DNA of 64,000 bases from Caballeronia concitans. GTDB lineage: Bacteria; Pseudomonadota; Gammaproteobacteria; Burkholderiales; Burkholderiaceae. The stretch lies in NCBI RefSeq assembly GCF_001544615.1, contig NZ_FCNV02000002.1:558001-622000 (forward strand). The letters run 5' to 3'. The first letter of the stretch is position 1, and each line of letters opens with the position of its first letter. The notes beneath the pieces are model-generated. The model worked only from the letters and a program-made list of their open reading frames with translations, was not told where the DNA came from and searched no databases. Below, one piece after another: positions 1 through 64,000 of the stretch. The position numbers were made by a program, and so were the translations under genes.

Positions 1-91
1 TGAGGCGGGTGTCCCGGTCGGCACCGGGACTCGAGCGCGCAATGGCCGTTAAGCGGGACACGTGTCCCGGTCGAGGACGTTGCCGGGTTGG

Positions 92-1186
92 TCAGCGTCC
101 GGCCGACGGCTGCGCATCGAAGCCCGCGCGCCTGGCGAGCACGATGGCCTGCGCGCGGTTCTCCACTTCGAGCTTCGAGAAGATGCTCGTGATGTGATTG
201 CGCACGGTCTTCTCCGAAAGCGCGAGGCGCGCGGCGATCTGCGCGTTGTCGCGTCCGCCCGCCAGCAATTCGACGATATCGCGCTCGCGCGGCGTGAGGG
301 TCGCGAATGCGGGATCGGCAGTCACCGACGCGGGCAGGAAGCCGTGCACTTCTTCGCGCCAGCGCGTCCAGGCCGGTTCGCCTTCGAGCACGAGATGGTT
401 GTCGCTTTCGAGCGGCACGAAGCGCGCACCGGGAATGTTCCCGGCAAGCAGGCGGCTTTCTTCGAAGGGCACGCGCGCGTCGCCGCTCGAATGCAGAACG
501 AGCGTCGGGCACTGCACCAGCGGCAGCAGATCGACCACGTCGATACGATTGAACACACGCATGATGCGCGCCGCGTTGACGGGCGTCGTGGTCAGACGTT
601 CCAGCTCGTTGAACCAGTGATGCTGCTCGGGCGTGCCGCCCGGGATGAACTGCGTCGTGAAGAACTGCCGGAACGCCGGATTGTGCTTGCCCCAGCCGAG
701 TTCCGCGAGGCGCACGAGCATTTCGGCCTCTTCGCACTCGGCGGCGCTGCGTGCGCGAATCAGGCGTCCGCGAGCGTAGCCGCCGTGCAGCACGAGATGA
801 CTCACGCGCTCAGGATGCTTCACCGCGTAAGCCACCGCGATCGACGCGCCTTGCGAGATGCCGAGCAGCGGAAAACGCGCGATGCCGCATGCGTCGACGA
901 CGGTTTCGAGGTCCCGCAGCCAGGCATCGAACGAGATGTCGGCGACGTCGCGGTCGGAGAGTCCGCAGCCGCGCTGGTCGTATCGGATGAGGGTGTATCG
1001 GCTGCAAAGCTCCAGCATCAGATGGCTCCAGACCGGGCTCATGAAGTCCAGTTCCAGATGACTGAGCCAGTTGGCGGCCTTGATGAGGGGCGCGCCCGAG
1101 CCGCACGCCGCATAAGCGATGCGCGCGCCGTCGCTCGCCGTGCACAGGCGGATATGCTGGCGGGGCGGGGCTGGACGGGGGGCCAT
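92..1186 (-). CDS. alpha/beta hydrolase fused to LuxR-type DNA-binding domain
   Basis: A 364-residue protein with two parts. Residues about 12-265 look like an alpha/beta hydrolase fold, with the nucleophile elbow GISQG (Ser111) and an oxyanion-side stretch YDQRGCGLSD (69-78). Residues 297-358 are a GerE/LuxR helix-turn-helix beginning LTPRERDIVELLAGG with the recognition helix region SEKTVRNHI. It is probably a transcription regulator whose hydrolase domain senses or hydrolyses a small ligand; the ligand is unknown. The start at 1186 is the first ATG and has no clear Shine-Dalgarno sequence, so a start a few codons downstream is possible. It stands alone, transcribed leftward, away from the MFS gene at 1520. 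The domain fusion is read directly; the regulatory role is inferred. Confidence 0.85.
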   Translation of the reverse strand: MAPRPAPPRQHIRLCTASDGARIAYAACGSGAPLIKAANWLSHLELDFMSPVWSHLMLELCSRYTLIRYDQRGCGLSDRDVADISFDAWLRDLETVVDACGIARFPLLGISQGASIAVAYAVKHPERVSHLVLHGGYARGRLIRARSAAECEEAEMLVRLAELGWGKHNPAFRQFFTTQFIPGGTPEQHHWFNELERLTTTPVNAARIMRVFNRIDVVDLLPLVQCPTLVLHSSGDARVPFEESRLLAGNIPGARFVPLESDNHLVLEGEPAWTRWREEVHGFLPASVTADPAFATLTPRERDIVELLAGGRDNAQIAARLALSEKTVRNHITSIFSKLEVENRAQAIVLARRAGFDAQPSAGR

Positions 1187-1519
1187 CGGAGCGAAAGTAT
1201 GTATGGAGTACGTACCTATGCGGGCTCGACAGGGCGCGGCTTTCGAGCGTTCCTATGCTCGCGCGTTATGGAATTGAAAGTCAAGAGGCTGCAAATGTAG
1301 GGCGGGATGTTGCGGTCGTCGGGTTCGCTGTTCAGTGACGCATTGCGGCTTAACGAGGAGCCTCCGGATGTACCACCGCCAGGTCCAGTCCCGCTCCCGC
1401 GTTACCATACGTCCACACGACACACAGAACGAAGGTCATGAGGCGCGGAGACAGCTCATCCACGGCGCAGCGCGATTGCCGCCACCACGACGAGTCCGCC
1501 CAAACCAGGACGATAACGC
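1187..1519. other. intergenic region between divergent genes
   Basis: 333 bases between the divergently transcribed LuxR-type regulator and the MFS permease. It must hold both promoters, but I could not pick a convincing -35/-10 pair. No RNA gene or repeat was seen. Confidence 0.5.
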
Positions 1520-2830
1520 GTGAACCAACGTGACGACCGAAGCGAAGCGCTCACCCGAAGCAACACCGACAGCATCTCTCACCCACGTACCGGGCCGACG
1601 CCGAACGACACGTCGTCCGTCACGCACGACCCGAATCCATTGCCCGCGCGCTCGCTCGCGGTGGCCTTGTCGCTTGGCAGCGCCATCGCGCTGGGCTTCG
1701 CACGCTTCGCGTACGCGCTGCTGCTGCCGCCGATGAAGCAGGACCTCGCCTGGAACTTCGCCCAGGCCGGCGCGATGAACACGGCCAACGCGCTCGGCTA
1801 CCTGCTCGGCGCGCTGGCCTTCGCACGCTTGTCCCGTCGATGGGCATCGGAGTCGTTGTTCGTCGCCGGCTGCGTCGCGACGGCCGTACTGATGGCGTGC
1901 AGCGGAGCCGTCATCCATACCGACGCCCTGCTCCTCTTGCGCGTCGCCACCGGCGCCGCGAGCGCGCTCGTCTTCGTCAGCGGCGGCGTGCTGGCGGCAC
2001 GGCTCGCGTCGCTTTCGCCGCGCCAGGCAGGACTCGTCATCGGCCTGTATTACGGCGGCACGGGATGGGGCATCGTGATGTCGTCGATCCTCGTGCCGCT
2101 CACCGTCGCGCCCGGCCCGCACGGCTGGCGCTTCGCCTGGTTCGCCCTCGCCGCGGCATGTGCCGCTTGTTCGATCATCGGCGTGGCAGCGGCGCGGCGC
2201 ATCGAGCGCGAGCATCCGATCGCATCGCCGAGTCGCACGCCGGACGGCGCGCACGGACACGCGGTCCCACGACGACGCTTCGCCCTCGCGCTCGCAGGAT
2301 ACGCGTGCTTCGGCATCGGTTATATCGGCTACATGACGTTCATCGTCGCGCTGCTGCGAAACGCGGGCATGAGCGATGCCGTCGTCATCGGCTTCTATAC
2401 GCTGCTCGGCGTTGCGACGATCGTTTCCGCACGGATGTGGTCGGGCCTGCTCGATCGCATGCGCGGCGGTCAGGCGCTCGCCATCCTCAATGCGTTGCTC
2501 GCCGTGGCGACGGTCATCCCCGCCGTCGTCGCGCATCCGCTTGCAGCGTTCGCGTCGGGCGTGTTGTTCGGCGCGACATTCCTGTCCGCCGTTGCATCGA
2601 CGACAGCGTTCGTGCGGCACAACTTCCCCGCGAGCCAGTGGGGAAGCGGGATCAATGCGTTCACCATCGTCTTTGCGTTCGGGCAGATCGTCGGGCCGAC
2701 GGTCATCGGGCGCGTGTCCGACAGCGCCGGGCTCACGCGCGGCCTCGTTTATTCCGCGCTCATACTGGCAGTCGGAGCGGCGCTGGCGGCGTGCCAGAAG
2801 CCGTTGAAAGACACCGACGTGAAGGAATGA
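1520..2830 (+). CDS. MFS permease, YbfB/YjiJ-like
   Basis: A 436-residue major facilitator. After a hydrophilic leader of about 45 residues, it has around twelve hydrophobic segments, starting with AVALSLGSAIALGFARFAYALL. The GFARFAYALLLPPM-type first helix is typical of the YbfB/YjiJ group of inner-membrane permeases, whose substrates are mostly unknown. The listed start is a GTG at 1520; the long polar leader suggests that translation may begin further in, near residue 40. It is monocistronic, with the rep gene converging from the right. Family placement is from overall pattern; the substrate cannot be read. Confidence 0.8.
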   Translation: MNQRDDRSEALTRSNTDSISHPRTGPTPNDTSSVTHDPNPLPARSLAVALSLGSAIALGFARFAYALLLPPMKQDLAWNFAQAGAMNTANALGYLLGALAFARLSRRWASESLFVAGCVATAVLMACSGAVIHTDALLLLRVATGAASALVFVSGGVLAARLASLSPRQAGLVIGLYYGGTGWGIVMSSILVPLTVAPGPHGWRFAWFALAAACAACSIIGVAAARRIEREHPIASPSRTPDGAHGHAVPRRRFALALAGYACFGIGYIGYMTFIVALLRNAGMSDAVVIGFYTLLGVATIVSARMWSGLLDRMRGGQALAILNALLAVATVIPAVVAHPLAAFASGVLFGATFLSAVASTTAFVRHNFPASQWGSGINAFTIVFAFGQIVGPTVIGRVSDSAGLTRGLVYSALILAVGAALAACQKPLKDTDVKE

Positions 2831-2888
2831 ATGGATTCGTTCGGCATCCGAATCAATTACGAAGTCATAGCCCCCTGCTCCACGCGCC

Positions 2889-4289
2889 TCATGCTCCGGA
2901 TCGAGTCTTCTTCAGTTTGACCAGAACGTGCGCACAGAAGGCGTCGGCGACCACACGATTGACCGTGAGAATGTTCTCTGCGCTCAACGATTCGCGCGAC
3001 AGTCCCTGCTTTTCGATCAGCCGCTGCGGGATCAGCTGACTCACGAACGAGTGGCACAGGTCCTTGCGCAGTTGCGAATCCGCCGCTTCGAATAGCTCGC
3101 GGCCCGCACGAATCTCCTCGCTCATCTTGGCTCGCGCGGAGTCGTTTTGCGCCTGTATCGTCGCTTCGAGCTGCGCCTGTGCGGACTCGCGTTCGCGGCG
3201 GCTCTTCTTGTCGTCCTCGAGCTGTCTCGCCTTGATCGCGGCCATCTTGCGGTCCGCTTCGCCGATACGGTAATTGCCTTCGAGCGCCTTGAAGAGATAG
3301 CCGCGCGGACTGACGGTGACCTTGCCTTCGTTCAGCTTGAACCGCGTGTATTCGATCGCCTGCTCCAGACGCTCGTCCGTCCAAACCTCGCGATTCTTTG
3401 CGAGGCGCTCGAAGTCGGGCGTATCGAACGCGAATTCGTTGTGCAGCAGCAGGTACATCGAATCCTGAATGCCCGCGCGCGCCGCGTCCGCGCCCTGCTT
3501 CTTGGTGAATCGAAAGCGGATCTTGAGCTTGTCGCGCGTGACGCGATCGGCGTTGGCCTCCCAACTGACATCGAAATCCGACACTTCGTTTAGCTGGTCG
3601 ATGGCCGGCTCGAGAAAGCGCTTCTTGAACTCCTTGACCTCTTTCCGCGATTCACCGACCTTTCCCGGCCATTCGAGCACTTCGTCGAACGGAAACCACT
3701 CGGTGACGCCGTGGCCCTCGCACGGAATCAGGCGATCGTAAATGGCTCGCGCAAGCGAAAGAGAGAAAGCAGTCGACGCGCGCAAACTCAGCCAATGCGC
3801 CTTGTACGGGCTGATCAAATACTTGATGACGCGGCCCGATAGCAGAACGCAGACAACATTGCGCTCGATATAGCAGTCGCCAAGCAGGCTGATCGTTCCC
3901 CAGGAGTCTTTCTCGGTGAGTTCTTCGATCGACGGCGCGGTCATAATTTCGACGCGTGCCCGCGCCGCGGCCCGCATCTGCGCGATCAGGTGGCTGTGGT
4001 TGCGGCTGTCGTAGCGCATGAGCCACTTGAAGTAGTTCACGTCGGCCGTGAACGTATAGACCTTGTCGTCGATCAGCTCGTCCGGCGCCTTCGTCGCCAC
4101 GATGAAGTAAGCGGCGTCGAGTACGCGACGCGCGGCGATGCCGAGTCCGCCTACGCGCGTGAAGATGTTGTTTCTGAGGAAGCCGATGTCACGCGTCGCC
4201 TCGGAGATAGCCGTGCCTTGCCCGGACATGTCTTCGTAAATGTCGAGCGCAAGCTGCTGAGGGGTGACGGTGAGATCCTGGTTTTCCAT
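2889..4289 (-). CDS. Rep_3-like replication initiator protein
   Basis: A 466-residue protein that resembles plasmid-type initiators of the Rep_3/RepB kind used by secondary replicons: a polar N-terminus, two winged-helix-like regions (about 95-310) and a charged coiled tail (about 340-420). I chose the ATG at 4289 (MENQDLTVTPQQ) rather than an in-frame ATG at 4415, because the latter would run through the iteron region and a good promoter (TTGACA/TAGAGT) lies at 4315-4342. It is divergent from parAB across an iteron-bearing segment, which supports its role in binding the iterons to start replication. The call rests on context plus fold-like pattern, as Rep proteins diverge quickly. Confidence 0.8.
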   Translation of the reverse strand: MENQDLTVTPQQLALDIYEDMSGQGTAISEATRDIGFLRNNIFTRVGGLGIAARRVLDAAYFIVATKAPDELIDDKVYTFTADVNYFKWLMRYDSRNHSHLIAQMRAAARARVEIMTAPSIEELTEKDSWGTISLLGDCYIERNVVCVLLSGRVIKYLISPYKAHWLSLRASTAFSLSLARAIYDRLIPCEGHGVTEWFPFDEVLEWPGKVGESRKEVKEFKKRFLEPAIDQLNEVSDFDVSWEANADRVTRDKLKIRFRFTKKQGADAARAGIQDSMYLLLHNEFAFDTPDFERLAKNREVWTDERLEQAIEYTRFKLNEGKVTVSPRGYLFKALEGNYRIGEADRKMAAIKARQLEDDKKSRRERESAQAQLEATIQAQNDSARAKMSEEIRAGRELFEAADSQLRKDLCHSFVSQLIPQRLIEKQGLSRESLSAENILTVNRVVADAFCAHVLVKLKKTRSGA

Positions 4290-4314
4290 TCTTCTATTCG
4301 CAACGGTCCCCGGC

Positions 4315-4342
4315 ACTCTAACAGCCAAGAAAAGTGTGTCAA
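4315..4342 (-). promoter_or_regulatory. putative rep promoter overlapping iteron 1
   Basis: On the minus strand, TTGACA (4342-4337) is a perfect -35 box, followed after 16 bases by TAGAGT (4320-4315), a 4/6 match to TATAAT. It lies about 25 bases before the chosen rep start at 4289. The first base of iteron 1 (4342-4357) overlaps the -35, so Rep bound there could repress its own gene. The motifs are visible; the autoregulation is inferred. Confidence 0.55.
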
Positions 4343-4509
4343 CACAAAAACCGCCCCGGGCTGAGTGAGACTTCGGCAGCACAAAAACCGTCCCAGCCGA
4401 CGGCCCGCGGCCCAAATTCCGCCCCTTCCGTCACAACAACCGTCTGGTCCCGCCCAACTTCCGGCGGGGCCAGCACAAAAACCGCCCCAGTCCGCCCAAA
4501 AACCGCCTC
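4342..4509 (+). repeat. iterons of the replication origin
   Basis: Direct copies of a 16-base unit, consensus GCACAAAAACCGCCCC: 4342-4357 (ACAC start), 4379-4394 (GTCCC end), 4473-4488 (exact) and 4494-4509 (GCCC start, CCTC end). A degenerate copy lies at 4410-4425. Copies 1-2 are 37 bases apart and copies 3-4 are 21 apart, so they are roughly on the same helix face only for the last pair. They sit just upstream of the rep gene, as expected for initiator-binding iterons. Confidence 0.8.
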
Positions 4510-4517
4510 TATCCACA
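4509..4517 (+). promoter_or_regulatory. DnaA-box-like site
   Basis: CTATCCACA matches the DnaA box TTATCCACA at 8 of 9 positions and abuts the last iteron. To its right (about 4521-4620) is a stretch clearly poorer in G+C than the surroundings, a candidate for strand opening. Confidence 0.5.
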
Positions 4518-4681
4518 GGGCTTCTCGTTGATTTCAAACAGAAATCGCGTCGCTGTTAGTTGGTGGGTGTGTCGAAGTTTACAAAAAACAGAACGAACCA
4601 AGACACCGCGGCAACATAATTCGCGCACTGACGACAAAGGTAACAGCCTGATTTAAAAGCGGAATTCTGGGTCCGAAACGG

Positions 4682-4719
4682 CGAGCACAAAAACCGCCCG
4701 GGGGTGGTTTTTGTGCTCG
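4682..4719. repeat. inverted pair of iterons
   Basis: Two iterons meet head to head: a forward copy at 4685-4700 and a reverse copy at 4701-4716. The outer 14 bases of each arm (CGAGCACAAAAACC) are identical. It could be a Rep dimer operator, a handcuffing or copy-control site, or a cruciform. Confidence 0.75.
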
Positions 4720-4819
4720 ATTTCGTTCGCTGCCTAGTGCTGCTTTCTCGATGCCGATGAAACTTACGAAGACGTGGACCGCTAGGTCAAACGTCGCTGC
4801 CAAAAAACGCTACAACCGC

Positions 4820-4849
4820 TTGAAAACTGAGATATTTCAGCGCTATGCA
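4820..4849 (+). promoter_or_regulatory. putative parAB promoter
   Basis: TTGAAA (4820-4825, 5/6 to the -35 consensus) and TATGCA (4844-4849, 4/6 to the -10) are separated by 18 bases, about 60 bases ahead of the parA start. Confidence 0.4.
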
Positions 4850-4872
4850 ACCCTGTTTACGCGTATTCGTGT

Positions 4873-4913
4873 ATTCTGCGCTTCAGCGTCAATACATGGA
4901 GAAAGCGCAGAAT
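4873..4913 (+). promoter_or_regulatory. 11-base inverted repeat spanning the parA ribosome-binding site
   Basis: ATTCTGCGCTT (4873-4883) and AAGCGCAGAAT (4903-4913) are perfect complements. The 19-base loop contains the Shine-Dalgarno GGAGA (4898-4902), and the right arm runs into the parA ATG (4912-4914). It may be a ParA operator in DNA or an mRNA hairpin controlling translation start. Confidence 0.5.
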
Positions 4914-6123
4914 GGCCAACGTAGGCAGCCTACCTATGGAAGACCGCAAGGTCTCTCTTCGCGAGGTCGCGGAATTCGCGGACAACCTCGAGCCGTTTTC
5001 CGATAACTTAAGAGAACAGATTCTCGCGCCCCGTCCGCGCAAGACCGCTCCGATCTACACCATCAGCGAACTCGCGGAGATGTGCAACCTGACGCGCCAG
5101 CAGATTCAATATCTGGTGACGAAAGGCGAAGGCGGATTGCCGGCGGGCACACTGAACGGTAACGGGCGCAGCCGCACGTTCACGCTGCCCGAAGTGCGCG
5201 TCTGGGTGAAGATGGCCTCGGACATCTATCAGACCCGCCTCGAAGACGGTCAGGGCGACTTCAAGGGAAAGGTGCTGACGACGGCGCAACTGAAAGGCGG
5301 GTCGGCCAAGACTACAACGACCGTTTGTCTCGCACAAGCGCTGACGCTGCTGGGTCGAAAGGTGCTGCTCATCGACCTCGACCCGCAGGCTTCCGCTTCG
5401 GAGTTGTGCGGACTCTACGCCGAGAAGGAAATCTCCGGGGACGACACCGTGCTCCCCTATATCTACGACCAGAACGTCGAAGGCGGGTTGGGCGCAAGCG
5501 TTCAGTCGACGTACTGGGACGGCCTCGACATCATTCCCGGTCACACCTTCCTTTACGGTGCGGAGTTCCTGCTTCCGGCGCGGCAGAAGACGATTCAAGG
5601 ATACCGATTCTGGGCCGTTCTTCGCCAAGGCCTCGAACCGCTGCGTGCTCAATATGATTACATCTTGATCGATACGTCGCCGTCGCTGTCGTATATGAAC
5701 TTGAATGCGCTTCTCGCTGCGGACGCGCTCGTCATGCCGATGATTCCCGAGAATCTCGACTTCATCAGTTCGCTGGCGTTTTGGCGGTTATTCTCCGACG
5801 TCGCCGAAGATTTCCTGCCGTACGAAGAGGACAAGGTCTACGACTTCATTTCGATCCTGCTGTCGAAGGTGGACTACGGCAAGACGTCGTCGGCACCGGT
5901 CGTTCGCCAGTGGGCTCAGAGCGCATACGGTCGATGGCTCGACCCCTTCGAAATCCCGGCCAGCTCGGTGATGAGCGGCGGTGCGTTGTCCTTCTCGACC
6001 GCGCTTGACGTCGTGAGCACGCATTCGACAGCGAAGTCGCTTCAGCGTGTCCGACAACCGATGATGCAATACGCCAAGTGGCTCGACGACATGTTCGTCA
6101 AATCCTGGAGGGAAGCGGCATGA
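4912..6123 (+). CDS. parA: ParA-type partition ATPase
   Basis: 403 residues. The N-terminal part has a helix-turn-helix of MerR-like look (ISELAEMCNLTRQQIQYLVT, 51-70), as in type Ia ParA proteins that repress their own operon. The deviant Walker A motif KGGSAKTT is at 128-135, and IDLDPQAS (154-161) and DTSPS follow as Walker A-prime and B regions. ParA polymerises or forms gradients on the nucleoid with ATP and moves ParB-parS complexes. The gene overlaps parB by ATGA, and a hairpin covers its start region. Together with rep it marks this as a self-partitioning replicon. The assignment is firm from motifs and context. Confidence 0.95.
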   Translation: MANVGSLPMEDRKVSLREVAEFADNLEPFSDNLREQILAPRPRKTAPIYTISELAEMCNLTRQQIQYLVTKGEGGLPAGTLNGNGRSRTFTLPEVRVWVKMASDIYQTRLEDGQGDFKGKVLTTAQLKGGSAKTTTTVCLAQALTLLGRKVLLIDLDPQASASELCGLYAEKEISGDDTVLPYIYDQNVEGGLGASVQSTYWDGLDIIPGHTFLYGAEFLLPARQKTIQGYRFWAVLRQGLEPLRAQYDYILIDTSPSLSYMNLNALLAADALVMPMIPENLDFISSLAFWRLFSDVAEDFLPYEEDKVYDFISILLSKVDYGKTSSAPVVRQWAQSAYGRWLDPFEIPASSVMSGGALSFSTALDVVSTHSTAKSLQRVRQPMMQYAKWLDDMFVKSWREAA

Positions 6124-7094
6124 GTAACAACATTCGCGAACAACTCATGGCCAAGACGGCCAACCTTCCCAAGCCGGCGGATTTCAAAGGCGATAAGAAG
6201 GATCGCTCGAGTCGCGGACCCCAGACGATGCCCGGCATCACGAGCGCGCTGGCAGCGGCGCAGTTGCGCATTCAGGAGCTGGAGTCCAAGGGTGTCGAGA
6301 CGGAGATTCCGCTCGATGCTATCGCACCTAACCCGTGGCAGCCGCGTCGGCAATTCAACGAGGCGAAGCTGTCTGAACTGGCGCGGTCGATCGATGAGGT
6401 CGGTCTGCTTCAGGCGGTGACCGTACGGCGCATCGGCGAGACGTTCCAACTTGTTGCCGGCGAGCGACGGTTCCGGGCCCATAAGCTTATCAACAAGGAA
6501 TCGATCCGAGCGGTCGTGATCGATTGCACGGATCAGGATATGGCTGCACTGGCGCTGATGGAAAACGTCACCCGCGACGACCTGTCCGACTATGAAATCG
6601 CGATTGCGATTCGACGGGCCGAGGCGGAGTTTCCCAACCGGACGCGGCTGGCTGAAGCAATGGGGATCTCTCGTAGCGACTTGTACCGGTTTCTGGCCTT
6701 CGATTCGCTGCCCGATTTTGTCAAGCGGGACCTCGACTTGACGCCGTCGGTACTTGGCGCCTCTTCGGCTCAGGACGTTGTGAACGCGCTCAAGAAGGCG
6801 GGTGAAGCAGGCCTCAAGGCGCTTCATGAATTGTGGCCGCAGGTGTTGTCCGGTGACCTGGTTCAGACGAAGCTCGCCGCGAGCTTGAACGCGCAGGTGA
6901 GCAGAGGTGAGTCTGCAACTGATGCTGGCGGTCGCAGCATTCTGAAGATTTTCGCCGGGAAGGTGCAGGCCGGCAGTATCACGAAGGATGTGAAAGGACT
7001 GACGTTCAAGTTCAAGGCTGGGGTCGTGACCGAGGAACAGGAGAACCAACTCAGAGAGCATATTGGGAAGATGTTCTCGATACGCTCGGAATAA
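6120..7094 (+). CDS. parB: ParB-type centromere-binding protein
   Basis: 324 residues starting at the ATG that overlaps the parA stop. The ParB/Spo0J nuclease-like N-domain carries GERRFRA (114-120) and ENVTR (148-152), the conserved boxes that bind CTP in this family. A helix-turn-helix follows at about 176-195 (RLAEAMGISRSDLYRF), and a C-terminal dimer domain at about 265-324. It should load on parS and spread as a CTP-dependent clamp. The likely targets are the four GTCCGAATTCGGAC palindromes just downstream. A terminator hairpin follows within 10 bases of the stop. Confidence 0.95.
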   Translation: MSNNIREQLMAKTANLPKPADFKGDKKDRSSRGPQTMPGITSALAAAQLRIQELESKGVETEIPLDAIAPNPWQPRRQFNEAKLSELARSIDEVGLLQAVTVRRIGETFQLVAGERRFRAHKLINKESIRAVVIDCTDQDMAALALMENVTRDDLSDYEIAIAIRRAEAEFPNRTRLAEAMGISRSDLYRFLAFDSLPDFVKRDLDLTPSVLGASSAQDVVNALKKAGEAGLKALHELWPQVLSGDLVQTKLAASLNAQVSRGESATDAGGRSILKIFAGKVQAGSITKDVKGLTFKFKAGVVTEEQENQLREHIGKMFSIRSE

Positions 7095-7102
7095 TCGTCA
7101 TT

Positions 7103-7125
7103 AACCCGCGCGAGCGGGTTTTTTT
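7103..7125 (+). terminator. rho-independent terminator of parAB
   Basis: The 7-base stem AACCCGC/GCGGGTT with a 4-base loop is followed by a run of seven T, nine bases after the parB stop. Confidence 0.9.
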
Positions 7126-7174
7126 ATGCCTGTAGTTTGATGGGCCAACAGTTCAGAGGTGCGGCCGCAGGAGT

Positions 7175-7188
7175 GTCCGAATTCGGAC
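7175..7188. other. parS-like palindrome 1
   Basis: GTCCGAATTCGGAC, a perfect 14-base palindrome, about 80 bases after parB. The left flank AGT is shared with copies 2 and 4. Confidence 0.75.
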
Positions 7189-7304
7189 GGTACAAAGCTG
7201 TTGACGCGATCGTGCGCCTGTTCCGCCGGCAGTGCCATAAGGGCTGGAATTGTTCTCGATAAGTTTCCCGGTGATCGTTGGACCCCTCGGAATGGTGCCT
7301 AGTG

Positions 7305-7318
7305 TTCGAATTCGGACA
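7305..7318. other. parS-like palindrome 2 (one mismatch)
   Basis: GTTCGAATTCGGAC, the same palindrome with one changed base in the left arm. It is followed by ACC as in copies 3 and 4. Confidence 0.7.
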
Positions 7319-7580
7319 CCGACCGTCAACGGGCGCAACGCTTCGACAGCGCTGCCAACCTCTAACTACGTTGTTGACGTTGCTGAGTTCAGACAGATGC
7401 GCGGGAGCAGCGATATGCACCTGGTGCGGAGGGTCCCGCCCCGGTAGTCCGGCACTGGTCGTCGTGACCTCCGGGGTGGCAAGCACGCCGACCACTTTGC
7501 CCGAATGCCGAAATGACAGCGCGAAAAGCGGGCATCAGCAGTCGTCGTTTGTCGGAATATCTTTCCGGCGACGTGACAGC

Positions 7581-7594
7581 GTCCGAATTCGGAC
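7581..7594. other. parS-like palindrome 3
   Basis: GTCCGAATTCGGAC, exact, followed by ACC. Confidence 0.75.
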
Positions 7595-7968
7595 ACCTAG
7601 CGAGCAACGGCGGGGTCTTGCACTGGCATCGAAACGCGCTCGTAAGACCGCGCGGACCTAAGTTGGTGGGGCGCGATGCATCCTCGTTGCCGCCATGATG
7701 ATCGCAGGCCGCGGAGATCACGAGCCCTTAACGATCCCTGCCCGATTGGAACGCGCGGTCCGAGACTGGAAGCGCCCGCAGTTAGCACGCCCTGCGGTGG
7801 TGATGCGGCGACTGCCGTTACGTGTAGTCCTGCACCGCATGGACCTATGCGATCGGAAGAGCAGTGCCGGTCAATCCTCAACTATTTGTCCGCAGGTGTT
7901 GGTCGGCTATATGAGGCAAGTGCCCTGCGCCGTCTGTGCTTGGGTAGGCAAAGTTGCGGGGAGCCAGT

Positions 7969-7982
7969 GTCCGAATTCGGAC
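7969..7982. other. parS-like palindrome 4
   Basis: GTCCGAATTCGGAC, exact, flanked by AGT and ACC, the extended form AGTGTCCGAATTCGGACACC. Confidence 0.75.
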
Positions 7983-8948
7983 ACCCGCTGTTCGCGCGTT
8001 CGGGGACGACCAGGAGCCATGCACGGCACCTGGATCAAGCGATGAACATTACCCACCTGCGTGTAACGTACCCACCCCGAACCGGATGCGCTTGAAAGAG
8101 CACTGCATCGGAAAGCATGTCGTTGTTATTCGAGACGCGCGACGCGTGCGCCGTAATACTCCGACGATCCTTGAACGGGTTCTTACGAGGCTCCGCGCCT
8201 AAATACCCACAGGCCTGAATCCACCGGGGTGCCGTAGCTCGGAGGGCCGGCACACTAGGATCGTGGGCCGATCACCAACAGGCCAGCCTAAGTCGCCGGT
8301 GAGACAAGCGCCGCCGATGTGCCTGTAACCGTGTGATTACGGAACATGGCGAACGATTTCCATCCATCTCTTCGACGTTGAATTCGAGACAGTCTGCACC
8401 TGAATCAACGGCGCGGAGTTTCGGCCGCACTGCGGCGCACAGGTACCGTTAATCTCGATGCGTGAGGTTGCTGTTTCACCGACGGACCCAACTATGCCCG
8501 AGTTGTGCAACCTGGCGAAGACTGCAGCCGCAATGAGCTGTTCGCGATCTGCCGAATTTCTTAGCGTCTAGCAAGGTCAAAGACGGTCGCTTCAGCGAAG
8601 TACGCATGGAAGCTTTGGCCGGTGACAACAGCCCGTCTGCATGACAGACTCAACTCTCCCGAAACAGCAGGGGCGGTGCCCGTGGAACATCCATGGCTAT
8701 AATAGAAAAGAAAAAAACTTCAGAGAATCAATGACCTGTGTCTGATTTCTCGCGTTGTTTCACGTATGACGACCAGATCGGCAAGGTTTTCGGTCGCACA
8801 CGCTAGTGGAATTGGCTCTCGCCGACACCGGGCCGGCAAACAAACACGATTCGTATCGATTGATACGAAAGCCGTACGTTGCCTTTTGCGTCGACATAGA
8901 TCCTCGGACGGCTTCCGAGTACCCCCGGCGTAACCGATGCGCCAAGCG

Positions 8949-9413
8949 TCAGGCCCGCCGCTTCTGCAAGTCGCGATACGGCTCGCCTGCCTTCAACTGG
9001 TCCAGCCTTGCACTGGCAATAGTCAGCGCCGCGAGGCTTGCCCGTCGTAGTTGATGATCGTAAAGCGATACGATTGCAGCCAACTGCTCCAGGTCGTTCG
9101 CGTCGACGGTCCAGACTCTAGAACGATCGCCACGAGCGAAGGTGTTGGCCATCGTTGCGTCTGCGTCGCGCAACGCTTCGTCGGGAAAGCACCCATGCCC
9201 GGCCTCGGCGAGGAATCTCGCGAGAAGCATGACTTCGGTGATGTGCTGCGCGGGTCCGATGTCGGGCGAGCCGGCGCGCAGCGCTTCGAGTGACAAATGC
9301 GCCTGAAGAGCCAGGTTATCGGCCACGGCACGTGGGATGGGAAGAAGTTGTGCTTTGCTCAGGCGCTTCTGCGTCGCTTGAGGCGAACGTGCGAAAGGAA
9401 GGGCGTTTGACAT
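8949..9413 (-). CDS. conserved hypothetical protein near the partition locus
   Basis: A 154-residue soluble, mostly helical protein starting MSNALPFARSPQATQKRL. I chose the ATG at 9413 because the frame upstream is rich in Arg/Cys/Ala and does not look coding. A typical stretch is KAQLLPIPRAVADNLALQAH (29-48), then a helical core rich in Leu and Ala with a short polar C-terminus. It resembles a small Burkholderia group that is often annotated as a Fis-like regulator, but I see no clear helix-turn-helix and would not rely on that name. It sits alone beside the centromere-like region, so a role in replicon maintenance is possible but unproven. Confidence 0.65.
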   Translation of the reverse strand: MSNALPFARSPQATQKRLSKAQLLPIPRAVADNLALQAHLSLEALRAGSPDIGPAQHITEVMLLARFLAEAGHGCFPDEALRDADATMANTFARGDRSRVWTVDANDLEQLAAIVSLYDHQLRRASLAALTIASARLDQLKAGEPYRDLQKRRA

Positions 9414-10223
9414 ATGTCGATCGTTGGTTGACCTTTCATGGTTAACGATCGCGGCGGCGAAAACCTGAAGGGTCGACTGCCATCTCGCGCAAACTGCACG
9501 AGGAACGCGCGGCGCAGCTCCCGATGTGTGCGAAGCGCGCGCCGCAATAACCATATTCGAAACCTTCGTCCCCGATTCATCGCGACAGCACCGCGCTTCA
9601 CCGGAGCGTCGCTTACCATTCGGTGCTCGCAACTTGCCGCCAGCGAACCGCAGCGGAGCGCCGCAGGGCGTTGCCGCCCTCAATAGAAACGCGTTGGCAA
9701 ACTGTGAAGGTTTGGACTGGTCACCGACATCGCGCTGAAAGAGAATGGAATGACGTCGCGTTATCTACTGGTGCCGATCGACGCGACTCATTGTTCTACC
9801 AAAACTGATTATGCAACTAACAGAGATTCCTGCGCGCGGAAGTCGTCCACGAATGCGATTGCACGATTGAGCCACGCAACGAGAGAAACTGTCGCCGCAG
9901 TGACGCTACCAGCGTCGACAACGAAAACACACCATTGCATCGATCTGCGAAGCGCGTGCCCCTCGTTTCCGTATCGAAACATGGCCAGGGGAGAAGTAAT
10001 CCAGGCCGAACTAAGGTGACTCACGGGAAGCATGGCGACGATGCGGTCGATTTCAACATCCGCACAACCGCCGTCACCGGCAACTAGCGTCGAAGACCGC
10101 GACCTCCCGCGCTTGCGGACAAGCACACCAACAGGCGCCAAAGGAGCATCCGCAGCACCGCTGCGAACACTCCCGTTCCTTGCCACATGAAAAGCAGAAG
10201 GCATCAAAACAAAGTGCAAAGCC
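9414..10223. other. gene-poor interval
   Basis: About 810 bases without a convincing gene. The longest frames lack coding-like codon use, and one would overlap the serine hydrolase. It probably holds the promoter of the 154-residue gene and little else that I can identify. Confidence 0.5.
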
Positions 10224-11273
10224 TTATGAAACCCCCACCGCCTCCCCCACCAACCCAAAGAACCGCCCCGCATGCTCCGAATTCAACCACCGTACGACCA
10301 CAGTCAATCGCGACGAAGGCTCGATCCACATAAACGAACTGCCCGCCCCGACGCCAAAATAGCTGGATGCCGGCACATCAGGAAACATCTTCCGCCCCGT
10401 ATTGAGCCACACGAGATAGCCATAGAAGGAAGCAAGCGAGCAGGGCGTCCGCATGCGCCCGATCCACTCCCTCGACAACACCCGCCGTCCCCCGACGACT
10501 CCCTCATCGACCAGCATCTGCGCGATCTTCAACTGATCGTTGGCGCTGATCGACATGCCGCCGCCCCAGTGCGTGCCGCCCGGCACGGACTGCATGCGCT
10601 TCCCGTCGATCACGACCCACGCGTGGTCATACCCCGCCCAGTTCCAGTCGTCGCTCAGCCCGCAAGGACGCGCGATCGCCTCGCGAAAAACCTCCGGCAG
10701 CGGCTTGCGAAACAGATGCAGCAACGCAAGCGATAGCTGATTGATCCGCACATCGTTGTATTCCCAATACGTGCCGGGCGTTTGCAGCGGCCGCAGATCA
10801 CCCTTCTTGCCGTTGGGTGGATCGCCGAACGTCACCGCGCGATAGTGATCCGCCTGATCCGAAAGCCCGAAGCACTCGCCCTGCCATTCGCTCGTCTGCT
10901 GCAGCAAGTGCGCCCACGTGATCGGCGCGTTATGCGGATCGTCGAAGCCGATGCCCGGCACACGCTCGCGCACGGGCTCGTCAGGATCGGGCAACAGGCC
11001 GCGATCGTGCGCCACGCCCGCCAGCAACGCGAGATACGTCTTCGCGATGCTGAAGGTCAGATCCGCGCGATCCGGTTCGCCCCACGTCGCCAGCACGCGA
11101 CCATCGAGCGCGATCGCACCGGACACCGGCCCGCGATCGTGCACCGGCCCGAGCAGCCGGTTCCACGGCGGCGGATCGTTGACATGCACGCCCCAGTTCC
11201 CGTGAACTTGACGATCCCACGTCGATTCATGCTCGATTGAAAACTGAATCGCGCGTTGCAATGCTTCATTCAT
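10224..11273 (-). CDS. serine hydrolase of the beta-lactamase (class C/EstB) family
   Basis: 349 residues. The catalytic SxxK is SIAK (Ser75-Lys78), with the second-motif tyrosine at Tyr172 (EYNDVR, an Asp where many relatives have Asn). Near the C-terminus, a HxG-like region is replaced by GVGAGSS. There is no signal peptide, so it acts in the cytoplasm, unlike true beta-lactamases. It is the last gene of a leftward operon: M20 peptidase (12591), MHS permease (11302) and this gene, with only 28 bases before it. It may cleave an ester or amide of the compound that the permease imports. The exact substrate is unknown. Confidence 0.85.
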   Translation of the reverse strand: MNEALQRAIQFSIEHESTWDRQVHGNWGVHVNDPPPWNRLLGPVHDRGPVSGAIALDGRVLATWGEPDRADLTFSIAKTYLALLAGVAHDRGLLPDPDEPVRERVPGIGFDDPHNAPITWAHLLQQTSEWQGECFGLSDQADHYRAVTFGDPPNGKKGDLRPLQTPGTYWEYNDVRINQLSLALLHLFRKPLPEVFREAIARPCGLSDDWNWAGYDHAWVVIDGKRMQSVPGGTHWGGGMSISANDQLKIAQMLVDEGVVGGRRVLSREWIGRMRTPCSLASFYGYLVWLNTGRKMFPDVPASSYFGVGAGSSFMWIEPSSRLTVVVRWLNSEHAGRFFGLVGEAVGVS

Positions 11274-11301
11274 GAGAGGGCTTCCTGACTGGATTCGAAA
11301 T

Positions 11302-12594
11302 TCAACGCACGTCGAGCCGCTTGCGCGCCCAAACGAGCGTGAACAGGCTCACGACCGCGGCGATCATCAGATACAGCCCCGGCGCGAGATTGTTGTGCGT
11401 CACGGCGATGAGCGATGCCACCGCCAGCGGCGTGAAGCCGCCGAACACCGTCGTGCCGATGTTGTAGCCGAACGCCATGCCCGTCGTGCGCGTGGCGGTC
11501 GGAAAGAGTTCGGACATGAGCGCGGGAATCGGCGCGAAATACGTCGCCTTGAGCAGCGCGACCCAGATGACCGCGGCGAGCAGCGTCGGCAGCGACGGAT
11601 GCGCGTTCATGAACATGAACGCCGGATAGACCGTGAGGAAGAAAATTACCCCGGTCACGAGCATGATGCGCGTGCGCCCGTACTTGTCCGACAGATGGCC
11701 GACCACCGGCACGAGCACCATCATGATGAAGCCCGCCGTCAGCGTCGCGATGAAGCCGGACGACGGCGCAAGCCCCAACTGACGCGCCGCGTACGTCGGC
11801 ATATAGAGCAGCATGTAGTTCGCGGTCGTCGTGAGGACGAGCGATCCGATCGACACCAGCAGCCGCTCCTTCTGCGTTGCGAGCAGTTCGCGCACGGGCG
11901 ACGCGACCTTCTCCGCTTGCTCGAACTCGGGCGTCTCGTCCATGCGTCGGCGAATATACAAACCGATCGGACCGATCAGGACACCGAACAAAAATGGAAT
12001 ACGCCATCCCCAGCCTTCGAGTTGCGCGGGCGTCAGCGTGCTGGTCAGCACCGCGCCGAACAGCGACGCAAGCAGCGTGCTCGCGCCCTGGCTCGAGAAC
12101 TGCCAGCTCGACATGAAGCCTCGGCGTTCCGGCGCATGTTCGACGAGAAACGCCGTCGAGCTGCCGAACTCGCCGCCCGCCGAAAACCCCTGCATGAGCC
12201 GCGACACGAAGATGAGCACGGGCGCGGCGAGTCCGATGGTCGCGTACGAAGGCATCAACGCGACCATCGCGGTGCCGACCGTCATCATCGCGATGGACAG
12301 CGTGAGCGACGCCTTGCGCCCATGACGATCGCTATACGAGCCGAGCACGAGTGCGCCAACCGGCCGCGCAAGATAGGAGAGCGCGAACGTGCCGAGCGTG
12401 AGCAGCAGCGAGACGGTGTGATCGTGCGTCGGAAAAAACAGCTTCGACAACGTGCCCGCGAAGTAGCCGTACACGACGAGATCGTAGAACTCGAGCGCGT
12501 TGCCGACCGACGTCGCGACGATCAGCCGGGCGATCTTCTTCTGCGTGGCCTGCTCCTGCGGCCGCGCGGAAAGGGTGACGGATTCAGTGCTCAT
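11302..12594 (-). CDS. MFS permease, metabolite:H+ symporter type
   Basis: 430 residues with twelve predicted membrane helices. The early motif GNALEFYDLVVYGYFAGTLS and the loop GSYSDRHGRKASLT are hallmarks of the metabolite:proton symporter group (citrate, alpha-ketoglutarate, proline-betaine and shikimate carriers). Acting in the inner membrane, it should import an organic acid or amide with protons. Its start overlaps the stop of the M20 peptidase by 4 bases (ATGA), so the two are translationally coupled. The serine hydrolase follows. The substrate is likely the one hydrolysed by the two partner enzymes. Confidence 0.9.
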   Translation of the reverse strand: MSTESVTLSARPQEQATQKKIARLIVATSVGNALEFYDLVVYGYFAGTLSKLFFPTHDHTVSLLLTLGTFALSYLARPVGALVLGSYSDRHGRKASLTLSIAMMTVGTAMVALMPSYATIGLAAPVLIFVSRLMQGFSAGGEFGSSTAFLVEHAPERRGFMSSWQFSSQGASTLLASLFGAVLTSTLTPAQLEGWGWRIPFLFGVLIGPIGLYIRRRMDETPEFEQAEKVASPVRELLATQKERLLVSIGSLVLTTTANYMLLYMPTYAARQLGLAPSSGFIATLTAGFIMMVLVPVVGHLSDKYGRTRIMLVTGVIFFLTVYPAFMFMNAHPSLPTLLAAVIWVALLKATYFAPIPALMSELFPTATRTTGMAFGYNIGTTVFGGFTPLAVASLIAVTHNNLAPGLYLMIAAVVSLFTLVWARKRLDVR

Positions 12595-14033
12595 CGCGAA
12601 CGGCCTCCGGTCGTCTTGCGCGGAAGATGGCGCGCGGGGTTGCCGTCGCCGGCGTCGCCTTCACGCGCGCCGAGATCCCAGAACAGGCCCGCCATGATGC
12701 GCAAGCCTTCGCTCGCCACCGAGCCGAGCAGATGCTCGTCCGGCGCGTGCTGCGAGCAGCCGGGATAGGAATGCGGCACCCAGAGCGTCGGCATGCCGAG
12801 GACATCTGCGAACACGTCGTTCGGCAGCGTGCCGCCGAGATTCGGCAGCAGCACGGGCCGCGCGCCGGTCGTCTGCTCGAGCGATCGCAGCGCCCACTGC
12901 ACCCACGGATTGTCCGGATCGACGCGCGTGGCCGGCATGCCGCGCTCGACTTCGACATCGACCATTGGGAAGCCGTGTGCATCGAGATGACGACGCACGA
13001 TCTGCTGCAGATTCTTCCAGTTGGTGCCGACGACGAACCGCATCTGCATGTGCGCGTACGCGCTCGGCGGGATCGCGTTGACGGGCTTCTCCGGATTGCC
13101 GGTGCGAAACGCCAGCACTTCGACGTTATTCCAGCCGAACACGCGCTGCGTCGGCGTGAGGCCGGGTTCGCCATAATCGGCATCGACGTCCGGCTCGCCC
13201 GGATTGCCGCCCACGGTGATGTCCGCGAGCGCGCGCACGACCGCATCCGGAATCGCGGGCGGGCGCAGTCCTTCGACCAGGATCTTGCCGTTCGCATCGA
13301 CCATCGTTGCAATCGCGTTCGCGAGCACGATCCCCGGATTGCGCAGCAAGCCGCCCCAGTTGCCCGAGTGATGCGCGCCGTCGCGCAACTTGACGTCGAG
13401 CCTGAAATTAATGACGCCGCGCGAGCCCAGGAACATCGTCGGGCGATCGGCGGCGAGGCGCGGGCCGTCGGATGCGATCAGGACGTCGGCGGCGAGTTCG
13501 TCGCGTAATTGCTCGCAGACGGCGAAGAGGCCCGGCGATCCGACTTCCTCGCCGGTTTCGATCAAGAGCTTCAGGTTGAAGCCGAGCTTGCCGTCGCGCG
13601 CGTCGAGCACGGCTTTCAGTGCGGCGAGATTGATGCTGTGCTGGCCCTTGTTGTCGGCGGTGCCGCGTCCATACCAGCGGTCGCCGTCGACCGTCACGCG
13701 CCACGGCGAAAGGCCTTCGGACCATTGCGCGTCGTAGCCGCGCACCACGTCGCCGTGACCGTAGCTGAGCACGGTCGGCAGGTCGTCGCCTTCATGGCGA
13801 TGCGCGACTAGAAACGGCCCCACGCCCGCGACCGGATTCGCGACGATGCGGCAGTTGAAGCCCCAGGCGTTGAGCGTCGGCGTGAGCTCCTCGTTCAGAT
13901 AGGCGGCGAGGCGTTCGCCGCTGTCGGCCTCCTGGCTTTCGGTGCGATACGCAACGCGCCGCTGCAGGTCATCGAGGAACGCGCCGGAATCGTAATGGCG
14001 CGTGGCGAGTTGAATGGCGGTGTCGCGGGTCAC
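12591..14033 (-). CDS. M20 family metallopeptidase
   Basis: 480 residues of the ArgE/DapE/carboxypeptidase G2 family. The two-zinc site is visible: HGD (His93, Asp95), Asp127 in GRGTADNKGQ, and the catalytic pair Glu162-Glu163 in ETGEEVGSPG. The start is a GTG at 14033 with a good Shine-Dalgarno GGAGA a few bases upstream. It should hydrolyse a peptide or N-acyl amino acid in the cytoplasm. It heads an operon with an MHS permease and a serine hydrolase, and a LysR gene is divergent 139 bases away and probably controls it. The exact substrate cannot be read. Confidence 0.9.
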   Translation of the reverse strand: MTRDTAIQLATRHYDSGAFLDDLQRRVAYRTESQEADSGERLAAYLNEELTPTLNAWGFNCRIVANPVAGVGPFLVAHRHEGDDLPTVLSYGHGDVVRGYDAQWSEGLSPWRVTVDGDRWYGRGTADNKGQHSINLAALKAVLDARDGKLGFNLKLLIETGEEVGSPGLFAVCEQLRDELAADVLIASDGPRLAADRPTMFLGSRGVINFRLDVKLRDGAHHSGNWGGLLRNPGIVLANAIATMVDANGKILVEGLRPPAIPDAVVRALADITVGGNPGEPDVDADYGEPGLTPTQRVFGWNNVEVLAFRTGNPEKPVNAIPPSAYAHMQMRFVVGTNWKNLQQIVRRHLDAHGFPMVDVEVERGMPATRVDPDNPWVQWALRSLEQTTGARPVLLPNLGGTLPNDVFADVLGMPTLWVPHSYPGCSQHAPDEHLLGSVASEGLRIMAGLFWDLGAREGDAGDGNPARHLPRKTTGGRSR

Positions 14034-14172
14034 ATCGTTCTCCGTCTGATTCGAACAGGGCAGCTAGTGCCGCCGACGAATCATGCTGACGTGGACGATA
14101 TTTCTGGACAATTACAATATTTTTCAGGAACCTTTGCCGTTTCGGCAAAGCGCGCATCGGCGAAAAGACCTC

Positions 14173-15078
14173 ATGGATCAGACGGCGTTACGGTATTTCC
14201 TCGAAGTGGCCCGCAGCGGTTCGCTCAGCAAGGCGTCGGAGCGGCTCTTCGTGGCGGTGTCGGCGCTGAGCCGGCAGATCGCGAAGATCGAAGAGCAAAT
14301 GGGTACGCCGCTTTTCGAGCGCCGTCCGCGCGGCATGGTGCTGACCGAAGCGGGGCGCTTGCTCGCGAATCACGCGCGGCGCAGCCAGCTGGAGGAAGAG
14401 CGCATCATCGACGAAATTCAGGGCTTGAGCGCGGGCGGCCGCGCGACCATTCGCATCGCGGCATCCGAGGGCGTCGCGCCGGATTTCTTGCCGCAGGCGT
14501 TCGCGCATTTCCTGAAGACGCATCCGCGCGCGCATTTTCAGCTCGATGTCTCCGCGCCGTCCATCGCGACCCAGCGCGTGCGCGACGGCACGCACGACAT
14601 CGCCGTGTGTTTCAGCATGGCGCCAGAAGAGAACGTTCAGGTGCAGTACGCGCAGCGCGCACCCGTCTATGCGCTGATGCGGCGCGGGCATCCGCTCGCG
14701 TCGCGCGAAGCGGTGTCGCTGACGGATCTTCACGCGTGGCCGCTCGCGATGCACAACCAGGGCGGCACGCTCCGCCAGCTATTCGATATTGCGTGCAGCC
14801 TCGAAGGCCTCGTCTTCGAGCCGGCGTTCGTCAGCAACTATCACACGGCGATGCAGAGCTTCGTCCGCCTCACCGACGCCGTCACGCTCACGGGCTATCT
14901 CACCGTGCGCAGCCGCCTCGAATCGGATGGACTCGCGGCCGTGCCCATCACCAATCCCGAGTTGCATCAACGCACGCTGCAAATTCAGACGATGGCCGGG
15001 CGCACCTTGCCGCAGGCGGTCATCGCGTTCGTCGAACTGCTGAAGCGGGCGATCGAGGAGCCGGAAGTCATCGATTGA
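14173..15078 (+). CDS. LysR-type transcriptional regulator
   Basis: 301 residues. The N-terminal winged helix-turn-helix (1-60, ALRYFLEVARSGSLSKASE then LSRQIAKIEEQMGTPLFERR) is typical of LysR, with a two-lobed periplasmic-binding-like effector domain from about 90 to 300. I chose the ATG at 14173; upstream codons in the same frame look non-coding. It is divergent from the M20/MHS/serine hydrolase operon and most likely its activator, responding to the substrate or a breakdown product. Confidence 0.9.
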   Translation: MDQTALRYFLEVARSGSLSKASERLFVAVSALSRQIAKIEEQMGTPLFERRPRGMVLTEAGRLLANHARRSQLEEERIIDEIQGLSAGGRATIRIAASEGVAPDFLPQAFAHFLKTHPRAHFQLDVSAPSIATQRVRDGTHDIAVCFSMAPEENVQVQYAQRAPVYALMRRGHPLASREAVSLTDLHAWPLAMHNQGGTLRQLFDIACSLEGLVFEPAFVSNYHTAMQSFVRLTDAVTLTGYLTVRSRLESDGLAAVPITNPELHQRTLQIQTMAGRTLPQAVIAFVELLKRAIEEPEVID

Positions 15079-15273
15079 AGGCGCGCGCGGATACCGATGC
15101 CTTCGCGTCCGCGGTCAAGGTGACGATCTCCGGTTCTTGCTATTTGCTTCGGACCACGAATCAATAGCTACGCATTCACGATGTGCCGCAGGACAGTCGA
15201 TGATTTTGGCCGATACGGCGGAATGTGCGCGTTCTCGTGCCGAGCGTCGACGCCACCATGCAATCCCCATTCC

Positions 15274-15762
15274 TCAAACCGGAAACGCCGTCGTTGACAA
15301 AATCTCCCGCAACACGACAAACGTGCGTATCTGCCGCACACCAGGCAAATAAAGCAGCTTCTCCGCATGCAGCCGATTGAAGCTGTCGCTATCGCGCGTG
15401 CGGATCAGCATGAAGAAATCGAATTCGCCGGTGACGACGTGACATTCCATGCAGCCCGGCACTTTCTGCGCCGCCTTCTCGAACGCGGTGAACGACTCGG
15501 GCGTCGACCGGTCGAGCACCACGCCGATCAGCACGAGCATGCCCGCATCGAGTGCTTTCGGATTGAGCAGCGCGACGGTCGCGCGTATGAGACCCGCTTC
15601 GCGCAGCCGCTCGACGCGCCGCAGGCACGCGGGCGGACTCAGATTGACCTTGGCCGCGAGCGCGACGTTGGAGATGGATGCATCGCGTTGAAGCTGGCGG
15701 AGAATCGCGCGGTCGACGCGGTCCGTCTGATGCGGCTCTTGCGAAAGCGAGGCTTTTTTCAT
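15274..15762 (-). CDS. acdR: Lrp/AsnC-type regulator of acdS (AcdR-like)
   Basis: 162 residues. An N-terminal helix-turn-helix (DRAILRQLQRDASISNVALA and LSPPACLRRVERLREAG) is followed by a RAM ligand domain (about 75-155). It is divergent from acdS, the known position of AcdR, the Lrp-type protein that activates ACC deaminase genes when ACC is present. The chosen ATG at 15762 avoids an upstream in-frame extension that does not look coding. The 177-base gap to acdS contains an inverted repeat that could be its operator. The gene symbol rests on position and family. Confidence 0.85.
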   Translation of the reverse strand: MKKASLSQEPHQTDRVDRAILRQLQRDASISNVALAAKVNLSPPACLRRVERLREAGLIRATVALLNPKALDAGMLVLIGVVLDRSTPESFTAFEKAAQKVPGCMECHVVTGEFDFFMLIRTRDSDSFNRLHAEKLLYLPGVRQIRTFVVLREILSTTAFPV

Positions 15763-15803
15763 TGCGTGAACATGGCTCAAAACGAAACGAATCGACGGGA
15801 GTA

Positions 15804-15847
15804 GCGAAAATGCACTCACAACGTTAGGCCGATCGCATTTTTTTCGC
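15804..15847. promoter_or_regulatory. imperfect inverted repeat, candidate AcdR operator
   Basis: GCGAAAATGC (15804-15813) faces GCATTTTTTTCGC (15835-15847) between acdR and acdS. The AT-rich centre and dyad suit an Lrp-type site. Confidence 0.4.
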
Positions 15848-15939
15848 AACCCGGCGGATCGCGACTTTCCCTACGATTGACCACGAGGCGTCGCGCACAT
15901 ACGCGCGGCTGCCATGACTCAATCACGAGGATGTCGATC

Positions 15940-16956
15940 ATGAATCTGCAACGTTTTCCCCGCTATCAGCTCACCTTCGGGCCGACGCCCATCCAGCCGC
16001 TCAAGCGTTTGAGCGCGCATCTCGGCGGCAAGGTCGATCTGTATGCCAAGCGCGAGGACTGCAACAGCGGCCTCGCGTTCGGGGGCAACAAGACGCGCAA
16101 GCTCGAATATCTGATTCCCGAAGCGCTCGAACAGGGCTGCGATACGCTCGTCTCCATCGGCGGCATTCAGTCGAATCAGACGCGGCAAGTCGCGGCGGTA
16201 GCGGCCCATCTCGGCATGAAATGCGTGCTCGTGCAGGAAAACTGGGTCAATTACTCGGATGCCGTGTACGACCGCGTCGGCAATATTCAGCTTTCGCGGA
16301 TGATGGGCGCGGACGTGCGGCTCGTCGCCGATGGCTTCGATATCGGCATCCGCAAAAGCTGGCAGGACGCGATGGACAGCGTGCGCGAAGCGGGCGGCAA
16401 GCCGTTCCCGATTCCCGCCGGATGCTCGGAGCATCCGCTGGGCGGCTTAGGCTTCGTCGGTTTCGCGGAGGAAGTGCGCCAGCAGGAAACGGAACTCGGC
16501 TTCAAGTTCGATTACATCGTCGTGTGCTCGGTGACGGGCAGCACGCAGGCGGGCATGGTCGTCGGATTCGCCGCCGATGGCCGCGCGCGACGCGTCATCG
16601 GCATCGATGCGTCGGCCAAGCCGCAGCAGACGCACGAGCAGATCACGCGCATCGCGAAGCACACGGCGGCGCTCGTCGACCTGGGACAGGACATCACGCG
16701 CGACGACGTGATTCTCGACACGCGCTTCGGCGGCCCCGAATACGGCCTGCCGAACGATGGCACGCTCGAAGCCATCCGCCTTTGCGCGCGGCTCGAAGGC
16801 GTGCTCACCGATCCCGTCTACGAAGGTAAATCCATGGACGGCATGATCCAGATGGTGCGCAACGGCGAGTTCCCCGAGGGATCGAAGGTCTTGTACGCGC
16901 ATCTCGGCGGCGTGCCCGCGCTGAACGCCTATAGCTTCCTCTTTCGCAACGGCTGA
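15940..16956 (+). CDS. acdS: 1-aminocyclopropane-1-carboxylate (ACC) deaminase
   Basis: 338 residues, the usual length. This PLP enzyme opens ACC, the plant ethylene precursor, to 2-oxobutanoate and ammonia. All residues known to matter are in place: the PLP lysine Lys51 ([10 protein letters not shown]), Ser78, Tyr268, Tyr294-Glu295 (DPVYEGKS) and Leu322. Glu295 and Leu322 separate true ACC deaminases from D-cysteine desulfhydrases. The ATG at 15940 gives the standard N-terminus [14 protein letters not shown]. The divergent Lrp-type gene is its regulator. The protein allows use of ACC as a nitrogen source and lowers ethylene in host plants. Confidence 0.97.
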
Positions 16957-17038
16957 CGCTTTACCTCCCGCGTAATCGACGCAACGCGCGGCCAGGCCGA
17001 AGATTCCCGTACGCGACATACACAAAGGGAGCTTTGAA

Positions 17039-17359
17039 ATGACCGCATACGCGATTGGCCATCTTCACGAAGTCGAGATGTGCGCGGATATCGTCGAGTA
17101 TCTGGAGCGTATCGACGATACGCTCGCGCCTTTCGACGGCCGCTTCATCATCCACGGCGGACGCTGCGACGTGCGCGAGGGCGAGTGGAAGGGCGATCTG
17201 ATCGTGACCGCCTTCCCGGATCTTTCGCGCGCCCGCGACTGGTACGCGTCGGACGCGTATCGGCGCATTCTGCCGCTGCGCACGCGCCATGCGAGCGGCG
17301 CGGTGTTCTTTATCGATGGCGTCGATGCCGCCCACAAAGCCACCGACATCCTCCGTTAG
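17039..17359 (+). CDS. DUF1330 family protein
   Basis: 106 residues with the dimeric alpha-beta barrel pattern of DUF1330: an early edge strand, then FIIHGGRCDVREGEWKGDLI and the ARDWYASDAYRRILPLR helix common to the family. No catalytic function is established for DUF1330. It lies 82 bases after acdS in the same direction and could share its transcript, but has its own purine-rich ribosome-binding region (AAAGGGAG). Confidence 0.85.
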   Translation: MTAYAIGHLHEVEMCADIVEYLERIDDTLAPFDGRFIIHGGRCDVREGEWKGDLIVTAFPDLSRARDWYASDAYRRILPLRTRHASGAVFFIDGVDAAHKATDILR

Positions 17360-17489
17360 CGAGCCTTCGGCGGCGACGGGCTAAACTTGCGGTTTCCCGC
17401 AGTTTTCAGCAGCTTTCGGCCTCGCGCATGCGAAAACGCGCGTGTGCGCGCGCAATCGCTCAACTTGTCTTATGACCGGGCATGGTTGA

Positions 17490-18872
<1,383 letters not shown>

Positions 18873-18971
18873 CGCTCGCATCCCGCTTGCCGGACGGGCG
18901 CGCCGCGTTCTGCGGGGCCGCGCCCATCCGCGTATCCTGTGCGTCTTGCAACCGATTCCAGGGAGCCGCAC

Positions 18972-19796
18972 TTGACTCGACTGACCATTGCGCTCATCGG
19001 CGCGGGAAGCATGGGATCGGCAATCGGCAGGATGCTCGGCGCGTCCGGCGCGCGCGTGCTCACCACGCTCGAAGGCCGCAGCGCTGCGAGCGCCGCCCGC
19101 GCGCGCGAAGCGGGCATGGAAGACGCGGGCCTCGCCGATCTCGCCGCATCCGACTTCGTTCTCTCCATCGTGCCGCCCGCCGTGGCCGCCGAAACCGCCG
19201 AACGTCTCGCGCCCGCGCTAAACAAAGCGTCCAGCAAGGCTGTTTATATCGACTGCAACGCGGTCAGCCCGCAAACCGTCGCAACGATCGCGCGGACCGT
19301 CGATGCCACCGGCGCGGCTTTCGTCGATGGCGGGATCATCGGCGCGCCTTCATCGCCAAAATTTTATTTCTCGGGACCGCATGCGGCGCGTGCGAACGTG
19401 CTCGGCGATGCCGGCCTCGCCGTGCGTCTGCTCGACGGACCCATCGGCGCAGCGTCGGCGCTGAAGATGTCGTACGCGGGCATCACGAAAGGGCTGACGG
19501 CGCTCGGCTCGGCCATGTCGCTCGCGGCCATGCGCAACGGCGCGGGCGACGCGCTGCTCGCCGAGCTTGCCGAAAGCCAGCCGCAACTCGCCGCCTGGCT
19601 CGCGGGCAACGTGCCGCGCATGCCGCCGAAGGCGTATCGCTGGGTGGCGGAGATGGAAGAGATCGCCGCCTTCATCGGCGAGGACTTCGTGGAACATCGC
19701 ATCTACGAAGGCGCGGCGGGCCTGTACGCGCGGCTCGCCCACGACAAAGCCGCCACCGATGCGCTCGGCCGCTTCTTCACCGAACGCGGCGGATGA
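18972..19796 (+). CDS. NAD(P)-binding 6-phosphogluconate dehydrogenase-like oxidoreductase
   Basis: About 274 residues. A Rossmann start ([19 protein letters not shown]) is followed by a helical C-domain resembling the DUF1932-type tail of hydroxyacid dehydrogenase relatives ([17 protein letters not shown]). It probably oxidises a beta-hydroxyacid or phosphorylated sugar acid; the substrate is unknown. I chose a TTG at 18972, because AGGGAG lies seven bases before it; an in-frame GTG at 18939 would add eleven residues. It is 99 bases after argG and precedes the aldehyde dehydrogenase. Confidence 0.8.
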
Positions 19797-19935
19797 CCGC
19801 GAAGCGTGCGGTCGTACGATTTACTGCGTATCCTTTAACGATGTTGCACGCTTAGCGCACAGCCTTTCTCATCGAAGTGAAATTCGCGGCTGGCGATCAC
19901 GCCGGCCCGGCCATCTTTCTAGCAAGAGGTGCTCA

Positions 19936-21381
19936 ATGACCGCAGGAACGTATCAGAACACGCGTCTTTACATTAACGGCGAGTGGTGCGACGCAGAGGG
20001 CGGCGCGACGATCGACGTGCTGAATCCGGCGACCGGCGAGAAAATCGGCACGGTCGCGCGGGCCAGCATCGGCGATCTCGACCGGGCGCTCGCCGCCGCG
20101 AAAGCCGGCTTCGCCACGTGGCGCCGGATGACCGCGCTGGAACGCGCGTCGCTGATGCGCAAGGCGGCCGCCATCGTGCGCGAACGCGCCGATTCCATCG
20201 CCCGCCTGATGACGCAGGAGCAGGGCAAGCCGCTCGTCGAAGCGCGCATCGAGGTGAACTCGGCGGCGGACATCATCGAATGGTTCGCGGACGAAGGGCG
20301 TCGCGTGTACGGCCGTATCGTGCCGCCGCGCAACGTGAACGCGCAGCAGACGGTGGTGAAGGAGCCGGTCGGGCCGGTCGCCGCGTTCACGCCGTGGAAT
20401 TTCCCGGTGAATCAGGTCGTGCGCAAGCTTTCGGCTGCGTTGACCACGGGCTGCTCGTTTATCGTGAAGGCGCCGGAAGAAACGCCGGCATCGCCTGCCG
20501 AGCTGATCCGCGCGTTCGCCGACGCGGGCGTGCCGAACGGCGTGCTCGGTCTCGTGTTCGGCGATCCGCCCGAAATCTCGAAGTATCTGATTTCGCATCC
20601 GGTTATCCGCAAGGTGACGTTCACGGGTTCGACGGCCGTCGGCAAGCAACTGGCCGCGCTCGCCGGCCAGCACATGAAGCGCGCGACGATGGAACTGGGC
20701 GGCCACGCGCCGGTGATCGTCGCGGAAGATGCGGACGTCGAGCTTGCCGTGAAGGCGGCGGGCGCGGCCAAGTTCCGCAACGCGGGGCAGGTCTGCATTT
20801 CGCCGACGCGCTTTCTCGTTCACAACAGCGTGCGCGACGACTTCGCGAAGGCGCTGGTCAAGCACGCGGAAGGGCTGTCGGTCGGCGACGGCCTTGCCGA
20901 AGGCACGACGCTCGGGCCGCTCGCGAACGCACGCCGCATCACCGCGATGACGAGCGTGATCGAAAACGCGCGCAAGTCGGGCGCGACGGTCGCGACGGGC
21001 GGCGAGCGCATCGGCAGCGCGGGCAATTTCTTCGCGCCGACGGTGCTCACCGACGTGCCGCTCGAAGCCGACGTGTTCAACAACGAGCCGTTCGGCCCGG
21101 TCGCGGCCATTCGCGGCTTCGACTCGCTGGAAGACGCGATCAAGGAAGCGAATCGTCTGCCGTACGGTCTCGCGGGTTACGCGTTCACGCGTTCGTTCAA
21201 GAACGTGCATCTGCTGACGAACCAGCTCGAAGTGGGCATGCTGTGGATCAACCAGCCCGCGACGCCGTGGCCGGAAATGCCGTTCGGCGGCGTGAAGGAT
21301 TCGGGCTATGGCTCCGAAGGCGGACCCGAAGCACTCGAGCCGTATCTCGTGACGAAGTCGGTCACGGTGATGGCGGTCTGA
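19936..21381 (+). CDS. gabD: succinate-semialdehyde dehydrogenase family (GabD-like)
   Basis: 481 residues of the aldehyde dehydrogenase superfamily. The N-terminus ([20 protein letters not shown]) and the motifs [24 protein letters not shown] (general-base Glu) and GQVCISPTR (catalytic Cys) match NAD(P)-dependent succinate-semialdehyde dehydrogenases. Related enzymes act on 2-oxoglutarate semialdehyde, so the exact substrate is open. The ATG at 19936 follows AGAGGT. A hairpin after the stop ends the transcript. Confidence 0.88.
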
Positions 21382-21402
21382 TTCCGCCGAGCCGATGACG
21401 AG

Positions 21403-21432
21403 CGCCCGCGCGGTGGACACATCGCGCGGGCG
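21403..21432. terminator. bidirectional hairpin between convergent genes
   Basis: A perfect 10-base stem CGCCCGCGCG/CGCGCGGGCG with a 10-base loop lies between the stops of the aldehyde dehydrogenase (21381) and the CDP-DAG synthase (21436). There is only a short T run, so termination strength is uncertain. Confidence 0.6.
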
Positions 21433-21435
21433 TTG

Positions 21436-22374
21436 TCATACATAGACGTATCGCACCAGATGAAAGAAGACCGGCGCGGCGAAGCAGATCGAATCGACGC
21501 GATCCAGCATTCCGCCGTGCCCCGCGATCATCGATCCCCAGTCCTTCGCGCCGAGCGAACGCTTCACCGCCGAGAGCACCAGTCCGCCGACGAATCCCGC
21601 CAGCACGATCGCAAGCGACATGAAAAACGCCGCGCCGAAACCGAACGGCGTCACGCGATACAGCGCCGCGCCGCATAGCGTTGCGAGCAGTCCGCCGCCG
21701 ACGAATCCCTCCACCGTCTTCGACGGCGACAACACCGGCGCGATCTTGCGTCGCCCGAAGAGCTTGCCGACGACATACTGCAACACATCGCTGATCTGCA
21801 CGACGAGCAGGAAATAGAACAGCAGCAGCGCGTTCTGCCCGCGATAACCGGCGATATCGAGCGTGAGGAGCGCGGGCGCGTGGCTCAGTCCGTAGACGCA
21901 CACCATGAGCGCCCAGTTGATGCGCGCGTTGCGGCTCAGGAAGTCGCGCGTGTCTTGCGTCAGGGCGGACAAGAGCGACATCGCGAAGAAAAGGTGCACC
22001 GGCACGAAGATGGAATACATGCCGTACCAGTCGATGCCGAGCAACACGTACTGCACCGGCACCGCGACGAAGAACGCCACGAAGAGCGTGGTGTGGTCGC
22101 TCTGCGTCGTCGGCGTGAGCGTGATGAACTCGCGCAACGCGAGATACGAGAGCAGCGCGAAGACGATGTACGTCGCCTTGTCGCCGAGGCCGATGGCGAT
22201 CGTCATCACCGCGATCATGCCCCACCACGCGCGGATGCGTTCGTTCAGATTGACGATGGTCGCGTTCGTGCGATTCGCCGCTTTGGCGCGCGCGCCGAGT
22301 ATCGCGCCGATGATGGTCGCGACGACGAGGACGCCGGTGACGCCGGCCACGAGTTGCCAGAAAGTTGTCGGCAT
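21436..22374 (-). CDS. phosphatidate cytidylyltransferase (YnbB-like CDP-DAG synthase)
   Basis: 312 residues with about eight membrane helices. It makes CDP-diacylglycerol from phosphatidate and CTP. The signature near the C-terminus, SPSKTVEGFVGG (about 215-226) and KDWGSMIAGHGGMLDRVDS, is the CdsA motif. The ATG at 22374 was chosen because the frame upstream overlaps the acyltransferase and is not coding-like. The acyltransferase lies 31 bases before it in the same direction, and a CDP-alcohol phosphatidyltransferase is divergent. E. coli pairs similar genes as ynbA and ynbB. It is probably an auxiliary rather than the housekeeping CdsA. Confidence 0.9.
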   Translation of the reverse strand: MPTTFWQLVAGVTGVLVVATIIGAILGARAKAANRTNATIVNLNERIRAWWGMIAVMTIAIGLGDKATYIVFALLSYLALREFITLTPTTQSDHTTLFVAFFVAVPVQYVLLGIDWYGMYSIFVPVHLFFAMSLLSALTQDTRDFLSRNARINWALMVCVYGLSHAPALLTLDIAGYRGQNALLLFYFLLVVQISDVLQYVVGKLFGRRKIAPVLSPSKTVEGFVGGGLLATLCGAALYRVTPFGFGAAFFMSLAIVLAGFVGGLVLSAVKRSLGAKDWGSMIAGHGGMLDRVDSICFAAPVFFHLVRYVYV

Positions 22375-22405
22375 GGTGTTTCCGATATGCGATGAAGGGA
22401 TGCGC

Positions 22406-23035
22406 TCAGCGCGCGTTCGATTGCGGCGCGAGCGCGACGACGGCATCGCGCATGCGGGCGAGGAACGAAGCCTTGTCCTCGCCATCGCGACGCGCCTCTG
22501 ACGCGCCGAAGTGCAGCTTGCAGATGAGCGGTATCGGGAAAATTGCGCCTTTCGGCATGATCCGCTGCAGGTTCTCGAGATAAACGGGCGCGAGTTCGAC
22601 GTGCGGAAATTCGCTCGCCAGATGAAAGAGGCCGCTTTTGAAGGCTTGCGGCAACGCATCGGCGCCGCGCGTGCCTTCGGGGAAGATGATGATCGACGCG
22701 CCGCTTGCGAGCGCATCGCGCACGGGATCGAGCGGATCGCCTTCGGTCTCGCGGCGCCGGTCGATCAGCACGACGTTCAGCAGCTTCTGCGCAATGTGGC
22801 GCTTGAGCGGACTCGAACCCCAGTAATCGCGCGCGGCGACGGGCCGCACCGCGTCGCGCAAGGGGCGCGGCAACGCGGCGAGCATGGCGAGCGTATCGAT
22901 ATGGCTCGTGTGATTCGAGAAGTACAGCTTCTGCGCGGCGGATGGCGGCCCGGCATGCCACACCGGATAAGCGCCGGCCACGAGCCGCACGAAAGCGAGA
23001 AGCAGATCGCGTTGCCAGATGTGCGTGAGTTTCAT
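22406..23035 (-). CDS. 1-acyl-sn-glycerol-3-phosphate acyltransferase (PlsC-like)
   Basis: 209 residues. The catalytic HX4D is NHTSHID and the phosphate-binding motif is FPEGTRG. It should add the second acyl chain to lysophosphatidate, giving the phosphatidate used by the neighbouring cytidylyltransferase. One N-terminal hydrophobic segment suggests membrane anchoring. The ATG at 23035 is chosen; the upstream in-frame stretch is unlike coding sequence. It heads a two-gene leftward transcript. Confidence 0.88.
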   Translation of the reverse strand: MKLTHIWQRDLLLAFVRLVAGAYPVWHAGPPSAAQKLYFSNHTSHIDTLAMLAALPRPLRDAVRPVAARDYWGSSPLKRHIAQKLLNVVLIDRRRETEGDPLDPVRDALASGASIIIFPEGTRGADALPQAFKSGLFHLASEFPHVELAPVYLENLQRIMPKGAIFPIPLICKLHFGASEARRDGEDKASFLARMRDAVVALAPQSNAR

Positions 23036-23249
23036 CGGTCGATGGTTCGAGGTTGAATGTGAACAGGGCGCTATTCCTGTCACAAGCTCGATATCGACGC
23101 AATCGGCCGTGACGACATTTGCCAAATATCGTCGATGCCGTGACACATCCGCCTCTTTAACTAGCTTGGCATTCCTGAAGGTTGACGCGGGCGGCGCGGG
23201 TCGTGATAGTAGCGCGTTTCATTTCTCGCGCGGCTGCGCGCCTCGTTCC

Positions 23250-23879
23250 ATGAGTCTCTACGCACTGAAACCCCGTTTTCAAGGTCTTTTGCGTCCGTTG
23301 ACCGGCTGGCTGGCCCGGCATGGCGTGACGGCGAATCAGGTGACGCTCGCCGCTGCGGTCGGATCGATCGCGGTCGGCGCGCTGGCGGGTTTCGCGCCGG
23401 CGCATCGCGCGCTGTTTCTGTTGATTCCTGTCTGGCTGTTCCTGCGCATGGCGCTCAACGCCATCGACGGCATGCTCGCCCGCGAGCACGGCCAGAAGAG
23501 CGTGTTGGGCGCGTATCTGAACGAACTGGGCGATATCGTTTCGGACATCGCGCTCGTGCTGCCGTTTCTCGCGGTCGGCGGCCTCGCCGCAGCGGATGTG
23601 TGGCTGTTCGCGCTGAGCGCGGTGATCGTCGAATGCGCGGGGTTGATCGGGCCGCTCGCGGGCGCGAGCCGTCGATACGACGGTCCGTTCGGCAAGAGCG
23701 ACCGCGCGCTCGCCATCGGCGCGTTCGCGGTGTGGATCGGGGCGGGCGTAAGCGCGGGGGCTATCGGCAGAATCGGCGTGTGGCTGTGGCGCGTGCTGAT
23801 CGCGCTGGCCGTGCTGACGGCGATGCGTCGCGTGCGCGCGGGGATTGCTGAAACGCTGAAACGCGAGCGCGCTAGCTGA
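23250..23879 (+). CDS. CDP-alcohol phosphatidyltransferase (YnbA-like)
   Basis: 209 residues with about six membrane helices. The family signature D-x2-DG-x2-AR-x8-G-x3-D-x3-D is recognisable but altered: Asn70-x2-Asp73-Gly74-x2-Ala77-Arg78-x8-Gly87-x3-Asn91-x3-Asp95, with an extra Asp99. Canonical members need the first and third Asp for metal and catalysis, so this variant may use other groups or a different alcohol. It is divergent from the CDP-DAG synthase/acyltransferase pair, suggesting that the three make an unusual phospholipid. Start ATG at 23250. Confidence 0.85.
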   Translation: MSLYALKPRFQGLLRPLTGWLARHGVTANQVTLAAAVGSIAVGALAGFAPAHRALFLLIPVWLFLRMALNAIDGMLAREHGQKSVLGAYLNELGDIVSDIALVLPFLAVGGLAAADVWLFALSAVIVECAGLIGPLAGASRRYDGPFGKSDRALAIGAFAVWIGAGVSAGAIGRIGVWLWRVLIALAVLTAMRRVRAGIAETLKRERAS

Positions 23880-24093
23880 TGTACACGAGCTGATCGCCGT
23901 CCGCGTCGGCATGGCGAAATGACAGAATGCGCCCGGCGCGCACGTTCAGCAGCACTTGATCGAGGCCGTTCACTTCGACGCCGTCGCAACGCCATCCGTC
24001 GATGGTGAACAACGAATAGCCGCGCGCGAATTGCCGTTTCAGGTCCATGAGACGTTTGATCGCGCCTTGCCTCGAAGTGAAGTATTGGGTCAT
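23872..24093 (-). CDS. small hypothetical protein
   Basis: A 73-residue basic-to-neutral protein beginning MTQYFTSRQGAIKRL and ending DGDQLVYIS, with no membrane segment. It contains a stretch predicted as mixed strand (YSLFTIDGWRCDGVEVNGLDQ). Its 3' end overlaps that of the phosphatidyltransferase gene by 8 bases, convergent. I recognise no domain; codon use is consistent with a real gene, but it is short and this is a tentative call. Confidence 0.55.
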   Translation of the reverse strand: MTQYFTSRQGAIKRLMDLKRQFARGYSLFTIDGWRCDGVEVNGLDQVLLNVRAGRILSFRHADADGDQLVYIS

Positions 24094-24244
24094 TGAGCTG
24101 GCCGACGCCGGAATCGGATGAAGCCCGAAGCCTAAGGCGAATCATCAGACTAATATGTGCGCCAGGTGACACAAGCGGCTTATGCGACACTTCGAAGCGG
24201 CGGGCGGACGCCCGGACAGCACGAAAGGACGAGAAAGGACGACG

Positions 24245-25384
24245 ATGAACGACGTGATTCTCCCCGAGGACGACTACGGCGCGACGCTCGGCGACGTGCT
24301 CGCGCTCCTGGAGCAGGGCCGGCAGGCGGCGGCGCGCAGCATCAATGCGCTGATGACGGCGACTTACTGGCGCATCGGGCATCGGATCGTGGAGTTCGAG
24401 CAGGGCGGCGCGGGCCGCGCGGCCTATGGGCAGGCGCTCTTGCAGCGGCTGTCGGCGGATCTGACGAAGCGCTTCGGGCGCGGCTTCGGCGTCGACAATC
24501 TGGAACTGATGCGGCTCTTTTATCAGGCGTATCCGGCGGCCGTGACGGAAGCGATTTCCGAATCGGAGGATCGGAAATCGGCGTCCGGCGCGAAGGCGAA
24601 ATCCGAATCGGCGATTCGGAATTCATCGCTTGCGCACCTGGCCGAGCGATTCCCGCTCTCGTGGACGCACTACGTGCATCTGATGCGGCGCACGCGCTCC
24701 GACGACGAACGCCGCTTCTACGAAGGCGAAGCGCTGCGCGGCGGCTGGAGCGTGCGGCAACTCGACCGGCAGATCGGCAGCCAGTTCTATACGCGCACGC
24801 TGATGTCCCGCGACAAGCGCGCGATGATCGAGAAGGGAAGCATCGCGGCGCGCGGCGACATCGTGACGCCGGAAGAGGCCATCAAGGATCCGTACGTTCT
24901 GGAATTCCTCGACCTCAAGGACGAATATTCGGAGAGTCAGCTAGAGGATGCGCTGATTCATCGGCTCGAGGACTTCCTGCTCGAACTCGGCGGCGACTTC
25001 ACGTTCGTCGGCAGGCAGCGTCGATTGCGGATAGGCGATAGCTGGTACCGCGTCGATCTGCTGTTTTTTCATCGGCGGCTGCGGTGCCTCGTGATCATCG
25101 ATCTGAAGCTCACGGAGCTGAATCACGCGGATGTCGGGCAGATGCACATGTACTGCAATTACGCGCGCGAGCACTGGACGCTGCCGGGCGAGAACCCGCC
25201 CGTCGGCCTGATCCTGTGCGCGCGGACTAATGCGGCGGTGGCGAAATATGCGCTCGACGGCCTGCCGAACAAGGTGCTCGCGGCCGAATATCACATGATG
25301 CTGCCGGACGAGGCGGTGCTGGCCGAGGAACTGGCGCGGGTGCGGCGGGAGTGGGAAGCGGGACGGGGAAAGGGCGAGGAGTGA
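24245..25384 (+). CDS. PDDEXK nuclease of the YhcG/DUF1016 type
   Basis: 379 residues. The N-terminal DUF1016 domain (about 12-200) is helical and contains GRGFGVDNLELMRLFYQAYP. The C-terminal PDDEXK nuclease (about 215-365) shows Glu234, Asp271 (RVDLLFF) and Asp286-x-Lys288 (IDLKL). YhcG-like proteins are thought to act in DNA processing or defence. An insertion at residues about 103-128 between motifs encodes a Ser/Glu/Lys-rich linker and contains two perfect inverted repeats. Monocistronic. The ATG at 24245 is chosen as the start of the conserved MNDVILPEDDYG region. Confidence 0.85.
   Translation: MNDVILPEDDYGATLGDVLALLEQGRQAAARSINALMTATYWRIGHRIVEFEQGGAGRAAYGQALLQRLSADLTKRFGRGFGVDNLELMRLFYQAYPAAVTEAISESEDRKSASGAKAKSESAIRNSSLAHLAERFPLSWTHYVHLMRRTRSDDERRFYEGEALRGGWSVRQLDRQIGSQFYTRTLMSRDKRAMIEKGSIAARGDIVTPEEAIKDPYVLEFLDLKDEYSESQLEDALIHRLEDFLLELGGDFTFVGRQRRLRIGDSWYRVDLLFFHRRLRCLVIIDLKLTELNHADVGQMHMYCNYAREHWTLPGENPPVGLILCARTNAAVAKYALDGLPNKVLAAEYHMMLPDEAVLAEELARVRREWEAGRGKGEE
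24552..24619. repeat. two inverted repeats inside the nuclease gene
   Basis: CGATTTCCGA/TCGGAAATCG (24552-24561 with 24571-24580) is a perfect 10-base inverted repeat. CCGAATC/GATTCGG (24603-24609 with 24613-24619) is a perfect 7-base one. The 10-mer TCCGAATCGG occurs in both, exactly 45 bases apart (24557 and 24602), so in the same reading frame. Confidence 0.75.
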
Positions 25385-25424
25385 ACGAGGGCGAGGGCGT
25401 TATCCGGACGCCCCCGCCTCCGCT

Positions 25425-26585
25425 TCAAGCCTTCGCCGACCGATGCCTGTCGTCCGTGCGACGCGATCCCTTCGTGAACACGAAGAGACTCGCTCCGGCC
25501 GCCGCGATCGCGATGCGGCTCGGATTGGCCTTCACGGCATCGATGCCCTTCGCCAGCGCTTGCCCCCACGTCGACGACGGCACGCGTTCGCGACGCTCGA
25601 CCTGCCGAACGCGCGCAACGGACGTCACCGAAACCACGGGCGCCGGCATCGGCACGGGCTTGGCTGCATCAGAAACCGCAGGCGCTTTCGCATCCGCCGC
25701 GCCGTCGGTGCGCACCGGCGCTTCCCCGCGCGCTTCCACTCGCGTTGCCGCCGCTTCCGCGCCGAGCAGCATCACCGCCGCCGCGAAGTACAGCCACATC
25801 AGGAGCACCGCGAGCGAGCCCGCCGCGCCGAACGCGTTGGCCGTTCCCGCGTGCGTCAGGTAAAGCGCGAACAGCTTCTTGCCCACCGAAAACAGCACGG
25901 CGGAAATCGTGCCGCCGACGAGCGCATCGCGCCATTGGACGTGTCCATCGGGCAGATACTTCAGCAGCGCGCCGAAGGCTGCGGACAGAATCACGAGCCC
26001 GAGCACGAACTGCACGATATCGCCGATGACCACGAGCGGCGACTCCCCGAAAACCCACTTTCCAGCGGCCTGCACGGCGGTATCCAGCACGAGCGATACG
26101 ATCAGCAGGAACGCCACGCCCATCACGAGGCCGAAGGAGATGAGGCGCACCTTCACCATCGTGGCGACGCCGGATTTCGGTTTTCCTTCGGCGGGCCAAA
26201 TGATCGATAACGCCGTGTTCAGCGATGAAAACGTCGCCGACGCGCCCACCGCCAGCAGCACGAACGACACGATCGCCGCAATTCCGCCGCCGCCGCTGCG
26301 ATGCGCGTGCTCGACGATCGTCTGCACGCTCGCGGCGGCGTCCTTGCCGAGCATTCCGCTTATCTGATGAAAGAGCTGCCCGCGCGCGGCCTCGGCGCCG
26401 AACACGAGCCCGGCAATGGCGATGACCATCACGAGCGTCGGTGCAAGGGAGAACGCCGAATAGAATGCGATGCTCGCGGCCATCGGTGCGCCTCGGTCCG
26501 CGCTGAATCGCTTGAAAGTGCGAGTGGGCCACGCGATCACGCGGCTCATGAAGGATTTGGAATGCTGCCCGGCGGTGTGGTCCAT
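25425..26585 (-). CDS. YihY/virulence factor BrkB family membrane protein
   Basis: 386 residues. About six membrane helices occupy residues 20-285, with the family pattern AASIAFYSAFSLAPTLVM at the start and DALVGGTISAVLFSVGKK later. A C-terminal tail of about 110 residues rich in Ala, Pro and Val, ending in a hydrophobic segment, is unusual for the family. Its role is not established; relatives are linked to envelope processes and serum resistance. The ATG at 26585 follows AAGGAGGC, a strong ribosome-binding site. Confidence 0.85.
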   Translation of the reverse strand: MDHTAGQHSKSFMSRVIAWPTRTFKRFSADRGAPMAASIAFYSAFSLAPTLVMVIAIAGLVFGAEAARGQLFHQISGMLGKDAAASVQTIVEHAHRSGGGGIAAIVSFVLLAVGASATFSSLNTALSIIWPAEGKPKSGVATMVKVRLISFGLVMGVAFLLIVSLVLDTAVQAAGKWVFGESPLVVIGDIVQFVLGLVILSAAFGALLKYLPDGHVQWRDALVGGTISAVLFSVGKKLFALYLTHAGTANAFGAAGSLAVLLMWLYFAAAVMLLGAEAAATRVEARGEAPVRTDGAADAKAPAVSDAAKPVPMPAPVVSVTSVARVRQVERRERVPSSTWGQALAKGIDAVKANPSRIAIAAAGASLFVFTKGSRRTDDRHRSAKA

Positions 26586-26706
26586 CGCTGCCTCCTTGGA
26601 ATCGTGCCGTAAGCTTTTAGCATCGGGAGTGCCAGCCTTGAATCGGGAGCGATGAAAATCGTCGTCGCGAACGAGGCGTCCGCTCACGACGACGCGACAA
26701 GCAGGC

Positions 26707-26877
26707 CTAGCTATCGGTGGCCGGCTTGGACATATCCGGCGTGCCGCGCACGGGCTGTTGATCAGGTTGAAGGTCGGTGTTGTCGGGCAAGGTTTCGGGC
26801 GTGCGCGCGGGCGGCGTGCCGCGCGCTATCTCGGATTGCGAAGGATCGGGCTTTTGCGGATCGGAAGCGTCTGGCAT
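26707..26877 (-). CDS. small proline-rich acidic protein
   Basis: A 56-residue protein beginning MPDASDPQKPDPSQSE and ending SKPATDS, with Pro, Asp, Thr and Gln dominating and no hydrophobic core, so probably disordered. A very good Shine-Dalgarno (TTAGGAGA) lies six bases before the ATG, which strongly supports translation. No function is known. It stands alone between BrkB and glucose dehydrogenase, and its composition resembles the 72-residue product at 33129. Confidence 0.75.
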   Translation of the reverse strand: MPDASDPQKPDPSQSEIARGTPPARTPETLPDNTDLQPDQQPVRGTPDMSKPATDS

Positions 26878-26981
26878 GGCGGTTCTCCTAAGTGCCGGTG
26901 AGCGTGGGTGCGCATCACGCTGTCAGCAACGATCATGCTCGGCGAACACGCGGACGACGAATGCCCGCGTGTCCCCGAAGA

Positions 26982-29408
26982 TCACCGCTTGTCCGGCAAC
27001 GCGTATGCGATCACGTAATCGCCGAGCTTCGTCATGAACGAGCCGTGGCCGCCCGCCGCGATCAGCACGTACTGCTTGCCGTTCGCTTCGTACGTCATCG
27101 GCGTGGCCTGTCCGCCCGCCGGCAAGCGCGCGTGCCACAACTCGTCGCCGCTATCCGTGCTGAACGCGCGAATATAGTCGTCCGCCGTCGCGCCGATGAA
27201 GAACACGCGGCCCGCCGTCGTCATCGGGCCACCGAGCATCGGCATGCCCATCTTGAACGGAACCGGAATGGGCGATGCATCGCGCGTCGTACCGATGCGC
27301 TTCTTCCAGATCACCTTGTGCGTATCGAGATCGAGCGCCGAAACATAGCCCCACGCCGGCTGCTTGCACGGCAGGCGCAACGGCGACAGGAACGGATTCA
27401 ACGTCACGCCGAACGGCACGCCGTATTGCGGCTGAATGCCGACCTCGGTGCCGGTGCCCGCCTGTCCCGCTTGCGGCGGCTCGATCGGATTGTTCGGCCC
27501 GCGCGGAATGAGCCGCGAGACGAACGGCAGCGCGATCGGATTCGCAATCGCGATGCGCCGGTCCGTATCGACGGCGAGTCCGCCCCATTCGAACATGCCG
27601 AGATTGCCGGGGAACACGAGCGTGCCTTGTTCCGACGGCGGCGTGAACGGCCCTTCATAGCGCAGCCGATGGAAGATCACGCGGCACGCGAGCTGGTCGT
27701 ACATCGTCGCGCCCCACATGTCCGCGCCGGTCAGGTTCTTCTGCGGCCGATAGGTCAGCTCGGAGAACGGCTGCGTCGGCGAAACGCGATCGCCCGTGGC
27801 CGCGCCTTGCGGCACCGGCTGCTCGGGCGCGGGAATGATCGGCTTGCCGGTGCGGCGGTCCAGCACGAAGATGTTGCCGGTCTTCGCGGGCGCATAGATG
27901 GCCGGCACGACATTGCCGCTCGCATCCCGGATATCCGCGATGGTCGGCTGCGCGGGCAGGTCCATGTCCCACAGATCGTGATGCACCGTCTGATAGAACC
28001 ACGCGAGCTTGCCCGTCGTTGCATTGAGCGCGAGCAGGCCGCTCGCATAGCGTTCCTGATCGGGCGTGCGATAGCCGCCCCAGATATCGGGCGTGGTGAC
28101 GCCCATCGGCAAGTAGACGAGGTCGAGCTGCGCATCGTAGGCGGCGGGCGCCCACGAGTTCGGCGAGTTCGCCGCATAGCCGTGCTGATCGTCGGGAATC
28201 GCGTTCGGGTTCGCCGCGCCCGGATCGAAGGCCCACAGCAGCTTGCCGCTTTCCACGTCGAAGCCGCGGATCACGCCCGACGGCTCGTGCGTGCCGTAGT
28301 TGTCGGTCACCGCGCCCGCGACGACGATCACTTTCGACGTCACGACGGGCGGCGATGTCGGCTCGTACTGGCCCGGCGTCTTGACCGGCTGCAAGTGCTG
28401 GAGATCCACCACGCCGTTCGATCCGAAGCCGGGGCAGCGCTGGCCGGTGGCGGCATCGAGTTCGAAGAGGCGGCCGTCGTTCACAGGCAGGATGATGCGG
28501 CGCGCGCACATCGGCAGCTTCGACGTGTCGTTCGCCTGGCGCGCCTGCGCGGCGGCGGGCGTCTCATAGTAGGAGACGCCCCGGCAAGTGACGTGCTGGA
28601 AGCTCGGGTCCGGCTTCAGCTCGGGATTGAAGCGCCATTTTTCCTTGCCGCTCGCGCCGTCGAGTGCAATGGCGTTCTGGTGCGGCGTGCAGAAGAAGAG
28701 CGTGCCGTCGACGGCGATGGGCGTGACTTCGTCGGTGATTTCGACGGGATCGTTCGGGCCTTTCATGTCGCCCGTGCGGAAACTCCACGCTTGCTGGAGG
28801 TCGCCGACGTTCTTGTCGTTGATCTGCGCGAGCGGCGAATAGCGCGTGCCGCCTTGCGAGTTGCCGTAGGCGAGCCAGTCGCCCGGACGCCCGGACGTTG
28901 CAGCAGCGGTAGCCGGTGCAGCCGAGCCTTGCCGCGCGAACGATCCGTTGACCTCTTGCGGATCGTTGAACGCCGCATACACGAGCGCGATGCCCGTCAG
29001 CACGAGCGCCACCGCCACCGCGAGCCCGCCTTTACCGACCGGACTTGCATACAGGCGATACGTGAACGGCAGCAACAGCCATATCCCGACGATGACGAGC
29101 ACGTCGAGACGCGGCGCGAGCGCCCAGAAATCGAATCCCGCTTCGACGACGGCCCATATCAGCGTGCCGATGAGCAGCAGCGCGTAGACGAAGAGCGCCG
29201 ACGCGTTGCGCCGCGCGATGAGCCACGCGACCGCGAGCATGAGAAGACCGGCGATCACGTAATAAGGCGATCCGCCGATGGTGACGAGCCATATGCCGAC
29301 GCCGCCGAGATAAAGCCCCGATATCGCGAGGAACAGGATGGTGAGCCATTTCACGACGGGCGATGGCGAGCCGGCACGCGGCCGCACCGGCGGGGAGTTC
29401 GTATTCAT
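26982..29408 (-). CDS. gcd: PQQ-dependent membrane glucose dehydrogenase
   Basis: 808 residues, close to the E. coli enzyme. Five membrane helices (about 20-145) anchor a periplasmic PQQ beta-propeller. It oxidises glucose to gluconolactone and passes electrons to ubiquinone. Conserved propeller motifs are QTVHHDLWDMDLPAQPT (which includes the metal/substrate acids) and YAPAKTGNIFVLDRRTG (including the catalytic lysine seen in E. coli Gcd). It makes gluconic acid, a route to phosphate solubilisation. No pqq synthesis genes are visible in the window. Confidence 0.95.
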   Translation of the reverse strand: MNTNSPPVRPRAGSPSPVVKWLTILFLAISGLYLGGVGIWLVTIGGSPYYVIAGLLMLAVAWLIARRNASALFVYALLLIGTLIWAVVEAGFDFWALAPRLDVLVIVGIWLLLPFTYRLYASPVGKGGLAVAVALVLTGIALVYAAFNDPQEVNGSFARQGSAAPATAAATSGRPGDWLAYGNSQGGTRYSPLAQINDKNVGDLQQAWSFRTGDMKGPNDPVEITDEVTPIAVDGTLFFCTPHQNAIALDGASGKEKWRFNPELKPDPSFQHVTCRGVSYYETPAAAQARQANDTSKLPMCARRIILPVNDGRLFELDAATGQRCPGFGSNGVVDLQHLQPVKTPGQYEPTSPPVVTSKVIVVAGAVTDNYGTHEPSGVIRGFDVESGKLLWAFDPGAANPNAIPDDQHGYAANSPNSWAPAAYDAQLDLVYLPMGVTTPDIWGGYRTPDQERYASGLLALNATTGKLAWFYQTVHHDLWDMDLPAQPTIADIRDASGNVVPAIYAPAKTGNIFVLDRRTGKPIIPAPEQPVPQGAATGDRVSPTQPFSELTYRPQKNLTGADMWGATMYDQLACRVIFHRLRYEGPFTPPSEQGTLVFPGNLGMFEWGGLAVDTDRRIAIANPIALPFVSRLIPRGPNNPIEPPQAGQAGTGTEVGIQPQYGVPFGVTLNPFLSPLRLPCKQPAWGYVSALDLDTHKVIWKKRIGTTRDASPIPVPFKMGMPMLGGPMTTAGRVFFIGATADDYIRAFSTDSGDELWHARLPAGGQATPMTYEANGKQYVLIAAGGHGSFMTKLGDYVIAYALPDKR

Positions 29409-29542
29409 TCACACACCTCTGTTCGGAACGATGGATGGTCGATACGGCCGCGCGGCACAGACGCAAACGCGCGCGCAAGCGCATGTGCCGCGGACCTTCG
29501 GACAACGATCGCAACGATCGTATTGATCGGGACTATCGGGCC

Positions 29543-31348
29543 TCAAGCACTCGACGTGCCACCGCCTTCCTTCGATCCCGGCGCGAGGATGTTCGGCACC
29601 ACCGGATTCTCCGGCTGCGTATAACGCTGCTCGACGGCCTTTCGTATTCCTTCGAGACTGTCGCTGGCCGAAAGCGCATCGTCGGTTTCGATCTCGCGTG
29701 CTTCGTCGGCCAGCGTCGCATCGCCGATGACGTCGCGGAACCACGTCGAGTAATCGCCCTGACGCAAGTGATGGAGCCAGGTGTCTTCATCGACGCCTTC
29801 CGCGATTTCGAGGAACAACACGAGGTTGTGCGCGCGAAGGTTCAGCTTGTCGTCGGGGCCGCGAAAATAGAAGCTGCGCTCCGGAATCAGCATGCCCTCC
29901 GCATACTTGCGCACGTGCCGCCGACGCTGCGTCTTCGCAGGCTCGATCCGCACGACGATGGGTGTCGTCCAGTTGCCGTCGCCATCGCGTCGCCAGACGA
30001 GCGCCTCGCCGGTCTGCACTTCATCCGGCATATCGGCCGGTTGATCGATGCCGGCGGCCTCGGCGAATTCCCGCAGCGTTTCCTGCGCGCCCTCGCCCGC
30101 GCCGATGAACACCGTCACGCGATCCAGCAGCCGCCGCGACACCTGATTCGGATGCACGGTCGCGAAAAGCGCGGGCGCGAGCTGATCGGGCAGCGCTTCA
30201 TCGGCAGCGGTGATGGTCGCTGGAAAGAAGTGATGCGCCTCGTCGAAGATCAGCCAATGCGGACGCCCGGTGAGCGCGCGCGTCTTCTGCATCTGCGCGA
30301 GCAGCGTGGCGCAGTACGCGGGCCGGTCCGCGAACGTGACGCGCATCAGATTGACGACGACCGACTGGCTCGGCTGATGCACGAGCCGCGTGACGTCGTC
30401 GGCTTTGGGCGCGGCTTCCGCATCGCCGATGGGCAGCGCGCCTTCGAAGTTATCGAAGTCGCCTTCGGGATCGAGCGCGCAGAACTGATAGCCCGATGCC
30501 GACAGCCGCTCCATCAAGCCGGTAATCAACGTCGATTTGCCGCCGCCCGATTGACCAGCGACCAGCGCGACTGTGTCTTGCGGCGCGAGCGTTTCGCTCT
30601 CTTCCTGTTCTTCCTTGCGTTCGTCGTTCACGCGCTCGCCGAGCAGCAGATTGCGCCGCGTGATGCGTGCGCTCACGCCGTCGAGATCGTCTTCGAGAAT
30701 CGCGTCGATCAATTCGGCCACGCCCGCGCCATATTCGCGATCCGTCACGATGTCCGCATGTGCCTTCAACGCATCGATTGCGTTGCCGACCGCCGCCGAT
30801 ATCTCGCATGCATCGAGCAAGGGATGATCGTTCTGCGCGTCGCCCACGCCGACTGCATTGCGCGGCGAAAGCGAGAGCTTGTCGAGCGCCGCGAGCAGAC
30901 CGCTCGCCTTGTTGATGCCGGGCGCGAGGATCATCACCGCGTCGCCGTTATAGACGACATGCAAGTCCAACCCGAGATCGCGGATGGCGGCGAGCGCCTG
31001 TTCGTCGTGAGGCTTCACGGTTGCAACGATCGTTTCGCCTACGCCGAGATGACGCACGCCGCTCCTTCTCATCGCATCGATGAATTCGGGCGGCGGCGGC
31101 GGCGCGAGGAGCGTGCGCTCGCGCGTGGCGGGCGAATAGATCATGCCGCCGTTTTCCGCGACGATCAGCGTGAAGCGGTCGACGCGATCGCATAGTTCGA
31201 GCAGGTCGTCGAGTTCGCGGCCCGTCACGAGCACCATGTGACGCCCGGACGCGCGCAGCCAGTCGATGGCGTCCCAAGTCGCATCGTCCACGCGGCCGTC
31301 GCGGGCGAGCGTGTTGTCGTAGTCGCTTGCAAGCACCATGCATCGCAT
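29543..31348 (-). CDS. HAD phosphatase fused to P-loop ATPase
   Basis: 601 residues. Residues 1-230 are a HAD phosphatase of the IIB (Cof/sucrose-phosphatase) kind: DxDxT is DYDNT (Asp9, Asp11), with Lys147 and GVGDAQND (167-174). Residues about 255-540 are an ATPase resembling HerA/VirB4-like P-loop proteins, with Walker A GQSGGGKST (265-273) and Walker B HWLIFDEAHH (364-373). I know no defined function for the pair. A glycosyltransferase gene lies 104 bases upstream in the same direction, so a sugar-phosphate substrate is conceivable. The start ATG at 31348 is well supported by the HAD motif position. Confidence 0.85.
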   Translation of the reverse strand: MRCMVLASDYDNTLARDGRVDDATWDAIDWLRASGRHMVLVTGRELDDLLELCDRVDRFTLIVAENGGMIYSPATRERTLLAPPPPPEFIDAMRRSGVRHLGVGETIVATVKPHDEQALAAIRDLGLDLHVVYNGDAVMILAPGINKASGLLAALDKLSLSPRNAVGVGDAQNDHPLLDACEISAAVGNAIDALKAHADIVTDREYGAGVAELIDAILEDDLDGVSARITRRNLLLGERVNDERKEEQEESETLAPQDTVALVAGQSGGGKSTLITGLMERLSASGYQFCALDPEGDFDNFEGALPIGDAEAAPKADDVTRLVHQPSQSVVVNLMRVTFADRPAYCATLLAQMQKTRALTGRPHWLIFDEAHHFFPATITAADEALPDQLAPALFATVHPNQVSRRLLDRVTVFIGAGEGAQETLREFAEAAGIDQPADMPDEVQTGEALVWRRDGDGNWTTPIVVRIEPAKTQRRRHVRKYAEGMLIPERSFYFRGPDDKLNLRAHNLVLFLEIAEGVDEDTWLHHLRQGDYSTWFRDVIGDATLADEAREIETDDALSASDSLEGIRKAVEQRYTQPENPVVPNILAPGSKEGGGTSSA

Positions 31349-31452
31349 TGCGGTGTTCCTCCGTGAGTGCGCTTCGTCATCGGCGTTAGGCGTTTCGGCG
31401 GCGCGTGTGTGCTTCGAGCGCCGGCCCGAACGCGAGCGATGCCGTGCATTCG

Positions 31453-32544
31453 CTATGCCTGCAACGCGTCGGTGTCGGAGTCCACGATGTTGGCCGCGCT
31501 CGCGCGGTTATCCACCAGATCGCGATACACCGCGAGATAGTCGCGCGCCATGCGCTCGGCACTGAAGCGCTTCTCGAAGGTCTTGCGGCAGCGCGCGCGA
31601 TCGATCGCGCCGACATCGCGCACGGCTTGCACGGCTTGCACGGCTTCATCGACGTCATCGACGATCAAGCCGCTCACGCCATGTTCGAGCACTTCGGGCA
31701 CCGCGCCGCGCCTGAAAGCGACGACCGGCGTGCCCGAGGCCATCGCTTCGATCATGACGAGGCCGAACGGCTCCTCCCAGTCGATCGGGAACACGAGCGC
31801 ACGCGCATTCGCAAAGAGCGCGCGCCGCGATTCGCCGCCCACTTCGCCGAGATACTCCACGAACGATTGCGACGCCTCGAGCATCGGCCAGATCGTTTCC
31901 TTGAAGTACGCACGTTCGCCGGGATGCACCGCTGCGGCGATCTTCAGCGGAAGTCCCGCGCGCCGCGCGATTTCTATTGCGCGATCGATGCGCTTCTCCG
32001 GCATCACGCGTCCGACGAATAGCAGGTAATCGCCGTCTTCCTGCGAATAACGCATCTCGTCCAGCGGCAAGCCGTGATGAACCGTCGCGCGCCAGTTCGC
32101 ATCGGGCATGGCTTTGCGCTGACTGTCCGAGATCGAGACGAGCGGCGCATCCGGGAACGTCGCGAAGAGCGGGCCGTGATCGGCGGGCAGCAGGCGGCCA
32201 TGCATCGTCGTGATCGAGGGGCACGCGAGGAAGCGCTGCATCGGCAAATGCAGGGGTTCCGTGTGGAAGTGGATGACATCGAACTGCGATGAATGTTTGA
32301 TGACCGCATCGAGCTGACGCAGATGATGACTCGTCGTGTCCCACACGCGCTCGTCGCGCCATAGCGCGGTGGGCGTGCTGCTATGCAGATGCGCCTGCGT
32401 GCGCGAATCTGCCGTGGCGAACAGCGTGACGTCGTGGCCGAGCACGACGAGCGCTTCGGTGAGGTAAGAGATGATGCGTTCGGTGGCGCCGTATGCGATA
32501 GGAGGGACGCTCTCGTAGAGCGGTGCGACCTGTGCGATTTTCAT
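31453..32544 (-). CDS. glycosyltransferase family 4
   Basis: 363 residues of GT-B fold. The N-domain begins MKIAQVAPLYESVPPIAYGA and the C-domain carries the nucleotide-sugar site FPIDWEEPFGLVMIEAMASG, typical of GT4. It transfers a sugar from an activated donor; acceptor unknown. The ATG at 32544 is chosen (the frame upstream does not look coding). It is just upstream of the HAD/ATPase fusion, probably co-transcribed, and divergent from the CBS protein. Confidence 0.88.
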   Translation of the reverse strand: MKIAQVAPLYESVPPIAYGATERIISYLTEALVVLGHDVTLFATADSRTQAHLHSSTPTALWRDERVWDTTSHHLRQLDAVIKHSSQFDVIHFHTEPLHLPMQRFLACPSITTMHGRLLPADHGPLFATFPDAPLVSISDSQRKAMPDANWRATVHHGLPLDEMRYSQEDGDYLLFVGRVMPEKRIDRAIEIARRAGLPLKIAAAVHPGERAYFKETIWPMLEASQSFVEYLGEVGGESRRALFANARALVFPIDWEEPFGLVMIEAMASGTPVVAFRRGAVPEVLEHGVSGLIVDDVDEAVQAVQAVRDVGAIDRARCRKTFEKRFSAERMARDYLAVYRDLVDNRASAANIVDSDTDALQA

Positions 32545-32702
32545 CGATGAATTCCTGTTCGGCCACGCCGATGCATGGCTTCGGTGATGCGGCTTCATAA
32601 GCAATGTTCAGGCCGACGCCTCACATCGCAATGAATCGGCGTGCTCATCGACGGCACGAGGCATGCTCAAACGATGGCCAGCGTTTTCAAACGGAGGACG
32701 TC

Positions 32703-33128
32703 ATGACGAAGGTGGCAGAAGTAATGACACGCGGCGTGCAGAGCATCGCGCCGGACGAGAGCATTCGCCGCGCGGCCGAGCTGATGGATGAACTCAATGT
32801 CGGCGCGTTGCCCGTGTGCGATGGCGAGCAACTCAAGGCCGTGATAACCGACCGCGATATCGTGGTGCGCGCGGTATCCGCGGGCAAGGACTCGACGTGC
32901 ACCGTGCAGGAAGTCGCGAGCGAGCCGGTGGAATGGTGCTTCGAGGAAGACCCGATCGAATCCGCGATGGAGCGCATGGAGCGCTTGCAGATTCGGCGCA
33001 TGCCTGTCGTGGACAGCGCGAAGCATCTCGTCGGCATGCTGGCGCTGGGCGATATCGCGAGCTACTCGGACGGCGAAGTGTCATCGACGATTCAGGCGAT
33101 ATCCACGCCGTCCGTGCCCGACCGATGA
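32703..33128 (+). CDS. CBS-domain protein
   Basis: 141 residues containing two CBS repeats (about 7-60 and 72-128), the first with ITDRDIVVRAV. Such small CBS proteins bind adenosine nucleotides and are often stress-linked. The ATG at 32703 follows CGGAGGA. It is divergent from the glycosyltransferase and converges on the small protein at 33129. Confidence 0.9.
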   Translation: MTKVAEVMTRGVQSIAPDESIRRAAELMDELNVGALPVCDGEQLKAVITDRDIVVRAVSAGKDSTCTVQEVASEPVEWCFEEDPIESAMERMERLQIRRMPVVDSAKHLVGMLALGDIASYSDGEVSSTIQAISTPSVPDR

Positions 33129-33347
33129 TCACACCGGATTGCCGTCCTCCGGCGTCTTCAGCCGATCGCTTTCGCTTTGCGAGCCGGGCGGCGTGCCGGG
33201 CTTGGTGTCCGGTGTCGCGTCGGGTGCGCGGTCTTCCATCGGACCGCGTGCGGGCGCATCGGCGGGGTTCGTCGGGATGTTCTCGGTATGGCCGGGAATC
33301 GGCTGGCTCTCGGTATGGCCGTCGCCGTTCTGCGTGCTCTCATTCAT
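33129..33347 (-). CDS. small disordered proline-rich protein
   Basis: 72 residues, MNESTQNGDGHTESQPIP to KTPEDGNPV, rich in Pro, Asp, Thr and Gly with no hydrophobic segment, so probably disordered. The ATG at 33347 is preceded by GAGAGG. Its stop abuts the CBS gene stop, convergent. Composition is like the protein at 26707, suggesting a family of small stress or surface-charge proteins; function unknown. Confidence 0.75.
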   Translation of the reverse strand: MNESTQNGDGHTESQPIPGHTENIPTNPADAPARGPMEDRAPDATPDTKPGTPPGSQSESDRLKTPEDGNPV

Positions 33348-33465
33348 CGTGATGCCTCTCGATGGTTGAATGATCGACGCAGCATCGCGAGCAAGCCATG
33401 TTCCGATGCATGGCACGTCGAGTGCTTGCTCTGTTCGCTCGTCCGCTAATCGACACTTCTCAGAC

Positions 33466-34446
33466 ATGCGTTCATCACATTCGAGCAGACTGCTGGTCGG
33501 CGTCGCGGCCGTATCCGCCAGCATCGCGGCGTGGGCCGCATGGCGCGGGCGGCGCGCCGAGCGCGAGCATCCGCCTATCGGCCAGTTCATCGACGTGGAC
33601 GGCGTGCGCCTCCATTACATCGACGAAGGCGAAGGCCCCACCGTGCTGCTCGTGCATGGCAACCTCGTGACGCTGCAGGATTACATCGCGAGCGGACTGG
33701 TCGGGCGCTTGTCTAAACGGCATCGCGTGATCGCGTTCGATCGCCCCGGCTTCGGCTTCAGCACGCGCCCGCGCGATCGCGTGTGGACGCCGCAAGCGCA
33801 AGCCGCGCTCTTTCAGCGTGCGCTCCAACAGATGGGGATCGAGAGCGCGGTCGTCGTCGGGCAATCGCTCGGCTGTCTCGTTGCGCTGGCGATGGCCATC
33901 GAGCCGCGCATCGACATTCGCGGGCTGACGCTCATCTCCGGCTACTACTATCCGACCGCGCGATACGACGTGCTGCTGACCGCGCCCGCCGCGGTTCCGG
34001 TAATCGGCGATGTCATCCGCTATACGGTATCGCCCGTCATGGGGCGCATGTTGCTGAACACGAACGTGCGTGCGATGTTCGCGCCCGCCGACGTGCCCGA
34101 CAATTTCGGCGAGCAAGTGCAGCGGCAGATCGTGCTGCGGCCGTGGCAATTGCGCGCCATCGGCGAAGATGCGGCATGCATGGTGCCCGCCGCGAGCGAA
34201 CTGTCGAAGCATTACCGCGAGATCGACATACCCGTGCGCATTTTTGCCGGCGAGGACGATGTCGTCGTCGATGCGCAATCGCATTCAGGACGGCTCTTTC
34301 GCGAGATTCCGCAGAGCGTGCTATCGGTGATCGCGCATCGCGGGCACATGGTGCATTACGACGACGCGGGCCGCATCGGCGATGCAATCGAAGCGATGGC
34401 GATCGAATCGAAATCGACGGGCTACACGCTCAAAGCCAGCGTGTGA
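33466..34446 (+). CDS. alpha/beta hydrolase
   Basis: 326 residues. A short N-terminal hydrophobic segment (LLVGVAAVSASIAAWAAW, about 9-26) probably anchors it in the membrane. The nucleophile elbow is GQSLG; HGNLV is the oxyanion loop, and a late acid and HRGHMVHYD supplies the catalytic His. The substrate is unknown. The ATG at 33466 is chosen. Its last 17 bases overlap the 3' end of the LrgB-like gene on the other strand. Confidence 0.85.
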   Translation: MRSSHSSRLLVGVAAVSASIAAWAAWRGRRAEREHPPIGQFIDVDGVRLHYIDEGEGPTVLLVHGNLVTLQDYIASGLVGRLSKRHRVIAFDRPGFGFSTRPRDRVWTPQAQAALFQRALQQMGIESAVVVGQSLGCLVALAMAIEPRIDIRGLTLISGYYYPTARYDVLLTAPAAVPVIGDVIRYTVSPVMGRMLLNTNVRAMFAPADVPDNFGEQVQRQIVLRPWQLRAIGEDAACMVPAASELSKHYREIDIPVRIFAGEDDVVVDAQSHSGRLFREIPQSVLSVIAHRGHMVHYDDAGRIGDAIEAMAIESKSTGYTLKASV

Positions 34447-35164
34447 GCATCGGAACGACAACCGGGACGAGAAGCGATGTGAGCACTCCGTTGAGCCCCA
34501 TGCCGAGTCCCGCGAACGCGCCCATCTGCTGACTGATCTGAAACGCGCGCGCGGTGCCTATTCCATGCGATGCCACACCCAGCGCGAAGCCGCGCGCTTC
34601 CGGCTCGTTCACGCGCAGCGTGTTGAGAATGACGCGGGCAAATGCCGCGCCGAAGATGCCCGTCGATATGACGAGCACCGCCGTCAACGAAGGAATGCCG
34701 CCGATGGACGTCGCCACGGCCATCGCGATGGGCGTCGTCGCGGACTTCGGCGCAAGCGATGCGATGGTCTCTTTCGATGCCCCGAGCCACGACGCCACCG
34801 CGACGGCGGAGACGATCGCCGTCATCGATCCGGCGAGCAACGCAACGATCAACGGCACGGCGAGCCGGCGCAGATGCCCCAGTTGCCGATAAAGCGGCAA
34901 GGCGAGCGCGACCGTCGCCGGTCCCAGCAGAAAGTGCACGAACTGCGCGCCTTCGAAATACGTGTGGTACGGCGTGCGGCTGATCAGCAGCACGGCCACG
35001 AGAATGGCGACCGCGATCAGCACCGGATTCGCGAGCGGATTGAAGCGGCAGCGCGCGTAAATCCACTGTGCAACGAGATACGCGAAGAGCGTGATCGTGA
35101 GCCCTAATAGCGGCGACGCCGCGAGATAAACCCAGATCGCATTGATCTTCGGAAACGCGCTCAT
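34430..35164 (-). CDS. LrgB family membrane protein
   Basis: 244 residues with about seven membrane helices and the LrgB/YohK motif SLAPKSATTPIAMAVATSIG and ALGVASHGIGTARAF. LrgB works with LrgA in export of murein-hydrolase inhibitors or metabolites such as pyruvate in other bacteria. It overlaps the LrgA-like gene by 4 bases (ATGA). Confidence 0.9.
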   Translation of the reverse strand: MSAFPKINAIWVYLAASPLLGLTITLFAYLVAQWIYARCRFNPLANPVLIAVAILVAVLLISRTPYHTYFEGAQFVHFLLGPATVALALPLYRQLGHLRRLAVPLIVALLAGSMTAIVSAVAVASWLGASKETIASLAPKSATTPIAMAVATSIGGIPSLTAVLVISTGIFGAAFARVILNTLRVNEPEARGFALGVASHGIGTARAFQISQQMGAFAGLGMGLNGVLTSLLVPVVVPMLTRWL

Positions 35165-35517
35165 CGTTCCTGCTCCGCGCCATGACGACGCATCAGCGCG
35201 CGCATGACGAGCGCGGTCACCGCGATGGAAAGCGTCGTGCTGACGATGATCGCGAGCACGATCGCAACGACGCTGCCCTTCAGCGCGCTCGCCGACACCA
35301 TGATGCCGACGCCCGCAGGCACGAAGAGCAGCGAGAGATGCCGCAGCAGTTCGTTCGCGGTGCCTTCGATGACTTCCGCCGCACGCGGACGCGCGATCAG
35401 AAACGCGAGCAGCAGCAACATGCCGACGACGGGCCCCGGCACAGGAAGCCTGAAGAGATACGAAATGCCTTCGCCCAGGCATTGGAAGAGCAGCAGCACG
35501 GCGAGTGAAAGAAGCAT
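35161..35517 (-). CDS. LrgA/CidA family membrane protein
   Basis: 118 residues with four membrane helices, containing PVPGPVVGMLLLL typical of CidA/LrgA holin-like proteins. It is the first gene of the lrgAB-like pair; LrgB follows with an ATGA overlap. The ATG at 35517 is chosen; upstream in-frame codons overlap the divergent promoter region of the nucleoside hydrolase. Confidence 0.9.
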   Translation of the reverse strand: MLLSLAVLLLFQCLGEGISYLFRLPVPGPVVGMLLLLAFLIARPRAAEVIEGTANELLRHLSLLFVPAGVGIMVSASALKGSVVAIVLAIIVSTTLSIAVTALVMRALMRRHGAEQER

Positions 35518-35650
35518 CGCGAGTCCTTTGATGCGCGTCGGCGAAGGACGCGAGCAAGCGCTAGTCCAGCCGACGAATGCACGGAATGCTCCTAGAATGA
35601 AGAAGCCGCTGACATCGGCGGCCATGATTCGAACAATTCAGGAGACAGCG

Positions 35651-36760
35651 ATGACGCCTCGCCATGCAGCAGGACTCGTCACGGCAGTCGTGGTCGGCGT
35701 AGTGGCCGGTTGCGGCGGTTCCGATCATACCGATGCCTACAACAACGCGCCGAAAGTCATCATCGACTCGGACTTCAACACGATGGGCGACGACGGCCAG
35801 CTCTTCGCGATGACGACGCAACTGATGGGGCAGGGCAAGGTCAATCTGCTCGGCCTGTGCGTCGTGACCGGCAACGACTGGCTGCTGCAAGAGCAAGCCG
35901 ATGCGCTGAAGGCCGTCGAGCGCATGGGCGTGCAGGACAAGGTAGGCGTGTACGCGGGCGCGAATTATCCGCTGCAATATGACGTCGCGAGCATCCGCGC
36001 GCAGCAGGCCGCGAATCCGAACGGCTATTTCGGCGCATGGATGCGGCCCGAGCCGACACAGCAATCGCAACTCACGGCGCCGCCCGACGGCTTCGCGACA
36101 TCGACGCAACTGAAGTCCCAGGCCGCCGCGGACTTCATGATCGATACGATCAAGCGCTATCCGAACCAGGTGACGATCATCGAAGTCGGACCGCCGACGA
36201 ACCTCGCAACCGCCGTGCAGAAAGCGCCGGAGATCGTTCCGCTGATCAAGCAGATCGTCTATATGGGCGGCGCGATGAACGTGCCCGGCAACGCGAACGC
36301 GGTGGGTGAATTGAACTGGTGGTTCGATCCCGTGGCCGTGCGCACGCTCTTGCAAACGACCATTCCGCAGAAGGTCATTCCGCTCGATGTGACGAACACC
36401 GTGCCGCTGACCGAGAGTGTCTATAACCAGATCGTCAATCCGCCGACGGGACCGACGGCGGTGACACAGGCGTATGCGATTGCGAACGCGGGCGCATTCG
36501 CGAACAACACGAATATCTACGACACGCTGACCATCGGGTACTTTCTCGATCCCACTTATGCGAAAGAAACGCAGAGCGCCTACCTCGATATCGATACGAC
36601 GCCCGGTGAAGATCAGGGACACGTGCGCGTGTATCCCGACGCGCCCGTTGCGGGCGCGTCGCCGCAGAAGATCACTTATGTGACGCGATATGACAACGAC
36701 AGGTTCTTCAGCTTCTACGTGAACTTACTCACGAGCCCGGTGCCCGTGAAATTTCAGTAA
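35651..36760 (+). CDS. lipoprotein nucleoside hydrolase
   Basis: 369 residues of the inosine/uridine-preferring nucleoside hydrolase family. The N-terminus is a lipoprotein signal with lipobox VVAG-Cys21 (VVVGVVAGCGGS). The calcium site is DSDFNTMGDD (about 39-48), with one more residue than the classic DxDxxxDD. EVGPPTNLATA and QIVYMGGAM also match. It is therefore probably outside the cytoplasm, anchored to a membrane, and frees bases from nucleosides there. The ATG at 35651 fits the signal peptide. Confidence 0.88.
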   Translation: MTPRHAAGLVTAVVVGVVAGCGGSDHTDAYNNAPKVIIDSDFNTMGDDGQLFAMTTQLMGQGKVNLLGLCVVTGNDWLLQEQADALKAVERMGVQDKVGVYAGANYPLQYDVASIRAQQAANPNGYFGAWMRPEPTQQSQLTAPPDGFATSTQLKSQAAADFMIDTIKRYPNQVTIIEVGPPTNLATAVQKAPEIVPLIKQIVYMGGAMNVPGNANAVGELNWWFDPVAVRTLLQTTIPQKVIPLDVTNTVPLTESVYNQIVNPPTGPTAVTQAYAIANAGAFANNTNIYDTLTIGYFLDPTYAKETQSAYLDIDTTPGEDQGHVRVYPDAPVAGASPQKITYVTRYDNDRFFSFYVNLLTSPVPVKFQ

Positions 36761-36762
36761 GT

Positions 36763-38079
36763 TCAGTCCATGCGCGCTTTGGGTGTGATGGTCGGCGTCA
36801 CCGGTTCGACGGTTCTTTTGATGGCGCCGCCGAGCGCGCTGCGGTACACGTCGAGATAGGCATCGACCATCGAGTCGGGGCTGAAAGTAGCGGCGTGTTT
36901 GCGCAGCCTGTCATGCACGGACGGTTCCTTCAGCAATTCGATTGCTTCGCGAATCTTTTCGATGAGCGTCTCGGGACGTTCCATATCGAAGACGAGATTC
37001 GAACGCGGTTCGATGACTTCGGGAATGCCGCCGCGATTTGCACCGACGACCGGCACGCCATACGAATAGGCTTCGACGATCACGCGCCCGAACGGCTCGT
37101 ACCAGATCGACGGCACGATAAGAATGTCGATGCTGCGAAGGAAATCGTTTGGCTTCACGTGCCCGAGATATTGCACGCGCGGATCGTCGTACTTTTCCTT
37201 CAGCGAACGAATGTATTCGGGATCGCCATTGCCGCCATAGACGAGCGTCCAGTCGAGCGTGTTGTCGGCGGTGAGCTGTTCCAGCACGACCTCCGTGCCC
37301 TTGCTGCGCTCCACGCGACCGAGCACGCCCAGCCGCACAGGGCCGCTCACATAAGGCGGCCTTTCGTCGATTGCGGCGTCCTTGCTCGGCACATAGCAGT
37401 TGTTGATGACAGCCGTGCGCGTTGCCTGCGGAAAATAGCCGCTATTCAAATGCTTTTGCAAGACGAAGCGGCTCACGCCGACCGCGACCTGAACGCGTGT
37501 CGATGCAGCCTTCTTCGGCGCGGAATATAGCGCGCATGAACTGCACTGGCGCTTGCACGGTTCGACGTCGGAGAACATCGTCGTGGCGGGGCACATCAGG
37601 TAGTAATCCCGCGCGGTATGAACAATGGGCACGCCTGCCTTGCGCGCGGCACGCCAGACGTCGACGGAAATGCACGTGAGGTTGCTCGTATGAATGATGT
37701 CCGGCTTTTCGCGCGCGATGATACCGGCGAGCTTGCGCGACATGACGACGTTGACGGCATCGATGGCATGCCAGACGAATCGGGCAATGCGCCCGCGTTT
37801 CTTCGGCGCATGCGGCCAATAGAGATTGGCCGAACGCAGACGATAGACCTTGACTCCGTTGAAGTCGGAAACGCTGTCCGCGCCTGCCCCCGTTGCACAA
37901 GCAACGCACACGTCCATGCCTGCCCTGACGAGCCCCTCGGCGAGCAGTTGCGTGGATACTTCAGCCCCGCCGATCTTGTCCGGGTAGTAAAGCGTGTTGA
38001 CGATGAGTATTTTCACGGCGTTTGAAGTAGTGTCGTCGTCCTTCGATGAGGCGCCCTCGGTCTTGCCTGAAAGATACAT
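36763..38079 (-). CDS. glycosyltransferase family 4
   Basis: 438 residues with the GT-B fold. The N-domain starts LIVNTLYYPDKIGGAEVSTQ (about 25), and the donor site is VPSIWYEPFGRVIVEAYSYG. A cysteine-rich stretch (CKRQCSSCAL, about 174) is notable. A GTG at 38016, right before the conserved start, is an alternative to the ATG at 38079; neither has a strong ribosome-binding site. It may act in capsule or exopolysaccharide synthesis, but no other such genes are adjacent. Confidence 0.82.
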   Translation of the reverse strand: MYLSGKTEGASSKDDDTTSNAVKILIVNTLYYPDKIGGAEVSTQLLAEGLVRAGMDVCVACATGAGADSVSDFNGVKVYRLRSANLYWPHAPKKRGRIARFVWHAIDAVNVVMSRKLAGIIAREKPDIIHTSNLTCISVDVWRAARKAGVPIVHTARDYYLMCPATTMFSDVEPCKRQCSSCALYSAPKKAASTRVQVAVGVSRFVLQKHLNSGYFPQATRTAVINNCYVPSKDAAIDERPPYVSGPVRLGVLGRVERSKGTEVVLEQLTADNTLDWTLVYGGNGDPEYIRSLKEKYDDPRVQYLGHVKPNDFLRSIDILIVPSIWYEPFGRVIVEAYSYGVPVVGANRGGIPEVIEPRSNLVFDMERPETLIEKIREAIELLKEPSVHDRLRKHAATFSPDSMVDAYLDVYRSALGGAIKRTVEPVTPTITPKARMD

Positions 38080-38558
38080 TCGTATGCGTTCATATACGTT
38101 CTCTAAGGCAAGGGGTACGCCGCTGCAGCCGTCGTGGAAAGAAGCACAACATGGTCCGCAGTTGCGCCATCGCTTCTGGTAAGTGGGAGTTTAGGATAAG
38201 CCAAAAAGCTTGAGAAGACGCGAAGCCAAACGTAAGCAAATGCAAGGTTTCGTATGGCATCAATTCAATCTTCTGATGAAGCATTTCCGCAACTCTTTCT
38301 GATTGTAGTGACATCTGGTTACGACTGCGCGTCAAGAATGCCGGCCGTACTTACTATTGCTTTCCTGTTTTCGGAAGCCCTGTAAGCGATTGGACGGGGT
38401 ACCTGACAAAGGGTTCAATCGCATTCGTCTGAATGAAAATGGTTTCGTTCGAGGCCCGGCTAGTGAGTGATTCGTCACCTTTCATTTGAAGTAGCATTTT
38501 CCGCGATTTAATTACGATATCCTAACGATGCGGCCGAAATTTCCGTACCGTAGCCCAC
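38080..38558. other. intergenic region, nothing identified
   Basis: About 480 bases of lower GC between the glycosyltransferase start and the end of the cytochrome gene. No coding frame, RNA gene or repeat could be supported; it likely holds the glycosyltransferase promoter. Confidence 0.5.
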
Positions 38559-39833
38559 TCATTTGTGCAACTTACTCCGCAACGAAGCAACATCGTTCGT
38601 CGTAATCGGCCGTGCATCGTTGCCCCACGACCCGCGAACATAACTGAGCACTTGTGCGATTTGCAGATCCGACAGCCGCCCGGCGAACCCCGGCATGTTC
38701 TGACGAGCCGGCCCGGCCTTCGTTGCAGGACTATTGCCGCCTTCGACCAGGAGCCGGATCAGCGAAGTGGTGTCTTCGCTAATGACCGCCGGGTTGCCAG
38801 CGAGCTTTGGAAACACCTTCGGCACGCCTTCGCCCGTATCCCGATGACACTGCGCGCAGAACGTCGCATAGACGGCCGCGCCCTGCCCGGGCGGCACATC
38901 TGGCGCGCGCGTCTTGAGCGTGCCGGGCTTTGCGTTCGCCGGATCGTATGAACCATCCGCCGCGCCCGTCGCGGGCAAGCTCTTCAAGTACGTTGCGATT
39001 GCGGCGAGGTCATCGTCGCCAAGATACTGCAAGCTGTCTTCGATCGTCTGCACCATGCTTCCGAACGCCGCCGTGCCGCCGCCATGTCCGGTCTTCAACA
39101 ATGAAGCGATGTCGTCGCGCGACATGCGCCCGAGGCCCGAGCCCGTGTCGCCGCGAAGATTCAGCGCGAACCAGTTGTCGTTGACGCCGCCCGACAAATA
39201 CATTTTCGACGATTCATCGTAGCCGCGCTCCTGAAACGCCGGTCCGCGCGGCGTATGACACGCACCGCAGTGGCCGAGTCCCTGCACGAGATACGCGCCG
39301 CGATTCCACGTCGCATCGCGATCGGCATGCGGCTTATAGACCTCTTTCGGCGAGAACGCCGCGCGCCACACGCGGAGCATCCAGCGCTGATTGAACGGAA
39401 ACGGCACGTCCGTCGGCGGCGGCCGATAACGCACCGGCGTCACGCCATGCATCATGTACGCATAAAGCGCGCGCATGTCGTTATCGGTCATCTTCACGAA
39501 GGATGTGTAGGGCATCGCCGGATAAAGCCCTTTGCCGCCCGGCGCGACGCCTTCGCGCAGCGCCTTCGCAAAGTCCTCGTAACTGTATTTGCCGATGCCC
39601 GTCTCCGGATCAGGCGTGATGTTCGTGCTGACGATGGTGCCGAACGGCGATGCCAGCCCCAGCCCGCCCGCATACGGCGCACCATTATTCGGCGCGGTGT
39701 GGCAGCCCGCGCAATCGCCGGCCTTGGCGATATAAGCCCCGCGCGCGATCACATCCGCCGATGGCGCTGGCGGCGCGGCAACCGCTGTGCGCACGCAAAC
39801 TGCAAGCAAGGCAAGGCGAAGTAGCGGGCGCAT
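38559..39833 (-). CDS. triheme membrane-associated cytochrome c
   Basis: 424 residues with a signal peptide (MRPLLRLALLAVCVRTAVAA) and three heme c motifs: CAGCH (41-45), CGACH (189-193) and CAQCH (326-330). The layout is that of the cytochrome c subunit of alcohol or gluconate dehydrogenases, which hands electrons to quinone or oxidase. It is the last gene of the caa3 oxidase operon, one base after ctaG (TGACATG), so here it probably feeds or connects to that oxidase. Confidence 0.9.
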   Translation of the reverse strand: MRPLLRLALLAVCVRTAVAAPPAPSADVIARGAYIAKAGDCAGCHTAPNNGAPYAGGLGLASPFGTIVSTNITPDPETGIGKYSYEDFAKALREGVAPGGKGLYPAMPYTSFVKMTDNDMRALYAYMMHGVTPVRYRPPPTDVPFPFNQRWMLRVWRAAFSPKEVYKPHADRDATWNRGAYLVQGLGHCGACHTPRGPAFQERGYDESSKMYLSGGVNDNWFALNLRGDTGSGLGRMSRDDIASLLKTGHGGGTAAFGSMVQTIEDSLQYLGDDDLAAIATYLKSLPATGAADGSYDPANAKPGTLKTRAPDVPPGQGAAVYATFCAQCHRDTGEGVPKVFPKLAGNPAVISEDTTSLIRLLVEGGNSPATKAGPARQNMPGFAGRLSDLQIAQVLSYVRGSWGNDARPITTNDVASLRSKLHK

Positions 39834-39834
39834 G

Positions 39835-40791
39835 TCAGGACTCCTCGTGCGCCGACAGCCGGGCGGCGGAGGATGCCACGCTCGTCATATCGCGAAGCGG
39901 TCTTCTCGACAGCCAGCGCGCGCCGATCATGAGCCCGCCGATGAGATACGCGAGACCGCCCGGCACCCACATCACGAGTCCGCCGAGCTGCTGATCCTGC
40001 AGCGGATCGAAGCCGAGCGCGAGCGTGCTTTCGATGCACGACGGATACCACACCGCCGGCGCCAGCGTGAGCAACGCGCCGAGTGCGCCGGTGTGGACCA
40101 TCGTCGTGAAGAGGGACAGCATGGCGTGTGCGCTGTGGACGCGCGAGCCATCGGCGGCGGCGGGACGGAAGACGGTCCACCAGAACAGCAGCGCGCTGCC
40201 GAGGAAGCTCACGTGCTGCAATGTATGAACCCATTCGCTGGCGAGCGCGGCTTCGAAGAAACGCGGCGCATGCCAGCACCACAACGCGGCCGCATGCAGC
40301 GCCCATGCGACGGCGGGCATGGTGAGCCATCGCCAGGGCGATCCGATCCACGCGCTGCGCGTCGCCATGCCGATACGCACGCGCGCGCGCGGCGGAAACG
40401 CCCATAGCCAGACGGCGAGCGGCCTGCCGATCACCAGCAGCGGCGCGGCGATCAACATGAAGATTTCATGCTGAAGCATATGCGCGGAGAACAATGCTTC
40501 GCTGAGCGCATGCAGCGGCGAAACAAGCGCGATGACGAGCGCGATCCATCCGCCGACGAACGCGGCAAGGCGCATCGAACGGTCGCTGCGTCCACGCGAT
40601 CCGCGCACGCGCAAACGCGTATAGCCCGCGATATACAGCCCGATGCTCAACGCAAGACACACGACGACCCACGGCTCGAAGGTCCAGCCGAACGTCTGCA
40701 CGCGGCTTGCGCCGGGCGCGAGGACGTGCGCCGAAGCGGCATCGGCGAAGAGCGCAATCGCGAAGAGGATCAACACGCGGACAGCAGCCAT
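39835..40791 (-). CDS. CtaG (caa3-type) oxidase assembly factor
   Basis: 318 residues, with a signal-like N-terminus (MAAVRVLILFAIALFADA) and about seven membrane helices; conserved HMLQHEIFMLIAAPLLV and HVSFLGSALLFWW are hallmarks of the caa3_CtaG family. It is thought to help assemble the copper centre of caa3 oxidases. The ATG at 40791 is chosen; it overlaps the 108-residue gene by 22 bases. Confidence 0.85.
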   Translation of the reverse strand: MAAVRVLILFAIALFADAASAHVLAPGASRVQTFGWTFEPWVVVCLALSIGLYIAGYTRLRVRGSRGRSDRSMRLAAFVGGWIALVIALVSPLHALSEALFSAHMLQHEIFMLIAAPLLVIGRPLAVWLWAFPPRARVRIGMATRSAWIGSPWRWLTMPAVAWALHAAALWCWHAPRFFEAALASEWVHTLQHVSFLGSALLFWWTVFRPAAADGSRVHSAHAMLSLFTTMVHTGALGALLTLAPAVWYPSCIESTLALGFDPLQDQQLGGLVMWVPGGLAYLIGGLMIGARWLSRRPLRDMTSVASSAARLSAHEES

Positions 40792-41096
40792 TGCGGTAGC
40801 GAGATGACGAAAATGCCCAACGATGAAAGCGCTCCCACGCCCGTCGCGACGGCGGCGACGAATGCCTCGCGCGATGTCAGTCCCGGGCCCGATGGATCGG
40901 CATGACGCCGCGCGGTTCGCCATCGGCCGAATGCGAGGGCGGTGCAGATCACGCTGACGACAAGGCTTGCCGCGCTCACGCCATTCAGCACGGCCATGCT
41001 TTGCAGATGGCACGACGGTTCGACGAGCGCATAGTTCACGCTCAGAAACGCGAGCAGCAGCGACGGAGCGAAGAGAAGAGCGGGCCATGTAAGCAT
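40770..41096 (-). CDS. small membrane protein in the oxidase operon
   Basis: 108 residues with three hydrophobic helices (about 4-18, 33-55 and 80-105), and no recognised domain. It lies eight bases after coxC and overlaps ctaG by 22. Its place suggests an accessory subunit, perhaps subunit IV-like, but sequence similarity cannot be claimed. Confidence 0.75.
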   Translation of the reverse strand: MLTWPALLFAPSLLLAFLSVNYALVEPSCHLQSMAVLNGVSAASLVVSVICTALAFGRWRTARRHADPSGPGLTSREAFVAAVATGVGALSSLGIFVISLPQWLLSAC

Positions 41097-41104
41097 GATC
41101 GTGA

Positions 41105-41755
41105 TCAGAAGCGCGGAGCCCAGTAAATGACGCCGTAGATCGGCAGCCAGCTCAACACGACGAAGTACCAGTAGAGCGCGTTCTCGCTCACATCGACGAA
41201 GCGCTTGCTCTCGAACGGCCCGGTGAACAGAAGCACGGTGAGCACGGCGGTATCGATGGTGTCGGTGACGAGATGCGTCGTGTGCAATCCGAGCAGCAGC
41301 CATACGACCGATCCATATGCGTTCGCATACCAGCTCACGTTCAGCGCCGCGAACTCGAAGCCGCGCAGCACGAGGAACACGAACGATGCGACGAGGCACA
41401 CCGTCATCCATAACTTGGCCGCGCCGCGATCGCCGCGTTCAGCACCGCGCTTTGCAAGCTGATTCGGCAGCAGGCTCACCACGAGAACCAGCGTATTGAG
41501 CGTGCCCCAGCGCAGCTCGGGCGGATCGGCGGCCATCGGCCACGCGGGCGCATGCGTGCGCAAATAGAAGTACATCATCACCGCGATGGCGAACACCGTG
41601 CCTTCTATCAGCATGAGTCCGCCCGTCGCCCACCACATGAGGCTGCGATACCCGAATGCGAAGGTCGGCAGCGTATGCACATCGAGCACATACTCCGACG
41701 CCGCTGCGTCGTCGGGACGCGCATGCGGGCTTTGAAGATCGCCGGCGGCGCTCAT
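41105..41755 (-). CDS. cytochrome c oxidase subunit III
   Basis: 216 residues with about five membrane helices. The stretch YWYFVVLSWLPIYGVIYW at the C-terminus and LLGLHTTHLVTDTIDT are typical of subunit III. It stabilises the catalytic core. The ATG at 41755 overlaps the coxA stop (ATGA). Confidence 0.9.
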   Translation of the reverse strand: MSAAGDLQSPHARPDDAAASEYVLDVHTLPTFAFGYRSLMWWATGGLMLIEGTVFAIAVMMYFYLRTHAPAWPMAADPPELRWGTLNTLVLVVSLLPNQLAKRGAERGDRGAAKLWMTVCLVASFVFLVLRGFEFAALNVSWYANAYGSVVWLLLGLHTTHLVTDTIDTAVLTVLLFTGPFESKRFVDVSENALYWYFVVLSWLPIYGVIYWAPRF

Positions 41756-43698
41756 GGACGCTGCTCCCGTGCCGCCGCGAACGCGTTGCCCGCACGCTTG
41801 GGCCAGAACCACAGGATCATCGCGGCCGCGACCGGCACGGACGCATAGACCACGGCCCACGGCGTGTAGATGGACCAGATGAAGAGCACCGTCGTCGCCA
41901 CTGCGCTGATGAACGGCCAGATGGACGGCGACGGAAACAGCGGACGATGATCCGGCTTCGCATCGAGCACGCTCGTCACGAGCACTTCGCGCGCGTCCGC
42001 CGCGAGGCCCGCGACGAAGCGCGGCTGCGCATCCGGTTCCCATAACGGATCGCGGCCATGCACGACGGGCAGCGCATCGAAGTTATGCGGCGGCGGCGGC
42101 GACGCCGCGCTCCATTCGAGCGTGCCCGCGCCCCACGGATCTGCGCTCGCCTGTTCGCCGCGCCGCAGCGTCATCGCGACATTGACGATGAAGAGCAGCA
42201 CGCTGACCGCAATGGTCCACGCGCCGATGGTCGCGGCGAAGTTCATGCCGTCCCAGCCCATTCCGCCCGGATACGTCCACACACGGCGCGGCATGCCGTG
42301 CAGACCGAGAAGGTGCATCGGAAAAAAGGTGATGTTGAAGCCGATGAAGAACAGCCAGAACTGCCAGCGCCCGAGACGCTCGGACAGCATGCGGCCCGCG
42401 AACTTCGGGAACCAGTAGAAGAACGCGCCGAAGAGCGGAAACACGGCGCCGCCGAGCAGCACGTAATGCAGATGCGCGACCACGAAGTACGTGTCGTGTA
42501 CTTGAAGATCCAGCGGCACGGACGCGACCATGATGCCGGTCATGCCGCCGATCACGAGAATGAAGAAGAACGCGAGCACGAAGAGCAGCGGCGTGCGCAG
42601 ATTGAGGCGCCCTGTCCATAGCGTGCCGATCCAGCAGAAGATCTGAATGCCCGATGGAATCGCGATCATGAGGCTCGCCGCCGTGAAGAAGCTCTTGCCG
42701 AGTTCGGGGATGTTCGTCGCGAACATGTGATGCACCCACAGGCCGAATGCGAGAAACGCGGTGGCGATGAGCGAAAGGACCATCGCGGGATAACCGAATA
42801 CGGGGCGTCGCGCAAACGTGGGGATGATCGACGAGATGAAGCCGAGCGGCGGAATGAAGATCAGATAGACCTCGGGATGCCCGAAGAACCAGAAGAGATG
42901 CTGCCAGAGCAGCACGTCGCCGCCCTTGGCCGGGTTATAGAAATGCGTGCCTACAAGGCGGTCGAGAATGAGCGCCGTGCTGCACAGCATGACCGACGGC
43001 ATCGCGAAGATCACCATGAACTGCGTGACGAGCGTCGCCCACACGAAGAGCGGCATGCGGTTGAGCGACATGCCGGGCGCGCGCATCTTGAAGATGGTCG
43101 TGATGAGGACGATCGCTTCGAGCAGCCCCGACAGCTCCGTGAACGTGATCATCTGCGCCCAGATGTCGGAGCCTTTGCCGGGCGAATAGTCCGGACCCGC
43201 GAGCGGCACATAGCTGAACCATCCCGCAGCCGGCGCGCTATTGAGCGCGAGCGACGCGAACAGCAGGATGCCGCCGAACAGGAAGACCCAGTACGCATAC
43301 GCATTCATGCGCGGAAACGCGATGCTGCGCGAGCCGATCATCAGCGGCACGAGATAGGCGGCCACCGCCTGCATCACGGGCACGGCGAAGAGGAACATCA
43401 TCGTCGTGCCGTGCATGGTGAAGAGTTCGTTGTAGAGGTTCGGACCGATGAGCCGCGCGTCGGGCCGCGCAAGCTGTGTACGCATGGCGAGCGCGAGCAG
43501 GCCGCCGAGGATGAAGAACACGAACGTCGTCACGATGAAGCGCCGCGCGATGGTCTTGTGATTGATGGCTTTCAGCGCGCCGATGAAGCCGGGCGGATCG
43601 CTCCATGTTTCGGCAAGGGCGCGCCGCACGGAATCGCTTGCGTGCGGGCCATCGAGAGGGCGCGGGGCGTTCGCGCCGGATGATGCGTGTTCGCTCAT
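41752..43698 (-). CDS. cytochrome c oxidase subunit I
   Basis: 648 residues, about 100 more than the usual aa3 subunit I. The twelve-helix core binds heme a, heme a3 and CuB; the HPEVY loop, HHMFAT and HLHYVLLGG are visible. The extra C-terminal part (about 540-640) has two hydrophobic segments (FISAVATTVLFIWSIYT and VVYASVPVAAAMILWFW), perhaps replacing a small subunit. The ATG at 43698 overlaps the coxB stop. Confidence 0.93.
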   Translation of the reverse strand: MSEHASSGANAPRPLDGPHASDSVRRALAETWSDPPGFIGALKAINHKTIARRFIVTTFVFFILGGLLALAMRTQLARPDARLIGPNLYNELFTMHGTTMMFLFAVPVMQAVAAYLVPLMIGSRSIAFPRMNAYAYWVFLFGGILLFASLALNSAPAAGWFSYVPLAGPDYSPGKGSDIWAQMITFTELSGLLEAIVLITTIFKMRAPGMSLNRMPLFVWATLVTQFMVIFAMPSVMLCSTALILDRLVGTHFYNPAKGGDVLLWQHLFWFFGHPEVYLIFIPPLGFISSIIPTFARRPVFGYPAMVLSLIATAFLAFGLWVHHMFATNIPELGKSFFTAASLMIAIPSGIQIFCWIGTLWTGRLNLRTPLLFVLAFFFILVIGGMTGIMVASVPLDLQVHDTYFVVAHLHYVLLGGAVFPLFGAFFYWFPKFAGRMLSERLGRWQFWLFFIGFNITFFPMHLLGLHGMPRRVWTYPGGMGWDGMNFAATIGAWTIAVSVLLFIVNVAMTLRRGEQASADPWGAGTLEWSAASPPPPHNFDALPVVHGRDPLWEPDAQPRFVAGLAADAREVLVTSVLDAKPDHRPLFPSPSIWPFISAVATTVLFIWSIYTPWAVVYASVPVAAAMILWFWPKRAGNAFAAAREQRP

Positions 43699-44666
43699 TT
43701 CAGCGTGTCCAGCCAGACGACGAGCGCCTGCAAGTCGTGAGGAGAAAGCCGCGTCGCCGGCATCATGACGCCGGGCTTGTGCGCGGGCGGATCGGTGATC
43801 CATGCGGACAGATTCTTCGCATCATTGACGAGCGTGCCTGCGGCAATCGTCTGCCGGCTCGCGAGGTGAGTGAGATCGGGGCCGACCGTGCCGTTCGCAG
43901 GCGTGCCGCGCACGGTATGGCAGCGCGCGCAGTCGTTGGCGAGAAAGACATCGCGTCCGTGAAGGGCGAGCGCATCGGCCGGAACGGGTGCGTTCTGACG
44001 CTGACGCGCGGCCCACGCTTCGTATTGCGCGGGGGGATCGGCGATAACGGAGAAGGCCATCAGCGCATGCTCGTAGCCGCAGAACTCGGCGCATTGCCCG
44101 CGATACGCGCCCGCGCGATCGGCACGGAATGCGATGGTCGTCTGCTGGCCGGGAATCATGTCCTTCTTCCCGTGTAAATTAGGCACCCAGAATGTATGTA
44201 TAACATCGGCCGCCACGAGCGAGACCACCACCGGCCGTCCCACCGGCACGTGCAGCTCGTTGGCGAGCGTGAAGCCTTCGCCGCCGCCTTCGGGCGCATA
44301 GCGCGCCTGCCACCACCATTGATACCCCGTCACCTCGATATGCAGCGCGTTCGCGACCGGCAAGCGCGATAGCGCGCGATCCGTGACGACATCCGCGACG
44401 AGGAGCCCGACGAGCAGCAGCGCGGACACGATCGTCGCCGCGATCACCGGGCGGCTGATCTTGCGCTCAGGGCTTTCGTTGCCACTGAGATCCGCCGGCG
44501 TCGATGGCGTGCCGCGCGGCGCACGGATCAACGCGATCATGCAGGCGAGCAGCACCGCTGCGAAGACCACGCAGCAGACCGTGAGCGTCACATGCCAGAG
44601 ATCGAGCACGCGGCTCGCCTGGATGCCCGCCGGACTTAAAGCGCTTTGCATGGCCGCCGGGTTCAT
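43695..44666 (-). CDS. cytochrome c oxidase subunit II with fused cytochrome c domain
   Basis: 323 residues. Two membrane helices (about 24-46 and 75-93) precede the CuA domain with ligands His157, Cys192, Glu194, Cys196, His200 and Met203. A C-terminal cytochrome c domain has CARCH (246-250). This fusion defines a caa3-type oxidase. It is the first gene of the operon with an overlapping coxA start. No cleavable signal peptide is obvious. Confidence 0.95.
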   Translation of the reverse strand: MNPAAMQSALSPAGIQASRVLDLWHVTLTVCCVVFAAVLLACMIALIRAPRGTPSTPADLSGNESPERKISRPVIAATIVSALLLVGLLVADVVTDRALSRLPVANALHIEVTGYQWWWQARYAPEGGGEGFTLANELHVPVGRPVVVSLVAADVIHTFWVPNLHGKKDMIPGQQTTIAFRADRAGAYRGQCAEFCGYEHALMAFSVIADPPAQYEAWAARQRQNAPVPADALALHGRDVFLANDCARCHTVRGTPANGTVGPDLTHLASRQTIAAGTLVNDAKNLSAWITDPPAHKPGVMMPATRLSPHDLQALVVWLDTLK

Positions 44667-44816
44667 GATCGGTCGATTATTGTGGGTCCAGCCTTGCGGA
44701 CGGGTGCAGCGTGTTTAGCAATAGACATTCCATGAACGCGCTGAGCGTAGGAGCGCGGTTTGCTTGACGGAGTCGACCGCAAGCAGATTGCCAGCAAGAC
44801 GAATGAGGTCGAAAGC

Positions 44817-45317
44817 ATGGATATCGCCAGACAAGTGGTTTCATTTCTCAGCTCACGCGGCCTGATGCTCGCGACCGCCGAGTCCTGTACGGCGGGCTAC
44901 ATCGCGTCGCTGGTTTCGTCGGTGCCGGGAAGCGGGAGTTGTCTCGATGTCGGCTTCGTCACGTACTCGCCGACGGGCAAGGCCGGCTTCCTCGGCGTGC
45001 GCGAAGAGACGATGAAGGAGTACGGCCTCACGAGCGAAGAAGTCGCGCGTGAGATGTCGGAAGGCGCGTTGCGCCAGGAAGGATGCATCGCGGATGTCGC
45101 GGTATCGAACACCGGTGTCGCCGATGCACCGCCCGACGGCGGTCCGCCGCCCGGCACGCAATGCTTCGCGTGGTCATACAAACTGCGCGGCGGCCAGATC
45201 GTGACCTTCAGCGAAACGAAACGCTTCGATGGCGATCGCAACGAAGTCAGAAGCGCCGCCGCGCATTACGCGCTGTCGCGCATCGAGCATTACTTCGATC
45301 GTCTGCCACGGCGTTGA
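44817..45317 (+). CDS. CinA/PncC-type nicotinamide-nucleotide amidohydrolase
   Basis: 166 residues of the CinA C-terminal domain, standing alone. The motif TAESCTAGYIASLVSSVPGS includes the catalytic Ser. These enzymes deamidate NMN to nicotinate mononucleotide. The ATG at 44817 is chosen over an upstream in-frame start. The next gene, nadE, is 29 bases away and would use the resulting product line, suggesting an NAD-recycling pair. Confidence 0.88.
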   Translation: MDIARQVVSFLSSRGLMLATAESCTAGYIASLVSSVPGSGSCLDVGFVTYSPTGKAGFLGVREETMKEYGLTSEEVAREMSEGALRQEGCIADVAVSNTGVADAPPDGGPPPGTQCFAWSYKLRGGQIVTFSETKRFDGDRNEVRSAAAHYALSRIEHYFDRLPRR

Positions 45318-45346
45318 CTGCGGTACCCACGGAAAAGGAGGCGAGC

Positions 45347-46192
45347 ATGCTGGACAAGACGGACGACGAGCGGCAGTGGCAGCGACAGGTCATCGAGGAA
45401 CTGGGCGTGCGCGAACGTTTCGATGCGAACGCCGAAGTCGAACGGCGCGTCGCTTTCCTCGCGGACTATCTGAAGTCGAGCGGGCTGCAAACGTACGTAC
45501 TGGGCATCAGCGGCGGCGTGGATTCATCGACGGCGGGGCGTCTCGCGCAGCGTGCCGTCGAGCGCTTGCGGGCAAGCGGCTACGAGGCGCATTTCGTCGC
45601 GGTGAGACTGCCGTACGGCACGCAAGGCGACGAAGAAGACGCGCAACTCGCGCTGCGATTCATTCGTCCGGACGAGACGTTCGCCGTCAACGTGAAGCGG
45701 CCATCGGATGAAATGCTCGCGGCGCTCAAGGAAGGCGGCGTGCAATACACCGACGATTTCCAGGAAGACTTCGTGCTCGGCAACATCAAGGCGCGCGAGC
45801 GGATGATCGCGCAATACGCGATGGCGGGTGCGCGGCGCGGCGTGGTCATCGGCACGGATCACGCGGCGGAATCGCTGATGGGCTTCTTCACGAAGTACGG
45901 CGACGGCGGCGCGGACATCCTTCCGTTGTCGGGCCTCACCAAGCGCCGCGTGCGCGCGCTCGCCCGTGCGATGGGCGCGGAAGAACGCCTCGTCATGAAG
46001 GTGCCGACAGCGGACCTCGAAACGCTCACGCCGCAACGTCCGGATGAAGACAGCTACGGCATCTCGTACGAGAACATCGACGACTTTCTGGAAGGCAAGG
46101 ATGTCAGCGCGGAAGTGCTCACGACGATCCGCCGCTTCTACACCGCAACGCGCCACAAGCGGGCGCTTCCGGTCGAGTTGCCGCGCGACTGA
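45347..46192 (+). CDS. nadE: NH3-dependent NAD+ synthetase
   Basis: 281 residues. It amidates nicotinate adenine dinucleotide to NAD+ with ATP and ammonia. The PP-loop is SGGVDSSTAGRLAQ (about 55-68), and a second motif is GTDHAAESLMGFFTKYGDGGADI. There is no glutaminase domain, so ammonia is used. The ATG at 45347 follows AAAAGGAGG, a strong ribosome-binding site. It is just after the PncC-like gene. Confidence 0.93.
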   Translation: MLDKTDDERQWQRQVIEELGVRERFDANAEVERRVAFLADYLKSSGLQTYVLGISGGVDSSTAGRLAQRAVERLRASGYEAHFVAVRLPYGTQGDEEDAQLALRFIRPDETFAVNVKRPSDEMLAALKEGGVQYTDDFQEDFVLGNIKARERMIAQYAMAGARRGVVIGTDHAAESLMGFFTKYGDGGADILPLSGLTKRRVRALARAMGAEERLVMKVPTADLETLTPQRPDEDSYGISYENIDDFLEGKDVSAEVLTTIRRFYTATRHKRALPVELPRD

Positions 46193-46274
46193 AATGGCAT
46201 TGCTGTTTGCGCCACTACCGCTGCATGACCGGTTTCGCATCGGTCGAACTCACTCATTTTGAATCGGAGGCAAC

Positions 46275-46772
46275 ATGGCATCGAAAACTTTGCAGGACCT
46301 CTTCCTTCACGCATTGTCGGACGTGTATAGCGCAGAGAAGCAATTGACGAAGGCGCTGCCCAAGCTCGCGCGTGCAAGCTCGAACGAGCAATTGAAGCAG
46401 GCGTTCCAGCAGCATCTGGAAGAGACGAATGGTCAGATCGAACGCATCGATCAGGTGGTGGAAGTCTGCGGCATCAAGTTGAAGCGCATCAAGTGCGTGG
46501 CGATGGAAGGGCTCGTGGAAGAAGGACAGGAACAGATCGAGGACTTCGAGCAAGGCCCGATTCGCGATGCCGCGCTGATCGCCGCCGCGCAGAAGGTCGA
46601 GCACTATGAGATCGCGACGTACGGCACGCTCGCCACGCTCGCGAAGCAACTCGGCCAGGAAGAAGCGATGAACCTGCTTCTCGAGACGCTTAAGGAAGAG
46701 AAGTCCACTGACGAAAAACTCACTGAACTCGCGAAGACCGAGATCGCGAGCGAGGCGCAGGCTGCGGGTTGA
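46275..46772 (+). CDS. YciE-like ferritin-like protein (DUF892)
   Basis: 165 residues, four-helix bundle of the DUF892/YciE family, with the start TLQDLFLHALSDVYSAEKQL and acidic residues spaced for a di-metal site. These proteins are stress-induced, often with YdeP, catalase and related genes. A GGAGGC ribosome-binding site precedes the ATG. A rho-independent terminator follows. Confidence 0.92.
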   Translation: MASKTLQDLFLHALSDVYSAEKQLTKALPKLARASSNEQLKQAFQQHLEETNGQIERIDQVVEVCGIKLKRIKCVAMEGLVEEGQEQIEDFEQGPIRDAALIAAAQKVEHYEIATYGTLATLAKQLGQEEAMNLLLETLKEEKSTDEKLTELAKTEIASEAQAAG

Positions 46773-46797
46773 TCGCGGGCCCTTGCGTTGCAGCACG

Positions 46798-46823
46798 ACG
46801 CGCCGCATCGCCGGCGCGTTTTT
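46798..46823 (+). terminator. rho-independent terminator after the YciE-like gene
   Basis: The 8-base stem ACGCGCCG/CGGCGCGT with a 6-base loop is followed by TTTTT. Confidence 0.88.
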
Positions 46824-46914
46824 GCTTCAAGGAAGGCGGACGAAGGCGGTTAGAAAGGGAACATCGCTTGCTCGGGCGTTAATCAACGACAACCAGAAGC
46901 CCGAGGCGACAGAC

Positions 46915-49230
46915 ATGGCCGAATCAGACAACGGGGCGCGCAAGAGCGCCGCCTATCCGTATTCCTCCGGCGGCTGGGGATCGCTCAAGGCCGTCGCCAG
47001 CGCGCTCGTTCAGGAGAAAGTGCCGCTCAAGGACGCGACGGTGCTGCTCAAACAGAACAAGCCGGATGGCTTCGCGTGCGTGAGCTGCTCGTGGGCAAAA
47101 CCCGCGGACCCGCATATGTTCGAGTTCTGCGAAAGCGGCGCAAAGGCGACCGCGTGGGACCTGACCGCGAAGCGCATGACGCCGCAGTTCTTCGAGCTTC
47201 ACACGGTGACGCAACTCGAGGCGTGGCACGATCACGATCTCGAAGAGGCAGGCCGTCTGACCGCGCCCTTGCGCTACGACGCCGCGAGCGACAAGTACGT
47301 TTGCGTGAGTTGGGAAGAGGCGTTCGAAGACATCGGCCGCGAATTGCGCGGGTTCGATCCGAAGAGCGTGGTGTTCTACGCTTCGGGCCGCGCATCGCTC
47401 GAAACGTCGTACATGTTCCAGCTTTTCGCGCGCATGTACGGCACGAACAATCTGCCCGACAGCTCGAACATGTGCCACGAAAGCACGAGCGTCGGACTCA
47501 AGGAAGCGATCGGCGTGGGTGTCGGCACCATCACGCTCGACGACTTCGAGAAGACCGACCTCATGTTCTTCTTCGGACAGAACGTCGGCACCAATAGTCC
47601 GCGCATGCTGCATCAGTTGCAGGACGCCAGAAAGCGGGGCGTGCCGATCATCACGTTCAATCCGCTGCGCGAACCGGGGCTCTTGCAGTTTTCGAATCCG
47701 CAATCGCCGGTGGAAATGATGACGCCCGCGCATACGGTCATCAGCACGCAATATCATCAGGTGAAGACCGGCGGCGATTCGGCGGCGTTGCTCGGCATGT
47801 GCAAGGCCGTGGTTCATGCCGACGACCGCGCGAAAGAAAGCGGCCAGCCGCGCATACTGGATCTCGAATTCATCGAGCAGCAGACGGTGGGCTTCGAAGC
47901 GTTCGCGGATTACGTGCGCGCTGCATCGTGGGACGAGATCGAGCGCCTGTCCGGTCTCTCGCGCGCGGACCTCGAAGCCGCCGCCGACGAATACATGCGC
48001 GCGAACGCCGCGATCGCGCATTACGGCATGGGCATCACGCAGCACCGGGAAGGCGTGCAGAACGTGCGCATGCTTTGCAATCTGCTCTTCTTGCGAGGCA
48101 ACATAGGCAAGCCGGGCGCGGGGCCGTCGCCGGTGCGTGGGCATTCGAACGTGCAGGGGCAGCGCACCGTCGGCATCACCGAGAAGCCGGAGCTTGCGCC
48201 GCTCGACAAGCTCGCGAGCCAGTTCCACTTCGAACCGCCGCGCGAAAAGGGCATGAATACCGTAGAAGCATTTCAGGCGATGCTCGAAGGCAAGGTCAAC
48301 GCCGTCATCAATCTCGGCGGCAATCTCGTGCGTTCGGTGCCGGATCGCGGGCGCATCGAACCGGCGTGGCGCGATCTCAAGCTCACTGTGAATGTCGCGA
48401 CCAAGCTCAATCGCAGTCATCTCGTGCACGGCAAGAAGTCGTATATCCTGCCGTGCCTGAGCCGCATCGAAATCGATACCCAGGAAAGCGGCGCACAAGC
48501 GGTATCGATGGAAGACAGCACCGGCTGCATTCACGGCTCACGCGGCGTGGCCGAACCGGCATCGCCGGATGCGCGTTCGGAGCCGTATATCGTCGCGCAA
48601 ATGGCGAAGTACACGCTCGGTGACCGCTCGACCGTGGACTGGGACCGCTGGCGCAACGACTATGCGCTCGTGCGCGATGAGATCGCGAAGACGTATCCCG
48701 AAACCTTTCACGACTTCAACGAACGGATGTGGACGCCTGGCGGCTTCCCGCGCGATCTGCCCGCGCGCGAGCGCAAGTGGAAGACGAAGAGCGGCAAGGC
48801 GGAGTTCTTCGTGCCGGAATCCATCGTCGAAGATCCGGACATGCCGGAGCGCGATCCGCAGGCGCTGAGACTCATGACGCTTCGCAGCGACAGCCAGTTC
48901 AACACGACCATCTACGGTCTCGACGACCGTTTTCGCGGCATCAGCGGCGGCCGCATGGTGCTTCTGATGTCGGAAGCCGACATGCAAAGCCACGGCGTGA
49001 AGAAGGACGACCGCGTGACCGTGCAGACCATTGCGGATGATGGCTTCGAGCGGCGCGTCGCGGGCTTGCGCATTCAGCCGTATGACATTCCCGTGGGCTG
49101 CATCGCCGGTTATTACCCGGAGTGCAATCCGCTGCTGCCGCTATGGCATCACGCGAAGGACAGCAAGGTGCCGGCGGCGAAGTCGATTCCCGTGCATATC
49201 GTGGAAGTGAACGGGACGCCGCGCGCGTAA
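46915..49230 (+). CDS. YdeP/FdhF-like molybdopterin oxidoreductase
   Basis: 771 residues of the molybdopterin oxidoreductase family, closest in pattern to YdeP (acid-resistance) and formate dehydrogenase alpha relatives. The N-terminus has Cys55-x2-Cys58 (CVSCSW) and Cys72, a partial cluster rather than the four-cysteine form. FAQPTR-type binding regions include MGITQHREGVQNVRMLCNLL and SPVRGHSNVQGQRTVG. No redox partner gene is beside it. The ATG at 46915 is chosen. Confidence 0.88.
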   Translation: MAESDNGARKSAAYPYSSGGWGSLKAVASALVQEKVPLKDATVLLKQNKPDGFACVSCSWAKPADPHMFEFCESGAKATAWDLTAKRMTPQFFELHTVTQLEAWHDHDLEEAGRLTAPLRYDAASDKYVCVSWEEAFEDIGRELRGFDPKSVVFYASGRASLETSYMFQLFARMYGTNNLPDSSNMCHESTSVGLKEAIGVGVGTITLDDFEKTDLMFFFGQNVGTNSPRMLHQLQDARKRGVPIITFNPLREPGLLQFSNPQSPVEMMTPAHTVISTQYHQVKTGGDSAALLGMCKAVVHADDRAKESGQPRILDLEFIEQQTVGFEAFADYVRAASWDEIERLSGLSRADLEAAADEYMRANAAIAHYGMGITQHREGVQNVRMLCNLLFLRGNIGKPGAGPSPVRGHSNVQGQRTVGITEKPELAPLDKLASQFHFEPPREKGMNTVEAFQAMLEGKVNAVINLGGNLVRSVPDRGRIEPAWRDLKLTVNVATKLNRSHLVHGKKSYILPCLSRIEIDTQESGAQAVSMEDSTGCIHGSRGVAEPASPDARSEPYIVAQMAKYTLGDRSTVDWDRWRNDYALVRDEIAKTYPETFHDFNERMWTPGGFPRDLPARERKWKTKSGKAEFFVPESIVEDPDMPERDPQALRLMTLRSDSQFNTTIYGLDDRFRGISGGRMVLLMSEADMQSHGVKKDDRVTVQTIADDGFERRVAGLRIQPYDIPVGCIAGYYPECNPLLPLWHHAKDSKVPAAKSIPVHIVEVNGTPRA

Positions 49231-49259
49231 TGACGACGCGCGGCGTCGGGTGAGAGGCG

Positions 49260-49859
49260 TCAGGCGTAGCCCCTGACGCGCTTCATGCGGCGCGATGCCG
49301 AAGGCCGCAGACAGGATGCGACAGCAAGCGCACCGAGCGACACCAGCGCCAGCGACGCGAGCGGGAACGTGCCCATCGTATTCGCCGCAATGGCAGCGGG
49401 CCGATGCTGCCCGACGAGCTGCATCCGTCGCACGGTCATGCGAGCCCCAAGTTCCGATAGCCGCGACGCCAGCGCGCGTTCTGCCGTCGGCAGCAGCACC
49501 GTCTCTTCATCCGCCACATGATGAATGACTTCGCGCATGAGCTGCATGAAGCGCGCGTCGTAGGCGGCATCGTCCGGACCCATCGCGCGCAGCTTCGCAA
49601 TGTCCTCGCGCATCTTGTCGTGCTCGGGCTTGCTCTTCGCGAGCGTGTCGTCGCCGGGCATGGCTTCCGCAAGCGCCGAATAGAAGATTTCTTCTTCGAG
49701 CTGCGCATGAATTTCAAGCGCCGTACAGGCCAGTTCGACGATGGCGCGCTTTCTCCACCACGGGCTGTCCGCGTGATAGCGATGAAACGCAGCCATGACG
49801 TGCGTGTGATCCATGCGGATCATCGTCGTGATGGAAGGCGAGCAGGATTGCATATCCAC
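49260..49859 (-). CDS. hemerythrin-like protein with C-terminal membrane segment
   Basis: 199 residues. The four-helix hemerythrin domain (about 10-140) holds iron-ligand His/Glu residues, including DHTHVMAAFHRYH, LEEEIFYS, PEHDKM and VIHHVADEE. The C-terminus has a hydrophobic segment (FPLASLALVSLGALAVASCL), so it is likely membrane-attached. It may sense or store oxygen or iron, or respond to oxidative stress. The GTG at 49859 has AAGGAG five bases before it; an ATG two codons later is an alternative. Confidence 0.88.
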   Translation of the reverse strand: MDMQSCSPSITTMIRMDHTHVMAAFHRYHADSPWWRKRAIVELACTALEIHAQLEEEIFYSALAEAMPGDDTLAKSKPEHDKMREDIAKLRAMGPDDAAYDARFMQLMREVIHHVADEETVLLPTAERALASRLSELGARMTVRRMQLVGQHRPAAIAANTMGTFPLASLALVSLGALAVASCLRPSASRRMKRVRGYA

Positions 49860-49905
49860 GTTGACTCCTTCTTGACTGTGGGGACGTGTCTGTTGTTATG
49901 AACGC

Positions 49906-50508
49906 TCAGGCGCTTTTTGCCGCTTTGAATTGCGAATGCGTGTAGGGCAGCAGTGCGTCGGGCGCGCGCATGTCGCGCGGCGTGTCGAATGTGCGAAGCG
50001 CTTCGCCGCGCATCGCGTCGGGCGCACGCGGAAAGCCGCTCCGGTTGCGATACATCGACACGTAACGTTGCGTACGCACGTGCGATTCCGCTTCGTCGGC
50101 CTTGGCGAGCGACAGCGCGGTATGCACGTCGAGCGCCGTGACGCCCGCCACGTTGACGATCGCGCCGAGCGCATGCGTGCGGCTCTCCTCTTTGTCCATG
50201 TCCGACGCGGAGACGAGCGTGGCGAAATCGAGCGCATCGCCAGCGACGCGCGCCCACAGATAAGGCGCGGGATCGCGCGACATCAAAATGCCGATGCCGC
50301 AGGCAATCTCGCGCAGCCCATAGAGCCGCACTAGCGCGGAGTTGGTTCGCACGCCGGCCGCGCGTGCGACCGCGTTCGGCGCGAGCAGCTCGGCGGCGCC
50401 CAGCGCGAGGCTGTACCAGCCGAGTCCGCGCGCGATCGTCGCGGGCTTGCTGCGCGCTTTGCTCTGATTCGCGGGCGACTTGGGAAAGGGGAAAGGGACT
50501 TCACTCAT
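49906..50508 (-). CDS. conserved hypothetical membrane-associated protein
   Basis: 200 residues. A hydrophobic alanine-rich stretch (about 24-110, including LGWYSLALGAAELLAPNAV and LYGLREIACGIGILMS) suggests four membrane passes, followed by a soluble basic C-terminus. I recognise the arrangement from stress-cluster genes of Burkholderiaceae but no function is known. The ATG at 50508 follows AGAGGTG. Its neighbours are hemerythrin and a decarboxylase. Confidence 0.75.
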   Translation of the reverse strand: MSEVPFPFPKSPANQSKARSKPATIARGLGWYSLALGAAELLAPNAVARAAGVRTNSALVRLYGLREIACGIGILMSRDPAPYLWARVAGDALDFATLVSASDMDKEESRTHALGAIVNVAGVTALDVHTALSLAKADEAESHVRTQRYVSMYRNRSGFPRAPDAMRGEALRTFDTPRDMRAPDALLPYTHSQFKAAKSA

Positions 50509-50655
50509 GAATTCACCTCTTTTGTGGGAACGACGTGGAACGACGGGGGACGTGCTGTGTAAAAGCAAAGCACATTCCGCCTCGCGTCATGGAATGCCCC
50601 ATGCTGCCACCACAGACTCACGTAACTACGACTCACGACAAGGAGGCAACGCACG

Positions 50656-51885
50656 ATGGCAAACGAGAAGCGACGACTCGGCGGCTGGCTTCCGCGCAAG
50701 GAAGACGCGGTCGCGCGGTTCCGCAAGGACTTCGCCGCTTACGCGAAGCAGCGCGCGGGGACGGCGAAGAGAAGCAGCGTCATCGAGGAGTTCGCCGCGT
50801 TCATACGCGAGGACCCGGTGGTGCGCATGAACTTCGCGCGCGCGATCGACGAGGCGCGCGCCGAAGGCTTCGAACTCGGTTATGCGAATATCGACGAATG
50901 CATGATCCTGCTCGATGCGATGCTCACTTATGCGCCGCCCTTCAGCGAGTCGAGCCTGATCCATTGCCCGATCAACGCGATACTCGACTGGCCGATGGTC
51001 ATGCCATCCGGCTATGCGCTCTTTCGCGACCCCGCATTCAACAGGCACATGAAGCGCGTGCTGAACACGTGGTCCGGTTTCCTGAGCGGCCCGCATTCGC
51101 GCGAGCATCTGAACACGGACGCGCCGAACGGCTGGTTCAGCGCGGAGGCGGACAGCAAGATCGGCCTCTCGCAGTTTCTATGCGATCCGGAGAAACCTCA
51201 CTGGGGATTCTCTTCGTGGAACCACTTCTTCACGCGCGAGTTCAAGCCGGACGCGCGGCCCGTGGCGCAATCTGACAACGACAAGATCATCGTCAGCGCG
51301 TGCGAGGCGTCGGCGTACAACATCGAGCATGACGTCAAGCTCGAAGATTCGTTCTGGATCAAATCGCAGCCGTATTCGCTGAAGGAAATCTTCACGGCGA
51401 AAGAGACGGCGCTGGCGGAGCGCTTCGTCGGCGGCAGCATTTATCAGGCGTTCCTGAGCGCGTTCTACTATCACCGCTGGCATGCGCCGGTGAGCGGAAC
51501 GGTCGTGAAAGCCTATCTCGTCGATGGCACGTATTACTCCGATGCCGAATCGGAAGGCGAAGATCCCGGCGGTCTCAACGACTCGCAAGGCTATATCAGC
51601 GCGGTGGCGGCGCGCGCGGTCATCGTGATCGATTGCGACGATGCCGCCATTGGCGAAGTCGCTTGCGTGTTCATCGGCATGGCGGAGGTGTCGTCATGCA
51701 TGATCGAAGCGCTGCCGGGGCAACGCGTGCGCAAGGGCGATGAACTCGGGTACTTCCAGTACGGCGGATCGTCCATGTGCCTGATTTTCAGGCCCGGCGT
51801 GATCGAAAGTTTCGTTGTGGAGCCGCCGTTCGGCGACGAGGAACCGCCGATCAAGGTGAACGCTCATCTCGCCACGGCGCGCTAG
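50656..51885 (+). CDS. PsiD-like phosphatidylserine decarboxylase family enzyme
   Basis: 409 residues. The N-terminal part (about 30-170) matches the PSDC domain found in fungal L-tryptophan decarboxylase PsiD; the C-terminal part (about 205-400) is a phosphatidylserine decarboxylase catalytic domain. The autocleavage motif is GGSS (370-373) instead of LGST, as in PsiD, with YHRWHAPVSG upstream. A pyruvoyl group would form at Ser372 or Ser373. There is no membrane segment, so a soluble amino acid substrate is likely. The true substrate is unknown. A hairpin follows. Confidence 0.85.
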   Translation: MANEKRRLGGWLPRKEDAVARFRKDFAAYAKQRAGTAKRSSVIEEFAAFIREDPVVRMNFARAIDEARAEGFELGYANIDECMILLDAMLTYAPPFSESSLIHCPINAILDWPMVMPSGYALFRDPAFNRHMKRVLNTWSGFLSGPHSREHLNTDAPNGWFSAEADSKIGLSQFLCDPEKPHWGFSSWNHFFTREFKPDARPVAQSDNDKIIVSACEASAYNIEHDVKLEDSFWIKSQPYSLKEIFTAKETALAERFVGGSIYQAFLSAFYYHRWHAPVSGTVVKAYLVDGTYYSDAESEGEDPGGLNDSQGYISAVAARAVIVIDCDDAAIGEVACVFIGMAEVSSCMIEALPGQRVRKGDELGYFQYGGSSMCLIFRPGVIESFVVEPPFGDEEPPIKVNAHLATAR

Positions 51886-51894
51886 GACGTCGTT

Positions 51895-51925
51895 GCGCCG
51901 CGCGTTCGATGCCAACGCGCGGCGC
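51895..51925. terminator. bidirectional hairpin between convergent genes
   Basis: A perfect 12-base stem GCGCCGCGCGTT/AACGCGCGGCGC with a 7-base loop lies between the stops of the decarboxylase and the DUF378 gene. No long T run. Confidence 0.65.
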
Positions 51926-51930
51926 TGCGA

Positions 51931-52185
51931 TCAGCGGTGCGCAAGAGCGTGATCGCGCGCCGGCATGAACGCACGGACGAGCTGATAGATACCCGCCAGT
52001 CCCACCAGGATATAAACGATACGCGCCCCCGGCGATCCCGCGCCGAAGATGGCCGCCACCAGATCGAAGTTGAGAAGACCCACGAGTCCCCAGTTCAACG
52101 CACCGATGATGACGAGCGCGCCGGTAATCCAGTCGACCGGATTGCGACGCATCGCGACGGTCCCATTCGAAGAAACAGTTGGCAT
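51931..52185 (-). CDS. DUF378 membrane protein
   Basis: 84 residues with two membrane helices, containing the DUF378 signature ALNWGLVGLLNFDLVAAIFG. The function is unknown. The ATG at 52185 has GGAG ahead of it. It is 143 bases downstream of the manganese catalase gene in the same direction. Confidence 0.9.
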   Translation of the reverse strand: MPTVSSNGTVAMRRNPVDWITGALVIIGALNWGLVGLLNFDLVAAIFGAGSPGARIVYILVGLAGIYQLVRAFMPARDHALAHR

Positions 52186-52328
52186 GACTAAACTCCGCAT
52201 AGACAGTTATTGGACATCGAAACGGCCGCCTGCATGTCGCGTATGTCGCGTATGTCGCTGTGACAGCGGGCGGCCTCACCCTCGCCGATACCGCCCAGCC
52301 GCGGGCGATATCGGCGTTGGGACCTGCG

Positions 52329-53198
52329 TTACTGCGCCTGACCGGAGCCGAGATCGGCGCCGGTGGTCGGATCGCTCGCCGGGTCCGACGCGGTGCGCGT
52401 CGCGAGGGCTTGTAGCGCTTCCACTTGGGTCTGCGTGACCTGCACGCTCGCGGTGCCGTCGCCGCCATCGACTGCCGGCTGCGGGTCCGCGACGAATTCC
52501 CAGTCGCCGCCTTCGTTCCACGGGCCGCGCATGTCGTCGCCCTTCGACATGTTGAAGTACACGCTCGTGAACTCCGGCTTGCCCGGCAGCTTGCCTTGCG
52601 GGAAGTTCGGCTGGATGGAATGCAGCGCCTTTTCAAACGACTTCTGATGCGCGATTTCACGCGTCATCAGGAAGCCCAGCGCATCCTTGATGCCGGCGTC
52701 ATCGGTCACATTGATAAGCCGCTCATACACGATCTTCGCGCGCGATTCCGCTGCGATGTTCGAGCGCAAGTCGGCCGTCGGGTCGCCGATGGTATCGATG
52801 TACGCCGCCGTCCATGGCACGCCGGCGGAATTCGTGAGCGGTGCGCCCGCGCCATACAGAATGGACGTGGTGTGCGAATCGTTGCCGTTCTGCGTGATCG
52901 TGCGATACAGCTCCGCTTCCTCTTCCACGGCTTCGGCAAGCGTGCCCTTCGCGCCCTTGTTCAGCATGGCGACGATGCTGCCGATGATTTCCAGATGGCT
53001 CAGCTCTTCCGTGGCGATATCGAAGAGCAGGTCCTTGCGGCCTGCATCGTCTTCGGTGACGGCCTGCGTGAAGTAACGCATGGCAGCGGCCAGTTCGCCT
53101 TGGGGACCGCCGAACTGCTCCAGCATCAGGTTGGCGAGTCCGGGGTTCGGCGCAGCCACGCGGACCGTATATTGCAGACGTTTGTTATGTACGAACAT
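52329..53198 (-). CDS. manganese catalase
   Basis: 289 residues. The di-manganese ligands align with known family positions: Glu35, Glu65/His68 (TEELSH), Glu151 (AAESRAK) and His184 (REIAHQ). It breaks hydrogen peroxide to water and oxygen without heme. A C-terminal tail rich in Gly, Asp, Ser and Gln is low-complexity. It belongs to a stress set with YciE-like and hemerythrin proteins. Confidence 0.93.
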   Translation of the reverse strand: MFVHNKRLQYTVRVAAPNPGLANLMLEQFGGPQGELAAAMRYFTQAVTEDDAGRKDLLFDIATEELSHLEIIGSIVAMLNKGAKGTLAEAVEEEAELYRTITQNGNDSHTTSILYGAGAPLTNSAGVPWTAAYIDTIGDPTADLRSNIAAESRAKIVYERLINVTDDAGIKDALGFLMTREIAHQKSFEKALHSIQPNFPQGKLPGKPEFTSVYFNMSKGDDMRGPWNEGGDWEFVADPQPAVDGGDGTASVQVTQTQVEALQALATRTASDPASDPTTGADLGSGQAQ

Positions 53199-53664
53199 AT
53201 CAACGGCTCCTTTTTCTAGGGACGAACGTTTCCTTGCGACGCCTATGCGCGCAATGATCGGGTTTGCTCTCTTGTGTCTCGCAGCGACCGCGCGCGAAGC
53301 GCAATGCGTTGCGCACGATCGTCGTGCTGCGAGCCTCAGCGCGTATGAAACGTGCTGGCGTGATGCGGCAGAGAAACGCCGCGTGTGGAATGGGTCTGCC
53401 CTTCATTTGCCTCGGAGCGCCTGAACGGGCAGACGCTTCGCTTACAGCAACGCACGTGCCACCGTCCATTCCGTCGACATGGCGCACCTGGTCGAGTAAA
53501 TGTCGAGCGAAATTGCATGAGCGTGCATCGATGCTTTGCGCTTACCCATCGCAATCAGTGTGCCGCGAAGAAAAGCATCGTTATCCGTACTAATGCGCTG
53601 GACGTGCGATGGCCGCGCGGAATGTCGATTGCTTCGCGCCATTCGCATACACGGAGACGCGCGA
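53199..53664. other. intergenic region, nothing identified
   Basis: 466 bases between the divergent catalase and the hypothetical membrane gene. No coding frame with plausible codon use, RNA gene or repeat was recognised. It must hold the two promoters. Confidence 0.5.
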
Positions 53665-54138
53665 ATGAATTCGACATCCAATGACCTGCTATTGCGGGCG
53701 ATCTGCTCCGGCAGCACGGCGGGACTGACATCGGCGATGGCCGCGGCGGCGGGCGCATCGGCAGCGGGCCGTCGTCCTTATGCGGCGCTCAACGCGGTCA
53801 CGCATTGCCTGTGGCCTGAGCGCGCGCCGCGCGAAGAAGACTTGAGCGCGAAGTACACCGGCATCGGCGCGGGCATTCATCTAGGCAGCGCGATCTTCTG
53901 GGGCGTGCTGTTCGAAGCGCTGTGCGGCAAGCGTCCGCGCGCGGGAAAGATTGCCGCCGCCGCGGCGACGACGGCCGCGGTCGCGTATGTGGTGGACTAT
54001 CACGTCGTGCCCGATCGCCTCACGCCGGGATTCGAGGCGCATCTGTCGAAGCAGTCGCTCGCGCTGACGTATCTCGCGCTGGGCGCGGGTTTCGCGGTGG
54101 CCGCGCTGGCGCGAGCGCAATCGCACCGCTTGCGTTGA
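53665..54138 (+). CDS. hypothetical membrane protein
   Basis: 157 residues with about four hydrophobic segments (14-34, 70-85, 97-116, 131-150) and a short cytoplasmic loop rich in basic and acidic residues (PERAPREEDLSAKY). Patterns resemble the DUF1440/YagU group but I do not claim it. The ATG at 53665 is chosen; codons upstream are not coding-like. Its stop abuts the glpD stop, convergent. Confidence 0.7.
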   Translation: MNSTSNDLLLRAICSGSTAGLTSAMAAAAGASAAGRRPYAALNAVTHCLWPERAPREEDLSAKYTGIGAGIHLGSAIFWGVLFEALCGKRPRAGKIAAAAATTAAVAYVVDYHVVPDRLTPGFEAHLSKQSLALTYLALGAGFAVAALARAQSHRLR

Positions 54139-55656
54139 CTATCCGCCTATGCCGATAGCGGCGCGAGCGGCGATCCATGCGTCGAGACGCGCGATATCGT
54201 CCGCGCTCGCCTGAAGGCCGAGCTTGGTTCGCCGCCAGAGTATGTCGTCGGCGGTTCGGGCCCACTCGTGCTCGATCAGATAGCTCGCCTCCGCTTCGTG
54301 AAGCCCGGGTGCGAGCGGCACGCCGAGCGCATCCATCGAGCCGATGCCATCCAGCATGATGTCCGCGCGCATGCCATACGCGCGCGCATAACGGTGCGCC
54401 AGTTCGGGCGGCAAATACGGATGTCGCTCACCGAACGCCTTTAGAAAGCGCGCGAAGTCCGCATCGGGCATCTCGCCGCCCGGAAGCGGCGCGGCGTGCG
54501 TCCATGCGGGCGCGGTGATCGCTAGCGGTCCCGCGAGCTGTTCCACCGCTTCTTCCGCGAGCCGCCGATACGTCGTGATCTTGCCGCCGAATACGGTCAA
54601 CAGCGGCGCGCGCGCGGTATCGAGTTGAAGCTGATAGTCCCGCGTGGCCGATGCCGCATCGTCCGCGCCGTCCGCGAGCAAGGGCCGCACGCCCGCATAG
54701 GACCACACCACGTCGCCGGGCGCGACAGGCTTGCGGAAGTATCGATTCACCGCCGCGCAAAGATAGTCGATCTCCTCGCGCGTGATGCGCACGTCGGAAA
54801 GCGGCCCTTCGTAATCCACATCCGTCGTGCCGATCAGCGTGTAGTCGCGCTGCCACGGAATCGCGAAGATGATGCGGCGGTCGTCGTTCTGAAGAATGTA
54901 CGCGTGGTCATGATCGAACAGCTTGCGCGTGACGATATGACTGCCCTTCACGAGCCGCAGCGCGCGGGCGCTTGCATCCGCATCGCCGGCGGCGAGCGCG
55001 TTGACCCACGGCCCGGCCGCATTGACGAGCGCCCGTGCGCTCACTTCATGCGGATGCCCCGCCGCATCGCAAAGCGTCACACGCCATTCGTGCTCGCCTC
55101 GCGATGCCGCAACGAAGCGCGTGCGCGTTGCGATTCGCGCGCCGCGTTCATGCGCGCCGAGCGCGTTGAGCACGACGAGGCGCGCGTCGTCGACGGCGGC
55201 ATCGGAATAAATGAAGCCGCGCGTGATCGAATCGACAAGCGGCGCGCCCGCGAAATGCATGCGCAGGTTCACGCTGCGCGAGCCTTCGAGCACGGCGCGG
55301 CGGCTCAGGTGATCGTAGAGAAAGAGGCCCGCGCGAATCATCCACGCGGGCCGCAGCTCCGGCACGTGCGGCATGACGAAGCGCAGCGGGGCGATCAGAT
55401 GCGGCGCCACCGACAACAGCACCTCGCGCTCCTGCAACGCCTTCCTGACAAGCCCGAACTCGCGATACTCCAGATAGCGCAGGCCGCCGTGAATGAGTTT
55501 CGTGCTCGCGGACGACGTGTGCTGCGCGAGATCGTCCTGTTCGACGAGCATCACGCGCGCGCCGCGTCCGGCGAGATCGCGCGCAATGCCTGTTCCGTTG
55601 ATGCCGCCGCCCACCACGAGAACGTCGTAATCGACGTGTGCCGCCCGCTCGGTCAT
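54139..55656 (-). CDS. glpD: glycerol-3-phosphate dehydrogenase
   Basis: 505 residues, FAD enzyme of the inner membrane that oxidises glycerol-3-phosphate to dihydroxyacetone phosphate, passing electrons to quinone. The FAD-binding GGGINGTGIARDLAGRG is at the start, with the family stretch TSSASTKLIHGGLRYLEYREF. The ATG at 55656 is chosen because GGGAGA precedes it, over an ATG seven codons upstream. It is divergent from a SorC-type regulator. Confidence 0.95.
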   Translation of the reverse strand: MTERAAHVDYDVLVVGGGINGTGIARDLAGRGARVMLVEQDDLAQHTSSASTKLIHGGLRYLEYREFGLVRKALQEREVLLSVAPHLIAPLRFVMPHVPELRPAWMIRAGLFLYDHLSRRAVLEGSRSVNLRMHFAGAPLVDSITRGFIYSDAAVDDARLVVLNALGAHERGARIATRTRFVAASRGEHEWRVTLCDAAGHPHEVSARALVNAAGPWVNALAAGDADASARALRLVKGSHIVTRKLFDHDHAYILQNDDRRIIFAIPWQRDYTLIGTTDVDYEGPLSDVRITREEIDYLCAAVNRYFRKPVAPGDVVWSYAGVRPLLADGADDAASATRDYQLQLDTARAPLLTVFGGKITTYRRLAEEAVEQLAGPLAITAPAWTHAAPLPGGEMPDADFARFLKAFGERHPYLPPELAHRYARAYGMRADIMLDGIGSMDALGVPLAPGLHEAEASYLIEHEWARTADDILWRRTKLGLQASADDIARLDAWIAARAAIGIGG

Positions 55657-55805
55657 GCTTTCTCCCGTATTGCGCATGGTTTTAGCTTTCCAGGTGCGTT
55701 TGCACGCTTTCGCAACGCGTCTGCAATTTCGTGCAACCTAGACTATAAAGCGATCCGGCGAACATGATGTAATGGCGTTTCCCCTGTTTCTCCAGAGTGC
55801 CGCGT

Positions 55806-56828
55806 ATGCCGAGCCCCGTGTTCAAGGACGAAGCGAGCCAGTTCGCCGCCGCCGTGCAGGTCGCGAAGATGTACTACTACCAGGACATGACGACCGAAGC
55901 GATCGCGCAGGACATGAAGCTCTCGCGCTCGAAGGTGTCGCGGCTGCTCGGCATCGCGCATGCGAACGGTCTCGTGGAGATACGCATCAACGACCCGAGC
56001 GAACGTTCGAAAAGCGTGGAAATGGAACTGACGCAGCGCTTCCGGCTGCTCGCGGCGCGCGTGGTGCCGGTGCCCGAAGCGGCCGGCGAAGCGGAGTGGC
56101 TGCGGCGCGTGGCGATGTTCACCGCGAGCTATCTGAACACCGTCGTCGATTCGAACATGGTCGTGGGCATTGCGTGGGGCACGACGATGGCGGCGGTATC
56201 GGACCATCTGATTCCGAAATCCACCGCGAACGTGGACATCGTGCAACTGAACGGCGCGGGCAACGCGCAAGGCGTGACGAGCACCTTCAGCAGCAATCTC
56301 ATCATGCGCTTCGCGATGAACTTCGACGCGCGGCCGCATCCGTTTCATGTGCCCGCGTTCTTCGACTACGCGGAGACCAAGCGCGCGCTGTGGCGCGAAC
56401 GCAGCGTTCGGCAGATTCTGGATCTGCAAAGCCGCGCCGACATCATGCTGTGCAGCGTCGGCGTGATGTCGCCGCATATGACGAGCCATGTCTATAGCGG
56501 CGGCTTTCTGGAAAAGAGCGAGCTTGAATCGCTGCGCCGCGATGAAGTCGTCGGCGATATCGCCACCGTGTTCTTTCGCGCGGACGGCACGTATCGCGAC
56601 ATCGCGCTCAATCGCCGCGCGAGCGGCCCGGACCTCGGTCTCTTGCGGCGCGCGAAGCACACGCTGTGCGTGGTGTCGGGGCGGCGCAAGGTGGAAGGCG
56701 TGCGCGGCGCGCTGCGTGGCGGCTTCATCAAGGAACTCATCATCGATGAACCCACCGCGCGTGCGCTGCTTGCGGCGGAACGCGAACCGGTGTCATCGAT
56801 CGGGCGCAGAATCGGCAAACCGGCCTGA
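55806..56828 (+). CDS. SorC/DeoR-family sugar-binding transcriptional regulator
   Basis: 340 residues. The N-terminal helix-turn-helix (DMTTEAIAQDMKLSRSKVSR, about 25-45) is followed by a SorC-type sugar-phosphate-binding domain (about 60-330) with VGIAWGTTMAAVSD. It is divergent from glpD, 149 bases away, and followed closely by a glycerophosphodiesterase, so it probably senses a glycerol derivative. A GTG three codons earlier is an alternative start. Confidence 0.88.
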   Translation: MPSPVFKDEASQFAAAVQVAKMYYYQDMTTEAIAQDMKLSRSKVSRLLGIAHANGLVEIRINDPSERSKSVEMELTQRFRLLAARVVPVPEAAGEAEWLRRVAMFTASYLNTVVDSNMVVGIAWGTTMAAVSDHLIPKSTANVDIVQLNGAGNAQGVTSTFSSNLIMRFAMNFDARPHPFHVPAFFDYAETKRALWRERSVRQILDLQSRADIMLCSVGVMSPHMTSHVYSGGFLEKSELESLRRDEVVGDIATVFFRADGTYRDIALNRRASGPDLGLLRRAKHTLCVVSGRRKVEGVRGALRGGFIKELIIDEPTARALLAAEREPVSSIGRRIGKPA

Positions 56829-56846
56829 GGCCTTCAAGGAAACATC

Positions 56847-57674
56847 ATGCTCATTGCACAGATCAGCGATCTTCACATCAAACGCCCCGGCAAGCTCGCC
56901 TATGGCCGCGTGGATACGGCGGCGTATCTCACGCGATGCATCGCGCAGTTGAATGCGCTCGATCCGCGACCGGATGCCGTGCTCATCACGGGCGATCTCG
57001 TCGATTTCGGCGATGCCGAGGAATACGCGTATCTGCAAAGCCTGCTCGCGCCGCTCGAACTTCCGTATTACCTATGCGTCGGCAATCACGATGGCCGCGA
57101 CGCGCTGCGCGAGGTGTTCGCCGATCACACGTATCTGCGGGAGCATCCGCGCTTCGTGCAATATGCGTTGGATCTGGGCGCGCTGCGCGTGGTGGTCGCG
57201 GATACGCAGGACCCGCCGCACGGTGGAGGCCGCCTGTGCGCCGAACGTCTCGACTGGATCGCGCGCACGCTTGCTGATGGCGATGCGCGTCCCACGCTGC
57301 TCGCGATGCATCATCCGCCGTTCGCATGCGGCATCGAGCATATGGATGCGCAACGTCTCGCGCCCGATGACGCCGCGAAGCTGGCGGGCATCGTTGTGAA
57401 GCATCCGGAGATCGAGCGCGTGCTGTGCGGCCATGTGCATCGCGCAATTCAGACGCGCTTCGCGGGCACGATTGCGAGCGTGTGTCCCGCGCCCGCGCAT
57501 CAGGTCGCGCTCGACTTGCGGGCGAACGGTCCATCGCGCTTCGTGATGGAGCCGCCCGCGTTCCTGCTGCATCGCCACGTGGAAGGCGAAGGCGTCGTGA
57601 CGCATACGGCGTACATCGGCGATCACGGCGGCACGTATCCGTTTTACGACGACGACCACGCGCTCATCGACTAG
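56847..57674 (+). CDS. gpdQ: GpdQ-like glycerophosphodiesterase (class III metallophosphatase)
   Basis: 275 residues. Metal ligands match GpdQ: Asp8, His10, Asp50, Asn80, His81, His156, and GHVH at 195-198. GpdQ hydrolyses glycerophosphodiesters (and other phosphodiesters) to glycerol-3-phosphate, which glpD would then oxidise. It lies 18 bases after the regulator, so they form a unit. Its stop (TAG) overlaps that of the MFS permease in the sequence CTAG. A cAMP phosphodiesterase role is the alternative. Confidence 0.85.
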   Translation: MLIAQISDLHIKRPGKLAYGRVDTAAYLTRCIAQLNALDPRPDAVLITGDLVDFGDAEEYAYLQSLLAPLELPYYLCVGNHDGRDALREVFADHTYLREHPRFVQYALDLGALRVVVADTQDPPHGGGRLCAERLDWIARTLADGDARPTLLAMHHPPFACGIEHMDAQRLAPDDAAKLAGIVVKHPEIERVLCGHVHRAIQTRFAGTIASVCPAPAHQVALDLRANGPSRFVMEPPAFLLHRHVEGEGVVTHTAYIGDHGGTYPFYDDDHALID

Positions 57675-59038
57675 ACCGGCCGATGTTGAACCGCCGCGCC
57701 ACGCGCGGCGTTCGCATCGCGTCCGCTTTCGAGCGCGTTCAACTCTTCGAGGCTCATGTTGCGCGTCTCGGGCGCGAGCCACACGGAGATGAGCAGGCCC
57801 GCGAGCGCGATGCCGAAGAAGAACCACAGCGCCGCGCTCGCGCCCCACCACGCGACGAAGTTCGGGAACACGAGCACGCCCATGATCGAACCGATGCGGC
57901 TCACGGACGTCGCCAGCCCCGATGCGCCCGCGCGCACGTTCGTCGGGAACAGTTCGGTCGGATAGACGAAGTTGAGGATGCCGCCGCCCGAATTGGCGAA
58001 CAGCACGGCGCAACTGAACAGCACGATGAGGAACGCGAACGTGGGTTTAGCGTTCAGCGCGAGCACGAGCAGCGCCGCCGAAAGTCCCGCGAACGACGTG
58101 ATGAGCAAGGGGCGGCGTCCCCATCGATCGACCAGATTCATGCCGATGATCGCACCGATCATGCCGAGAATCGCGATGAGTCCCGAACCTACGATGGTCA
58201 GCACGCGCGAGCCGTGCGAGAACGGCGAGATGATGGTGGGTGCGTACATCGAAATGCCGTAGTAGGCCGTCGCGTAGCAGAACCAGAAGCCGAGCACGAA
58301 GAGCGTGCGGCGAAGCATCGGCTTCGAGAAGAGTTCGGCGAGACTGCCTTTCGCTTGCACGTCGCGTCCCATCGAGATGCGTTCGCCCGTCACCGCGAGC
58401 ATGACCGCTTCGGCTTCGTCGTGTCGTCCCTTCGATTGCAGCCAGCGCGGCGATTCGGGCAGCGTCATGCGAAACACGAACACGACGAGCGCGAACACCG
58501 CGCCGACGCCCAGCATGTAGCGCCATGCGTTCTCGCCCAGCGGCAGGCACGCGAGTCCGACGACATACGCGGCCACCGCGCCCACGAACCACATCGCCGC
58601 GAGAAAGGTGCCGTGCTGCCCGCGCTTGTGGCGCGAACTGAATTCGGCGACGAGCGTGGCCGAGATCGGATAGTCCGCGCCGATGCCCACGCCCAGCAGA
58701 AAGCGAAAGGCGATGAGCTGCCACGCGTTCTGCGACACGGCGGTCAGGAGCGCGAACAGCACGAACGCGAGCAGGTCGATGGCGTACATGGCCTTGCGGC
58801 CGAAGCGGTCGGTGAGCCGCCCGAGCCACACGGCGCCGACGAACGAACCGATGATCGCCGACGACACCACGAGGCTTTGCGTCCCCGCGCCGAGCTGCCA
58901 TTGCTTGATGACCGAAGGCAGCGCGACCGCGACGATGGTCAGGTCGAAGCCGTCGAGAAAGGTGCCGCCGGCCGAGAGCAAGGTGACCTTGCGCTGGAAT
59001 CGCCGGACCTGTTGCGAATCGAGTTGATCGAAGCTCAT
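57671..59038 (-). CDS. MFS permease, sugar-porter-like
   Basis: 455 residues with twelve membrane helices and the motifs GRLTDRFGRKAMY (between helices 2 and 3) and DRWGRRPLL (between 8 and 9), plus an PESPRWL loop. Its substrate is unknown, but by position it may bring in glycerophosphodiesters or glycerol-3-phosphate. The ATG at 59038 follows GGGAGA; the end shares bases with the gpdQ stop. Confidence 0.88.
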   Translation of the reverse strand: MSFDQLDSQQVRRFQRKVTLLSAGGTFLDGFDLTIVAVALPSVIKQWQLGAGTQSLVVSSAIIGSFVGAVWLGRLTDRFGRKAMYAIDLLAFVLFALLTAVSQNAWQLIAFRFLLGVGIGADYPISATLVAEFSSRHKRGQHGTFLAAMWFVGAVAAYVVGLACLPLGENAWRYMLGVGAVFALVVFVFRMTLPESPRWLQSKGRHDEAEAVMLAVTGERISMGRDVQAKGSLAELFSKPMLRRTLFVLGFWFCYATAYYGISMYAPTIISPFSHGSRVLTIVGSGLIAILGMIGAIIGMNLVDRWGRRPLLITSFAGLSAALLVLALNAKPTFAFLIVLFSCAVLFANSGGGILNFVYPTELFPTNVRAGASGLATSVSRIGSIMGVLVFPNFVAWWGASAALWFFFGIALAGLLISVWLAPETRNMSLEELNALESGRDANAARGAAVQHRPV

Positions 59039-59280
59039 TCGAATTCTCCCGCGCATGGGCGCATCGTTTTTTATAGTGGCTTTTGCACATCGTTGCAAAG
59101 GAGATGCGCGGATGTGCAATGCTTCGCGCCTTCCCTTCCTCCGCGATCGCGACGCGGCATGGCGTTGGCTAAGGCAGTCGGGAAGGGAAGGTTCGCGGCA
59201 GCGCGAGTGTGCCGCCGCACGATGTCATTTCGATGATAGGCGCCGCATCAGTGAGTCGCGCCAACCGTTTCCATAAGACG

Positions 59281-59694
59281 ATGAGAGAAAGGGCCACCAT
59301 TATTTGCACCCGCGACGAGAAGATCCTGCTCGTCACGCGCAGGCGTTCGCGCTGGGCATTGCCCGGCGGAACCATCCGCAGAAAGGAGACGCCCGAGGAA
59401 GCGGCGCGCCGCGAACTCGAGGAAGAGACAGGTCTCGTCGTAAGCGAATTGAAGTACCTGTTCCTGTTCGGCGGCATCAACAAACATCATCACGTGTTCA
59501 GCGTGAACCTCGCGCGTGACGCGAAGCCGGAGCCGCGCAACGAGATCGCGCGATGCGAGTGGTTCAAGGCCGCGCACATTGCGACGCTGGCAACGAGCGT
59601 GCCGACGCGGGAGATCGTCGCGCTGGCGCGCACGCCGGCGGGTCGCGCGGAAGACGTCGCAATCGACTGGGCCGCGATCGACGCGCTCGTCTGA
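59281..59694 (+). CDS. NUDIX hydrolase
   Basis: 137 residues. The NUDIX box is GGTIRRKETPEEAARR followed by ELEEETGL, matching Gx5Ex7REUxEExGU. It hydrolyses nucleoside diphosphates linked to a group X. The start is uncertain: this ATG or one sixteen codons earlier (59233); neither has a strong ribosome-binding site. It may share a transcript with the SDR gene 78 bases downstream. Confidence 0.88.
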   Translation: MRERATIICTRDEKILLVTRRRSRWALPGGTIRRKETPEEAARRELEEETGLVVSELKYLFLFGGINKHHHVFSVNLARDAKPEPRNEIARCEWFKAAHIATLATSVPTREIVALARTPAGRAEDVAIDWAAIDALV

Positions 59695-59772
59695 CGCGCG
59701 GAGAACCGGCGAAGAGGAACGATGGATGCTGAAGCATGGCTCATCCCTCATTCCCCTTACATCGGAACCGCC

Positions 59773-60798
59773 ATGCGCATCAAATTGAAGCCTCTGCGTG
59801 AACAGACCATCGTGCTGACCGGCGCGACGAGCGGCATCGGACTCGCCACCGCGCGCCTTGCCGCGAAAGCGGGCGCGCGGCTCATGCTCGTGTCGCGTGA
59901 CGAAGGCGCGCTTTCATCGCTCGCGGAAGAACTGACGAAAGAGGGCGGCCCGGATGTCGGCTACACGGTGGCGGATGTCGGCGACGAAAGCCAGCTACAG
60001 GCCGTAGCCGACGCCACCATCCAGCGCTTCGGCGGCTTCGATACGTGGATCAACAACGCGGGCGTCTCGGTGTACGGACGCATCGTCGATGTATCGCTGG
60101 AAGACCAGCGCAAGCTCTTCGATACCAACTATTGGGGCGTCGTGAACGGATCGCGCATTGCCGCGAAGCATCTGCGCGAACGCGGCGGCGCGCTCATCAA
60201 TCTGGGCAGCGAATTGTCGGATGTGGCCGTGCCGCTGCAAGGTCCGTATGTCGCGTCGAAGCATGCGGTGAAGGGCTTCACCGATTCGCTGCGTCTCGAA
60301 CTGAAGGACGAAGGCGCGCCCGTTTCGGTGACGCTGATCAAGCCTGCGGGCATCGACACGATGTTCGTCGAGCATGCGAAGAACTATCTCGATCAGGAGC
60401 CGAAGCTGCCGCAGCCGGTGTATGCGCCCGATGTCGTCGCGAAGGCGATCCTTCATGCAGCCACGCATTCCGAACGCGATATCTACGTGGGCGGTGCATC
60501 GCGTGCGATGTCCGGCTTCGGGCAACGTGCGCCGCGTCTTTACGATGCGATCGCCAGCAAGATCGGCATCAGGATTCAACTGAAGAAGGAGCCGCGACAA
60601 AGCGGCGATGCGCTCTACGAAGGCTCCGGCACGCTGCGGGAGCGTTCGGGCCGCAACGGTCCGGTGCGCGAGACGAGTCTCTATACCGGCGCGCGCCTCC
60701 AGCCCGCGGGCGCACGCGCCGCGTTGACGGGCGTGGCGGCCGTGATGCTCGTGATGGCCGCGCGGCATTACGTGCGGCTCGTGCGCGACGCGGCCTGA
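59773..60798 (+). CDS. short-chain dehydrogenase with C-terminal extension
   Basis: 341 residues. The Rossmann start TGATSGIG (about 16-23), NNAG and the catalytic YVASKHAVK are intact. The C-terminal extra part (about 250-341) ends with a hydrophobic segment (GVAAVMLVMAARHYVRLV), so it may attach to the membrane. The substrate is unknown. The ATG at 59773 gives the typical MRIKLKPLREQTIVLTG; an ATG at 59722 with GAGGA is the alternative. Confidence 0.85.
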   Translation: MRIKLKPLREQTIVLTGATSGIGLATARLAAKAGARLMLVSRDEGALSSLAEELTKEGGPDVGYTVADVGDESQLQAVADATIQRFGGFDTWINNAGVSVYGRIVDVSLEDQRKLFDTNYWGVVNGSRIAAKHLRERGGALINLGSELSDVAVPLQGPYVASKHAVKGFTDSLRLELKDEGAPVSVTLIKPAGIDTMFVEHAKNYLDQEPKLPQPVYAPDVVAKAILHAATHSERDIYVGGASRAMSGFGQRAPRLYDAIASKIGIRIQLKKEPRQSGDALYEGSGTLRERSGRNGPVRETSLYTGARLQPAGARAALTGVAAVMLVMAARHYVRLVRDAA

Positions 60799-60828
60799 AA
60801 CCTTCGCCATATCGATCAGGAATCCATC

Positions 60829-61962
60829 ATGCACAGAATGAACCGCTGTCTTGCCGCCGTCACGCTCGCCTTGCTGACGCAAACGGGCTTCGCCCAGAAC
60901 ATGCCTGACGATGCAACCGCCTACGCGCATCGAGGCAATGCGAAGCTGCAACTCGTCGCGCGTTTCGAGCATCAGGTCACGGGCGTGACGGTATCGCCCG
61001 ATGGCCGCACCTTCGTCAACTTCCCGCGCTGGACCGAGGACGCGCCAATCTCCGTCGCCGAACTCGGTGCGAACGGCGACGTGCGCCCGTATCCCGATGC
61101 CGACTGGAACGCGTGGCGCAACGCGCGCCGCGATGAACTGTCGCCGGCGGATCACTTCGTGTGCGTGCAATCCGTCGTCGCGGACAAGCAGGGCAATCTC
61201 TGGGTGCTCGATCCGGGCGCGCCCGCGCAGTCGCTCGTCGTGCCCGGCGCGCCGAAGCTCGTGCAGATCGATCTCGCGACGAACCGTGTCGCGCATGTGA
61301 TGGCGTTCGACGAAAGCGTCGCGCCGCAAGGCAGCTATCTGAACGATCTGCGCCTGAGTCCGGACGGCCGCTTCATCTATATGACCGATTCCGGCGCGCG
61401 CGGCGCGCTCGTCGTGATCGACAGAACCACGGGCGTCGCGCGGCGCGTGCTGGACGGCGATCCGAGCACGCAGGCGGACAAGACCGTCACCGTGAAAGTC
61501 GATGGGAAGCCGCTGCGTCAGACCGACGGGCGCGGCGTGAATTTCTCGGCGGACGGCATCGCGCTGACGCCCGACGGACGCTATCTGTACTGGCAGGCGG
61601 TGAAGGGCAAGACGCTGTATCGCATTCCGACCGATGCGCTGCAGAACGCGCAACTGAGCGCGCAGCAAGTATCGGCGCGGGTGGAGACGGTTGGCATAGA
61701 CGGTCCCGCCGATGGGCTTCTCTTCGACGAGCGCGGCAGGCTGTATGTGTCGTCGGTGGAGCATCACGCGGTGCGCGTGCGCGACGGCGACCGCTACTTC
61801 ACGCTGCTGCGCGATCCGCAACTGCGCTGGCCCGACACGTTCACGCAAGGGCCGGACGGCACCGTGTATGTGACCGATTCGCGCATTCCGGACATGAGCT
61901 GGTTCAAGCCCGACGATCCCATCGCGCTGCCGACATCGCTCTACGCCATCCGCCGCCGATAA
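60829..61962 (+). CDS. secreted Yellow/MRJP-like beta-propeller protein
   Basis: 377 residues with a cleavable signal (LAAVTLALLTQTGFAQ). The body is a six-bladed propeller pattern with repeats such as VSPDGRTFVNFPRW, LSPDGRFIYMTDSGARG and LTPDGRYLYWQ, as in insect Yellow/major royal jelly proteins and their bacterial relatives; the latter are periplasmic with unproven function (dopachrome-converting activity has been proposed). It lies 30 bases after the SDR gene. Confidence 0.8.
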   Translation: MHRMNRCLAAVTLALLTQTGFAQNMPDDATAYAHRGNAKLQLVARFEHQVTGVTVSPDGRTFVNFPRWTEDAPISVAELGANGDVRPYPDADWNAWRNARRDELSPADHFVCVQSVVADKQGNLWVLDPGAPAQSLVVPGAPKLVQIDLATNRVAHVMAFDESVAPQGSYLNDLRLSPDGRFIYMTDSGARGALVVIDRTTGVARRVLDGDPSTQADKTVTVKVDGKPLRQTDGRGVNFSADGIALTPDGRYLYWQAVKGKTLYRIPTDALQNAQLSAQQVSARVETVGIDGPADGLLFDERGRLYVSSVEHHAVRVRDGDRYFTLLRDPQLRWPDTFTQGPDGTVYVTDSRIPDMSWFKPDDPIALPTSLYAIRRR

Positions 61963-61974
61963 CGATTCGCGCAG

Positions 61975-63990
61975 CTACAGGCCGAACGGAAACGTCTCGG
62001 GCGTTTCCGGCGACTCTGCTGAATCTCGCGACGCGGGCATCGCCTTGACGGCGCGCGTCGTGTCGAGCCACACGAAGGCGTCGAACTGGGCGGACAGTTC
62101 GGCCTGCGCGTAGTGGCTGTACAGCTCCGTGTCCGGCCGATAGATCACGCCGATGAAGCGCTCGAGCCGCTCTTCGGCGAGCGCGTGGCGCAATGCATCG
62201 TCGACGCCGGGACGCAGATCGACCATGCACCGGTTCACGCCCGCGAGATGGAACTGCTGCTCGTAGCTGTCCGCGCGCGATGGCCGCACGTTCATCACCT
62301 GCATCGGCGCGTCCCAGTCGCTGGCCGCCGCGACCGTGCCCGTGTGCGTGCCGAAGCCGATCAGCGCGGCGTCGTCGCCGAAGCGTTCGCGGCAGAGCTG
62401 GCCGACGTTCAGCTCGTCGCGCACGCGGCCCATTTCCGTCGCGGAGGCATCGCCGAGATGCGAGTTGTGCGCCCACACGACGGCGCGCGCATCCGGTCCC
62501 CAGGCATCGAGCAGGCTCGTGAGCGTGTCGAACATATGCGTGTCGCGCAGATTCCAGCTTTCCGCCGAGCCGCCATACATCGCGCGATAGTACTGCTCCG
62601 CCGAGGCCACGAGCCGCGCGTTGTGCGTCGCGTCGAAGAGGCCGGGATCGGCGGCGGGCGAGGCGAGGCGCTTGTCGAGCAGATCGCGCAACTGAGCGAT
62701 CACGGCCTTCTCGCACTTGCCGAAGCCTGCCTGCCACGCGGCGCGACCGTACACCGCCGGGTTCTTTTGCCACGGCGTGAGACAGCCGTATCGCTCGCGG
62801 GCGATGCGCGCGGCGTCCGGGTCCTGCTCGTCCAGATACGCGAGCACGGCGGCGATGGATTCCGACAGGCTGTAGAGATCGAGGCCGTAAAACGCGGCGC
62901 GGCGTTCGTCGGGCAGCGCGGCGTTGTGTGCGCGCATCCACGCGACGAACGCGCCGAATTCGGCATTGCGCCACATCCATTGCGGAAAACGCTGAAACGG
63001 CCGCGCATCGGGGCGGGCGCGGGGCCGGTGCCGTACGTGTTCGTCGATGATCGCGGCGTCCGGCCAGTCCGCTTCCACCGCGACGAAGCGGAACCCGTGT
63101 TCCTCGATGAGCCGCCGCGTGATGGCCGCGCGCGCCTCGTAGAACTCGGCGGTGCCGTGGCTCGCTTCGCCGAGGAGCACGACGCGCTTCTTCGCGAAGC
63201 GGTCGAATGCGTGCGCGAAATCCGGCGCGCCGGGCGCGGGCAGACGCACGGCGGACGCGCGAATCCGGTCGGGCAGGGAACGGGACGCTGCGTTCGCCTC
63301 GGCATGCGGCATCGATGGCGCGGTGGGCCGGATATCCGGTTCCTCTGCCCAGCCCGCCGCGCCGATCAACGGCACGAACATCACCGGCCCCAAGTCTTCC
63401 TGCTCGAAATCGTGTTCCCCGATGCGCACGAACTTGACGAGGCGCTGGGCTTCGCGCGCATCGCCGACGGGCATCACGAGCCGCCCGCCTATCTTCAGTT
63501 GCTCGCGCCACGCCGAAGGCACATATGGACCGCCTGCGGCGGCGAGGATCGCATCGAACGGCGCGTGCTGCGGCAGGCCCTCGGTGCCGTCCGCATGATG
63601 GACGGCGACGTTCTCGATGCCCTGCCCATCGAGCGTGGCGCGGGCGGCATCGGCCAACTCTCGGTGACGCTCCACCGATTCCACGCGCGCGCCGATGCAC
63701 GCCATCACCGCCGCTGCATAGCCCGAGCCGGTGCCGATATCCAGCACGCGGTCGCCCGGCTGCACGTCGGCGGCTTCGAGCATGAGCGCGACGATGTACG
63801 GCTGCGAGATGGTCTGATTCGCGGCGATCGGCAGCGGGTTGTCGTCGTAGGCGAATTCGGCGAGCGCGGAATCCACGAACGCATGGCGCGGCACCTTCGC
63901 CATGCAGTCGAGCACGCGGGCGTTCGTGATGCCCCGGCCTTTCAACTGGCGCTCGATCATTCTGCTGCGCGCATTCTCGAACCGGTCCAT
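61975..63990 (-). CDS. protein-L-isoaspartate methyltransferase fused to erythromycin-esterase domain
   Basis: 671 residues. Residues 1-215 are an isoaspartyl methyltransferase (SAM site RVLDIGTGSGYAAAVM, entry NQTISQPYIVALM). Residues about 245-650 are an erythromycin-esterase-like domain with GEASHGTAEFYEAR and AHNSHLGDAS. The first part repairs damaged aspartates using S-adenosylmethionine; the second has a metal-independent hydrolase fold with unknown physiological substrate in most bacteria. The two are found fused in several proteobacteria. The ATG at 63990 starts with the expected MDRFENARSRMIERQ. Confidence 0.92.
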   Translation of the reverse strand: MDRFENARSRMIERQLKGRGITNARVLDCMAKVPRHAFVDSALAEFAYDDNPLPIAANQTISQPYIVALMLEAADVQPGDRVLDIGTGSGYAAAVMACIGARVESVERHRELADAARATLDGQGIENVAVHHADGTEGLPQHAPFDAILAAAGGPYVPSAWREQLKIGGRLVMPVGDAREAQRLVKFVRIGEHDFEQEDLGPVMFVPLIGAAGWAEEPDIRPTAPSMPHAEANAASRSLPDRIRASAVRLPAPGAPDFAHAFDRFAKKRVVLLGEASHGTAEFYEARAAITRRLIEEHGFRFVAVEADWPDAAIIDEHVRHRPRARPDARPFQRFPQWMWRNAEFGAFVAWMRAHNAALPDERRAAFYGLDLYSLSESIAAVLAYLDEQDPDAARIARERYGCLTPWQKNPAVYGRAAWQAGFGKCEKAVIAQLRDLLDKRLASPAADPGLFDATHNARLVASAEQYYRAMYGGSAESWNLRDTHMFDTLTSLLDAWGPDARAVVWAHNSHLGDASATEMGRVRDELNVGQLCRERFGDDAALIGFGTHTGTVAAASDWDAPMQVMNVRPSRADSYEQQFHLAGVNRCMVDLRPGVDDALRHALAEERLERFIGVIYRPDTELYSHYAQAELSAQFDAFVWLDTTRAVKAMPASRDSAESPETPETFPFGL

Positions 63991-64000
63991 CGCCGCTCCT

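Follow-up and report, generated by a model that had tools for sequence, protein, structure and literature searches.

The repA, parA and parB genes and their neighbouring elements

The window, by which we mean the whole stretch of 64,000 nucleotides that was analysed, contains a replication and partition locus whose features are listed in Table 1. It lies on a contig (C12) of 771,933 bases; the closest named ParB is that of Caballeronia grimmiae (95% identity), and among plasmid records the best match is to a 913-kb replicon in Caballeronia sp. M1242. The open frame of repA runs for 508 amino acids from a TTG and is 93% identical over 488 residues to the M1242 locus. Since the annotated M1242 gene is shorter (1398 bases, 465 amino acids), the true start of repA probably lies nearer 4286. 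The direct repeats between repA and parA are candidate iterons of the replication origin. Two opposed units of them make up an inverted repeat with 18-bp arms 5′ of parA (4682–4719), which may be an origin or regulatory element. ParA shows a weak N-terminal helix–turn–helix match (MerR_1, E 1.1e-4 at residues 49–91), and its best NCBIfam match, plasmid partition RepA, falls below the cut-off. In ParB, Gly114, Glu115, Arg116 and Arg117 together with Glu148, Asn149 and Arg152 are invariant in 19 sequences. The locus has the composition of a type Ia ParABS system: a Walker-type ParA with an N-terminal helix–turn–helix, a ParB with a CTPase-type N domain and a helix–turn–helix, and a replicon-specific repeat cluster adjoining parAB. 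The hairpin that follows parB is weak evidence of a terminator by itself, because seven such hairpins were found in the region and 5.3 are expected from shuffles; similar hairpins occur 3′ of parB in two related loci (L073 and L101). The cumulative GC skew has a minimum, not a sharp one, near 19 kb of the window, approximately 11 kb from the palindromes.

Table 1. Features of the locus, in window coordinates
Feature	Position	Strand	Remarks
repA, plasmid-type replication initiator, Rep3 winged helix	2889–4415	−	Pfam Rep3_C, E 1.5e-9
Five direct repeats, CACAAAAACCGCC-like, between repA and parA	4338–4698	+	Repeat families D1/D2
parA, 403-aa type Ia partition ATPase	4912–6123	+	Pfam AAA_31, E 2.9e-31 at 120–282
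parB, 324-aa CTPase-type ParB	6120–7094	+	ParB_N domain, fold matches
ParB helix–turn–helix, residues 171–196	6630–6707	+	
ParB codon R185	6672–6674	+	Co-varying
ParB codon S186	6675–6677	+	Co-varying
ParB codon R190	6687–6689	+	Co-varying
ParB codon S215	6762–6764	+	Possible partner of site position 8, not claimed
Intrinsic-terminator-like hairpin with T tail, after parB	7103–7127	+	5′ of all four palindromes
parS site 1 (candidate), GTGTCCGAATTCGGACGG	7173–7190	None	Core 7175–7188, exact
parS site 2 (candidate), GTGTTCGAATTCGGACAC	7302–7319	None	Core 7304–7317, one mismatch
parS site 3 (candidate), GCGTCCGAATTCGGACAC	7579–7596	None	Core 7581–7594, exact
parS site 4 (candidate), GTGTCCGAATTCGGACAC	7967–7984	None	Core 7969–7982, exact

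An earlier note on this DNA had described four copies of a 14-base palindrome in a gene-free stretch after parB and read them as replicon-specific parS sites. A scan of the window found the exact copies of GTCCGAATTCGGAC where they had been placed and bore out the fourth, the one-mismatch copy GTTCGAATTCGGAC, which begins at 7304 and not at 7305. The right flank ACACC is indeed common to three copies (7304, 7581 and 7969), and the annotation places no gene in the corresponding DNA of the relatives M1242 and NK8. The 14 bases are a palindromic core; the conserved unit is longer, approximately 18–20 bp and AGTGTCCGAATTCGGACACT-like. Within two mismatches of the 14-mer the window holds these four matches only, and shuffled windows hold 0.42 on average, none of 100 shuffles reaching four. 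The earlier note had named a random spread over the genome as speaking against its reading; over the 6,166,171 bases and 47 contigs of the genome there are three exact 14-mers, all in the cluster after parB, and no instance of the reversed control pattern. A chance origin of the palindromes was rejected on these counts. A degenerate 18-mer allowed two mismatches found, besides the four sites, a single place on contig C20 of this genome, and gave some match in 56 of 58 same-genus genomes, so that only exact or near-exact copies are informative.

The exact 14-mer is present in 27 of 299 genomes of the family, 22 of the 41 from the same genus and five of the 258 others; the latter five are single copies and approximate to background, the reversed control matching four of the 299. 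Among the 41 same-genus genomes scanned, the palindrome was found in all 21 with a ParB at least 88% identical to that of the window and was absent from 19 of the 20 without one, genome G277 being the exception. A ParB search of 58 same-genus genomes gave 26 with a ParB of 88–100% identity and a 27th, G308, of 80%. The conservation next to parB that the earlier note proposed as a check holds at all 26 loci of 88–100% identity, each with one to seven exact copies at most 1.5 kb 3′ of parB, the first of them 53–341 bp past the stop codon; copy number and spacing differ between relatives. When the intergenic DNA (7095–8948) was compared with 13 relatives, in which parB is 77–83% identical, seven matches of 22–39 bp were obtained in three of them, six of them at palindromes and the seventh at the terminator-like hairpin. 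Because this DNA aligns almost only at the palindromes, selection seems to hold the motif and not its surroundings, number or spacing.

Two of these genomes require separate mention. G277 (3.9 Mb) carries three palindromes, two exact and one imperfect, at about 8500–8760 of a 17-kb stretch (L160, C22:33000–50000). They adjoin a conserved downstream gene (65% identity over 135 amino acids) and are bordered by an open reading frame (7420–8424) that is transposase-like by look. No repA, parA or parB was found in that stretch and no ParB of this family in a search of the genome; the palindromes are likely a relic of a lost replicon origin. In G308, contigs C3 and C4 (793,818 and 793,876 bp; loci L161 and L162) are 100% identical over a 15.1-kb stretch that takes in the par locus and are probably one replicon assembled twice.

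Palindromes of one plan in other ParB lineages

In all, 136 related ParB loci were searched for sites in up to 2 kb of DNA 3′ of parB, and a palindrome of one plan was assigned in 129 of them (16 of the 129 half-sites come from hand assignment, 14, or from a single site, two). The common plan consists of GTGTY, three variable bases and A, mirrored across a spacer of usually 0 or 1 bp. A search given no motif yielded, in 111 of the 131 loci whose 3′ DNA reaches 1 kb or more, half-sites that differ from GTGTNNNNA at no more than one position, occur in two or more copies and outscore five shuffles; a random 9-mer fits this pattern 1.6% of the time. No site was assigned in seven of the 136 loci, three of which have at least 1.7 kb of 3′ DNA. 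As controls, palindrome searches of the same kind recovered the chromosome-1 parS of the present genome, a c2-like set on its contig C22 and the c3 parS in two Burkholderia loci.

Over the 129 loci, T at position 4 of the half-site is constant (129) and A at position 9 (126), G at position 3 (125), G at position 1 (123) and T at position 2 (117) are nearly so; positions 6–8 are the most variable. The spacer is 0 in 43 of 43 loci of the close group, counting the imperfect centre of C. necator NH9 as 0, and in the 86 assigned loci of the sister group it is 1 in 83 and 2 in three. One scaffold carries 24 combinations of variable bases, here termed the address, and spacer. Where the ParBs are at least 72% identical the outer arms are kept and the core varies by lineage: GAATTC in Caballeronia, TAATTA in several Paraburkholderia, TGATCA in G308, AGATCT in P. 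tuberum (one perfect site and two imperfect), GGATCC in PREW-6R and BCC1884, and TTATAA in two Cupriavidus, of which one has just a single site. For the sister ParBs (41–58% identity) most sites are odd palindromes of 19 bp that keep the outer arms, for example GTGTCTAGA-S-TCTAGACAC and GTGTCAGTA-W-TACTGACAC; a search for even palindromes in the 50–58% group gave almost nothing, and the sites appeared once a spacer was allowed. Three Cupriavidus loci (L131, L135 and L136) have tandem arrays 3′ of parB, with 10 to 39 CCTTCCCAAGTTGGGACGG-like copies approximately 39 bp apart, and their ParBs carry lysine, not arginine, at residue 185. Co-resident replicons have distinct half-sites in 21 of 22 genomes, the exception being the probable assembly duplicate in G308; this count is weak alone and not significant, because random pairs of loci share a half-site only 8% of the time.

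Co-variation of the sites with the ParB helix–turn–helix

In 1327 pairs of ParBs with 70–93% identity, the gain in identity that goes with a common half-site is greatest in residues 171–190 (effect 0.20), followed by residues 176–195 (0.16) and 181–200 (0.13), the median over all windows of residues being 0.02. Single residues and bases were compared in 127 ParBs. G at position 5 is accompanied by arginine or lysine at residue 186 in 12 of 12 cases and T by asparagine in nine of nine; C occurs with serine, alanine, threonine, glutamine or asparagine. At residue 185, lysine accompanies T at position 3 in four of four and arginine accompanies G in 122 of 123. A at position 7 is found with glutamine at residue 190 in 20 of 21, and C or T never is; G at this position is not uniquely read, since residue 190 is then either arginine (28) or glutamine (14). 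T at position 8 occurs with asparagine at residue 215 in 30 of 30 and C with histidine in 13 of 13. The associations of residues 185, 186 and 190 hold in the 111 automatically labelled loci present in the alignment. In a reduced set of one ParB per distinct half-site (29), residue 186 ranks top for position 5, residue 215 top for position 8 and residue 190 fourth for position 7; this set has no tree correction, and many columns outside the DNA-binding domain associate as well.

Co-change was also followed on a tree built without residues 168–222. The column that co-changes most is residue 185 for position 3, residue 186 for position 5 and residue 190 for position 7 (two, five and five shared changes, respectively), and the address changes 31 times on this tree, compared with a mean of 93 for shuffled labels. 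The backbone support is weak (0.22–0.84), so the counts of independent changes are upper estimates and the five gains of Arg/Lys186 with G at position 5 may be fewer. All five shared changes at residue 186 are from C to G with a gain of arginine or lysine; none of the three C-to-T changes at position 5 coincides with a change at residue 186, and the link between T and asparagine is accordingly one of shared descent. For position 6 the top column is Gln218. For position 8 it is Leu294, outside the DNA-binding domain, and Ser215 is absent from the top seven columns listed; as it is not the top co-changing pair, the pairing of Ser215 with position 8 is not claimed. In Caulobacter ParB, passages of PMC7383237 describe a hydrogen bond from Arg173 to guanine 1 of parS and a contact of Asn178 with parS. 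Arg185 aligns with this Arg173 and Arg190 with Asn178, the numbering being transferred through alignments.

Candidate parS sites and a possible recognition code

We are highly confident, judging from the sequence comparisons above, that the four palindromes together make up the centromere (parS) of a type Ia ParABS system by which a secondary replicon would be segregated; their variable bases would act as the address of that replicon. The replicon-specific reading of the earlier note is thus supported, in that the motif tracks its ParB and the lineage variants co-vary with the helix–turn–helix. The secondary replicon would be contig C12, of at least 772 kb, a putative chromid like Chromosome 3 of C. 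insecticola. A C. insecticola-like genome (G238) has seven copies of the palindrome on a contig of 900,830 bp (C2), the size of that chromosome, and passages of a transposon study of C. insecticola report that the rep and parABS genes of each replicon, Chromosome 3 included, are without insertions (PMC10809759). In the proposed mechanism each palindrome would be bound by the two helix–turn–helix motifs of a ParB dimer, which would load there as a CTP-dependent clamp and then spread, and ParA would move or position the ParB complexes. Each half-site would present three variable bases (CGA here) within the constant GTGTY...A scaffold as the replicon address, to be read by ParB residues such as Arg185, Ser186 and Arg190, and co-resident replicons would therefore not cross-react.

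The location of the palindromes bears on whether they might instead be operators of a transcriptional regulator, for example for autoregulation of the par operon. The terminator-like hairpin stands between parB and all four, the annotation of two relatives shows no gene in this stretch, the single sigma-70-like promoter match given by a simple consensus scan of 4000–9000 is at 4315–4342, copy number and spacing vary among relatives and exact copies elsewhere in the genome are lacking, all of which makes an operator function very improbable. We give just as little credence to RepA as the binder, with the palindromes as replication-control sites (extra iterons or handcuffing sites). In the relatives checked repA adjoins parAB, and the linkage to ParB alone is therefore compatible with RepA; against this, a separate direct-repeat array adjoins repA, and the bases of the palindromes co-vary with the DNA-reading helix of ParB, the protein for which co-variation was computed.

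Several near-identical palindromes in non-coding DNA, and orphan copies in G277, might also stem from recombination sites, from selfish palindromic repeats or from another conserved element unrelated to partition. Against this, exact copies are not dispersed in this genome, the same-genus matches listed form one cluster per genome and the core letters change with the ParB lineage; we regard this explanation as the least credible of all.

On the reading of the palindromes as parS sites, the family of variants may amount to a natural recognition code, to which we assign an even chance: a fixed GTGTY...A scaffold would carry an address of three to four bases that has been repeatedly switched by changes at a few ParB residues. 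The residues so implicated, at the same even odds and jointly with the code itself, would be 186 with base 5, 190 with base 7, 185 with base 3 and perhaps 215 with base 8. If this is true, the ParB sequence of a new replicon would suffice to predict its address, and movement through address space would be how Burkholderiaceae acquire compatible secondary replicons. In multipartite bacteria several ParABS systems have to operate without cross-reaction, and the 24 combinations of address and spacer, each with its partner ParB, constitute a natural series on the origin of centromere specificity, comparable with the engineered switch from ParB to Noc described in passages of PMC7383237. The sites also offer a simple means of finding origins and counting compatible replicons in Caballeronia, Paraburkholderia and Cupriavidus, and possibly orthogonal ParB–parS pairs for DNA labelling.

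The 14-mer GTCCGAATTCGGAC was absent from the open literature searched, and six site strings matched there only in papers unrelated by title. Titles and abstract openings in the related literature and passages of PMC4948915, PMC10809759 and PMC13342612 gave no pointer to these sites; the founding B. cenocepacia parS papers (Dubarry, 2006; Passot, 2012) may contain an earlier description. The palindromes belong to a larger set of very probable parS sites, undescribed in the literature searched, of a kind, the replicon-specific parS, that is already known. The Bsr ParABS systems of B. cenocepacia c2, c3, pBC and related plasmids likewise have replicon-specific palindromic sets on secondary replicons of Burkholderiaceae, and their specificity is thought to keep co-resident replicons apart; according to passages of PMC5450999, Bsr parS sites are 16-bp palindromes with a T-rich 5′ end, a central CG and a core composition of 2C, 2G, 1A and 1T. 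The sites of the window fall outside this description as far as those passages give it, with 18–19 bp in the palindrome (18–20 bp conserved), GTGTY outer arms, the core GAATTC and a central A|T or, in relatives, a 1-bp spacer. They also lie 3′ of parAB, whereas two c3-type loci have parS 5′, and the ParB of the window is 25% identical to a c3-type ParB over residues 58–229. Identity with c3 parS was rejected: the latter is found in 34 of the 299 family genomes, all from a single different genus, and the 41 genomes of the same genus lack it. The earlier note looked to secondary replicons of Burkholderia; the host is of Caballeronia type and not Burkholderia in the strict sense.

The universal chromosomal parS TGTTTCACGTGAAACA is confined, within two mismatches, to contig C18 of this genome, where it has two exact copies. 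The palindromes differ from it in sequence, as had been noted earlier, and in replicon, and were rejected as universal parS. The system shares with chromosomal parS and the NBS sites of Noc a palindromic target and the ParB/Noc fold, and the DNA would likewise be read from the start of the recognition helix, Arg185 aligning with the arginine that contacts guanine 1 of parS. With the type Ia plasmid systems (F SopABC and P1 ParABS) the locus shares a large ParA with an N-terminal helix–turn–helix, a ParB and a centromere 3′ of parB. The sopC centromere of F is a tandem array and the parS of P1 a bipartite site, whereas the palindromes of the window are scattered; arrays are found in the three Cupriavidus loci mentioned above. 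The KorB sites of RK2 are spread over the operators of that plasmid, whereas the present sites form one cluster adjoining parB.

Other parS-like sets occur in the same genome. Contig C22 carries the palindrome set CTTTATGCGCATAAAG, which we take to be close to c2 parS. A ParA/ParB pair on contig C35 (L167) is 43% and 30% identical to that of the window, and the search of the same kind found no repeated palindrome near it. On contig C10 (L168), two exact GTTCACCCGGGTGAAC palindromes, at 3608 and 3745, lie at and inside the 3′ end of a ParB-like gene (3613–4569, minus strand) that has its own ParA, and GTTCACCCGGGTGAAC is possibly a further replicon-specific parS.
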